A stretch of DNA of 44,478 nt, taken from Nitrospirota bacterium (GTDB lineage Bacteria; Nitrospirota; Nitrospiria; Nitrospirales; Nitrospiraceae). Shown piece after piece: positions 1 through 44,478 of the stretch (the first letter of the stretch is position 1; each line of letters opens with the position of its first letter). Where the stretch lies: positions 1 to 44,478 of the forward strand of contig JAUXQT010000027.1 in the NCBI GenBank assembly GCA_030682135.1, written 5' to 3'. Under the pieces are notes generated by a model, which did no database searches, had not been told where the DNA came from, and worked only from the letters and a program-made list of their open reading frames with translations. The position numbers and the translations under genes were made by a program.

Positions 1-66
1 CTGCTCACGGCGGGTGGGCTTGCGATATTGCTCAAACGTGACCTCGGCAAACGTCTGTTGCGGCAT
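1..66 (-). mobile_element. IS5-family transposase, N-terminal fragment (runs off the window)
   Basis: Reading leftward from an ATG at 66, the first 22 codons give MPQQTFAEVTFEQYRKPTRR and then EQ. This resembles the conserved start of IS5-group DDE transposases (a TFAE-type opening, then a K-x-T-R-R/K-E stretch before the catalytic part). A strong GGAGG ribosome site lies 8-12 bases upstream. The catalytic domain is outside the window, so whether the element is intact cannot be judged. Confidence 0.72.
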
Positions 67-86
67 GGGGGCACCTCCTCATCAGT

Positions 87-108
87 GCTGTGCTTCTCAT
101 AGCACAGC
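87..108. repeat. 8-bp inverted repeat beside the transposase start
   Basis: GCTGTGCT (87-94) and AGCACAGC (101-108) form a perfect stem with a 6-base loop just upstream of the transposase gene. It may belong to the IS end or be an independent hairpin. The outer IS terminus and target duplication cannot be fixed without the other end. Confidence 0.4.
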
Positions 109-197
109 AGGAGAGGCGAATAAATCAGACCTTCCCTAGGCATTGTGCTTGCTCCTCTCCTGGATACTCAGTCCGCCATCATTCACAGGAGGAGACC

Positions 198-1412
198 ATG
201 CGACGACTGCCGAATCATCGAGCCAAACCACTTCACGCCATCGTATTGGTCATGCTCTATGCGATGGCCCTGGGAGGCTGCGTGAGCACAGAAACCCATA
301 CCAAAGCGCTCACTGAACTTGAGGCTGCGAAGAAAACGTCCGCCCAACAAGCAGCGGATCTGGATGCGCTCAAGAAAAAGTCTCAAGCGCAGACCGACCA
401 GTTGCAACAGCAATTGGCTGGACTTCAACAAAATCTGGACCAGGAAGCTGCTCAACGAAAAGCCGCCGAGCAGCAAGCGGCCTCGTTGGTCAAGGAACGA
501 GAAGCGCTGATGGCACGCTCAAGCGAGTTGCAGGCTAATCTGGACGGCCTGGAGAAGGAGAAAGGCCAACTCGGGAACGAATTGGGAAACGTACGCGGAC
601 AAATCACGGCCCTTCAACAGAAACTGATGGACGAGTCGGCGCAAGTCAGCGCCTTGGAGAAAGACAAACTCCAACTGACCAGTGGCACCACCGCGGCCCA
701 GGGGGAAATCACCAAGCTGCAAAAGCGAGCGGCGGAGCTTGAAAACGATGCCGCGCGCATCGCAAAAGAGCACGATCTGCTCCAGCAACAGCAATCCCAG
801 TTGACGGCCAGCCTGGAACAGGAACGTCAACGGCTGAAAGCCGGAGAAGCGGACAAGGCTCGGCTGGAGCAAGAACGACTGGCGAAAGAGGAGGAGATCG
901 CACGACTGACTCGCACCCAAGAAGACCTCTCGAAATCGCTTCAAGATGAAATTGCGAAGGGGAACATCACGATCCAGCAAGTCCGCGACCGCCTCACCAT
1001 CAATATGGTCGATCGTGTGCTGTTCGACTCCGGCCAGGCCCAGGTGAAGCCAGCCGGCATCAAAGTGCTGAAGCAAGTCGCCGACGTATTGAAAACGGTC
1101 ACTGACAAACAGATTCGAATCGAAGGCCACACCGACAATGTGCCGATCAGCTCAAAGCTGCAAGATCGTTTCAAAACAAACTGGGAGCTCTCGACAGCGC
1201 GAGCCACGACCGTGGTGCGCTACCTGATCGATCAGGGCACCGTGGACCGCCAGTACCTCTCCGCCGTCGGTTACGCGGACACGCACCCGATCGCGGCAAA
1301 CGACTCAGAAGAAGGCCGTTCATCCAACCGCCGCATTGAAATCGTGCTCTACCCCAAAGACCTCAAGCAAATTGCCAGTCAAGTTGAGCCCAGCATGCCT
1401 GCCTCTCGGTAA
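198..1412 (+). CDS. OmpA-family lipoprotein with long coiled coil
   Basis: Predicted 404-residue lipoprotein tying the outer membrane to peptidoglycan. It starts at the ATG at 198, preceded by AGGAGG, rather than at the upstream ATG at 90. Residues 11-28 form a lipoprotein signal ending in the lipobox LGGC (Cys28). Residues about 35-260 are a Gln/Glu/Lys/Ala-rich coiled coil. Residues about 262-390 are an OmpA/MotB C-terminal domain with LFDSGQAQV, EGHTDNVPI, NWELSTARA and SNRRIEI, the usual diaminopimelate-contacting pattern. It is followed by a strong hairpin and then by a second lipoprotein gene. The coiled coil suggests a spacer or envelope-sensing role, but no partner is evident. Confidence 0.9.
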   Translation: MRRLPNHRAKPLHAIVLVMLYAMALGGCVSTETHTKALTELEAAKKTSAQQAADLDALKKKSQAQTDQLQQQLAGLQQNLDQEAAQRKAAEQQAASLVKEREALMARSSELQANLDGLEKEKGQLGNELGNVRGQITALQQKLMDESAQVSALEKDKLQLTSGTTAAQGEITKLQKRAAELENDAARIAKEHDLLQQQQSQLTASLEQERQRLKAGEADKARLEQERLAKEEEIARLTRTQEDLSKSLQDEIAKGNITIQQVRDRLTINMVDRVLFDSGQAQVKPAGIKVLKQVADVLKTVTDKQIRIEGHTDNVPISSKLQDRFKTNWELSTARATTVVRYLIDQGTVDRQYLSAVGYADTHPIAANDSEEGRSSNRRIEIVLYPKDLKQIASQVEPSMPASR

Positions 1413-1424
1413 CCAGCGGCTTTC

Positions 1425-1456
1425 AGGAGGTGCTCACCACAACGTGGGCACCTCCT
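1425..1456 (+). terminator. Hairpin downstream of the OmpA lipoprotein gene
   Basis: AGGAGGTGCTCAC (1425-1437) pairs with GTGGGCACCTCCT (1444-1456), 12 of 13 positions, with loop CACAAC. It lies 13 bases after the stop codon. No U-tract follows, so it may be a weak terminator or an mRNA-end stabiliser. It also contains an AGGAGG that would be sequestered. Confidence 0.5.
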
Positions 1457-1603
1457 CCCGGGCTCCTCAGTGCACCAAGCATGACTCCTACGCTTCGATT
1501 GAGGCCTTCCCCCCGCTTCCCTGCTTCAGTTATGATGCATCACGCGATCGGTCTTCAGAATCATTGCGTAGGAATTGGCCCCATTTCTCTCACTGAGGTA
1601 CCT

Positions 1604-2260
1604 ATGTTGAGACGCGCGCTGATCGTCATGTTCCTCATGATCCCTCTTGGTCTATCGGGCTGCGACACGGCCTATATCGCCGCGATGGATAAGATGGGTT
1701 ATGCCAAGCGCGATATCCTGAGCAGCCGGGTCAAATCGGCCCGTGATGCGCAGGAAGAGGCGAAGAAAGATATTCAAAGTGCCCTGGAGAAGTTCGGAAA
1801 GGTCGTGGCCTATCAAGGCGGAGAGCTGGAAGCCACCTACAAGCAACTCAACAGTGAGCTGCAAAGCAGCGAAGACAGCGCCGAGGCCGTGCGAAAACGC
1901 ATCAAAGACGTCGAAAGTGTCGCGGACTCGCTCTTTTCGGAATGGAAGACCGAACTTGGCCAATATTCCAGCGCCGACTTGCGACGGAAGAGCGAGGAGA
2001 AGCTCGCACAGACCAAAGCCCGCTATAACGAGATGCTCAGCGCCATGAAGCGGGCCGAACAACGCATCGATCCGGTTTTGAAACCGCTCCGAGACCAAGT
2101 GCTCTACCTGAAACACAACCTCAATGCCCGAGCCTTGGCTGCGATCAAGGGAGAACTGGTCAAAGTCGACGCCCAAGTCGATCAGCTCGTCAAAGACATG
2201 AACCGCTCCATCGCCGAAGCCGACAAATTCATCCAATCGATGGAAAAAGAACCGGCCTAA
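1604..2260 (+). CDS. DUF2959-like lipoprotein
   Basis: Predicted 218-residue exported lipoprotein. The ATG at 1604 places the lipobox LSGC at Cys20 after a hydrophobic stretch; the in-frame upstream extension to 1430 does not look like a signal peptide. The mature part is nearly all helical and charged (SARDAQEEAKKDIQSALEKF and a long Lys/Glu-rich coiled region), matching the DUF2959 family as I remember it. The biochemical function is unknown. It sits between an OmpA lipoprotein and a membrane-anchored zinc peptidase, so a cell-envelope role is likely. Confidence 0.8.
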   Translation: MLRRALIVMFLMIPLGLSGCDTAYIAAMDKMGYAKRDILSSRVKSARDAQEEAKKDIQSALEKFGKVVAYQGGELEATYKQLNSELQSSEDSAEAVRKRIKDVESVADSLFSEWKTELGQYSSADLRRKSEEKLAQTKARYNEMLSAMKRAEQRIDPVLKPLRDQVLYLKHNLNARALAAIKGELVKVDAQVDQLVKDMNRSIAEADKFIQSMEKEPA

Positions 2261-2301
2261 GCAGCCCGCTCCATACCGATCGTACGAATCAGGAGATTCT
2301 C

Positions 2302-3165
2302 ATGCGCTGGGAAGGACAACGGGAAAGCAGCAATGTCGAAGACCGCCGCGGGATGAGGCCTGCGAGGGTCGGAGGCCTGGGCGGGCTCGGCATCGGCGGC
2401 ATCGTCCTGGTCCTTGCCGTCAGCTATTTCACCGGGACCAATCCCTTAACCCTCCTCAATATGCTCGATGGCGTGCAGAACATGACGGAGTCATCGGCAC
2501 CCTCCGAACCTGGCCGCATCGGAGCCCCAAGCGACCAGCTCGGCAAGTTCGCCTCGGTCGTCCTCGCCGATACCGAAACGACCTGGACTGGGCTGCTTGG
2601 ACAGCGGTACGAAAACCCTCGCATGGTGCTCTTTTCCGGCGCGGTCCAGTCGGCCTGCGGCACCACCTCGTCAGCGGTCGGCCCCTTCTATTGCCCCGGC
2701 GACCACAAGCTCTACCTCGATCTGTCGTTCTTCGAGGAGATGTCTCAACGCCTCGGCGCACCGGGCGATTTTGCGCAGGCCTACGTCATTGCACATGAAG
2801 TCGGACACCATGTGCAAAATCTGATGGGCATCGCGGAGAAAGTCCATCGTCTTCAACGACAAGGCTCTGAAACAGAAGGCAACGCGCTCTCCGTCCGCAT
2901 GGAACTGCAAGCCGATTGCTTCGCCGGCGTATGGGGGCATCATGCCAATCGCGATCGGAACCTCATCGAGCCAGGCGACTTCGAAGAAGGACTACGCGCC
3001 GCCTCCGCCATCGGAGACGACCGGCTCCAAAAGATGGCGCGCGGCCATGTGCAACCGGAAAGCTGGACCCACGGTTCCTCAGAACAACGGATGACTTGGC
3101 TCCGAAAAGGCTTGGAGAGCGGCGACCCGAAGGCCTGCGACACCTTCGCCGACGGTCGGCTGTAG
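2302..3165 (+). CDS. Neutral zinc metallopeptidase, YpfJ family
   Basis: 287-residue protein of the putative neutral zinc metallopeptidase family (COG2321). Its N-terminus, MRWEGQRESSNVEDRRG, is characteristic. One membrane segment spans about residues 27-44, so the catalytic part probably faces the periplasm. The zinc motif HEVGH is at 165-169, followed downstream by the conserved MELQADCFAG stretch that supplies the third ligand region. Length fits the family. The substrate is unknown. Start is at 2302 with AGGAG upstream. The next gene begins 12 bases after the stop, so the two are probably co-transcribed. Confidence 0.92.
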   Translation: MRWEGQRESSNVEDRRGMRPARVGGLGGLGIGGIVLVLAVSYFTGTNPLTLLNMLDGVQNMTESSAPSEPGRIGAPSDQLGKFASVVLADTETTWTGLLGQRYENPRMVLFSGAVQSACGTTSSAVGPFYCPGDHKLYLDLSFFEEMSQRLGAPGDFAQAYVIAHEVGHHVQNLMGIAEKVHRLQRQGSETEGNALSVRMELQADCFAGVWGHHANRDRNLIEPGDFEEGLRAASAIGDDRLQKMARGHVQPESWTHGSSEQRMTWLRKGLESGDPKACDTFADGRL

Positions 3166-3177
3166 CCCCATCATTCT

Positions 3178-3627
3178 ATGGATATTGAACCGGACCAACA
3201 GACAGAGCCGTCCTCTCAAGGGATCGCTGCAGCCCTTCTAGCCGATGCGCCATGGCGCGCCCATTCCGTGGTGGCAGCAGGCGCCACAATGGCCGCAGGG
3301 CTTGCCGCATGGGTCGCCGACTATGCCGACTCACCCGTTTTCGCACAGCTTGGGGGCAGCTACATCGGTGGGTTTTTCATCGGATGGGCATTCCGTCGAT
3401 TCTTGAAGATGGCTGCCCTGATCGCCGGTGGGATCTTCGCCGCGATCGCCGTCCTCAAAGGGACGGGGTGGGTAGATTTGGACTGGAGCGCAATTGAAAC
3501 ACAAATCCTGCATAGCATGGCCGCGCTCCAGCGTGGCGCTGAAGGGCTGAAGCAGTTTCTCTCCAGCTATCTTCCCTCCGCCGGCGCGGCAGGAGCCGGG
3601 ACATTTTTCGGGTTCCGCAAGAAGTAA
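3178..3627 (+). CDS. FUN14-like membrane protein
   Basis: 149-residue small membrane protein. After a polar N-terminus there are hydrophobic segments around residues 30-47, 57-72 and 76-92. The GGSYIGGFFIGWAFRRFLK stretch followed by GTGWVDLDW is the pattern of FUN14-family proteins, which in bacteria have unknown function. The C-terminus returns to a small Gly/Ala-rich hydrophobic segment ending FRKK. It starts 12 bases after the YpfJ-type peptidase stop, suggesting an operon. Confidence 0.75.
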   Translation: MDIEPDQQTEPSSQGIAAALLADAPWRAHSVVAAGATMAAGLAAWVADYADSPVFAQLGGSYIGGFFIGWAFRRFLKMAALIAGGIFAAIAVLKGTGWVDLDWSAIETQILHSMAALQRGAEGLKQFLSSYLPSAGAAGAGTFFGFRKK

Positions 3628-3663
3628 CGTGCGGGACAGTCTCGGTTCAGGAGGAGCGGGGCG

Positions 3664-3957
3664 CTAGTTGCTGAGTTTCTGCTCGATTTTCTTGCCCGCC
3701 TTTTTAAAACCTTCAGCAGTTTTGTTGGCAGCCTTCTTCAGTTTCTGTTCGATTTTGTCGCCGATGTGTTTCTCTTCGACTTTTTTCACGACCGCTTTTG
3801 TCTTGTCCTCAATCTTCTGACCCACGCGCTTCGCCGTCGTTTCAACCTGCTCCATCACCCCCTTGGACTCTTCGGCAATGACCGGAGATCCTCCGAATAG
3901 GACGAGTCCAACGGCCAGAACCGGCCATGCTGTTTTCAATTCAGTCCAATGAGTCAT
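3664..3957 (-). CDS. Small exported lysine-rich amphipathic protein
   Basis: 97-residue protein starting at MTHWTELK. An alternative ATG at 3990 would add 11 residues but has no better ribosome site. The N-terminal 28 residues look like a signal peptide ending near VIAEE. The mature part is a lysine-rich amphipathic helix with near-repeats (QKIEDKTKAVVKKVEEK, DKIEQKLKKAANK, KKIEQKLSN). This recalls periplasmic stress proteins or apolipoprotein-like helices. No family is recognised. It is convergent with the FUN14-like gene. Confidence 0.65.
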   Translation of the reverse strand: MTHWTELKTAWPVLAVGLVLFGGSPVIAEESKGVMEQVETTAKRVGQKIEDKTKAVVKKVEEKHIGDKIEQKLKKAANKTAEGFKKAGKKIEQKLSN

Positions 3958-4068
3958 TGCGGACACCCCAATCGATGTGGGTATCAGCATACCATCTGAA
4001 CCACAAATTGTCTCTTACCGGCCTGCGTCCTACCCGACCCTCCGACAAATTGGTTCCATGTCGAATAA

Positions 4069-4908
4069 CTAGGCAGCCTCGGTGAATACCTCGCCGAGAC
4101 TGTTGTCCGCATCGTCAAGACTTTCTTGAGCGGTGTGCTTGCCGTCATTCTTCTTATTGTCTGTGTTTCCCCACTTCCCGACTTCAAGACTTTCCAGCCA
4201 GTTCAGCAATTTATCCACATCAGGCCCCTTGAAGATCGAGCCGTGCTGAGGACAAATCATCGTTGGCTTCAACGCCCGCACCCGCTGCACCCACCCGCGA
4301 AGCGCCAAGGTTGAGGGCATCCATCGGACGTGAAACCCGCGCATATATTGAACATGCTCTTCAAAGTTCATCACGAACAGGCTGGACTCGTGGCTGGGAA
4401 GCAAGGCTCCGCCGATATCCCCGGAGAACAGGATACCAGCCTGATGATCATAAATGGAAAAGTTTCCTGACGAATGGCAGTAGTGCGCAGGCACCGCTTC
4501 AACCGTGGCCCCCGAGTCGCCGATCTTGATCGTCATGCCCTCATCAGGAATCCCAGTGATCGTCAAATCGGCGCGGGCAGCAAAATGCGCCAGAAAGGCC
4601 GTCCACAACCATGAACTATAGGTCGTCGCCCGTGGATTCAGATCCAGCCACAAGGCCAGCGATGAAATGATGTCCGGATCTTGATGACTGGCAAACAGCA
4701 CACGAATATCCTCCAGCCGAATATGTTTGGACAATTCCTCCAAGACCCGGGGAAAAATCTCGATACCACCTGGATCAAGCAACATACCCTCTCCTTTGCT
4801 CACGATGACATACTCGTTCGTATCAATCACGTGCGAGCTCTTCTCGGGGTCTCGGCCGATAGCAATCCAGCGATGCTGGCCCTGTTCAAAGATGACTGTG
4901 CTCTTCAT
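4069..4908 (-). CDS. Oxygen-binding di-iron MBL-fold protein (ODP/flavodiiron-like domain)
   Basis: 279-residue metallo-beta-lactamase-fold protein of the flavodiiron type. Candidate iron ligands are visible: His75-x-Asp77-x-Asp79 in ASHQDPD, His145 in HSSGNF, Asp164 in FSGDIGG and His222 in PQHGS. The first motif is H-x-D-x-D where typical flavodiiron proteins have H-x-E-x-D. There is no flavodoxin or rubredoxin domain, only a polar tail of about 45 residues. Stand-alone proteins of this kind act as oxygen or iron sensors in some bacteria, and in Treponema one feeds chemotaxis. The start overlaps the upstream gene's end by 23 bases, with AAAGGAGAGG upstream, so the two are translationally linked. 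Confidence 0.85.
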   Translation of the reverse strand: MKSTVIFEQGQHRWIAIGRDPEKSSHVIDTNEYVIVSKGEGMLLDPGGIEIFPRVLEELSKHIRLEDIRVLFASHQDPDIISSLALWLDLNPRATTYSSWLWTAFLAHFAARADLTITGIPDEGMTIKIGDSGATVEAVPAHYCHSSGNFSIYDHQAGILFSGDIGGALLPSHESSLFVMNFEEHVQYMRGFHVRWMPSTLALRGWVQRVRALKPTMICPQHGSIFKGPDVDKLLNWLESLEVGKWGNTDNKKNDGKHTAQESLDDADNSLGEVFTEAA

Positions 4909-5767
4909 CCACCTCTCCTTTAGCCAGTTGCGTCAACAGCTCGCGGCCGCTGCTGATCGTGTCCCTGATCACCTGAAACTTCTGATTCAATCCGTCAACC
5001 GTCGCGGTAATTCCATTCGCCAAATTGGCAAAATGGGTCTTGCCCTGTCCCGGCAAGTGCGCCGCTTCGATCCCGACACAGAGCCCCAGATACCTCGCCG
5101 TTTCTCCGATCCGCTTGATACTACCGACCGAGTCTTCCGCCAACGTCAGACAGGGCAATGACCGTTCCAATAATTCTTGAATCCTCCGTAAGGTCTCAAG
5201 ACATTTCCGTCCGAGATAGAGCAGATTCTCACGCAAGAGAGGATCTGCACCCTCCAGCATCTGACTCTCCAGCACACGTTCCAGGTCGCTCGGGTGAGTC
5301 AGTTGGAGTGCGGCCAATTCCGCAATAAACAGCTCGTTCCCCTGAGCAACCTGGCGATTGAGCACCGTCAGCAAACATTTACTGTGCTGATAATACCGCC
5401 GTGCGAGATTAGTGCATTCAGCGGTTTGCTTCGCAATGGTCTTGCACTGCAGCCCCAACCCTTCCACCTCGGGCGTAATCGTGCCGGGATAACTCGACAG
5501 AATCCCGGCAAGCGCCAGCAACGCCTTCCCTTCGCCAGCAGGAACCTTGGCCGCCTGCACCACCCCGTTCCTCGCCAGGAGTTGCATCTCAAACGCCATC
5601 GAGTCCAGGGATCGCGCCACGTTGAGAATATCCACAGCGATCCCGAACATTCGCGTGATCATGAGCTGATACTGCGCAATCACAGTACTTCCGGCTTCAC
5701 CGCTCAATGCAACGACAACACTGGCCTGCGATCCTGTCGGAATTTGTTTGCAACTAGGCACTTCCAT
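4886..5767 (-). CDS. Helical protein with two degenerate chemoreceptor-tip motifs
   Basis: 293-residue soluble, largely helical protein with no membrane segment. Start chosen at 5767 because GAGGAGAG lies 9 bases upstream; the longer frame to 5860 has no such site. Two segments resemble the hairpin tip of methyl-accepting chemotaxis proteins (consensus LLALNAAIEAARAGE...G+GFAVVA). Residues 63-88 read LLARNGVVQAAKVPAGEGK and residues 227-253 read LGLCVGIEAAHLPGQGK. Normal receptors have one tip per chain, so this looks like two fused or duplicated halves. It is co-transcribed with, and overlaps, the di-iron sensor gene. It could be a scaffold or decoy for CheA/CheW. That role is inference. Confidence 0.7.
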   Translation of the reverse strand: MEVPSCKQIPTGSQASVVVALSGEAGSTVIAQYQLMITRMFGIAVDILNVARSLDSMAFEMQLLARNGVVQAAKVPAGEGKALLALAGILSSYPGTITPEVEGLGLQCKTIAKQTAECTNLARRYYQHSKCLLTVLNRQVAQGNELFIAELAALQLTHPSDLERVLESQMLEGADPLLRENLLYLGRKCLETLRRIQELLERSLPCLTLAEDSVGSIKRIGETARYLGLCVGIEAAHLPGQGKTHFANLANGITATVDGLNQKFQVIRDTISSGRELLTQLAKGEVDEEHSHL

Positions 5768-6031
5768 TATATGTATCTCTCCTCGCACTCTCTTATCGGG
5801 TTCTGATGAAGGATTCTTCAGCGTTATCCGTGAGGATTTTTGCCACATATTCATCCGCAAGGATCAGATGGCAGCAGGCAAGTGTCCAATGATTTAGACA
5901 GAGTCGTAGCTCCTGCATACCAGAAAGACCGCCATCGCCGTAATATTTTCTCACAAGAAAAATGGCGATTAACTTGTTTATACTGAGCTGTGCCTTTCAC
6001 GTTTTCATCACACTAATCTTGAGGTTCGACC

Positions 6032-7057
6032 ATGACTGTGCAATGTCCCCGTTGGCTTATTGCATCCCTGACCCTAGCCTTGTGGCTGAATCCAGGACAG
6101 CCCTCGATGTCCGTCCACGCATCCGATACGTATGTTGCATCGGCCCTTGATCGCGCCAAGCTCGCGACCGTCGGCATTCTCGAAGACACGCAGGATCAAC
6201 GCACCCCCAATACACCGGGAAAGATTCTCGTCCGCGGAACCGGATTTCACCTGCGCGACGGCTACATCGTCACCGCCAGGCATGCGGCAGAGAAGCAGGA
6301 TGTCACCACGGGACCCGTCATTCAGAAACAGATCCATGTCCTGACCACCGATCTCCACGAACTCCCGGCCGACCTGGTTGGAGACAGCGCCTTCATGGAC
6401 GTCGTCGTCTATCGCCTCGCAGAAGCCCATCGCGCCAAGCTTCGCGCCACCACCTCATTCGCCTCCGGCGACGTACTAGCCGGACAGGAAGTCTTCACCG
6501 TCGGCTACCCGATGGGCTGGGGCCCGACCATGTCCTTCGGACACTTGGGCAATACGAATACCTTCCTTCAAACGGTGGACACCCGGTTGATCCAGGCCGA
6601 CGTGGCAGCCTGCAGCGGCAACTCCGGTGGCGGGCTCTTCAATGACAAGGGAGACGTGGTCGGGATCATGCACGCCATCATCCAAACCGAACGAGATGAT
6701 TCCACCGCGCGCTGCAGCCGCATGGCCTTTGCCATTCCGGCGATTCTCGCCAACCGAATCGTGAACGCAGCCCTGGAAGGAAAGCCCCTGACCTTCTCAA
6801 AGATGGGCATTCACATGATGCCGGTAAAGGACGGCACCAAGTGGCGCATGGCGGTGAAGGACCTGTCCGAACCGGCCAAAGAAGCCGGCATTCAGAAGCA
6901 CGACATCATCATTGCCATAGAAGGCACTGAGATCAACGACGCAGCCCATCTGAAAAACTATCTCATTGAACGAACGACGCCGGGGCAGAAAGTCTCTGTC
7001 AAAGTGCGCCGCATCGATGCAGATTTAACCTTTACGGTCACCCTGGGAGGAGGATGA
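6032..7057 (+). CDS. Exported trypsin-like serine protease with PDZ domain (HtrA/DegP-like)
   Basis: 341-residue S1C-type protease. A signal peptide covers about residues 1-31. The triad is visible: His84 in TARHAAE, Asp123 in FMDVVVY and Ser198 in CSGNSGGGLF. A single PDZ domain follows from about 250 to 341 (AGIQKHDIIIAIEGTEIND). With one PDZ domain and no long LA loop it is closer to DegS-like proteins than to DegP, though here apparently periplasmic. It is divergent from the chemoreceptor-tip gene and shares a roughly 260-base upstream region with it. A possible -10 box TATACT lies at 5979-5984. Confidence 0.88.
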   Translation: MTVQCPRWLIASLTLALWLNPGQPSMSVHASDTYVASALDRAKLATVGILEDTQDQRTPNTPGKILVRGTGFHLRDGYIVTARHAAEKQDVTTGPVIQKQIHVLTTDLHELPADLVGDSAFMDVVVYRLAEAHRAKLRATTSFASGDVLAGQEVFTVGYPMGWGPTMSFGHLGNTNTFLQTVDTRLIQADVAACSGNSGGGLFNDKGDVVGIMHAIIQTERDDSTARCSRMAFAIPAILANRIVNAALEGKPLTFSKMGIHMMPVKDGTKWRMAVKDLSEPAKEAGIQKHDIIIAIEGTEINDAAHLKNYLIERTTPGQKVSVKVRRIDADLTFTVTLGGG

Positions 7058-7063
7058 AAGAGT

Positions 7064-7870
7064 TCAGTGCGGTGCGCTATGCCCTGGCAGAGCTTGATAC
7101 CAGCCATTGGCCTGAGCCAACGATACCGGGCAGTCGAATAACATACTGAGGTTGGCCTCTGTGAGGACCGCACGTTTCTCACCGTCCTGCAGAACCTTCC
7201 CTTGCTTCAACAGCACCACCCGCTCGACTTCAGGCGGGATCTCATGAATATGGTGGGTTACCAGCAGCAGCGTTTTCCCCTTTTGTATATGGGAACGAAC
7301 GAGATCCAAATAGTGAAACGTTGCCGTCAGATCGAGCCCACTGGTGGGTTCATCCAGCACTAACGCAGTCGGGTCATGCACCAGCGCACGGCCCAGCAGG
7401 CAACGCCGCTGCTCGCCCGTGGACATCTCCCCGAACCGCCGCTCCCTCAACGAACTGGCGCCCATCTCCTCCAACATCTTGTCTGCCCTGACCACCTGCT
7501 CGTAGCTGAAGTTTTGATGACCATAGATCCCGATGCTGGCATAGAAACCGGACAGAATCACTTTCAGGCCCGTCACTTGGTCCATGTACTGACGTTGGAG
7601 GTCATGGGACACCATCCCTAGGCGCTTGCGGACGTCCCACACGTTCCACTGTTCCTCGCCAAATAAGCGTATATGGGTTTCATCATGCGGGAAGGGATGA
7701 ACTTCTCCTGCCAGTAATTTCAAGAGGGTCGATTTGCCTGCCCCGTTCGGTCCGAGGATGGCGACATGTTCACCCTCTTGAAGCGACAACGAGAAATCGC
7801 TGAAGACACAGGTGTCACCCCGATAGACCGTCGCATGCTGAATGTCGAGAATTGGAGGAGAGTTCGTCAT
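7064..7870 (-). CDS. ABC transporter ATP-binding protein (ModF/YlmA-like)
   Basis: 268-residue single ABC ATPase. It has Walker A GPNGAGKST, signature STGEQRR, Walker B ALVLDEPTSGLD and switch His in LLVTHH. The HPFPHDETHIRLFGEEQW insertion and the RRCLLGRALVHDPTALVLDEP pattern recall the ModF/YlmA branch, whose members often lack a dedicated permease. No permease is adjacent here. ATG at 7870 is preferred over a TTG at 7891. The gene is convergent with the HtrA-like gene, 6 bases apart. Confidence 0.85.
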   Translation of the reverse strand: MTNSPPILDIQHATVYRGDTCVFSDFSLSLQEGEHVAILGPNGAGKSTLLKLLAGEVHPFPHDETHIRLFGEEQWNVWDVRKRLGMVSHDLQRQYMDQVTGLKVILSGFYASIGIYGHQNFSYEQVVRADKMLEEMGASSLRERRFGEMSTGEQRRCLLGRALVHDPTALVLDEPTSGLDLTATFHYLDLVRSHIQKGKTLLLVTHHIHEIPPEVERVVLLKQGKVLQDGEKRAVLTEANLSMLFDCPVSLAQANGWYQALPGHSAPH

Positions 7871-7927
7871 GGAGAAACGCTTGGAGGCCAACGCCTAACC
7901 TATCTCGGATACTAGCGTAACAGGGCC

Positions 7928-8392
7928 CTACCGTTCGACCGGACCACCAACCGCCTTGCCTGCGCGGCGCGACTGTTCGAGACCGGCACGAGCCAATGCG
8001 TCCACCCGCTCGTTCTCTGGATGACCGTTATGGCCCCTCACCCAGTGCCATTCGAGCTTGTGGCTGGAAGCCAACGCATCAAGGCGACGCCACAAATCCT
8101 CATTCTTGACCGGCTCTTTGCTCGCAGTTTTCCAGCCCCGTCGCTTCCAGTTATGGATCCATTCGCTGATGCCTTTTTGCACATACTGCGAATCGGTGTA
8201 GACATGCGCTTCCACCGGCTCAGTGAGCGACTGCAACGCCTCGATCACCGCGAGCAGCTCCATGCGGTTGTTCGTCGTCATTGGCTCCCCGCCACACAGT
8301 TCTATTTCAACAGTGCCGATACGAAGCAACGCGCCCCAGCCTCCAGGCCCAGGGTTCCCGCTACAGGCGCCATCCGTAAAGATTTCCATCAT
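7928..8392 (-). CDS. rnhA: Ribonuclease HI
   Basis: 154-residue enzyme that cuts RNA in RNA-DNA hybrids. The four acidic catalytic positions are visible: Asp7 in [11 protein letters not shown], Glu in NNRMELLAV, Asp in YTDSQYV and Asp in NERVDALA. The basic handle region [13 protein letters not shown] is present, as in E. coli RNase HI. ATG at 8392 is preferred over a GTG 15 bases upstream because it has a GGAG at suitable spacing. Length is typical for the family. Confidence 0.96.
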
Positions 8393-8477
8393 TCGTCTAC
8401 TCTCCACATGAGGCGTAACAATGCCTCGATGTCGGCCATGTTACCCTAGGGACAAAAAATATGTATGCGCACCGAGC

Positions 8478-9641
8478 TTACGCTTCGGCAGGGTTAGGAT
8501 TGATCTTCGCGGTGGATGTCTTGCTGGTGGAGGAAACGTTCTTCTTCGAAGAACCGGCAATCTTCGGCGTCGCCGTCCTCACATCGGCATTCTGCGCACG
8601 ATGAAGAAGGGCATGGTCCATGAGCACCAGCGCCATCATGGCTTCGGCAATCGGTGTCGCTCTGATGCCGACACAGGGATCATGGCGGCCATTGGTCTCG
8701 ACCGTCACGGCATTCCCCTGCTTGTCGATGGAGCGGCGGGGCACACGAATACTCGACGTTGGCTTAATCCCGATCGTGACCACCACATCCTGCCCCGTGG
8801 AAATACCGCCGAGGATGCCGCCTGCATGATTCGTCACAAACCCTTCAGGGGTCAGTTCGTCGCCATGCTCCGAGCCCCGCTGCGTGACCGAATCAAACCC
8901 CGCGCCGATTTCCACAGCCTTCACGGCATTGATGCTCATCATGGCCGCGGCCAAATCTGAATCCAGCTTGGCATAGACCGGAGCGCCCCAGCCGACAGGC
9001 ACATGTTCGGCGACTGTGGTAATCCTGGCGCCGACCGAGTCGCCGGCCTTGCGCAACTCATCCATGAACGATTCCAGCTTCGCTACTGCGGAGGGATCGG
9101 CCACAAAAAACGGATTCGCTCCCACGCCGTCCCAGCTCTTGAAGGGTACCTCATGCGGCCCGAGTTGACTGAGGTAGCCGCGGATCACAACGCCATACGT
9201 TTCCTTGAGCCATTTCTTCGCAATCGCCGCGGCCGCCACTCGCACAGCCGTTTCACGGGCAGAGGATCTCCCCCCGCCACGATGATCGCGAATCCCGTAC
9301 TTCTGCCAATAGGTGTAGTCTGCGTGACCGGGGCGAAAGGTATCGACCAGATTGCCATAGTCTTTGCTGCGGGAGTCTTCGTTCCGGATGAGGAGCGCAA
9401 TCGGCGTACCGGTAGTCTTGCCTTCGAAGACGCCGGAAAGGATTTCAACGGTGTCGGATTCCTGCCGCTGCGTGACGTGCCTGGAGGTGCCTGGCTTGCG
9501 CCGATCAAGGTCTTGTTGGATGTCACCGACCGAGAGTGCCAGACCAGGCGGGCAGCCATCCACGACGCAGCCGATCGCAGGCCCGTGGCTCTCGCCGAAT
9601 GACGTGATGGTGAAGATGTGACCGAACGAATTGCCTGCCAT
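8478..9641 (-). CDS. aroC: Chorismate synthase
   Basis: 387-residue enzyme making chorismate from EPSP with reduced FMN, the last step of the shikimate pathway. Hallmarks include the N-terminal [11 protein letters not shown], the [15 protein letters not shown] segment and the [19 protein letters not shown] signature. The C-terminus carries an extra Ser/Lys/Thr-rich tail of about 30 residues. GGGAG precedes the ATG. The aspS gene lies upstream on the same strand, separated by a palindromic repeat element that may uncouple the two. Confidence 0.97.
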
Positions 9642-9659
9642 GGCCGGAGTCTCCCTATC

Positions 9660-9811
9660 GCAGGATGCTCAAAAAGTCCGTCTTCTTTGTCCGTCGTTCG
9701 TGAAGCGTCGCTCGTATCTCGTTGCAACCTCAGATGCAGGATTTTTGCGAGATGCGCTTCACGAGGGACGCTTCACGGTTTTTGCCCTGGTGGACTTTTT
9801 CAACATCCTGC
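9660..9811. repeat. Palindromic intergenic element, CAGGATGCT family (copy 1)
   Basis: The ends are complementary: GCAGGATGCTCAAAAAGTCC at the left and GGACTTTTTCAACATCCTGC at the right. An inner perfect repeat CGTGAAGCGTC (9699-9709)/GACGCTTCACG (9767-9777) extends the hairpin. It fills the gap between aspS and aroC, and its right end touches the aspS stop codon. Related copies lie at 22838-22960, 24961-25084 and 37901-38030, with a half copy ending at 19199. Confidence 0.85.
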
Positions 9812-11574
9812 TACTCGACGAGATCGAGCTTGATGCGCAATTCCTTCAGTTGATCGGTGCCGACGATCGAGGGGGCATCGGTCAGCGGACATTGTGCCCG
9901 TTGCGTTTTGGGGAATGCGATCACGTCGCGGATTGAGTCGGCATGTCCCAACAACATGATCAGCCGATCGAGCCCGAAGGCAATCCCTCCGTGCGGAGGC
10001 GCGCCAAATTCGAGCGCATCGAGCAAGAACCCGAACTTCGCTTGCGACTGCTCCTTGTTGATGCCGAGCAGATCGAGAATGCGCAGCTGGATATCGCTCC
10101 GATGGTTCCGGATACTCCCGCCGCCTATTTCGCTGCCGTTGAGCACCATGTCGTAGGCCTTCGCCCGTACTTTGAGCGGCTCCGAATCCAGCAGCGCCAG
10201 GTCTTCATCCATCGGCGCGGCGAACGGGTTGTGCATGAAGATATACCGCTTCTCTTCCGGCGAATAGTCCAACAAGGGGAACTCGGTCACCCAGACGGGC
10301 TTCCAGGCTGTGGTATCGATCAGCTTCAACTCTTCACCGAGCGAAAGCCTGATGCGACCCAACACGTCATGGACAATGGCTGCCTTGTCGGCACCGAAGA
10401 GGACTAAATCACCCGGCTTGGCCTCAGGAAGGGCCGCTGCGAAGGCCTTGGCATCCAGAAACTTGGCGATGACAGACTCCAGCTGCCCTTCGGGGGTGAT
10501 CTTCAGCCAGGCCAGCCCCTTGGCGCCAAATGTCTTGGCCATCTCACCGAGCGCATCGATCCTGCTCCGAGGAGTGGCCGCGCCGCCTTTGACGATTAAG
10601 GCCTTCACGATCCCGCCCTTGGTCGCTGCTTCCTTAAACACCTTGAAGTCACTGGCTGCCGCAAAGGCCGTCACGTCATGCAACGGCATGTCGAAACGTA
10701 AGTCCGGCTTGTCCGAGCCATAACGGCCCATCGCCTCGGCATAGGTCATGCGCGGAAATGGAGTCGGCAACTGGACGCCACCCGCATCACGAAACACGGT
10801 GACGATCATCTGCTCCATCAAACTCATGACATCCAGCCGATCGACAAACGACATCTCGAGATCGATCTGGGTAAACTCCGGCTGCCGGTCGTTGCGTAAA
10901 TCCTCGTCGCGGAAGCAACGCGCGATCTGGTAGTAGCGATCGACGCCACTCACCATAAGCACTTGCTTGAAGAGCTGCGGCGATTGTGGCAGCGCATAGA
11001 ACTGACCGGGATTCACCCGGCTGGGCACCAGATAGTCCCGCGCGCCTTCCGGCGTACTCTTGGTCAAAATCGGCGTTTCGACCTCAAGAAAGCGTTCTGC
11101 GTTCAGGAAGCCGCGGACGGCCTGCATGATGTTGTGCCGGATGGTTAAGAGTTTCTGCATCTTCGGACGACGAAGATCCAGGTAGCGGTACTTCAGCCGG
11201 ATCGACTCGGTCACTTCGGCCTCGTCTTCGATCATGAACGGCGGCGTCTTCGACTCGTTCAGAATCTCAATGGCATCGACGAAAACTTCGATCTCGCCTG
11301 TCGGCAGGTTGGGATTCTTCGACTCATCGGGGCGGGCCATCACTTGACCGGTCACCGACACGACGCATTCGCTCCGTAACGCATGGGACGCTTGGTGCAC
11401 GGCGGCATTCCGCTCGGCATTGAACACCACCTGCGTCAGCCCGGTTCGATCGCGCAGGTCGATGAATAGCACGACGCCATGGTCGCGCCGACGCTGCACC
11501 CACCCGTTTAAGACGACGGTTTGCCCGACCGCGGCTTTGGTAAGTTCGCCGCACCGATGAGTTCTGACCTTCAT
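9811..11574 (-). CDS. aspS: Aspartate-tRNA ligase
   Basis: 587-residue class IIb synthetase of the bacterial type. An N-terminal OB anticodon-binding domain ([20 protein letters not shown]) is followed by motif 1 ([17 protein letters not shown]), motif 2 ([19 protein letters not shown]), the bacterial GAD insertion (about residues 285-420) and motif 3 ([13 protein letters not shown]). The start at 11574 gives a 4-base ATGA overlap with the upstream rluB gene and has GAAGGTGGT upstream, so the annotated frame to 11604 is not needed. Sequence reading alone does not show whether it also charges tRNA-Asn. Confidence 0.97.
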
Positions 11575-12392
11575 ACCACCTTCGCTTTCTTCGAACGAGC
11601 CCATCCAACCCGGCTGATCCGTTTCTTCGGTCTGGGAACCTGTTTTTCTGCGGCCTCTTCCGTGGCGAGCTTATGCTCGGCAAGCTCGCGCAGGGCGTTC
11701 GCTTCCCGGTCGGTCAGGTACCGGAACTCTCCGGCCCCCAAATCGCCCAACGACAACGGACCCATCTTAATTCTCGTGAGCTTCAAGACCGGATGACCGA
11801 CCGCCTCCATCATCCGTTTCACTTGATGCTGGCGCCCTTCACGGATCGTAATCTCCAGCCAGGAGTTCAGCTTGGCTTTCTTCACCTTCTTCACCACAGC
11901 CGGACCGGTCATGCCGTCTTCCAACTGCACACCCTGCTCTAACTGCCGGATATGATCATCCGTCACCACCTGCTTCACCTTGATGAGATAGGTCTTCGGC
12001 ACATGGTAACGGGGATGGAGCAGGGTCTGCGCCAAATCGCCGTGATTGGTCAACAGCATCAACCCTTCGCTATCGAAGTCCAATCGGCCGACAGGGAACA
12101 CCCGCACCGAGATTCCACGGAGATAGTCCTTCACCGTCGGCCGACCTCCCGGATCGTTCAACGTCGACATCACATTCTTCGGTTTATTCAGCAAGAGATA
12201 CACGTACGGCTGGGCGGAACTCAGGTGCTTGCCGTCCACCTTGATATGGGCGCGCTCCGGATCGACCTTGGTGCCGAGCTCCGTCACGACTTTACCGTTG
12301 ACCGTCACCCGACCTGCGGCAATCCACTCCTCGGCCTTCCGCCTCGAAGCGAGTCCTGATCCGGCAATGATTTTCTGTAATCTAACTTCCAT
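11571..12392 (-). CDS. rluB: 23S rRNA pseudouridine synthase, RluB/RsuA family
   Basis: 273-residue pseudouridine synthase. The N-terminal S4 RNA-binding domain ([20 protein letters not shown]) is followed by the catalytic motif [17 protein letters not shown] with catalytic Asp105, and then by the [18 protein letters not shown] segment typical of RluB/E/F and RsuA. Lys/Arg-rich C-terminal tail. RluB is the likeliest member, modifying the peptidyl-transferase region; RsuA-type paralogues are the alternative. It overlaps aspS by 4 bases. No good ribosome site is visible before the ATG at 12392. Confidence 0.88.
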
Positions 12393-12393
12393 A

Positions 12394-12480
12394 GTGCGTG
12401 ATCAGTGAGATGTGATGGGTGATGGGTGAATCATCGGACTGGTATCCGACTCGTCACTGATCACTCGTCACTCATTCCTG
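12394..12480. repeat. Word-repeat hairpin between guaA and rluB
   Basis: The left arm iterates a GTGATGGGTGA-like word (GTGATCAGTGA at 12398-12408, then GTGATGGGTGATGGGTGA). The right arm iterates its complement (TCACTGATCAC at 12454-12464, then TCGTCACTCATT). It occupies almost the whole 90-base gap between the guaA stop and the rluB start. Confidence 0.7.
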
Positions 12481-12482
12481 CG

Positions 12483-14042
12483 TTACTCCCATTCAATTGT
12501 GGCCGGCGGTTTCGAACTGATGTCGTACACCACCCGGTTCACACCCTTCACTTCGTTGATGATCCGGTTCGAGATCTTGCCCAATACGTCATTCGGAATC
12601 TTGGCCCAATCGGCCGTCATGCCATCCAAGCTCGTCACGGCACGAAGCGCAATGACATGCTCGTAGGTCCGTTGATCACCCATGACGCCTACGGTTCGAA
12701 TCGGCAACAACACGGCGAGCGATTGCCAAATCTCCCGATATAAACCGGCGGCGCGAATTTCCTGATCGAGAATAGACTCGGCCGCTCGAAGGATCGTCAG
12801 TCGCTCCTTCGTCACTGCGCCGAGCACCCGGATAGCCAGGCCAGGGCCCGGGAAGGGCTGCCGCCACACGATCTCATCGGGAAGGCCCAATTCCTTCCCC
12901 AATACCCTGACTTCGTCCTTGAAGAGTTCGCGCAACGGCTCGATCAGCTTCAACTTCATCCGCGCCGGCAAGCCGCCGACATTGTGATGCGTCTTGATCG
13001 TGGCCGACGGCCCCTTGAAGCTCACGCTTTCAATGACATCGGGATAGAGTGTGCCTTGAACGAGAAACTTCACACCGCCCGATCTCTTCTTCGCTTCCGC
13101 ATCGAATTGCTCGATGAACTGTTTCCCGATAATTTTTCTCTTACGCTCGGGATCGACCACCCCTTTGAGCTTGGCCAAGAACGAATCGGACGCGTCGATC
13201 ATGCGCAAGTTCAGATGGAGCTGTTTGGCAAACGTCTGTTTGACCTGCTCCTTCTCTCCCGTCCGAAGCAAGCCGTTGTCGACAAAAATGCAGGTGAGCT
13301 GATCGCCGATCGCGCGATGCGTCAAGGCCGCAGCCACAGAAGAGTCGACGCCCCCGCTCAAAGCACAAATCACCCGCTCCTTGCCGACCTGCTCGCGAAT
13401 CTGCTGCACCGCCGTCTCCACATAAGACTCCATCGTCCATGTCGGCTTACAGCCGCAAATGTCGTAGACGAAATTGCGGAGCAACGTCGTTCCCTCAGGC
13501 GTATGCACCACTTCCGGATGAAACTGCAGGCAATAGATCCGGCGCTTCTGGTCGTCTCGCTTCATGGCGGCAATCGGAGAATTCGCCGTATGGGCAATCG
13601 ACCGGAATCCCGGCGGCATTCGTTCGATACGGTCCCCATGCGACATCCAGACAACGGTCGACCCGTTTGTGCCGATGCCCTTGAAGAGATCGCTCGTGTC
13701 GTCGATGGTCAGATCGGCACGGCCGTACTCCCGATGCTTGGACTTGGCCACCTCTCCGCCGGAGAGATGCGTCACCAGCTGCATGCCATAACAAATGCCG
13801 AGGATGGGAATCCCGAGGTCGAACAGTTCCTTGGAGACGCTCGGCGCCTTCTTCTCATAGACACTGGAGGGGCCACCGGATAACACGATGCCTTGCGGGC
13901 GATAGGCGAGAATGGTCGCCATGGGAGCGGTACAGGGCAAGATCTGAGAATAGACCTGCGCCTCGCGGATGCGCCGCGCAATCAGCTGGGTATATTGAGA
14001 CCCGAAGTCGAGAACCAGAATTCTATTGTGCCAAAGTTCCAT
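12483..14042 (-). CDS. guaA: GMP synthase (glutamine-hydrolysing)
   Basis: 519-residue enzyme converting XMP to GMP. The class I amidotransferase domain has the nucleophile Cys84 in GICYGMQL and the His/Glu pair in [10 protein letters not shown]. The ATP pyrophosphatase domain has [14 protein letters not shown], and the C-terminal dimerisation domain ends in [18 protein letters not shown] as usual. It follows guaB on the same strand with a 117-base gap holding a hairpin element, the common guaB-guaA order. Confidence 0.98.
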
Positions 14043-14052
14043 GTTTTGAAAA

Positions 14053-14158
14053 GAGCTTATAGCTGATGGCTGATAGCAGTAGAAAGAAAATGGGTGCGCA
14101 ACGGAGGAGATACGAAACTGGCATGCTGGCTATCGGCCATACGCCATTCGCTCTTGGC
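14053..14158. repeat. Word-repeat hairpin between guaB and guaA
   Basis: AGCTGATGGCTGATAGC (14061-14077) is largely complementary to GCTATCGGCCATACGCCAT (14129-14147); ATGGCTGATAGC pairs at 11 of 12 positions. The same words recur at 24679-24786. It fills the guaB-guaA gap, where a terminator or attenuating structure could act. Confidence 0.65.
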
Positions 14159-14159
14159 T

Positions 14160-15635
<1,476 letters not shown>

Positions 15636-15666
15636 TCACTAGATCCTCAATCCCTTGTCGCCGCGC

Positions 15667-18648
15667 TTACGACTTCTTCGACGCTACTCCTGTCACTTGT
15701 GCGTTTTCGATTTCAGCCACACTCTCGGCATCTTCCTGGAGCCGTTCGCTCCCCTCGTCGGCCGGCATGAACTGTTCGACCCGGGTATTCCCGCTATCGA
15801 CGGCAAACACGCTGCCTCTGACATCGACCGCGATGCCGTAAGGGAAATTGAACTGCCCTTTGCCATTCCCGAACCCACCCCACTGGGTGATGAAGTTACC
15901 TTCTTTATCGAACTTCTCAATGCGATGGTTTCCCGTGTCCGTGACATACACATCGCCGGCGCCATCGACCGTAATACCCCAGGGAGACCGCAACTGACCG
16001 GCCTCTTGGGCCAGCGGGCTGCTGGCATGGCCCGGTTCAGAGCTGCCGCCCCACTTGGTCAACAGCTGTGGCAACACGTTGGTGCTGGTGTCGAACTTCT
16101 GAATCCGGTGGTTCCCCATGTCGACGACGTACACAAATCCATCTGTCTGATCCACGGCCACGCCGCGCGGGAAGTAGAACTGGCCGTCGCCGTTCCCGAA
16201 GCTGCCCCAGGACATGATGAACTCGCCGTTCATATCGAACTTCTGCACACGGAAGTTGGCGCTGTCGACCACGTAGACATATCCACGCACCCGGTCGACC
16301 GCGATGCCCCAGGGTGAGTTGAATTGGCCTTCGCCGTTTCCGCGCGACCCGAACTTCATGAGATAGCCGCCGAGCTTCCCGTCGAACTTCTGAACGCGAT
16401 GATTGTTCGTATCGACGACCCAGACGTCGCCCTTGCCGTCGCAGGCAATGCCGGTCGGGTTGTGGAAGTTCGAATTGGCCGAACCGAAGTTACCCCAGAG
16501 AATGATGAAATTTCCGGCATTGTCGAATTTCTGAATGCGGTTGTTGCCGTTATCGACCACGAACAACGACCCTTGCTGATCGACACACATGCCATACACC
16601 GGAGCCATAAATTCGCCGCCATGCAACAGCGACGCGCCACGGCCAGTCCGGCCCCATTCAGCCACGCAGAGGTACCCTGACGTGTTAACCAAAATCGTAG
16701 TGCTGGCAGGAGTGGAGACGTTTCCGCCCAAATCCTTAAACCAGACGTAGATCGCTTTCTGCCCGTCTCCCAGCGACAAAATAAACGGAATCGTTGCGCC
16801 GAACTTGGTAGCCGGCGTCACATCCACCCATCCCGGCGTCCCCGCCATAGGGGTCATCGGCGCCTCGGAGATAAAGTAGGCCGCCACTCCGGTATCGACA
16901 TCGTTCGCTGAAATCGTGACGATGACTTCCGGCGTATTCGTCATGAAGGCGCCATGGTTGATCACGGCATAAGGATTTTGCGGCGCCGTGATATCGATGA
17001 GGACCGGCATGGCCGTGACTTCGCTCGACAAGGCACTTTCCGCGCCGTTCTCGAACACGGCGGTCACGGCATAGAAATAGGGGGTATCGTTCGACAGCCC
17101 TGTGTGCGCATAGGGGTTCGTCACGCCTTCTACTTTTGTCGCCGTCTGCGTGGTGAGCTCAGGAATGGTATTGAAGTACAGGTTGTAGGACTGGGCGCCA
17201 GGGACCTCCATCCAGCTCAGGAAGGCTTCCGTATCGCCGGCTTTGACTGCCACACTGTAGGGCGGCGGCGTTTCACTCGGAACCTGACTGATGGCCGCGG
17301 CGTCCTTCCCGCGATTGAGCTCTTCCTCCGTCGGCACATACTTGAGTATGCGGCCATTGCCGCTGTCGACCACATAGACCGCGCCTTCTTTATCGACCGC
17401 GATCCCGTAGGGATAATTGAGCTGCGACTCTGCCCGTCCTCGATTACCCCAGGCGCAGAGGAACGTCCCATTTCCGTCAAACTTCTGAATGCGGTGGTTC
17501 CCGGTGTCGACGACGTAGACATTGCCGAGTGCATCGCAGGCAATGCCCCAGGGGGACTTGAACTGCCCGGGACCTGCGCCCTCGCGGCCCCACTTGGCCA
17601 GAAAACTCCCGCGAGCATCGAACTTCTGAATGCGATTATTGCTTTCATCCGCTACGAAAATGTTGCCGACAAAGTCGACGGCTACGCCGCGTGGGAAAAA
17701 GAACGCGCCATCGAAGCTGCCGTCACGACCCCACTTGAGCAGGGCCTGTCCGTCGGACGTAAACTTCTGAATCCGCGCGTTGCTCGTGTCGGAGACATAG
17801 AGGTTCCCTTCGGCGTCCGTCGCCAAGCCCCAGGGCACGTCGAACCGGCCGAGATCCGCCCCACGCCACGCAAACCCGAACTTGCCCCAGGCCTGCATCA
17901 CATTGCCGTCGAGGTCGAATTTCTGGATGCGGTTGTTGCCGCTGTCTGCGATATACAACACGTCGTTCGGCCCGACTGCCAAACCACGCGGATAGTAGAA
18001 GCTCCCTTCCTGAGAAGAGGGATCGCCGCCCCAACGCGCAAGAAATTTTCCGGTTTTATCGAGTTTCTGAATCGAATGGTTGTCGGTGTCGGCCACGTAG
18101 ATATTGCCGTCTTTATCGAGCGTGATCCCTGTGGGCGAGCTGAACTCCCCGTCATCCACGCCTTCCCGCCCGATACACATGGCCAACAGATAGGGCGAGG
18201 GAATCGCCATGACCTCTTTCGACTCGAGGCTCTCCCCCTTTTGCGTGACGACGGTCACCACATAGTAATAACAAGTCCCGTTGGCCAGATCGTCATGGAC
18301 AAACGGACTCTGAATACCTTCCACACAGGTACCATTCTCTTTCGTCACCCCAATGACGGCTTTGAAGTCATCGTCGCCGGCAATCGGACGCGTGAGGTCG
18401 GAGAACTTGATCATCACGCCCTTGGTCGTCTTGAAATAGAGATTGTAGTACATGGCATCGGGAACGGAGTCCCAGGTAATGGTCACCCGGCCATTCCCCG
18501 GTTTTGCGGCCACGTTCGCCGGAGCGGGAGGGAGCTCTTCTTCTTCGGCGATCGAATCACCGGCACCCCATTCTCCCTGAATTTCTTCGATGGTCAGATG
18601 CGTTCGATCAAACCGAAACATCTCGTCGAATAGCCATGCTTTAATCAT
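15667..18648 (-). CDS. NHL-repeat protein with two six-bladed propellers and Fn3 domains
   Basis: 993 residues. An N-terminal region of about 40 residues has no signal peptide. It is followed by an Fn3-like domain (about 43-150) and NHL repeats 1-6 (each with a core like GNIYVADTDNHSIQKLD). Then come a second Fn3-like domain, an Ig-like stretch of about 110 residues with TAPQNPYAV, NHL repeats 7-12 and an acidic tail. Six repeats make one closed beta-propeller, so two propellers are joined by an Ig/Fn3 linker. NHL propellers bind proteins, glycans or RNA; there is no enzyme motif. With no visible export signal it may be cytoplasmic or leave by a non-Sec route. Confidence 0.9.
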   Translation of the reverse strand: MIKAWLFDEMFRFDRTHLTIEEIQGEWGAGDSIAEEEELPPAPANVAAKPGNGRVTITWDSVPDAMYYNLYFKTTKGVMIKFSDLTRPIAGDDDFKAVIGVTKENGTCVEGIQSPFVHDDLANGTCYYYVVTVVTQKGESLESKEVMAIPSPYLLAMCIGREGVDDGEFSSPTGITLDKDGNIYVADTDNHSIQKLDKTGKFLARWGGDPSSQEGSFYYPRGLAVGPNDVLYIADSGNNRIQKFDLDGNVMQAWGKFGFAWRGADLGRFDVPWGLATDAEGNLYVSDTSNARIQKFTSDGQALLKWGRDGSFDGAFFFPRGVAVDFVGNIFVADESNNRIQKFDARGSFLAKWGREGAGPGQFKSPWGIACDALGNVYVVDTGNHRIQKFDGNGTFLCAWGNRGRAESQLNYPYGIAVDKEGAVYVVDSGNGRILKYVPTEEELNRGKDAAAISQVPSETPPPYSVAVKAGDTEAFLSWMEVPGAQSYNLYFNTIPELTTQTATKVEGVTNPYAHTGLSNDTPYFYAVTAVFENGAESALSSEVTAMPVLIDITAPQNPYAVINHGAFMTNTPEVIVTISANDVDTGVAAYFISEAPMTPMAGTPGWVDVTPATKFGATIPFILSLGDGQKAIYVWFKDLGGNVSTPASTTILVNTSGYLCVAEWGRTGRGASLLHGGEFMAPVYGMCVDQQGSLFVVDNGNNRIQKFDNAGNFIILWGNFGSANSNFHNPTGIACDGKGDVWVVDTNNHRVQKFDGKLGGYLMKFGSRGNGEGQFNSPWGIAVDRVRGYVYVVDSANFRVQKFDMNGEFIMSWGSFGNGDGQFYFPRGVAVDQTDGFVYVVDMGNHRIQKFDTSTNVLPQLLTKWGGSSEPGHASSPLAQEAGQLRSPWGITVDGAGDVYVTDTGNHRIEKFDKEGNFITQWGGFGNGKGQFNFPYGIAVDVRGSVFAVDSGNTRVEQFMPADEGSERLQEDAESVAEIENAQVTGVASKKS

Positions 18649-19199
18649 TGGTGGTGCCTCGTGTGACAGGACCGGGTGAAATCGAAGAACTTCGCCTCTT
18701 TCAACAACTTAGATTGAGAACGGGAAGTCTAACAAAGCGGCTTGAGGGGAGTCAACGGGGGACGGGGATGGAGTCTGATGATCTTCTGTGCTCGCGGAAC
18801 GCGCACGATAAAAAGGATTGGAAGGACACCCACGTTGGTCCTGTGCTCCCGGAACGCGCGCCCTGAGAAGGGCCTCGTTCGACGGCCGCACGTAGACCAA
18901 CATGGGTGCCCTTCCAAGAGAGGGAAAGCAAGCGAGCTTGGAAGGATTATATAGATGAATGACGGTCGTTCGATGCGCGCAGTAAAGGACAGCCTGCCTA
19001 CTCCCTATGAATAGGTTAAAGAATCTGAGGCCCTCGTTGACACGCGCAATTCAAGGAGCGCTCAGGCTCCCGTTTTTGGAAAGATGTGGGAAGGAGGAAG
19101 GAAATGGGAATTCAAGATTCGAACTTCTGATCGCGCTATTCTCGCCTCTCTCGCGCTTCGCGCGCTATCAAGACGCTGGCGAACTTTTCGAGCATCCTG
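18649..19199. repeat. Gene-free 550 bp holding a nested palindromic repeat complex
   Basis: No credible gene. From 18789 to 18982 the halves of a 48-bp core (TGCTCGCGGAACGCGCACGA at 18789 and CGTTCGATGCGCGCAG at 18967) are split by an inserted hairpin. The hairpin arms are 18820-18840 and 18895-18915, 19 of 21 positions paired. Its loop again holds a degraded core (TGCTCCCGGAACGCGC...CTCGTTCGACGG). A related module (CCTCGTTGACACGCGCA) follows near 19033. The region ends with a half copy of the CAGGATGCT element (19181-19199) touching the scpB stop codon. The NHL gene promoter should lie near 18650-18750, but no clear boxes are seen. Confidence 0.75.
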
Positions 19200-20060
19200 T
19201 TACGCCTGCTCAACCGGTTCTTCGACCGGCTCTTGCAGTACCGTCTCGTTGATCTCTACATCGAAGGCCAATACAGCCTCACCTTCCGTAAGATCACTCG
19301 TGACGGGAAGGTCTTCGGAATAGGACGGCTCTGACGTCTCGACCGATAACAACGACTCGTGCTCAATCGGCAAGAGTGCCTGCTCGGACTCGCCCAGTTC
19401 TTTGAACTCACGCAACGGAGGAAGCTGGGTCAGGTCTTGTAGGCCGAAATGCTCAAGGAAGAACTTGGTGGTGCCGTACATGATGGGCCGGCCTGGCACG
19501 TCTTTTCGCCCGACGATCCGCACCAGCTTGCGCTCGCACAGGGTGCGCAACACACCGGACGTTTCGACGCCACGAATCTCTTCGATCTCAGCCCGCACGA
19601 GCGGCTGCTTGTAGGCAATAATGGCCAGGGATTCGAGGGCGGAGCGCGAAAGTTTTTGCGCCGCCTTCGCCTTATCCATTCGCTTCAACCAGGGCCCATA
19701 CTCCTGCTTCGTCACCAGCCGATACCCGCCTGCAACCTGCACCAGCTGAATGCCACGCCCCTCCTGATCCAAGTCGTGCGCGAGAATATCCAAAGCCTGC
19801 ACCACTTCAGCTTTTGAGACCGTCCCGACAATAGACATCAGCCTCGCCACCGGCACCGGCTCTGGCGACACGAACAAGACGGCTTCAAGAATCGCTTTCA
19901 GTTCCCGCACGTCGATGGCGACAGTCTGGCTATTCATCGTCGTCTCGGCAACGGCTTCCTGGGCAACGACTTCAGGCTCCGGCACCTCGCCGCCGTCAAC
20001 AACCGGCGCTGGTTCCACCAATGTCATGTCGACTGTTTCCTGTTCCACGGTTGAGCTCAT
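19200..20060 (-). CDS. scpB: Segregation and condensation protein B
   Basis: 286-residue kleisin-associated winged-helix protein of the SMC-ScpAB condensin. The core (about residues 48-215) has LKAILEAVLFVSPEPVPVAR, LEALAIIAYKQP-like LESLAIIAYKQPLVRAEIEE, and GRPIMYGTTKFFLEHFGL. N-terminal (about 45 residues) and C-terminal (about 70) tails are acidic and low-complexity, making it longer than the usual 180-200 residues. The start at 20060 has GGAGGGGAGC upstream and a 4-base ATGA overlap with scpA, so the Met at 20072 is not preferred. Confidence 0.95.
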   Translation of the reverse strand: MSSTVEQETVDMTLVEPAPVVDGGEVPEPEVVAQEAVAETTMNSQTVAIDVRELKAILEAVLFVSPEPVPVARLMSIVGTVSKAEVVQALDILAHDLDQEGRGIQLVQVAGGYRLVTKQEYGPWLKRMDKAKAAQKLSRSALESLAIIAYKQPLVRAEIEEIRGVETSGVLRTLCERKLVRIVGRKDVPGRPIMYGTTKFFLEHFGLQDLTQLPPLREFKELGESEQALLPIEHESLLSVETSEPSYSEDLPVTSDLTEGEAVLAFDVEINETVLQEPVEEPVEQA

Positions 20061-20902
20061 GCTCCCCTCCATTCAGCATCATCTAATTCCGCCGGGTCTG
20101 GTACGAGTGAAAAAGCGCGAGATACGAGGATCGGCCCAAAATGCTCCGCCTGGAATATCCTGGCCGTTCGAAGCTTCATGAGCTCCAGCAAAGCCAAAAA
20201 TGTCACGATGATCACGAGCCGATGACAGGACGGCTCGAAGAGATCGACGAAGTTTACCGACTCCTGCCCTTCCAACATTTCCAAGATCGAGTTCATCCGA
20301 TCCCGAACCGTCAAATTATCGGGCAGGATATCCATGAAGGTCTTGCCGGGATTGCGATTTAAAATCCCCTGCAACGCATCCACGAGATCGAACAGGCTGA
20401 CATCGACCATCAGCGACTCATCCGACTCCAATTCGACCGTCGGGCTCTGTTCACGACTGTAGATCTCCCGCCACAACCGCTCGTGTTCGTCCAACTGGTT
20501 GGCGGCCTCTTTGAACTGCTTATACTCGAGCAAGCGCCGCACCAATTCCTCACGGGGATCCGGTCCATCTTCCTCGTCAACCGCCGTCTCATCGGCGGGA
20601 AGCAGCATCTTGGATTTAATCTGAATCAGGGTCGCCGCCATGACCAGAAACTCCCCTGCGACCGTCAAATTGAGGTCTTCCATCGCCTCGATATAGGTAA
20701 GGTATTGCTGGGCAATCAGATGGATGGGAATGTCATAGATATTGATCTCGCTCTTCTTAATCAGATGGAGCAGGAGATCAAGCGGCCCCTCAAAGTTCTC
20801 GATGCGAACCTGATAGGGCAATTCGGTTTGTTCGGTGTCGTCTGAGTGGTTATCCACAAGCGGACTTATACCAGCTTTGGGGGAGGCGGAGCAAGCCTCC
20901 AT
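20057..20902 (-). CDS. scpA: Segregation and condensation protein A
   Basis: 281-residue kleisin bridging SMC heads. Hallmarks are the FEGPLDLLLHLIKKSEINIYD motif region (about residues 38-58), the AGEFLVMAATLIQIKSKMLL stretch, and a C-terminal winged helix ending FLALLELMKL and an AEHFGPI strand. The ATG at 20902 has no obvious ribosome site; a GTG 45 bases in is an alternative and would leave the conserved core intact. It forms the standard scpA-scpB operon. Confidence 0.95.
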   Translation of the reverse strand: MEACSASPKAGISPLVDNHSDDTEQTELPYQVRIENFEGPLDLLLHLIKKSEINIYDIPIHLIAQQYLTYIEAMEDLNLTVAGEFLVMAATLIQIKSKMLLPADETAVDEEDGPDPREELVRRLLEYKQFKEAANQLDEHERLWREIYSREQSPTVELESDESLMVDVSLFDLVDALQGILNRNPGKTFMDILPDNLTVRDRMNSILEMLEGQESVNFVDLFEPSCHRLVIIVTFLALLELMKLRTARIFQAEHFGPILVSRAFSLVPDPAELDDAEWRGA

Positions 20903-20937
20903 CTATTAGTAGTGGTCACAGGGAGAAACTGCCACCT

Positions 20938-21999
20938 TCACCGCGAACGAATGAGATAAGCGATCAGCATGGCACTGAAGATCAGGAGTGAGAGGATAAT
21001 CGCATACTGCACGGTCTGATTTTCGAGCCCCAGGGGGGCCTGTCCGGTCGCCGATCTGGTCGCTCGGGTAAACAGCGGACCCTGCTCGAAAAAGACTTTG
21101 GAAAAGTCCTCCCGCCCTTTAAACTTCGCATCGGAAAAGTCCGCCGTCGATCGAAACGTGGCCCGGCGAAAGTAGGCATCTCCCTCGAACAGGGTAAAGG
21201 TAAAGAACGCCTCCCGATCGAACGTCGCTTCAGAGAAATCTGCCAAGCCCTGGAACCGGCTTCCGGAAAATCCGGTGCCCAACTTGAAATAGGTACGAGA
21301 CAGATTGGCATCCTTCTCGAAGACCACTTCCAGGAACTCCACCAATCCATTAAATCCCGATTGCTGGAATGTCACAGGCCCCTGGAACACAGATCGATGG
21401 AATCGCGTATGGGGACCAAAGGCCGTCTTCTCCGCAAAGAGGTCGCGCAGAAATCGGCCCTGCACAAAATAGCTCTCTTGCAAGAACACCGCACCTGACA
21501 AGATCACAGGCTGCACGAACAAAGACTGCGAGAGATCCACGATCTGCTCGAACCTGGTCCCGCTGAACGTCACAGGCCCCTTCACCACCAGCAGCCCTTG
21601 CCTCGATTGGTGCCTGATCGCTCCGCGCACCACCGAATTGACGATCGTCATGGAACCGGCGATCACACGGATCTCCCGCCCCTGTAGTTCCTTCGTCCCC
21701 TCAAGCTCGGACGGCAACGGACCGACGGGCAAGGCATCCAGCGACAGGTCGCCGCGAACCACCACCCCTGAGAGATCGAGGTCCTTCCCCTCCTTAAGCG
21801 CCTGGAGCAACTGCGCCGCATCCACCGCGCGCGCCTCTCGCTCCTGTTCCGTGCAGCCCGCGCCCAGGTGAAGCATGAACGCCGCGCCTGGCCCTGCAGC
21901 AGACTGCTCCACCGAACAGGTTGACGCCACAGCGCCGACCGGCAAGCCAAGAAGCGCCATCCCGCTCGCGATGATCCATAGAGATACCCGATTCATCAT
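20938..21999 (-). CDS. Exported pentapeptide-type protein with C-terminal membrane anchor
   Basis: 353 residues from the Met at 21999, chosen because MNRVSLWIIASGMALLGLPV followed by GAVAS is a good signal peptide; the frame extends to 22149 without one. After a Cys-containing mature start, residues about 140-310 are dense in A/S-x-F repeats (ADFSEATFDREAFFTFTLF, FSDAKFKGREDF), as in pentapeptide_4-type right-handed beta-helices. A transmembrane segment (YAIILSLLIFSAMLIAYLI) lies near the C-terminus, leaving the helix in the periplasm. It is divergent from the Lon-like peptidase gene. The function is unknown. Confidence 0.75.
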   Translation of the reverse strand: MMNRVSLWIIASGMALLGLPVGAVASTCSVEQSAAGPGAAFMLHLGAGCTEQEREARAVDAAQLLQALKEGKDLDLSGVVVRGDLSLDALPVGPLPSELEGTKELQGREIRVIAGSMTIVNSVVRGAIRHQSRQGLLVVKGPVTFSGTRFEQIVDLSQSLFVQPVILSGAVFLQESYFVQGRFLRDLFAEKTAFGPHTRFHRSVFQGPVTFQQSGFNGLVEFLEVVFEKDANLSRTYFKLGTGFSGSRFQGLADFSEATFDREAFFTFTLFEGDAYFRRATFRSTADFSDAKFKGREDFSKVFFEQGPLFTRATRSATGQAPLGLENQTVQYAIILSLLIFSAMLIAYLIRSR

Positions 22000-22190
22000 G
22001 CAGGCCCTTATACGGAATGCCACGGCCCAACGCAAGACAAGAACCGCGGAATGGCTGTACGGCCCAACAGAAATTGCTACACTTTCGAGAGAGCATAGCG
22101 CTGAACGAAGACCACGGAACGCTGAAGGGACAATCGCGCCTCTCATCATCGCTCAACGCTCAGCGTTTCATCCCACGAAGGAGCCCCGCG

Positions 22191-22835
22191 ATGCCACGTC
22201 ATCTTGCTGTCGTTTGCACCCTAGTCCTCACCCTTCTCTGTGGAGCCCCTGCCTCAGTCCACGCGGATACGATCATCGAACTCCCGGTCCTGGCCGCGAT
22301 TCAGCAAAATAATCTCGGTGTGTTTGAAGTCCTCATGATGTGGTGGGATAAAAAATCCGACCCGAATCCCATTCGACTACAATGGCTCCTTGCCGGCGTA
22401 CGGCTGGGCGATGCCCATTTAGGCGCCATGGCTCAGGCCTTTAGCTATGCCGTCGAACGAACGCCCTCGGTCCAGCATAGTGGAACCGTCTCTGTGCAAG
22501 GGGTCGCCTATCGGCCCACCGGCAGCGACGGACCGAGCGCCGGCGCAGCGATGGCAGTTGGATTCATTGCCCTATTCAAGGGCGACCGCATTCAGCGGGG
22601 CATAGCCTTGACCGGAACCATTGAGCCGGGAGGACAGGTCGGCCCGGTAGGCAGTATCCCGGATAAGATTCGAGCGGCTGCACGAGAAGGGTTTCGCACC
22701 GTGCTTGTTCCGCGCGGGCAGATGTATGACGCGAGATGGAACCTAAACGAATTGGGACTTCAGCTCAATGTGACGGTGAAAGAAGTCGACACGATCGATG
22801 AGGCGTATCAGCTCATGACAGGCCAGCGGATCTAA
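22191..22835 (+). CDS. Secreted stand-alone Lon-type (S16) peptidase domain
   Basis: 214 residues with a signal peptide (1 to about 25, ending VHA-D). The rest matches the Lon proteolytic domain. The catalytic Ser116 lies in GSDGPSAGAAMA and Lys159 in VGSIPDKIRAAAREG. The Ser-Lys spacing of 43 equals that in E. coli Lon (679/722). GIALTGTIEPGGQVGPVGS matches the Lon TGEI..G.V.PIGG strand. There is no AAA+ ATPase module, so it would act ATP-independently in the periplasm, like other Lon-domain-only or YlbL-type proteins, but without a PDZ domain. Start at 22191 with AAGGAG; the frame upstream to 22017 is not needed. Confidence 0.85.
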   Translation: MPRHLAVVCTLVLTLLCGAPASVHADTIIELPVLAAIQQNNLGVFEVLMMWWDKKSDPNPIRLQWLLAGVRLGDAHLGAMAQAFSYAVERTPSVQHSGTVSVQGVAYRPTGSDGPSAGAAMAVGFIALFKGDRIQRGIALTGTIEPGGQVGPVGSIPDKIRAAAREGFRTVLVPRGQMYDARWNLNELGLQLNVTVKEVDTIDEAYQLMTGQRI

Positions 22836-22837
22836 AT

Positions 22838-22960
22838 CAGGATGCTGAAAAAGGCCGTCAGCTTCGTTCTCGCATCGTTCAGACCCTCAATGTACCCTAC
22901 GGGTACACCTCGGATCTTCACTCGCTGCGGCCTTGCTGAACGGCCTTTTTGAGCATCCCG
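22838..22960. repeat. Palindromic intergenic element, CAGGATGCT family (copy 2)
   Basis: The left end CAGGATGCTGAAAAAGGCCG pairs with the right end CGGCCTTTTTGAGCATCCCG. The middle contains GTACCCTACGGGTAC, a perfect small palindrome. It sits between two convergent genes, touching the TAG stop at 22961 and only 3 bases after the S16 peptidase stop, a good place for a bidirectional terminator. Confidence 0.82.
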
Positions 22961-23416
22961 CTACGCCGCCGCTCCCGTGGCGACTTGCATAATTGCGTCA
23001 TACTCCGCTTGGGTCAGTCGATGCATACCCAGCGTCAATCGCCGAGACAGTTCGGCCTGATCGGCAATCTGCAACACGTTCAGCAAGAGCGGTTGACTCA
23101 CGGCGGATGGGCAGGCCAACCGGCGTACGCCGTCGATCCGCACAAAGCCAAATCTGGCCTCCGTTCTCAACTCATCGCTGAGAAACGCGTCCAGCGCAGA
23201 GAAATCCAACACGGGAGAGAGGATCTGAAACTCGGCACAAAGCCCGACCTTCAGCACATACACCAGCCCACGAGACTCTGTATCGAGGTAGGTCTGGAGA
23301 TTCGTCCGGATCAGCCCGGTGCAGAGGCCCCAGAGGCCATGCCCGAGTTGCAGCTCGGCACTTTCCTCCGAGGTGCGCTCTCGCAACGCCCCGGCTACGA
23401 ACAAAAAATGACTCAT
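22961..23416 (-). CDS. Hypothetical protein
   Basis: 151 residues from an ATG at 23416; an upstream TTG at 23422 is also possible. There is no signal peptide or membrane segment. Recognisable only as a mixed alpha/beta protein (GLVYVLKVGLCAEFQIL, RFGFVRIDGVRRLACPS), with no family or motif I can name. The TAG stop directly abuts the repeat element at 22838-22960. It follows the H1-like gene on the same strand after 127 bases. Confidence 0.55.
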   Translation of the reverse strand: MSHFLFVAGALRERTSEESAELQLGHGLWGLCTGLIRTNLQTYLDTESRGLVYVLKVGLCAEFQILSPVLDFSALDAFLSDELRTEARFGFVRIDGVRRLACPSAVSQPLLLNVLQIADQAELSRRLTLGMHRLTQAEYDAIMQVATGAAA

Positions 23417-23543
23417 AGGCAATTCATTGCGGGCATTCAGCAGGAAGATCGAACACGGGCAGAACGGATGCCAGGAAACCGGGACAGAGTCCCAGCCTCA
23501 TCTCGCCGGACGACTCGGCGAGACCCGGCATCCCATGCGAGTG

Positions 23544-24020
23544 TCAATGCGTGTGGTAATCGTCTGAGTCCTCGAGCAGGCTCTCTGGTTTTTCGAGGAA
23601 ATCCGAGTCTTCATCTTCCCCATCCAGCGTGAGTTCTTCTTCCACGTCTTCATCGGCCTCGTCGGCGTCATCGGCCAAATCGACATCGTCATCGAGCAAT
23701 TCATCCTCAAGATCGGCGTCTTTCGGCATCGGAGATGCCGTCGGGCGCGAGGATACGGGCCTCTGAACCTCGTCCTCATCCATGAACGACTGCACGGGCT
23801 TCTTGACGGGGGCTGGAGACACGGACTTGGACGACGAGGCTGATACTGTTTTTGCTGCCGGCTTTTTCAGCGCTGGCTTGGGGGCAGCCTTCTTGGCAGT
23901 TTTCATCGTGACTTTCTTCGCAGCAGATTTCTTCACGGCCTTCTTGACTGCGGGTTTTGCTTTGGCTTTGGCCGTTGCCTTCGCAGGTGCTTTCTTCGCC
24001 GGCTGTTTCTTCTTCACCAT
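23544..24020 (-). CDS. Histone-H1-like basic protein with acidic tail
   Basis: 158 residues. The N-terminal ~65 residues are almost wholly Lys/Ala/Pro (KKAPAKATAKAKAKPAVKKA), the composition of bacterial H1-like DNA-binding proteins such as AlgP/HctB types. After a Ser/Pro linker the last ~65 residues are extremely acidic (DLEDELLDDDVDLADDADEA). The charge split suggests self-neutralisation or RNA-polymerase-delta-like behaviour. GGAGA lies upstream of the ATG. Low-complexity coding makes homology assignment unreliable. Confidence 0.75.
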   Translation of the reverse strand: MVKKKQPAKKAPAKATAKAKAKPAVKKAVKKSAAKKVTMKTAKKAAPKPALKKPAAKTVSASSSKSVSPAPVKKPVQSFMDEDEVQRPVSSRPTASPMPKDADLEDELLDDDVDLADDADEADEDVEEELTLDGEDEDSDFLEKPESLLEDSDDYHTH

Positions 24021-24277
24021 CGAAATTCTCCTCTCTCATCCAGTGGATGTGTGACGCGGTCTCCATCTAGCATGAACTTATGGGGTCTTGCAACTCACAC
24101 CCCCCATCGCCTCTGAAAGGAGGCCACAAACCCGTTCCTGCAACCAATCCGCCCCCCGACGGCTCGCCCCCATACGCGCCCATCGCTGGCATGGTAAAAT
24201 AGGCAGCAGAAGAGAGCCGAATCCTTCTCTATCCAAACGGCTCTATGGTATAGAAAGAAAACTGTCTGGGAGCCCCC

Positions 24278-24655
24278 ATGAACCCTCGCCTCCTCATAGC
24301 CCTGCTTCTCATCCTGGGATTGTTCTCGGCCTGGCCGACGGCCGCGACGCCCCCCTACACCGCTATCATTATCGAGAGTGGCTCCCCCTACTTTGTGCCG
24401 AAGTCCGTTACCGTCTCGACGGGATCTCCCATCCAGTGGGAAAACCCCACCGCAACGGAACATACCGTCACCCATACTGGATGCCTGGAGGACGGCGATC
24501 ACTGCGCCTTCGACTCCGGCCTCATGCTTCCGAACGGCACCTTTACACTCCCCGGACTCGCTCCAGGCCGTTACCCCTACCTCTGTCGCATTCATCCCAT
24601 CATGCGCGGAGTCATCACCGTCACCGACGGCCCCCAGCTCCCCTCCCAGCTCTAG
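24278..24655 (+). CDS. Exported single-domain cupredoxin (type 1 copper protein)
   Basis: 125 residues with a signal peptide (1 to about 23). Plastocyanin-like fold with the copper ligands visible: His62 in ATEHTV, then Cys103, His106 and Met109 in YLCRIHPIM (C-x2-H-x2-M). It is probably a periplasmic electron carrier or copper chaperone. The GCLEDGDHCAFDSG stretch has two extra Cys that could form a disulfide. GGGAG lies 5-9 bases before the ATG. It is monocistronic between two repeat-rich gaps. Confidence 0.88.
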   Translation: MNPRLLIALLLILGLFSAWPTAATPPYTAIIIESGSPYFVPKSVTVSTGSPIQWENPTATEHTVTHTGCLEDGDHCAFDSGLMLPNGTFTLPGLAPGRYPYLCRIHPIMRGVITVTDGPQLPSQL

Positions 24656-24678
24656 GGCTTACCCGAAGAAATGAGCAT

Positions 24679-24786
24679 ATGGCGTATGGCTGATGGCTGG
24701 AACCCAAAGCCAGAACTGCCAAACCCAATGATCGACTGACTCTCACGACAGATCATGTTTATTCCGAGCCATCAGCTATACGCCAT
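24679..24786. repeat. Word-repeat hairpin after the cupredoxin gene
   Basis: ATGGCGTATGGCTGATGGCT (24679-24698) pairs with AGCCATCAGCTATACGCCAT (24767-24786) at 19 of 20 positions around a 68-base loop. The same words occur at 14061-14147. It begins 23 bases after the cupredoxin stop. The remaining sequence to 24960 holds no gene. Confidence 0.75.
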
Positions 24787-24960
24787 TCGCTATCAGCTCC
24801 CCCGCCAAAGGTGCTTCACGTCCCTTTGGGCCTTGCGAGAATCCTGGCCCCTCGTGTAGGCTGCGGCGCTCAAACAGGTTGCCCAATAGGCTGCAGAAAA
24901 CTCGGTAAAAGAAACAAATACAGCTCAAATGTTTCGCATGCATAGAAACTCCAATCGCTT

Positions 24961-25084
24961 CAGGATGCTCAAAAAGGCCGTCCAGCAAGGCCGCAGCGAG
25001 CGAAGAGGCGAGGCGTCCCCTTGTGGTACGTTGAGCCTTTTCGTGAAGCGAGAACGCCGCTGGCGGTCTTTTTCAGCATCCTGC
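24961..25084. repeat. Palindromic intergenic element, CAGGATGCT family (copy 3)
   Basis: The left end CAGGATGCTCAAAAAGGCCG and right end GGTCTTTTTCAGCATCCTGC are complementary. The element ends 5 bases before the ATG at 25090, so it replaces the usual ribosome-binding region of the next gene. Confidence 0.82.
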
Positions 25085-25089
25085 TAAAC

Positions 25090-26580
25090 ATGAAACCAGC
25101 TGTCGCCGCCCATCAACCGCTCAGCCTCACCGGAGAGACACTCAGTCTCCTGGCCTGGCACATCCCCGATCTCATCGCCTATCAACACCGTGAAGACGAA
25201 TGGTGGTTCGCGCCCCTCGATGACAACCTGCCGATCGTGCGTCTGAATCGCACCGGCCTGGAGATGCTCCAGGCGATGAATGGGCACACGTCCGTTGGCG
25301 CGCTGGCAGAAAAGTACGGGACGAAGGTCTGCGGACCGGACGGACAGCCGGGACAATGGCATTTGGAACATTGGTCCCTGCCCACCTACTCGCTCTGCTA
25401 CTTCGGCACAGAGCCCCCTGGCGGCCACCGCCACAAGGCCAAGTGGGACCTGCTCCTCCAAGAAATCAGGGAAGGCTGGTCAGGACAGGAAGGGTTCGAG
25501 GGAGAAGAGCACCTTGAAGATTTTCATCACCATGAACTCTCCGACAGTGGCGAAGACGATGGCCACTTCGACCTGATCGAAACCACCGTGTCGCACCTCT
25601 TCCGGGAGCCGAACGAGACACTCAACGGCTTGACCTATGGCCGGCTGCTGATGAAGCAATTGCGGAAGTTGGGATGGTTCAATCCCAAACCCCGCGTCAT
25701 CGTAGAAGTGGGCGGCGGACTCGGGTACCTCGCCCGTGAATTAGGCAAGGAACTGCTGCCATTTGAGAAACAGACCATCCGCTACATCTCCCTCGATATC
25801 ACCCAGCCCTTTCTCAAGCTGCAAGTCACCCGCGCCAAGGCCGGAGGCTGGGGCGGTATCGGCACCCGCGCCAACGGCGAAATGCTGCCCTTCAAAGACA
25901 ACTCCGTCGACCTCGTCATCGACAACGAGAACATGGCCGACATGACGCCGGTGAAGCTGACCAGGAAAGAACTCCAAGAGGGAATGGGCGACACGCCGCA
26001 GCACCAGGAAGCATTGGATTGGATCAGGCGTACGAGGCTTCCGCTGGGCCAGGACCTTCCTGAAGATGTGATCTTCAACCTCGGCCCCTTTCGATTCGTG
26101 GCGGAGCTCTGGCGCGTCTTGAAGCCAGGCGGCAGAGCCTTTCTCACGGAGTTCGGGATCGAAGAAGGCTGGCCGGCGCCGGTCAAGCTGCCGGGCCACA
26201 CGGAATACGAAGTCCAATACAGCCACTTGAGACAGGCCGTGCGCTGGCTCGGCTTCCAGGAACGCTATCTCTCCCTGCCGCAGTTCCTCGCCATGAAGCC
26301 GGATACCAAAGTCCTTTGCACCGGCGCAGCCTATACCATTCAGCGGTTCTGCCAGGCCATGAGCAAACCCTTCCCCGTGCGTGCCTATACGGAGAAGGAA
26401 CTACAACAGGCCCTGGGCGACATGCTCCCCAAACTCCACGGTTGCCACTACCACGACGTGGTCGATCCCGCCTGGTTCGGCCTCCTCGACTTCAAAGTCT
26501 TGTTATTGGAAAAGCCTGGCGGAGCCCCGAAAGCCAGTTTCTCCGAGAACCAAGGCTATCGGTGGTATTCGCAGAAGTAG
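25090..26580 (+). CDS. PqqD-like domain fused to SAM-dependent methyltransferase
   Basis: 496 residues. Residues about 26-77 (IPDLIAYQHREDEWWFAPLD ... PIVRLNRTGLEMLQAMNGHT, then SVGALAEKYG) have the strand/strand/helix pattern of PqqD-type peptide-recognition domains. Residues about 200-400 are a class I methyltransferase with motif I VEVGGGLGYL (206-215), an acidic ISLDITQP strand, NSVDLVIDNENMADM and the RVLKPGGRAFLTEFG motif. A His-rich linker lies at 144-160. ATG at 25090 is chosen because the frame to 25021 lies inside the repeat. No ribosome site is visible. The substrate is unknown, and no precursor peptide or radical-SAM gene is nearby. Confidence 0.7.
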   Translation: MKPAVAAHQPLSLTGETLSLLAWHIPDLIAYQHREDEWWFAPLDDNLPIVRLNRTGLEMLQAMNGHTSVGALAEKYGTKVCGPDGQPGQWHLEHWSLPTYSLCYFGTEPPGGHRHKAKWDLLLQEIREGWSGQEGFEGEEHLEDFHHHELSDSGEDDGHFDLIETTVSHLFREPNETLNGLTYGRLLMKQLRKLGWFNPKPRVIVEVGGGLGYLARELGKELLPFEKQTIRYISLDITQPFLKLQVTRAKAGGWGGIGTRANGEMLPFKDNSVDLVIDNENMADMTPVKLTRKELQEGMGDTPQHQEALDWIRRTRLPLGQDLPEDVIFNLGPFRFVAELWRVLKPGGRAFLTEFGIEEGWPAPVKLPGHTEYEVQYSHLRQAVRWLGFQERYLSLPQFLAMKPDTKVLCTGAAYTIQRFCQAMSKPFPVRAYTEKELQQALGDMLPKLHGCHYHDVVDPAWFGLLDFKVLLLEKPGGAPKASFSENQGYRWYSQK

Positions 26581-26591
26581 GGAATCTTGCG

Positions 26592-27008
26592 TTAGATCAA
26601 TCCTGCAATAGCGGCACGAAACGCCCGCAGATCGTCAAGACGTGTCGTGATGACGTCGTACACCTGGCCGTAGTCGATCTTCCAGTACACATGAACCAGC
26701 AGGTTTCTGAAGCGCGCCATCTGTTGCAAGCGGCTCGACAGTTCTGCGGGAATGAGCCCGGCACGCTCAAGCGTGCTGAAACAGCCGGCATATTCCTCCG
26801 GAACCTGATGCAACCTCTTCGCCGACACGTGAAAGCAGAGTGCCAATGCTGCTTCAATGGCAATCAGCAATCGATAGCAGGCCACATCGAGGCCGTCTTG
26901 GCTGGCAAGAAACTGCTCACGGGAGAGGCGGTGAAACTCTTCGAGACGGGCCAAAGACGCGTCGATCTCCGCACAGCGCGCCCGGATGAGATCCGGATTG
27001 AGGCTCAT
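26592..27008 (-). CDS. hepT: HEPN-domain toxin HepT
   Basis: 138-residue all-helical HEPN/DUF86 protein. The R-x4-H motif appears as RNLLVH (Arg101-His106), followed by VYW at 107-109, the usual continuation. HepT toxins cleave RNA or tRNA and are silenced by the partner MntA, which AMPylates the YW-region tyrosine (Tyr108 here). It overlaps the antitoxin gene by 4 bases. All key residues are intact, so the pair may be active. Confidence 0.9.
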   Translation of the reverse strand: MSLNPDLIRARCAEIDASLARLEEFHRLSREQFLASQDGLDVACYRLLIAIEAALALCFHVSAKRLHQVPEEYAGCFSTLERAGLIPAELSSRLQQMARFRNLLVHVYWKIDYGQVYDVITTRLDDLRAFRAAIAGLI

Positions 27009-27424
27009 GCCGCGAAGGCGTCCTTCGTGCCTTGGTGGAGCAAGGGAGCGAGATCGAGATAGCGGCGGGCGACATCTTCCAGCATCGTGGTCAGAAGATC
27101 TTCATCTCGACAGACAAGCAGCCGCCCGCGCAGGACGTGATAGAGAAACGGCAGTGGCGCCTCATTCAACGCACGAACATCCACCGGCAATCCCGCCGCA
27201 GCCGTAAGCCGAGCGGATAGGTCTAACGTAACTGCCGCGCTTCTTTCGGCATCGGATTCACGAAGATACAGACCGACATCGACATCGTGCACGGTTTCAG
27301 AATCGAGCAGTGATCCATGGAGATAGGCGAACGCAACCGCAGGCTCTTTCGCCAGCTCATCCGTGAGATGGCAGACCAGCGCGTCGCGGGCTTCCGGTTG
27401 AATCGTGTAGCGTGTGCGCTTCAT
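27005..27424 (-). CDS. mntA: MntA-type minimal nucleotidyltransferase antitoxin
   Basis: 139 residues. The nucleotidyltransferase signature is YLHGSLLDSETVHDVDVGLY (Gly37-Ser38, Asp47-x-Asp49), a GS-x8-D-x-D variant of the family motif. MntA proteins transfer AMP to HepT and neutralise it. It lies upstream of hepT with a 4-base overlap, the standard order. The third acidic residue of the fold is probably Asp162-equivalent VDVR (around residue 93). Confidence 0.88.
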   Translation of the reverse strand: MKRTRYTIQPEARDALVCHLTDELAKEPAVAFAYLHGSLLDSETVHDVDVGLYLRESDAERSAAVTLDLSARLTAAAGLPVDVRALNEAPLPFLYHVLRGRLLVCRDEDLLTTMLEDVARRYLDLAPLLHQGTKDAFAA

Positions 27425-27526
27425 TCAAAAGACCGTGCTGAGGTGTACTGACGAGACCTAGCGTGCATCTTACACCGCTATCAAAGGGAGAACAAGAAAC
27501 ACGCTCCACCTACCACACGAGCCTCA

Positions 27527-27724
27527 TTACGCTGCGAACTCAACCCGAATGGTACGTCCCAGCCGCACTTCAAGCGTGATGAGCATTGCGAGATTGAACT
27601 TGTCCCATTTGCCACGCACGAGGTCGAACACACGGGATTGTGCGATGCCAAGGCGTTTGGCCGCTGCTGCCTGAGTAAGCTTCTGCTTCTCGATGTAGAG
27701 GCGCAGATTGGCCTGCTGCCGGCT
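27527..27724 (-). pseudogene. HigA-like XRE-family antitoxin, N-terminally truncated
   Basis: An open frame of 65 codons reads QANLRLYIEKQKLTQAAAAK and continues RLGIAQSRVFDLVRGKWDKF, ending VEFAA. This is the helix-turn-helix of HigA-like (COG5606-type) antitoxins. The family's first 30 or so residues are absent: an in-frame TGA at 27725-27727 lies immediately upstream and there is no ATG. The break coincides with a 60-bp palindrome (27710-27769). No HigB toxin is adjacent. It is probably a remnant. Confidence 0.75.
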
Positions 27725-27769
27725 TCAAAGACACCGAGTTAGGTGTATGAATGAAACCGGCAGCAGGCC
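27710..27769. repeat. 60-bp near-perfect palindrome at the antitoxin breakpoint
   Basis: GGCCTGCTGCCGG (27710-27722) and CCGGCAGCAGGCC (27757-27769) are exact complements. Further in, TTCA/TGAA and ACACC/GGTGT also pair, leaving loop GAGTTA. The left arm is part of the antitoxin reading frame, so the right arm looks like an inverted copy of its own coding sequence. Confidence 0.8.
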
Positions 27770-27837
27770 AAACGACACTTCCCCCTCCAAGAAGATCGCC
27801 CCCACCTGGTTCGGTGAAGGAGCAGGCAACCTCCTTC

Positions 27838-28165
27838 TTGCTCGCAGATCCCCCACGACAAAAAGGATTGGAAGGACACCCATGTTGGCCCTGTGCTCCC
27901 GGAACAGAGGAGGGGATGGAGCCTGATGATCTTCTGTGCTCGCGCAACGTACCGGGGCTTGTCTGTCTGGTTGGCTGGTCTTTCTGGTCTGTCTGGTTCT
28001 TCTGGATGAATTTCCAGTCCGACCAACCAGACAAACCAGATAGACGAGATAGACCAGATGAACCTTCCCTCGTTCGATGCGCGCAGTCGAGGGCAACCTT
28101 GGCGACTCCCCTAGAAAAATGACGCGAGTGGAAATCCCTCGCTGGGCACGCGCATTCGAGGATCG
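27838..28165. repeat. Nested repeat complex (second copy of the 18.8 kb type)
   Basis: Shares modules with 18775-19060: GGATTGGAAGGACACCCATG, TGTGCTCCCGGAAC, GATGATCTTCTGTGCTCGCG, CGTTCGATGCGCGCAG (28071-28086) and CACGCGCATTC, but in a different order. Between the core halves at 27937 and 28071 sits a TCTGGT word-repeat hairpin (GTCTGGTTGG at 27965-27974, CCAACCAGAC at 28023-28032). No gene is credible in 27770-28276; the rest up to 28276 shows nothing I can name. Confidence 0.72.
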
Positions 28166-28276
28166 GCTAGGTCACCCTGCTGAGAGAATAGAGGGAGAAG
28201 ACAGAAAGGAATCGTTCGATCAGAAGACGAGAGGTACAATCGCAGGACCTGCCATGAATGCCGCGAGAGCACCACG

Positions 28277-28612
28277 CTAGCCATCAAGATCATCGTCAAC
28301 TAAAACATCGTCCATCAGATCTTCAACAACTGCATGCAGGTCGATGCTGAACCACTCCTGAAAGGTTTTAAAATCACGCTTCTGTGGCCAGGCTGATGGA
28401 TCGGTGTGCCAGCCATCTAGTTCCCGCTCGAAGATCTCGGCATAGACATGTTTCAGAACCAGCCGCCCGTCTTCATCGCTTTCGAATTCTGGAATGAGAT
28501 AGACCGTAGGCTCGCCCGCCACGTCCGGCACCAAGCCTGAGTCATCAAGACTGGCCGCCCAATCAAGAAAGGGCTGCTTCGGTCGTACAATCAATGCCGC
28601 GCGATTCAACAT
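28277..28612 (-). CDS. Hypothetical protein, conserved MLNRAA-type
   Basis: 111 residues. It opens MLNRAALIVRPKQPFLDWAA and contains PTVYLIPEFESDEDG and WPQKRDFKTFQEWF, with a very acidic C-terminus (VEDLMDDVLVDDDLDG). I recall similar uncharacterised proteins in many Gram-negatives but know no function. AAGAGG precedes the ATG. It lies 33 bases after an 80-codon gene on the same strand and may share its transcript or cassette. Confidence 0.75.
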   Translation of the reverse strand: MLNRAALIVRPKQPFLDWAASLDDSGLVPDVAGEPTVYLIPEFESDEDGRLVLKHVYAEIFERELDGWHTDPSAWPQKRDFKTFQEWFSIDLHAVVEDLMDDVLVDDDLDG

Positions 28613-28645
28613 GAGTCAACCTCTTGAGCCCCCGTAATCAGATAG

Positions 28646-28888
28646 TCATGACTCAGGAGCGGAAACAAACGTTATACGTGTGACAGCGTTACAGAAAACC
28701 CTATTGCCGTCCCGCCAAGACAACAAAGACTCCCGACCCCTTTTCATCCTTCCCTTGTACAGTCCCTTGTCCTTCAAGAGCTGCTGTGCGACTTCCCGGT
28801 CTTTTTCAAGGTCGCCCATAGCTGGAACATGACCGACAGCACTACCATTTAGGTATACGGTCTGCATTTTGGGTTCGGAGCCAGACAT
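28646..28888 (-). CDS. Small hypothetical protein, possible integron cassette gene
   Basis: 80 residues (MSGSEPKMQTVYLNGSAVGH ...). No recognised family and no membrane segment. A GAGG lies before the ATG. It begins 23 bases after the attC-like site at 28912-28981, the usual position for a cassette gene, but no attC follows it before the next gene. Coding status rests on position and frame only. Confidence 0.55.
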   Translation of the reverse strand: MSGSEPKMQTVYLNGSAVGHVPAMGDLEKDREVAQQLLKDKGLYKGRMKRGRESLLSWRDGNRVFCNAVTRITFVSAPES

Positions 28889-28911
28889 TAGACCTCTACG
28901 GTTTCAGAAAA

Positions 28912-28981
28912 ACATAACCAGCGCTGCGCTGCCGGAACGGAGCGCAGCGGAGTGACGGTCGGAACCAGCGCCTTGTTAGGC
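28912..28981 (-). other. attC-like integron recombination site 2
   Basis: On the minus strand the R'' box GCCTAAC is followed by AAGGCGCTGG, then a stem (CCGCTGCGCT/AGCGCAGCG) and CAGCGCTGG, ending in an R' box GTTATGT (consensus GTTRRRY, one mismatch). 70 bp. The preceding gene's TAA stop lies inside the R'' box, as is typical of cassettes. Confidence 0.75.
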
Positions 28982-29881
28982 CGAATAGCCGTAGCAATCC
29001 AATCCGACGACAGAAAGCACAGGCGTCATCGGCAGATCTTTGCCTTCTTCAATCGGAGTCCAGTCCTTTTGGACCGCTGCAAAATCAAGAGATTGAGTGG
29101 TAAAGGCATTGGTGACGACAAGCCCTGTCTGCTCGTCCCGCAAACCGCGAATCTTCTCGACGGGTAGATACCCAAAGTAAAGTTGACGCTTGATGAGCAG
29201 CCCCACGGTCAGACTGACTTCGACAAGTTGACCGTATCCGTTGTCCATTCGAGTGGTCTTCCCAATGAAGATATCGAGGTCCAGATGCTCGCCTGGTTCG
29301 ACTGGATATCGGCCTAAATCCCAGTTCTCCTGGGCAGTCGGTATGATGTTACCGATCTCCTCGTTTTTTTCGTCAAAGACCGGCAACTCGAAGAAGTGTG
29401 GCGGCATCATGAACGGTAGGGGCGCAGACATGCTGACACCGAAGGACATGTACGTGGACCTAACGTCACACACCACGGGAAGCGCGACCCTCGTCGTCCA
29501 TTTGTGTGGATCGGTATCTACCGGGCTGTAGATTTCTACTTGAAGCTTCTCCGCCAGCTTTTTGGCCGCCGGAGTGAAACCCTTTGGGCAAACGAGCGCG
29601 CCTTTCTGAGCCCTAACATCGCGTACCAGGCCGTAGAATTCTTCAACACCCTTCACATCGACTGGCTTTGCGTAGTCTTTACAGTCGACAATGATACGCA
29701 TCGCGTATTGGCCGACGCGCTGTTCCACAAGCACATCGATCTGTCGTTGTGTCTCACTATCGACGCCGTACAGGCTGACGTTGTGCTGTACGGAAGCATC
29801 CGGAGCTAGTTGCCGCTGAATCTCGGCGACGAGGTGCTCCAGGAGCTTCCATTCGGGCTTCTTCTCGGCGTCCTCTGTCAT
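28976..29881 (-). CDS. Mrr-like restriction endonuclease on an integron-type cassette
   Basis: 301 residues. The N-terminal ~115 are a PD-(D/E)xK nuclease of the Mrr_cat kind: RQIDVLVEQ with Asp49, then IIVDCKDY with Asp66-x-Lys68, followed by the helix VKGVEEFYGLVRDVRAQKG and LVCPKGFTPAAKKLAE. The remaining ~185 residues (from TDPHKWTTRVALPVV) are a probably beta-rich domain I do not recognise. Both flanks carry attC-like sites and the TAA stop sits in the downstream R'' box, so this is one cassette. Base composition looks less GC-rich than neighbouring housekeeping genes. Confidence 0.8.
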   Translation of the reverse strand: MTEDAEKKPEWKLLEHLVAEIQRQLAPDASVQHNVSLYGVDSETQRQIDVLVEQRVGQYAMRIIVDCKDYAKPVDVKGVEEFYGLVRDVRAQKGALVCPKGFTPAAKKLAEKLQVEIYSPVDTDPHKWTTRVALPVVCDVRSTYMSFGVSMSAPLPFMMPPHFFELPVFDEKNEEIGNIIPTAQENWDLGRYPVEPGEHLDLDIFIGKTTRMDNGYGQLVEVSLTVGLLIKRQLYFGYLPVEKIRGLRDEQTGLVVTNAFTTQSLDFAAVQKDWTPIEEGKDLPMTPVLSVVGLDCYGYSA

Positions 29882-29910
29882 TTCGATGAAGGCGCGGTTG
29901 GTTATTTTGG

Positions 29911-29982
29911 GCCTAACGCTACATTTCAGCGCGGCGGCTCATTGTCACGCCAGCCGCCGACGGCTGCAAATGTTTGTTAGCC
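29911..29982 (-). other. attC-like integron recombination site 1
   Basis: On the minus strand GGCTAAC (R'', one mismatch) ... ACATTTGCAGC, CGGCGGCT, loop, AGCCGCCG, GCTGAAATGT ... GTTAGGC (a perfect R' box). The arms pair along most of the 72 bp with an unpaired base in one arm, the classic extrahelical-base signature of attC. The TIR-like frame ends in the R'' box and the endonuclease gene starts 30 bases beyond R'. Confidence 0.85.
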
Positions 29983-30513
29983 ACCTCGTTTCCGTTCGTC
30001 GAGTATGGCCTCAAGTGCCCGGAGATCGGATCGCAAGGCCTCAAGTTTGGCTGGCTCGATGAGCGGACCGAACTGAGCGGAAATGATGTCAAGCTCGACC
30101 TTCCTTGATCTTGCAAGAAGCCTGACCAATTCGTGGAGTGTCGACTCGGCGCCCTCGACTCTTTCAGCCGCTTGCGAAAGCCGCAAAGCGCCCCGCGACG
30201 CGCGAATGCCCGAACGCTCGACTACATTCTGAATCTTTGTGCAAGCGGCTCCCAACGCGGCTTGCAAGTTCCCACTGCCGTGGGGAGCATACGTCGTGGC
30301 CGTGATGCCAGCAAGGTCCGTCGGCAGATGTGACTGATTCGTCCGATCGTACACCATAAAGGTGCGATCACGCCCGAGACCGCCAACGAAGAGCCCAAGT
30401 TCGAAGAGAACGTTGTCGCGTACTGCAGGGACCTCCACCCCTCGACTGAGTAGCAAGTCATCAGCCGTCAGCACCAGGACCGCGAAGTCGAAACGCTCAG
30501 GGTTACAAGAGGG
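29977..30513 (-). pseudogene. TIR-like (CAP12/PF10137-type) effector, N-terminally truncated
   Basis: An open frame of 178 codons begins right after a TGA at 30514-30516 and has no ATG near its start; only a GTG at 30474 is available. PERFDFAVLVLTADD and VRDNVLFELGLFVGGLGRDR are the second half of the TIR-like domain, including the candidate catalytic Glu of LFELG. The first ~70 residues expected for this family are missing. A helical C-terminal extension of ~80 residues follows (QAAERVEGAESTLHELVRLL). The stop is inside attC site 1. It is probably a decayed NADase-type anti-phage effector. Confidence 0.72.
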
Positions 30514-30556
30514 TCAAGTCTTGCAATCATACATTCATTCCTACTGTTTGTCCCTG

Positions 30557-31519
30557 TTAGGTCCTCGCACTCACCCGTGCTCGCCTCGCCAGATCAATCA
30601 CCACTCCTTCCCTCAATCCCAAATCGCTGACCAGCACCGCCGGCATCCCCAACGTCTCCATGATCGTTCGTATGATGATTGCTCCGGCGGCGATGACTTC
30701 TTCGCGGCCTTTTTCTAGGCCGGGCAGACCGGCTCGGTCAGCTCTCTTCCGGCTCAAGAGCGTCAGTTCAAGCTCTTGAATGGTGCTGAGCTGCAACTGA
30801 TAGTTATGAATTCTGGCTGGCTCATAGGTGGAAAGTTGCTGAGCCATGGCGGCTAGGCTGGTGATGGTTCCTGCTGTGCCGACGAAGGTGGCGGTCTGGT
30901 AGCCACTCATGCCGATGGCTACTGCGTTCGTTTCTCTTGCGACCCACTCGCGCGCTTGGCGGAGTTCTTCGTCGGTTGGAGGATCGTGGTGTAGGAGACG
31001 TTCACAGAGCCTTACGACCCCAACATCGATCGACTGCACGACCGGATTCTGGCCTGAACGATCGAGGATGAACTCGGTGCTGCCACCGCCGATGTCGAGG
31101 GCCAATACGTCTGTCACGCCAGATGGCAAGCCGGAGCGGATACCCAACAGGGTCCGCCTGGCTTCTTCATCGCCTGAAATCAGCTCGACCTCGAAACCTG
31201 CTTCGCGCTTCACGCGATCGAGAAACTCATCGCGGTTCCCTGCATCACGGGCGGCGCTCGTCGCCACGACTGCCGTAGCATCGACATGAGAAACATCGAT
31301 CAGCTCCCGCCATTCTCTCAGGCACTGGATGACCCGATCCATCGCGGCGCCACTCAGTCGCTTGGTTTGATCGACGCCTTCTCCTAGCCGTAAGATGCGC
31401 CGTTCGGATCGTACCTCTTTGAGTCCTCCACCAGGAGCCAGATCGGCAATCAATAACCGGCAGGTGAGCGTGCCGATATCGACGCCGGCGAGACGCATCG
31501 TCTGTGGCGAATCCTTCAT
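30557..31519 (-). CDS. ppx: Exopolyphosphatase / pppGpp phosphohydrolase family protein
   Basis: 320-residue Ppx/GppA protein, the short form without the C-terminal HD-like domain. Phosphate motifs are GVDIGTLTCRLLIAD near the N-terminus and LALDIGGGSTEFIL; TATFVGTAGTITSLAAM and SDLGLREGVVIDLARR are also conserved. It degrades polyphosphate or pppGpp; sequence reading does not separate the two. It overlaps the upstream coiled-coil gene by 4 bases. Its TAA stop lies within GTTAGGT (plus strand, 30557-30563), an attC-box-like sequence at the edge of the cassette cluster. Confidence 0.92.
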   Translation of the reverse strand: MKDSPQTMRLAGVDIGTLTCRLLIADLAPGGGLKEVRSERRILRLGEGVDQTKRLSGAAMDRVIQCLREWRELIDVSHVDATAVVATSAARDAGNRDEFLDRVKREAGFEVELISGDEEARRTLLGIRSGLPSGVTDVLALDIGGGSTEFILDRSGQNPVVQSIDVGVVRLCERLLHHDPPTDEELRQAREWVARETNAVAIGMSGYQTATFVGTAGTITSLAAMAQQLSTYEPARIHNYQLQLSTIQELELTLLSRKRADRAGLPGLEKGREEVIAAGAIIIRTIMETLGMPAVLVSDLGLREGVVIDLARRARVSART

Positions 31520-31839
31520 AGGTCGATCCGAGTCTCCGTCATCTCCGACTCAAGCTTCCCTCGTGCCTCTTTGAGTTCTTGGATCTCTTTGACGAGTCGT
31601 CCGATTTCCGCGTCGTACAGGACCCGTTCAACCGGTTCGCCTCCCTCGCGAAGATTCACTGCTCGCTCACCGACATCCCGATGGAGTTCGGCTAATTTCT
31701 GATCGAGCTTGCGGATTTCGAGCCGGATTCTCAGTAACTCCGTTTCTTCCAACGCGCGGTTTGCCACCTGCGCCGTGCCAAGCCGCAACGTCGCGACGCC
31801 CGCCTTCAAATCATGCTTCAATCGCTGCAATAATCCCAT
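31516..31839 (-). CDS. Small coiled-coil protein
   Basis: 107 residues, almost entirely charged helix (ELLRIRLEIRKLDQKLAELH, EIGRLVKEIQELKEARGKLE), so a predicted coiled coil with no membrane segment. No family recognised. It is coupled to ppx by an ATGA overlap and follows recG after a 167-base repeat-bearing gap. Confidence 0.75.
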   Translation of the reverse strand: MGLLQRLKHDLKAGVATLRLGTAQVANRALEETELLRIRLEIRKLDQKLAELHRDVGERAVNLREGGEPVERVLYDAEIGRLVKEIQELKEARGKLESEMTETRIDL

Positions 31840-31911
31840 GTTCTTTTACCTCTCCACTCCCCTCGGAGGGGGATGCGTGAACTAGCGTCTGATTCTCACC
31901 ACTTCTCTAAA

Positions 31912-32002
31912 GGAGCGGCCAGATTGCCCTCGACTGCGCGCATCGGACGAGCACAGTTCCATCGTGCGCGTTCTGCGAGCAAAGAGGGTATCTGGCCGCT
32001 CC
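31912..32002. repeat. Hairpin element with 48-bp conserved core (copy 1), after recG
   Basis: Perfect 13-bp terminal inverted repeats GGAGCGGCCAGAT (31912-31924) and ATCTGGCCGCTCC (31990-32002) enclose the core 31934-31981 (CTGCGCGCATCGGACGAGCA ... GTGCGCGTTCTGCGAGCA). The core is 43/48 identical to 41632-41679. The outer stem lies 5 bases after the recG stop and could end its transcript. Confidence 0.82.
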
Positions 32003-32006
32003 GCCC

Positions 32007-34559
32007 TTAACTGACCGATCCCAAATCCAACTTCGTTTCCCATCGCCGCAACATGGTCTCTCGCAAAGCACGATGCGTCGCAGCCTTGAGCTGAGGGTCT
32101 TGCTTCAGCAGCGCAAAAGCTTCCTGCCGCGCCTGCTGGAGCAGCTCGACATCCCGCACCAGGTTCGCGGCGCGAAACTCCGGCATGCCCCATTGCCTGA
32201 GTCCAAAAAACTCGCCTGGCCCGCGAATGCGGAGATCTTCCTCGGCAATCACAAACCCGTCGGTCGATCGCACGAGCGCGTCCAACCGCTCCTTGGCCAC
32301 TGACGGCGGCTCACCGGCTTCTTTGGGCTTCTTCGATCGAAACAACACCCCGCCCGAGGCCATCAACAGACAATAGGACTGATGCGCGCTTCGCCCGACC
32401 CGGCCTCGCAATTGGTGCAACTGCGCCAGCCCGAACCGCTCGGCATGTTCGATCATCATGACCGTGGCATTGGGCACATCGACTCCGACCTCCACCACCG
32501 TCGTCGCAACCAGGACCTGAATCTCCCCCTTCTTATATGAGGCCATGACCTGTTCTTTCTCATCCGACTTCATCCTGCCATGCAACAGCCCGACGCGAAA
32601 CTCGGACAGCTCGTCAGCTTGCAGCTGCTCAGCCCCCTGCATGGCTGCCTGGAGATCGGTCTTCTCCGATTCTTCGACGAGCGGGTAAACGATATAGGCC
32701 TGACGGCCGCTTCGTAATTCGTCGCGCAGAATCTGATAGGCCCGCCCCTTCTGGCTGTCGCTCAAGAGAAACGTCCGCACCGGCTTTCGCCCCGGCGGCA
32801 TCTGGTCGATCACCGAGACATCGAGATCCCCATAGACCGTCATGGCCAGCGTACGTGGAATCGGCGTCGCGGTCAGCACCAGCACATCGGGTTTATAACC
32901 CTTTTCCATGAGCGTCTTTCGTTGAAGCACGCCGAATCGATGTTGCTCATCCACGACGACCAATCCCAGCTTTGCGAAAGTGACGCCTTGCTGAATGACC
33001 GCATGGGTCCCGATCACGACCTGCGCGGCCCCGGAGGCCACCTGCTCACGCACGGCTTTACGCACGGCGGCGCGGCCCCCGCCACTCACCAGCACCACGG
33101 ACAATCCGAGCGGTTCCAGGAATCCCTTCATCGTCCGATAATGTTGCTCGGCGAGAATTTCCGTCGGGGCCATCAAGGCTGCCTGATAGCCAGACCCGCA
33201 GGCCAGCACCATCGCCTGCACCGCCACGATGGTTTTACCGGACCCGACATCCCCCTGCACCAGGCGGTTCATCGGTTTGCTCGAGGTCATGTCCGACAGA
33301 ATCTCCCGATTCACCCGCTCTTGCGCTGCGGTTAATCGAAAAGGCAGCGCCCGATCCAGCTTCCCGAGGAGCGGTGTCTTCGGATTAAATAAAACCTGCT
33401 TCACCTCCTCCTTCATAACTCGTTGCCGCGAGGCCAAGGCGAGTTGGAGCAGGAACAGTTCTTCGAACGCTAAGCGCCGATGAGCCGGCGTGAGACCTCG
33501 ATCGAGCTGTCCTCCATCTGTCCCAGGTTGAGGGAAATGCACATCCTGGATGGCTTGCTGAATGGGTGGCAATCGATAGCGGGCACGCAGCGAAACCGGC
33601 AGGACCTCTTGCGCCTCGGCAGCATGGGCGTCCAGCAGGCTTTTCATGAGTACCCGCATCTGCCGGGAAGTCCAGCCTTTGGTTTCGTGGTATATGGGAA
33701 CGATCCGCCCCACATGCAGCGGTGCTTCGGATTCCGCGCCCACCACTTCGTATTGCGAGACCTCCATCTTCATCGCCACAAACCCCTGCGCGCCGGCTAT
33801 CACCCGCCCGGTCAGCATGACGCTCGTCCCAACGGTGAAGACCGGTTCGAGGAACGGCTGATTGAAGAACACCGCCTGGAGCCGCCCGGTAGCATCCTCC
33901 ACCACAATGTCGAGGATGGAGAGGCGGCGGCTACGGGCCTTCTTGGCCTCGCTTCGGATGATCGTGCCGCAGATCGAGGCCTCCGCCCCAGGCACCAGTT
34001 GTCCGATCGGGGTCATGACCGAGCGATCTTCATACCGCCACGGTAGAGTCCAGAAGGCATCCTCAATCGTGTCGATCCTGAATCGTTGGAGCAATGCGGT
34101 GCGCTTCGGACCGACGCCCTTCACGAAACGAATAGGCTGTTCCCACCATGGTCGCGAGGTCATTGCATTCACAACCGGCTTTGGCATCGCGAGAGGCTCC
34201 GGTTCCTGCCAGGCCTTGGCTGGATTGCTGACTGCCTCGCGCAAGCCCCCAAGAATGGCCATGGCTTCCTGCAGCCGGCGTTGCTGCTCCTCGGCCGAAA
34301 ACAGCTGCTGATCTTCACGAAATAGCTCGCGTAGCTGGAGCAAGCCCGCTTCAATCGCCCGTGGATAGACGCGATCGGACAAGGCTTGCATGACCTGTGA
34401 GGAAACAAAGTGACTCAGATTCTTGACGGTAGGAAGATGTGCAAAGGCATCGCGAGTCGCAAATTCGATCGGACGCGCGACTCGGTCCAGCCATTGCTGA
34501 AACTGTTCGGGGAGTGTGGGCTCGGAAGAGCGCCGTATCACAATGGCGGATCGTAACAC
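32007..34559 (-). CDS. recG: ATP-dependent DNA helicase RecG
   Basis: 850-residue replication-fork reversal helicase, longer than E. coli RecG (693) owing to a ~140-residue N-terminal helical extension. A wedge/OB domain follows (GPKRTALLQRFRIDTIEDAF ... PWRYEDRS). Helicase motifs: Walker A QGDVGSGKT, DEQH box VVDEQHRFG, motif III TATPIPRT, and motif VI QLRGRVGRSAHQSYC. The extension is common in recG outside gammaproteobacteria. Start is GTG at 34559 with GAAGAGG just upstream. Confidence 0.97.
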   Translation of the reverse strand: MLRSAIVIRRSSEPTLPEQFQQWLDRVARPIEFATRDAFAHLPTVKNLSHFVSSQVMQALSDRVYPRAIEAGLLQLRELFREDQQLFSAEEQQRRLQEAMAILGGLREAVSNPAKAWQEPEPLAMPKPVVNAMTSRPWWEQPIRFVKGVGPKRTALLQRFRIDTIEDAFWTLPWRYEDRSVMTPIGQLVPGAEASICGTIIRSEAKKARSRRLSILDIVVEDATGRLQAVFFNQPFLEPVFTVGTSVMLTGRVIAGAQGFVAMKMEVSQYEVVGAESEAPLHVGRIVPIYHETKGWTSRQMRVLMKSLLDAHAAEAQEVLPVSLRARYRLPPIQQAIQDVHFPQPGTDGGQLDRGLTPAHRRLAFEELFLLQLALASRQRVMKEEVKQVLFNPKTPLLGKLDRALPFRLTAAQERVNREILSDMTSSKPMNRLVQGDVGSGKTIVAVQAMVLACGSGYQAALMAPTEILAEQHYRTMKGFLEPLGLSVVLVSGGGRAAVRKAVREQVASGAAQVVIGTHAVIQQGVTFAKLGLVVVDEQHRFGVLQRKTLMEKGYKPDVLVLTATPIPRTLAMTVYGDLDVSVIDQMPPGRKPVRTFLLSDSQKGRAYQILRDELRSGRQAYIVYPLVEESEKTDLQAAMQGAEQLQADELSEFRVGLLHGRMKSDEKEQVMASYKKGEIQVLVATTVVEVGVDVPNATVMMIEHAERFGLAQLHQLRGRVGRSAHQSYCLLMASGGVLFRSKKPKEAGEPPSVAKERLDALVRSTDGFVIAEEDLRIRGPGEFFGLRQWGMPEFRAANLVRDVELLQQARQEAFALLKQDPQLKAATHRALRETMLRRWETKLDLGSVS

Positions 34560-34636
34560 AGCCTCTTCCCCGCCTCAACGACCACGACAGCCCGAAGGTC
34601 GTAACGCGCGAAGTGCGAGACACCCGGGAAAGGCGC

Positions 34637-34705
34637 GGTCGGAAGGCTGAAGACTGAAGGTCAGGATTAGACCTTCCGAACACTTCAACCTTCAGCCTAT
34701 CGACC
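34637..34705. repeat. Word-repeat hairpin between recG and the TPR-peptidase gene
   Basis: GGAAGGCTGAAGACTGAAGG on the left arm is answered by CTTCAACCTTCAGCCT on the right, with GGTC/GACC closing pairs. It lies in the 227-base gap between divergent genes, so it is unlikely to be a simple terminator. Confidence 0.6.
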
Positions 34706-34786
34706 TATCTCCCGTACAATTTGGCGACATTTCTTTGCCTCCCTTCCCTAGGGTGCTACATTGGAGCTCATCCACAGAGGCCTTCT

Positions 34787-36217
34787 ATGTACCGTCGTAA
34801 CATTGGTCACATTTTGTATCCCATCGCTTGCCTTCTGGGGCTGTTCATCGTCTATCAAGCCTGGCTCAAACCGACCTACCTCCTGACGCCACCGCCAAGC
34901 CAGCCTGAGACTGTCGTGGAAAGCGCCAAGGAGGCGCCACCGGAACCGCAATACACAGGTCCCGCCGAGCCGGAGCCGAAACAAATTCGACTGATCGATC
35001 CCTCGGTGGTCCCGGACACGACGCATCATGAACTCTTAGAAACGATCCGCGACGAAATCGAAAAAGGAAACGTCAAAACCGCAGAAGTCAAACTGACCGA
35101 TCTGCCACCAGGCCTGTCATCGGACGAAAAGACCCGTCCCTATGTCGCGGTGCTATGGAACAATCTCGGCATTCAACTCGAAAAGGCCGGAGGGACCTCC
35201 GCCTCGGTCTATGCATTCAAAAAGGCCTCGTCGCTGGACAGTAAAAGCCCGACCATTCATCTCAACCTGGCCCATGCCTACTGGGAGCTCCGCGATCCCG
35301 CCATGACGCAGAGCTTTTTGGAAAAGCTGGTGGCCCTGGCTCCGAACGAAGCGTTCCCTCATCTGGCACTGGCCGAACTCTTTCAGGAACGGGACCGGCT
35401 CGGTGAGGCAGCCCGCCACCTCGACCTGGCCACGGCCCGCGCGGGCAAAGATCCCGCCGTCCAATCCTATCTGAAAACCGTCACGGCCAAAGTCCGCCGA
35501 ACCGAGAAGAGCGATGCGCGGCTCACCAGCCGGGACAGCACCCACTTTACCGTCAAATTCGACGGGGAAACCGATCAGGCAACCTGGGTCGTCGTGCTGG
35601 AGATTCTGGAAGAGGCCTATCGAGAGATCGGCCAACGATTCGGGCATTTCCCGTCAAAGCCCATCGTCGTCGTCCTCCAGGCCAACTCCACATTCCAATC
35701 GGAAACCGGCAGTCCGGCTTGGGCCGATGGACTCTTCGACCCTGTGCTCGGACGCATCCAAGTCCCTGTGCAGGGCACCCTGGTAAACCGTGCCTGGCTT
35801 AGGCAGGTGCTGCGGCACGAATTCGTCCATGCGCTGCTGCACGATCAACAGGGCCCAGCCAGCAGCGCCTTCCCGACCTGGCTGAATGAAGGGTTAGCGA
35901 TGGAGTTGTCCGAGGATCGCTGGTCGGATCTCGACCGGATGATGAAGCAGGAGCATGAACTGCTTCCGCTGCCTTCCCTAGAGGGGGCATGGGGAGCATT
36001 GCCTGCTGAGACCGCAGCCCTCGCTTACCTGGAAGCCAACTCGGCCGTTCGCTATCTGATCGACCGCTTCGGCATGCACCAAGTACACGGCCTGCTCTCA
36101 CATCTCAAAGCCAGGCAGGCGCTTTCCGCCGCCATGCAATCGCAGTTATCGCTGTCGTACGAGCAATTCCAAGCTCGGTGGCTCGATCAGTTACAGGTGC
36201 AGGTGAAGAAGAGCTAG
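34787..36217 (+). CDS. TPR protein with C-terminal gluzincin (peptidase MA-like) domain
   Basis: 476 residues. One N-terminal membrane segment (about 7-24, ILYPIACLLGLFIVYQAW) is followed by a Pro-rich linker and TPR-like helices (about 115-230, WNNLGIQLEKAGGTSASVYA). The peptidase MA-like domain has HEFVH at 344-348 and NEGLAMEL with the downstream Glu ligand. All three zinc residues are present, so activity is likely. The catalytic part probably faces the periplasm. ATG at 34787 with GAGG upstream; the frame to 34721 adds no signal. Confidence 0.85.
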   Translation: MYRRNIGHILYPIACLLGLFIVYQAWLKPTYLLTPPPSQPETVVESAKEAPPEPQYTGPAEPEPKQIRLIDPSVVPDTTHHELLETIRDEIEKGNVKTAEVKLTDLPPGLSSDEKTRPYVAVLWNNLGIQLEKAGGTSASVYAFKKASSLDSKSPTIHLNLAHAYWELRDPAMTQSFLEKLVALAPNEAFPHLALAELFQERDRLGEAARHLDLATARAGKDPAVQSYLKTVTAKVRRTEKSDARLTSRDSTHFTVKFDGETDQATWVVVLEILEEAYREIGQRFGHFPSKPIVVVLQANSTFQSETGSPAWADGLFDPVLGRIQVPVQGTLVNRAWLRQVLRHEFVHALLHDQQGPASSAFPTWLNEGLAMELSEDRWSDLDRMMKQEHELLPLPSLEGAWGALPAETAALAYLEANSAVRYLIDRFGMHQVHGLLSHLKARQALSAAMQSQLSLSYEQFQARWLDQLQVQVKKS

Positions 36218-36307
36218 CAGGGAAACGGTGAGCGCTGAACGATGAAAACGAAACGATTGTCGCTTCAGAGGTCTGACTTCCTATAGGTTGAACCCGCTCC
36301 TTCCTCT

Positions 36308-37228
36308 CTAAATCGCTTCCTCGATCTGTTCCTTGGGCTCTGCACTATGCCAGGCAGGCAGGATCTCGGCGGCATCATCCTGCCCGACAGCGACTTCGGT
36401 CTCCTCCGCGCTCGGCTCGATCGTATCTTCCCACAACATTTTCCGGCTCCCATCATCGAACATCCTGATGCGAAACTCGATCTGTTGAGCAGGAGCCGAA
36501 AACCCTTCGGTCTGACCAACGACCGCCCGGCCGATACGTTCTGCGCGAGCGAGCGTACCAGAGCCCGCTGAGAAATGATCGGTCCATACCAGTTGTCCGC
36601 TTGCCGAATCGACCGCACGAAGGAAGAACTGGGGTTGACCATCGATCGCGCCCCGGCTTCGGACCTGCGTCACCATCGCCTGTGGCGCAAGATGAGCCAC
36701 GACCCGATGAGTGGAATCCGATTCGTGATTGCTGACGTTGAGATTGAGGAAACCTTCCCAGAGAAACTTGCCTGTGGCCGCGTCATAGACGCGAAGCGAG
36801 AAGGTTGAGAGTCCGTCTGCTCCCGGGCCGACTCCTCCCGCAAAAATCCGCTCACGGGGTTGACCGGCCGCTGACGTGGCGTCCTCTCGCACGTTCAGTT
36901 CGTAGGTGTCCTCGGTCAACACCGCACCAGTCTCAGCATCGTAGGTTTTCACGGTAATCGAGGAGGCCTCGGCATTCTCATAGCCAACCCCAGCCGCCAC
37001 GACTTTTCTAACGTTCGCGGGAACGAGCGACGTCGCATCTGCGGACCAGGCGGTGACTGGAACCCCGGAGCTGAAACTGGCCACGACGACCAACGCGACG
37101 TACAAGGCCTTCCTCCTCCGCCCGCCGATCTGCCGCCCCTGATAGACCGGAGCGAACTCACGCCGGATCGGCCTGAACCATTCGCTCATTTCCTGTATCG
37201 TCTGAGATAACCACTGCATCATCGTCAT
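36308..37228 (-). CDS. Hypothetical exported protein with outer-membrane-like repeats
   Basis: 306 residues from an ATG at 37228 with GAGGAGG 8 bases upstream. A basic region (RRKALYVALVVVASFSSGVP) looks like a signal or anchor after a 40-residue N-terminal extension. The mature part has four repeated beta units of the form VYDAATGKFLWEGFL, AVDSASGQLVWTDHF and MFDDGSRKMLWEDTI, so it is probably a small beta-sandwich or propeller-like repeat. No family name can be given. Confidence 0.7.
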   Translation of the reverse strand: MTMMQWLSQTIQEMSEWFRPIRREFAPVYQGRQIGGRRRKALYVALVVVASFSSGVPVTAWSADATSLVPANVRKVVAAGVGYENAEASSITVKTYDAETGAVLTEDTYELNVREDATSAAGQPRERIFAGGVGPGADGLSTFSLRVYDAATGKFLWEGFLNLNVSNHESDSTHRVVAHLAPQAMVTQVRSRGAIDGQPQFFLRAVDSASGQLVWTDHFSAGSGTLARAERIGRAVVGQTEGFSAPAQQIEFRIRMFDDGSRKMLWEDTIEPSAEETEVAVGQDDAAEILPAWHSAEPKEQIEEAI

Positions 37229-37398
37229 GTGCTGGTCCTCCTCGCTTGTGCTGGAGTCTCGCATTGACGGCCTTCGGGGTAAATTCCCCACTGTGGGAGG
37301 AACCCCCTCCGAAAGGGGGGAGACGGGCAGGCTCACCGCACTGGATAGGAAAACGCCAGAAAGAATACGCCAGTGAGAGGGGGGGGGTCTTTAACCGA

Positions 37399-37815
37399 TT
37401 AACGAGGTTTCTCCGTGCCCTCGGCCAGAGCAACCTTGCCAAAGACCGCGTATCGGCACCGGGCCACACACCAATACAACAGATAGCCGATGGGCTTGAC
37501 CAACGGGATACTGAAGAGACCTGACAAAATACGCCCGCCCTTGAGGCCCGGCAGGAGGGCCAGAAAGGCATCGAGCCCACTGGCAATTTCCCCATCGGAA
37601 CGAATCAGGAAAGCCACGTCAGGGCGACCAGGCCGATAGATCGCCCCCAACGCCTGCTGGGCCTCTTCGCTCTGATAGGGAACCATCCTAATCGGGGTGG
37701 CATCCTCCTGCGTCTCCAGCCGTTCAAGCCCCTTCTTGGCGGTGACACAGAGGCGGCATTCTCCGTCGTAAATCAACAGACAGACTTGCGGATGTTTTCC
37801 AGATGGATCTGCCAT
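37399..37815 (-). CDS. DCC-family thiol-disulfide oxidoreductase (DUF393)
   Basis: 138 residues. The signature YDGECRLC (Asp17, Cys20, Cys23) is the D-G-x-C-x-x-C motif of the DCC/YuxK family, a thioredoxin-fold group of unknown physiological role. A hydrophobic stretch near residues 95-120 (LFSIPLVKPIGYLLYWCVA) is normal for the family. ATG at 37815 has AAGGGG 8 bases upstream; a GTG 9 bases earlier is also possible. The 170 bases downstream contain a 9-G run (37379-37387) and a small C/G hairpin near 37303. Confidence 0.85.
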   Translation of the reverse strand: MADPSGKHPQVCLLIYDGECRLCVTAKKGLERLETQEDATPIRMVPYQSEEAQQALGAIYRPGRPDVAFLIRSDGEIASGLDAFLALLPGLKGGRILSGLFSIPLVKPIGYLLYWCVARCRYAVFGKVALAEGTEKPR

Positions 37816-37900
37816 CACCGTCACCCCTTGCGATCACCCTCACCAATTTCAGCACGCAGCACTTTCATCGCCTACACGTCTGGGACAACAGAACCACCTC

Positions 37901-38030
37901 GCAGGATGCTCAAAAAGTCCGTCCAGCAAGGCCACAGGCGAGTCGAAACCGGAGGCGTACCCTCGTTGGGTACGTTGAGGATTTCGATGAGCCGAAGAAC
38001 GAAGCTGGCCGGCTTTTTCAGCATCCTGCG
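37901..38030. repeat. Palindromic intergenic element, CAGGATGCT family (copy 4)
   Basis: GCAGGATGCTCAAAAAGTCC at the left pairs with CCGGCTTTTTCAGCATCCTG at the right. The inner palindrome GTACCCTCGTTGGGTAC matches the centre of copy 2. It lies between two divergent genes, starting 86 bases upstream of the DCC gene and ending 39 bases before the next. Confidence 0.82.
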
Positions 38031-38068
38031 GTTGCTGTGCACAGCGGCAGCCATGTATCATTGCGGCC

Positions 38069-38485
38069 ATGCGCCATACCTGGACGATCATCGGCCTCCT
38101 CGCAGGTCTCTGCCTCATTGGAGCCCAGACCACCCAGCTCGCACCAGCTGGGACTCCGGCAGGCCGAATCGCATGGATGCTCTATCTGGTCGTCTGTCCT
38201 CTCGCCCTCGCGGGACTCGTCTGGATTGGATGGACCTGGACCGCCATGGCCTGCGTCATCTATGGAACGGTGGGATTGGCCTTGGATCTTGCCACGGTCA
38301 CGAGCATCCTGGGAGGACAGGCCGAAATAGGCACCCTGTTGTTCTTCAGCGTGATGAGCGGCGCCGCAAACTGTTCGCTGATTGTGTTCGGCGGACGCGC
38401 GTTTTTACAGGCGTTCCAGGAGACCGTGCTTCCAGGATCCCATCCTCCCAGTCCTCCGTCCCCTTCTTCATCCGCACAAGCTTGA
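38069..38485 (+). CDS. Small membrane protein, C-terminus overlapping the methyltransferase gene
   Basis: 138 residues with about four hydrophobic segments (5-20, 36-54, 55-75, 88-106). No family recognised. The last ~45 codons (from FFSVMSGAA to PSSSAQA) are read from DNA that also encodes the end of the methyltransferase on the other strand, a 140-base convergent overlap. The Ser/Pro tail after about residue 117 looks like read-through rather than selected sequence. No clear ribosome site. Confidence 0.62.
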   Translation: MRHTWTIIGLLAGLCLIGAQTTQLAPAGTPAGRIAWMLYLVVCPLALAGLVWIGWTWTAMACVIYGTVGLALDLATVTSILGGQAEIGTLLFFSVMSGAANCSLIVFGGRAFLQAFQETVLPGSHPPSPPSPSSSAQA

Positions 38486-39422
38486 TCCGCGTAAATCCCG
38501 CATCCGTCAGCCAGGCCTTTGTTTCAGCTGCCGTATAGGTATTGCCCCGCTCGGTAAACAACAACATCGAGACCGCAAAGAGACTCGACTCATCGGGATG
38601 CAGACCTGCCCGGTCGTGGAGAAAGGCATCCTGAATCAGCAAGCGGCCTCCAGGGTTCAAGGCGGCCAACGCCCGCTGAAACACCGCCCGATTGTCTTCC
38701 GGCGAATAGATGTGGAGGACGTTCGAATACCAGATGACATCGTAGGTGCCGGGTATGCAGTCCGTCAGCAGGTCCAAGGGGAGGTAGGAGAGTCGGGAAC
38801 CGGTCTTGTGAGTCGCGGCGATCTCTTCCGCCACGTCGAGGGCGGCGGGACGGTCGCAGACCGTGGCACGCAGTTGAGGATTCTTTGCGAGGAAAGCCAT
38901 GGCATAGGTGCCGGGACCTCCGCCAAGATCGAGCAGCGTCCGCGCCCCACGCAGGTTGAGTTGGGCTGCAATCTGCGGAGCCGTCTCCAAGGTCCGGTGA
39001 TGCATGGCCCAGGTGAACCGGCGACGATAGTCCGGCTCATCCGGCTCATCGTGATCGAGCGGCAGTCCGCTCTGTACCGATTCCAACAGACGGCCCCAAT
39101 CGGCCCAATGGCTCGTCATGAGCCGGAGATAGTCTCCTCGATAGGCGGGATGCGCGGCGTTCAACGCCGTGGCGCCCAATCGGCTGTTCCGGTAGGTTGC
39201 GCCTTTTTTCTTCAGCAGGCCGGCCATCGCGAGATTCCGGCAGAGGATCGCCAACCCCCGCTCACTGACCTTCATCTCGCGAGCCAGGGCAGGAATCGTC
39301 CAGGTCTTGGTCCCGACGGCCGTACAGAGATTCAGCTCAAGGGCGGCGATCAGGACTCGCGGCAACCGGTAGGCCGTGATGGCATCGCGCAAATCATCGA
39401 ACGTCGCGATTTGCCGACTCAC
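38346..39422 (-). CDS. SAM-dependent O-methyltransferase (acetylserotonin/CrtF-like)
   Basis: 358 residues. An N-terminal dimerisation winged helix (about 10-80, TIPALAREMKVSERGLAILC) precedes an O-methyltransferase family 2 domain with motif I LLDLGGGPG (163-171), PAALDVAEE, YSNVLHIYSPEDNRAVF and LNPGGRLLIQD. The catalytic His-like LHIY position is present. The GTG start at 39422 gives a 4-base GTGA overlap with the upstream gene and GGAG precedes it, better than the ATG at 39452. The last ~23 residues after ILEARSP are an unusual Arg-rich tail overlapping the neighbouring gene. Substrate unknown; possibly a quinone, carotenoid or secondary metabolite. Confidence 0.82.
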   Translation of the reverse strand: MSRQIATFDDLRDAITAYRLPRVLIAALELNLCTAVGTKTWTIPALAREMKVSERGLAILCRNLAMAGLLKKKGATYRNSRLGATALNAAHPAYRGDYLRLMTSHWADWGRLLESVQSGLPLDHDEPDEPDYRRRFTWAMHHRTLETAPQIAAQLNLRGARTLLDLGGGPGTYAMAFLAKNPQLRATVCDRPAALDVAEEIAATHKTGSRLSYLPLDLLTDCIPGTYDVIWYSNVLHIYSPEDNRAVFQRALAALNPGGRLLIQDAFLHDRAGLHPDESSLFAVSMLLFTERGNTYTAAETKAWLTDAGFTRIKLVRMKKGTEDWEDGILEARSPGTPVKTRVRRTQSANSLRRRSSR

Positions 39423-39856
39423 CGCTCCACGCCGATCGTCTTCACACACCAACGCATCAAATCCTGCGCGGCCAGAGGATTGGCCATGTCCACAGTCCGT
39501 TCAAAACAGGCAGCCACATAGTTGTCGTTCATCTCCGTCCGTTCGGAGAACCCCGATTGCAACAGAATCGCACGGTACTTTGCGACAGCCGGCTGGATGT
39601 AGTACTTCGCCTGCTTGGCGATCTCGTCGGTACCGAGATCCTCCGGCGTCCCATCGGAGAGCAGCGTCATCACATCGTCTAACGCCATCCCATACTGGCA
39701 AAGCAGCTTTCCGTCCGGCGTCAGCTCCAGCAGCCATCCATCGTGACCCAGTTCCATCGCCATCGGACCGCCCGGCTCCAACTCAATCAACCGCGGAAAC
39801 ACAGGGGCCAGCGAGGCCTTAAATGCCGTCCAGGCTGTCGGGGCTCCAGTACTCAT
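39419..39856 (-). CDS. Hypothetical protein in the MBL/TPR/methyltransferase operon
   Basis: 145 residues with no signal or membrane segment. GWLLELTPDGKLLCQYGMAL looks like a beta hairpin, followed by helices with DEIAKQAKYYIQPAVAKYR. The family is not recognised. It overlaps both neighbours by 4 bases, so it is translated together with them. Confidence 0.75.
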   Translation of the reverse strand: MSTGAPTAWTAFKASLAPVFPRLIELEPGGPMAMELGHDGWLLELTPDGKLLCQYGMALDDVMTLLSDGTPEDLGTDEIAKQAKYYIQPAVAKYRAILLQSGFSERTEMNDNYVAACFERTVDMANPLAAQDLMRWCVKTIGVER

Positions 39857-40677
39857 GCGCGCGCCTTTCGATGGGGTGGCGGACCGTCCTGCCCGGCAAG
39901 ACTGGCACGCAGGGCCGCCAACCGTTGAATATTCTCTTCGAGTTTCGGCAGCTGGTACTTGCGATCCATCCGCACCACCAGCTCAAGAAGATCTGCCGCC
40001 TCTCGCAACTTGCCGGTCTCTTCGTAACATTGTGCCAACAGGTACCGGGCCCCGCCGGTCCGCAACTCGTCGCGCGAACGTTCGGCAATGGACTGGCTGG
40101 TCTGGCAGCAGGCAATGGCATCGTCGTACCGTTGCTGCATCAAAAACGTTCGCCCGATCATGCGCCAGGCATCGGCCACGCCGCCCTGATTCCCCAACCG
40201 CCGCATCAGGACCAGCGACTGCTCGTAGTATCCGATCGCCTGGTCGAACTCTTTGGTCTCGCGGGCGACCAAACCAAGATCCGAAAATAACACCGCCTTG
40301 CCCGCCTCATCGTGGACCTTGCTCATGAGATCCAACGCTTCGAGGTAATAGGCCTTGGCACGATCCCATTCGCCCGCATCGGCCCTCAGATTTCCCAAGT
40401 TGCCCAGCGTCGTCCCGATCCCCTTCTCATCCCCCAGAATCTTCTGCAGCTCCAGCACCTCCTGGTAGTAGGTCTGCGCCGACTCCCGACGCCCGCTGAC
40501 CGCACAAATATTCCCGAGATTGCCCAACGTGGAGGCTAACGCCCGTTGGTCGCCGGTCAGCCGGTCGCATTCTAACGCCTTGGCATAACAGGTATAGGCA
40601 TCGGTATAGAGACCGCGCGAGAAATGCTCGTTGCCCTGGCGATTGAGTTCTTCGGAAAGTCCGTTCCGTAGCGTCAT
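39853..40677 (-). CDS. Tetratricopeptide-repeat protein
   Basis: 274 residues with five or six TPR units spaced by 40 (longer, kinesin-light-chain-like spacing): GLYTDAYTCYAKALECDRLT, GRRESAQTYYQEVLELQKIL, GEWDRAKAYYLEALDLMSKV, KEFDQAIGYYEQSLVLMRRL and QRYDDAIACCQTSQSIAERS. No signal peptide. It is probably a cytoplasmic scaffold for the products of the overlapping neighbours. Confidence 0.88.
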   Translation of the reverse strand: MTLRNGLSEELNRQGNEHFSRGLYTDAYTCYAKALECDRLTGDQRALASTLGNLGNICAVSGRRESAQTYYQEVLELQKILGDEKGIGTTLGNLGNLRADAGEWDRAKAYYLEALDLMSKVHDEAGKAVLFSDLGLVARETKEFDQAIGYYEQSLVLMRRLGNQGGVADAWRMIGRTFLMQQRYDDAIACCQTSQSIAERSRDELRTGGARYLLAQCYEETGKLREAADLLELVVRMDRKYQLPKLEENIQRLAALRASLAGQDGPPPHRKARA

Positions 40678-41276
40678 GATGCGGGCTGGAGCAATCGTTC
40701 GACCGCCGGCTTGGCGTCGGTGAGAATCGAAGTCCCGTCGCCGACGAGCAGACTATCGAAATTATACTTGAGGAGGCGACGGAGTCCCTCCTGCGCCTTC
40801 GCCATATCGGCGTACTTTTCAGCTGGGAGCATACTGACGGAGCCGGCGGGTTTTCCGATCAAGGCATCGCCGACGATCAGGACACCTTTCCGCTGCTGAA
40901 TGAACAGGGCCGACTCGCCGGGAGACTTCTGGTCTTTGAGCTGAATCACCCAGATCCCGCCGATGAGCAGTTCCCCGTCTTTGAACGTCTTCGTCGGCTT
41001 CAGATCCATTAGCGGCGCGTCCACCTCCGGCACATGCAGCTGACAGCGAAACTCGTCCTGATACTTCACCGCTTCGCGCACGTGATCGCGATTCGTGACG
41101 ATGATGTAATCGACGGGCCCATTGCGCAAAACAACCGCACTCGCATCCCCCGTCATCGGGGGAGGGTCGACGAGAATCTTATGTTCTCCGACCGTCAGGA
41201 AAAGACCGTTGAAATCGATCTGCTTCTCCTCGGAGAACCAGGACCATTGCCAGATGCCGGGAAGGATGTTTTTCAT
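40674..41276 (-). CDS. Metallo-beta-lactamase-fold protein lacking metal ligands
   Basis: 200 residues with the MBL strand order (NGLFLTVGEHKILVDPPPMT, VDYIIVTNRDHVREA, GVLIVGDALIG, FDSLLVGDGTSIL). The usual H-x-H-x-D-H is reduced to NRDH, the second His region reads SPGESALFI, and the last His position reads GDGTS. Only the Asp of VGDAL remains, so this is probably a non-enzymatic or redesigned member. It heads a four-gene run with ATGA/GTGA overlaps. Confidence 0.78.
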   Translation of the reverse strand: MKNILPGIWQWSWFSEEKQIDFNGLFLTVGEHKILVDPPPMTGDASAVVLRNGPVDYIIVTNRDHVREAVKYQDEFRCQLHVPEVDAPLMDLKPTKTFKDGELLIGGIWVIQLKDQKSPGESALFIQQRKGVLIVGDALIGKPAGSVSMLPAEKYADMAKAQEGLRRLLKYNFDSLLVGDGTSILTDAKPAVERLLQPAS

Positions 41277-41321
41277 AATAGGCTAACAACCGATGGCTGA
41301 TCGTTGATGGCACGGACAGAT

Positions 41322-41561
41322 TTACAATGCGGCGACGGCATCTTTCACGACTTTCGCGACTTTCGTCAGGATGCTGGCTTCGTTCGGCAGATCGATAATG
41401 TCGTCTTCAGAAATCGTAATAAATTTCCGATTCGGCCCCTTCGTAAGAGAAATCAGAAACATGCTGTTCGAGGGTGTCACGGGGATCACCACCTGCACAG
41501 CGGCATCGGCCCCCTTCACCAGCTCCAAAAACTTCTGCTTGCCCACTTCCATCTCGTCCAT
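41322..41561 (-). CDS. Small conserved hypothetical protein
   Basis: 79 residues from MDEMEVGKQKF. This start has AGAGGG about 8 bases upstream; in-frame Met codons at 41600 and 41693 would read through a repeat element. A predicted alpha/beta protein (VQVVIPVTPSNSMFLISLTK, RKFITISEDDIIDL). Family not recognised. It lies 45 bases upstream of the MBL-led operon and may belong to it. Confidence 0.7.
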   Translation of the reverse strand: MDEMEVGKQKFLELVKGADAAVQVVIPVTPSNSMFLISLTKGPNRKFITISEDDIIDLPNEASILTKVAKVVKDAVAAL

Positions 41562-41619
41562 CGTCTTTTCCCTCTTCCTCTCCCTCTTGGAAGTCGGCAT
41601 TGACTCCGCATCGCGACTG

Positions 41620-41690
41620 GGGAATCCTAGTCTGCGCGCGTCGGACGAGCACCGTTTTATCGTGCGCGTTCCGCGAGCAGCGGGATTCCT
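41620..41690. repeat. Hairpin element with 48-bp conserved core (copy 2)
   Basis: The short outer repeat GGAATCC (41621-41627)/GGATTCC (41683-41689) encloses the core 41632-41679, which is 43/48 identical to the core after recG. The outer stem is unrelated to that of copy 1. It lies between the TlpA-like gene (stop 16 bases away) and the small hypothetical gene. Confidence 0.8.
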
Positions 41691-41705
41691 CAACCACGAT
41701 GCGTC

Positions 41706-42239
41706 TTACATCTTATTGCTTCCGCCGGCCAACAGCTTCTCGACTTCCGCCACAATCACCGCATCTCCGGCCAGATCCATATTGCCGACTCGCTGCCACC
41801 GGATCACGCCTTGCTGATCGATTACATACACGTTGGGAATAAACTTCCCACCGCCGTACAATTTATCCGTCACCTTGCTCGGATCGAGCAGGTAGGGATA
41901 GGTGACTTTCACTGGAAAGGCGGACAGAAACTCGCCGACACTCTTCTTGGAGTCGCCCGACGAATTGACCCCCAGCACCACAACCTCTTTGCCTTTCATG
42001 ACCTCTGACACTTTCTGAAGTGTCGTGCCCTGCATCATGCAGGGATCGCAGATATGAAACAGCCCAAGGACCACCACCTTCCCCTTATAGCTATCCAGCC
42101 CCACGGTCTCGCCCGTAATGGCGGTCAAGGTAAACGACGGCGCCTTTTCGCCGAGCTTGAACGATCCTGCGGCAAGGACCAGATGGGCCGCAAGGATCGG
42201 AGACAAGAGCGCGCCCAATATCCACAATGTTCGTTTCAT
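41706..42239 (-). CDS. Exported thioredoxin-fold redoxin (TlpA/AhpC-TSA type)
   Basis: 177 residues with a signal peptide (1 to about 24). The redox motif is CDPC (Cys64-Cys67) in GLFHICDPCMMQ, in the TlpA position after KGKVVVLGLF. FIPNVYVIDQQGVIRW supplies the cis-Pro strand. Likely a periplasmic thiol reductase or disulfide exchanger, perhaps for cytochrome c or copper-site maturation. Start at 42239 with GGAGG 5-6 bases upstream. Confidence 0.88.
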   Translation of the reverse strand: MKRTLWILGALLSPILAAHLVLAAGSFKLGEKAPSFTLTAITGETVGLDSYKGKVVVLGLFHICDPCMMQGTTLQKVSEVMKGKEVVVLGVNSSGDSKKSVGEFLSAFPVKVTYPYLLDPSKVTDKLYGGGKFIPNVYVIDQQGVIRWQRVGNMDLAGDAVIVAEVEKLLAGGSNKM

Positions 42240-42257
42240 GAGAGCCTCCATTTCGAG

Positions 42258-42329
42258 AAGTGCTGGGTGCTGAGTTGTGAGTGCTGAGACTGGATGGTTT
42301 GCTCGATCAGGACTCAGGCCCCAGCACTT
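42258..42329. repeat. Word-repeat hairpin upstream of the redoxin gene
   Basis: AAGTGCTGGG (42258-42267) pairs exactly with CCCAGCACTT (42320-42329). Between them GTGCTGAGTTGTGAGTGCTG is answered by CTCAGGCC. The motif GTGCTGAG repeats three times in the left arm. The remaining bases to 42412 show no gene. Confidence 0.68.
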
Positions 42330-42412
42330 TCTATGCGTATCCTACCATGCAGAATTTTTCAGGGGCAATGGAGGCTGGGATCATCGACATGGCGGAACGA
42401 AACAATGGCTCC

Positions 42413-43435
42413 TCAGTTCCGTCCCAACAAGGGAGTAATCAGTCGAGGCAGGTCGAGCACGTCTTGCCCAAAGTGCAAGCGATAACAATCGGCCTGCTGC
42501 ACCAATCTCGACAAGGGATGTGAATCCTGCCGCGCAATGTCCAGATCGGACAGGAACGCGGCTTGAGACAGAATGGCGTCGAGCGACTGGCTCTCGGAGA
42601 GCGGCTCAAGACAACTGTAGGGCATATCCGCTACTTGAGGAAAGAGCAGCATGGCCGGGGCACAGGACGTACCGACCGATTCCGGATACAGATCCACTGC
42701 ATCAAAATGCTTTTTGTAGGCACCCTGGCGCACCAAACCTGGCTCGGCCTGCTGGAGCTCAGGGAAGAACCCGATCGTGCGGTCCGTCACCTCGATCGTC
42801 ATCGGGAAGGACAGCAGTTCTATCTTCGAGCCATGATCCCGCAGCAACGGATGATCGTCGGACAGATAGCGGTAGCCGGCGCGAAGCAGTGCGAGCATCG
42901 CGGTCGTTCGGCCGCACCCCCGATGGCCGGCAATGAGGACCCCACAGCCCTGATACTCCAGCGCCGCGGCATACAGCATGTGCGTATGCCGAACCTTCAA
43001 CAACTCCGCCAAGGCATAATGAAAAAAGCTCGCGCGTAAGTCGGCATGCATCGCCTCTGGATGAACGAAATATCCCCGCGCCGTCCCCCGGTCGCCATCG
43101 ATCACCAGCGCTCCCTGTTCATGCAGATCCACCAGGAGGCGCCCGCCGTCTTGTGCGATCGTGCAGTGCCAGAGAACGCGTAACGCGTCACCGAGCGCGG
43201 GCTTGGTCCCGGAGAACAATTGTCGTGCCGAGGGCGATAGATGGACCGGCACGTCTCCGCGACTTCCCACCTCTTCGAATTGAATCGTGAACGGGTCATG
43301 AGCCAGATCCTCACATCGATAGTGCTGGCGGAAGAGGGCCACGGGACTGAGCAATGCAGGGGAAGAGGCCAGATACCGGACCGCGACTCCATGGAACGAG
43401 AACAGCAATTCCTGCAGCGTCGACGTCATGATCAT
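42413..43435 (-). CDS. HPr-kinase-like P-loop protein
   Basis: 340 residues. P-loop AGHRGCGRTT (169-178), then YLSDDHPLL with Asp193-Asp194-His195 in the place of the HprK catalytic/Mg-binding region, and FPMTIEVTDRT. The N-terminal half (about 1-160) is a separate alpha/beta region. HprK-like kinases of this sort occur in peptide-modification and stress clusters away from the PTS. No HPr or PqqD gene is adjacent here. The start at 43435 has AAGGAAGG 7 bases upstream; the frame extends to 43552. Confidence 0.75.
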   Translation of the reverse strand: MIMTSTLQELLFSFHGVAVRYLASSPALLSPVALFRQHYRCEDLAHDPFTIQFEEVGSRGDVPVHLSPSARQLFSGTKPALGDALRVLWHCTIAQDGGRLLVDLHEQGALVIDGDRGTARGYFVHPEAMHADLRASFFHYALAELLKVRHTHMLYAAALEYQGCGVLIAGHRGCGRTTAMLALLRAGYRYLSDDHPLLRDHGSKIELLSFPMTIEVTDRTIGFFPELQQAEPGLVRQGAYKKHFDAVDLYPESVGTSCAPAMLLFPQVADMPYSCLEPLSESQSLDAILSQAAFLSDLDIARQDSHPLSRLVQQADCYRLHFGQDVLDLPRLITPLLGRN

Positions 43436-43794
43436 CGTGGCACCTTCCTTATCGTCTCTGGCACATACCAGCGCTCGTGATGTCACTCCATGTCCTCCAT
43501 GGACCCCTTGGCCTGCAGGAGTCTGAGCGGACATGCAGGCACGGTAATGCAATCCCCTTTCTCTGCCTAGATCCCTAAAAGCTGGGAACGGCCCCTACTT
43601 TGGTAGCGAGAGAGGTGAAGACCTGCACAAGAACGAACGGTGAATGTCAAAGGAGAGGGTCTGTCTGTCAGGATAGTAAAACTGGATCTGGAGCTCGTTG
43701 GATTTCGATAGTCAAAGGTCTGGCAGTAGCCTCAACAAGGCCGTACATCGTGAAGAATGTGGCGGACGAACGGATGGCTCTTGACCGGGGTGGT
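43436..43794. other. Gene-free region between purF and the HPr-kinase-like gene
   Basis: 359 bases with no supported gene. Frames crossing it are the reverse of purF or an unlikely upstream extension of the kinase. A TTGACA-like hexamer on the minus strand (near 43634-43639) is a weak -35 candidate without a good -10. No tRNA fold or clear terminator was seen. Confidence 0.5.
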
Positions 43795-44478
43795 TTACGT
43801 ATCCTGCGAAAGAGATGGGTCGAAGAGGCCCAACTGCCATTCCTCAGCGCGGGTCAGAGGAATGGGGTACCGCTCGGTAAAGCAGGCGTTGCAATATTGG
43901 CCCGGTGTGCCGGGGGCGGCGTTCAGCATCCCATCGAGACTCAAATAGGCGAGACTGTCGGCCGTGATGTATTTGCGAATCTCTTCGGTGGAGTGGCTGG
44001 AGGCGATCAATTCCTTCCTGGTAGGTGTATCGATGCCATAGAAACAGGGGGAGACGATCGGCGGCGAACTGATGCGCATGTGCACTTCTTTGGCCCCGGC
44101 ATTGCGCAGCATCTTCACGATCTTACGGCTCGTCGTGCCCCGCACGAGCGAATCATCGACCACGACAACCCGTTTCCCCTCTAAGACCTCCGGCACGGCG
44201 TTCAGCTTCACCTTCACGCCGAAGTGGCGGATCGATTGTTCCGGCTCAATGAACGTACGCCCGACATAGTGGTTCCGGATCAGTCCGAGCTCAAACTGAA
44301 TCCCCGCTCCCTCGGCATACCCCAGCGCGGCAGGCACCCCGGAGTCCGGCACGGGCACGACGATATCCGCCGGGACTGCCGATTCCTTCGCCAGCTGTCT
44401 GCCCAAGGCCTTGCGTGTCGCATAGACTGCATTGGCGCCGAAAATCTTACTGTCCGGCCTGGCAAAGTACACATATTC
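43795..44478 (-). CDS. purF: Amidophosphoribosyltransferase, C-terminal part (runs off the window)
   Basis: 227 codons plus stop of the first committed enzyme of purine synthesis (PRPP to phosphoribosylamine). The frame enters at the window edge with [14 protein letters not shown], the typical PurF linker, and includes the PRPP-binding loop [14 protein letters not shown] and the C-terminal [19 protein letters not shown]. Cys residues in PGQYCNACF could be Fe-S ligands as in B. subtilis-type PurF. The glutaminase half is outside. Confidence 0.97.

Follow-up and report, generated by a model that had tools for sequence, protein, structure and literature searches.

Two short repeats in a 44,478 nt stretch of a Nitrospiraceae genome (hereafter the window) carry nearly the same core between entirely different stems, each of which pairs with itself. 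This raises the question of whether such a core inserts into ready-made hairpins or whether core and stem are parts of a single element.

Two hairpins in the window and their family

The two cores described in an earlier note on this DNA were recovered as reported (31934-31981 and 41632-41679), in the same orientation and with 43/48 positions identical. A search of the window with the two-core consensus and at most three mismatches returned exactly these two sites and no match in 100 shuffles, and BLAST within the window aligned 31928-31981 with 41626-41679 at 87%. The two stems were also as described in being mutually unrelated and each self-complementary, but that of copy 2 is longer than the GGAATCC assigned to it and reaches CGCATCG...CGATGCG. 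Hairpin folding gave z-scores of -8.1 for copy 1 and -4.6 for copy 2, and none of the shuffles was equally stable. Judged from their sequences, both repeats are members of one family of ~100-nt hairpins (named E here) with a fixed 48-letter core and a stem that varies freely but pairs. The window also holds two further, composite copies (Table 1). Gene calls in the surroundings were made by a simple codon-usage script and are not curated annotation; recG and the AhpC/TSA-family gene were confirmed by protein family, and the nearest named relatives of this recG are from Nitrospira.

Table 1. Positions of E copies and adjoining genes in the window
Feature	Position	Strand	Remarks
E copy 1, complete hairpin	31908..32007	+	Model match 97.9 bits; lies right after the stop codon of recG, antisense to it
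Copy 1, conserved core	31934..31981	+	Two mutually pairing TGCGCG...CGAGCA repeats, with a TC bulge and two G.A mismatches
Copy 1, left arm (variable outer stem)	31912..31933	+	GGAGCGGCCAGATTGCCCTCGA; subfamily common to at least 10 other copies
Copy 1, right arm (outer stem)	31982..32002	+	
recG (helicase)	32007..34559	-	Stop codon at 32007-32009 adjoins copy 1
E copy 2, complete hairpin	41605..41706	+	69.3 bits; directly behind the AhpC/TSA-family gene, antisense
Copy 2, conserved core	41632..41679	+	
AhpC/TSA-family (redoxin) gene	41706..42251	-	Stop codon abuts copy 2
Complete nested E copy	18818..18917	-	71-73 bits; between two half-elements
Composite	18764..19005	-	Half-elements 18764-18811 and ~18966-19005 flank the nested copy; leader GATTATATAGATGAA.../CCAAGCTCGC between
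Decayed composite	27839..28112	-	Contains several half-elements; loop carries an unrelated hairpin

With copy 1 as query, BLAST found ~40 further places in its own genome (3.75 Mb, 113 contigs). Several of these matches spanned the full 91-bp hairpin at 81-89% identity, and the stem is thus shared with other copies. For copy 2, the stem is unique within the own genome but is found again in other species, at the corresponding locus. A covariance model built from 62 copies gave 119 matches in the own genome, where we count at least 110 copies. The model matched in 25/25 genus genomes examined and E was present in 58 of the 62 Nitrospiraceae genomes scanned; it was absent from all 183 Nitrospirota genomes scanned outside this family, and an earlier scan gave a few weaker matches in two genomes of a neighbouring family. 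Rfam returned no match for the window or the E-bearing loci, and the open-access literature yielded no description of a Nitrospira hairpin repeat like E. Carriage by phages or viruses was dropped as a candidate, with no exact match of the core in IMG/VR.

From the outside inwards, E consists of a variable outer stem of ~22 pairs, the core and a short variable tip. In the core, the sequence TGCGCG-N7/5-CGAGCA occurs twice in direct orientation, and the two copies pair. The folded core presents two identical half-sites (TGC[G]CG opposite CG[A]GCA), each interrupted by one G.A mismatch; they enclose a short spacer, one side of which has an additional TC. The mismatched and extra bases belong to the few invariant positions (G31.A71, G42-A43, T36, G59 and GAGCA). 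Invariance was judged on the 62-copy alignment; counts of 138/138 at the mismatch positions were forced by the search pattern and hence were not used. In the same 62 copies, 83% of cells were paired (at most 52% when the partners were slid) and 288 cells had changed on both sides, versus 108 in shuffles. Arms scored at least 10 with their own partner in 83% of cases and with swapped partners in 5%. Both flanks are C/T-rich and nearly G-free on the E strand, and some copies carry a pyrimidine-rich leader of ~35 nt (ATGCTCCCTCCAAGCTCGCTCG...CTCTTCA). Together with the leader E forms a unit of ~127 bp, which fits the usual spacing of 114-136 between neighbouring copies; all 29 neighbouring pairs had the same orientation, head to tail.

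Core and stem across copies and species

As one of two possibilities, the earlier note proposed that the core lands alone in ready-made terminators. The decoupling of core and stem on which this proposal was built is real: in many genomes the core is identical at 48/48 positions with differing arms, and among pairs of own-genome copies the median arm identity was 0.55 where the cores agreed at 95% or more and 0.52 where they were dissimilar. The landing of a core alone was not supported. In 96 of the 99 own-genome copies, the arms resembled those of at least one other copy more than shuffled arms did. Other copies with the same stem, which the note had regarded as the mark of simple dispersal of a whole element, exist for copy 1, the stem of which is found in at least ten other own-genome copies.

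The locus of copy 2 allowed stem and core to be followed between species. E adjoined the AhpC/TSA-family gene in 22 of the 29 fetched loci, and the types of stem and core co-segregated: type A (stem and core alike) comprised the own genome plus seven further species, type B seven species and type C two. Within the types, stems varied by paired substitutions (e.g. CGCATCG/CGATGCG in the own genome versus CGCATTG/CAATGCG in genome G011). The orthologous sets were 94% and 96% paired, with 9 and 5 double-changed cells versus 4.4 and 1.0 in shuffles. Co-segregation in orthologues explains much of the decoupling of core and stem. One reduced allele with remnants (L343) resembles a deletion between GCAGGGAGA direct repeats. 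A core-free hairpin, for which the earlier note suggested looking in related genomes, was found at neither locus, and the other loci compared likewise gave none; the copy 1 stem without its core was absent from the recG spacers of ~34 other genomes, and at L022:580-678 arms were present or absent together with the core. We conclude that the stems belong to the element, because the copy 1 stem is shared among copies and the copy 2 stem recurs with its core type and changes by paired substitutions.

At a further locus (L113), the core was nearly unchanged over six other species and the arms were rewritten. Between the own genome and G017 the core had two changes, the arms had changed in pairs and the flanks were 91-93% identical. 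By hand count on the alignment, 4 of the 19 stem pairs differed on both sides, whereas independent changes at 8% divergence would give ~0.1 such pairs. Compensated drift is not enough to explain them fully, and a contribution from concerted rewriting (template switching) or from exchange between copies is likely. Taken together, the alignments demonstrate that the core is nearly frozen across species, that the outer stem is constrained only to pair, and that the fold of a single resident copy persists at its locus across genus-level divergence.

E units also form head-to-tail repeats and occur nested within the loops of hairpins. In G011 a second E occupies the apex of an E (n=32), at L363 an E lies within the loop of a GGGTCCTGTCG hairpin, and in the own genome E units were found within the loops of GCAGGATGCTSAAAAAG hairpins. 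The outer host hairpin often loses one half after nesting; nested or half-lost hosts of E were seen at L350, L351, L362, L364 and L186 and in both composites of the window. The suggestion that hairpin loops take insertions thus had a real basis, but the guest is a whole E unit with its own arms and not a bare core. No clear target-site duplication, a feature of MITEs, was detected at the E junctions compared, nor did a parent IS emerge. Within the loop of the decayed E, the window also contains a hairpin of CTGGTCTGTCTGGTT tandem motifs (27958-28060).

Individual copies turn over. For 37 own-genome loci with flanks found in G011, about one-third had the same E, about one-third had none and the rest had a different or chimeric E; this frequent loss indicates that no single copy is essential. 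Behind recG, E was present in the own genome and in REEB81/G008 and absent from the closer G017 and G011. A gain of E in the own genome at L113 was considered and rejected, since the orthologues from six further species show that it was G011 that had lost E. In view of the L113 and recG cases, we did not infer the polarity of single events from one comparison.

Position behind stop codons and strand of the fold

The right end of E lay within 20 nt of the stop codon of an opposite-strand gene in 46 own-genome and 21 G011 copies. The corresponding count for the left end was one copy in both genomes combined, versus 67 for the right end. Read in the sense of the gene, the stop codon is followed by the complement of E. 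Isolated arm mismatches on the E strand were G.T in 88 cases and A.C in 16. A first test with loose pairing had given a weak difference (GT 142 vs AC 105), and limiting it to isolated mismatches revealed the clear bias. Since these mismatches are G.T and not A.C, it is on the E strand that the fold is kept; RNA of this strand exceeds its complement in stability by 3.4 kcal/mol on average. The mismatch pattern thus shows that only one strand keeps its fold, namely the E strand, antisense to the adjacent upstream gene.

A strand-specific mutation bias is a conceivable source of the GT:AC bias. The usual strand bias is C to T on the coding or leading strand and predicts the opposite sign. A replication-strand bias of E was rejected: on a 1.04-Mb contig of G011 (C8), E follows gene orientation and has no further strand bias. 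On this contig E is concentrated in the middle and sparse in the two high-skew ends, despite similar gene density.

Known systems, alternative explanations and proposed role

E agrees with REP repeats in its copy number, its position and its stem irregularities (PMC2817692, PMC8266576), and with attC sites in the antisense fold, the boxes and the extra bases (PMC2727003). As tested here, E appears to work somewhat like both and to be a member of neither. It is a high-copy extragenic imperfect palindrome in the REP/BIME sense and recalls REP, BIME and REPIN elements by its >100 copies per genome, often close behind stop codons, by composite arrays, by the conserved mismatch or bulge in its stem and by a strand specificity like that described for REP (PMC8266576). 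However, E measures ~100 nt as opposed to 20-40, its stems are sequence-free with the core deep inside, it is kept in place across species, and its arrays are head to tail only, with neighbours that never alternate in orientation (29/29 same). The GTAG/CGTC tag 5' of the palindrome was found in 1/138 and 0/138 copies. When we searched for Y1_Tnp in the own genome and 88 family genomes, the own genome held no Y1 transposase, and E was near the Y1 gene at 1/26 loci in other Nitrospiraceae; the link was discarded. That E is a classical REP/REPIN mobilised by a RAYT (TnpA-REP) HUH transposase is thus highly improbable. An attC-like single-strand recombination site of integrons would explain the long imperfect hairpin on the gene-antisense strand behind a stop codon, the two symmetric box pairs with extra bases on one side and the variable but paired stem; at the sequence level E has a strand-biased fold and an extra TC, where attC has a single-stranded bottom-strand fold with extrahelical bases. 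We consider this account very doubtful, as the E boxes lie in mid-hairpin instead of at the base, differ in sequence and are enclosed in an extra outer stem, no cassette arrays were seen, and RYYYAAC/GTTRRRY boxes occurred at the stem base in 0 and 1 of 138 copies. An integron integrase scored above cut-off in 8 of the 86 family genomes searched; the own genome has none, its tyrosine-recombinase match being partial (77 bits), and E was no denser at integrase loci than elsewhere, so that the integron link was also abandoned. Full-length integron integrases occur at G179:C1:2415127 and G019:C10:192882 (L319, L320) and in six other genomes, a minority of Nitrospiraceae. A GC-rich hairpin at 0-20 nt behind stop codons with fixed polarity could suggest an ordinary 3'-UTR hairpin that serves the mRNA of the upstream gene itself as terminator or stabiliser. 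This reading is nevertheless unlikely: a fold kept on the gene-antisense strand, with wobble pairs at 88:16, speaks against it, E has no T-run on either side, the terminator scan called neither window copy, and a frozen core, mobility and nesting are foreign to such hairpins.

The remaining alternatives concern the origin of the stems. If the 48-bp core had entered the loops of unrelated hairpins that already existed, terminators for instance, the stems would be old host sequence. This origin would account for identical cores in unrelated perfect stems, for the many other hairpin families that Nitrospira spacers hold at the same spot and for whole E units in hairpin loops. It is very improbable in view of the co-segregation of stem and core types over species at the copy 2 locus, the arms missing where the core is missing (L022:580), the arm similarity among nearly all own-genome copies and the arms that inserted units bring with them. 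Self-templated repair (quasi-palindrome correction or template switching), in which one arm is copied onto the other and pairing is kept without selection, corresponds to the earlier suggestion that flanks are regenerated by copying one side. The double changes at L113, two of them by transversion pairs, agree with it, and so do bursts of change that contrast with near-static orthologues at other loci; but repair of this kind would, in the absence of selection for them, also remove the TC bulge and the G.A mismatches, and it predicts neither the GT:AC bias nor the stop-codon polarity nor the one-sided wobble intermediates, which makes it a rather doubtful account of the whole. Possible, if still on the unlikely side, is a change of stems by hairpin-tip exchange or gene conversion between E copies, together with nesting and subsequent loss of the outer element. 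One stem subfamily is found with different core types (L040, L015), the same spot can carry a different stem and core (n=45, 81, 83), and half-elements of different types surround a nested E (L351, L364). Conversion tracts would, however, have to end symmetrically in both arms, and none was seen in progress.

We consider it rather probable that E is a REP-like, host-selected, strand-specific hairpin with a putative protein-binding core and an interchangeable stem. The folded core would be bound by a protein that is conserved in Nitrospiraceae and probably dimeric, and the stem would merely hold the core in shape while the letters of the stem may drift, be rewritten or be exchanged between copies. 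A protein that reads the core and uses the stem only as a scaffold would by itself account for one conserved core amid unrelated stems, with no need for the core to land in ready-made terminators. E would act as a single-stranded hairpin site recognised as a folded strand; RNA transcribed towards the 3' end of the gene appears somewhat more likely than single-stranded DNA, and such RNA might, for example, stop or process antisense transcripts. Because old resident copies are maintained, E probably serves the host at each locus. Conservation of the core could partly be homogenisation by exchange between copies.

A wider version of this model is speculative, and we would not expect it to hold. 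It envisages a genus- to family-wide network of single-stranded hairpins, antisense behind genes and read by a putative dimeric Nitrospiraceae protein, either as an RNA-level guard against antisense transcripts or for attC-like recombination without an integron integrase, the stems being rewritten in concert by a dedicated process of palindrome copying or tip exchange. Strand-specific selection on a gene-antisense structure is not predicted by the usual REP and terminator models. E offers a testable system, with hundreds of natural variants of one hairpin of known orientation, with orthologues and core types, and at the copy 2 and L113 loci concerted rewriting of a palindrome can be traced between species. 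E is a candidate feature of gene ends in Nitrospira, the genus of the principal nitrite oxidisers and of the comammox bacteria. For Nitrospira moscoviensis, the RepRanger survey gives 3,788 palindromes, a very large number; the passages of that survey considered here do not describe the E family or its core, orientation or covariation (PMC12306157).

Other repeats were observed as well. A further hairpin family with internal repeats, GCAGGATGCTSAAAAAG...CTTTTTSAGCATCCTGC, is present in the window at 9660-9811, 22838-22961, 24961-25083 and 37900-38030, and a long array of ~141-147-bp repeats (15824-18102) falls in a 993-aa ORF on the minus strand, probably encoding a repeat-domain protein. The spacers downstream of recG (L123-L199) differ between Nitrospira species in the mutually unrelated hairpin families that directly follow the stop codon (GTGATGNGTGATG, GCTGACAGGCTGACAG, GGCGAGAGGCTAGAG, GCGGGTCCTGTCG and GGGGGATGCGTGGA types), and look as though any hairpin suffices there. 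At 31860-31905 in the window and at L128 and L136, a core TCCGCTCTTTCAGCAATGGAG lies inside changing stems (GATGCGTGGA.../...TCCACGCATC); this hairpin represents a second family with conserved core and variable stem, independent of E and following the same pattern.
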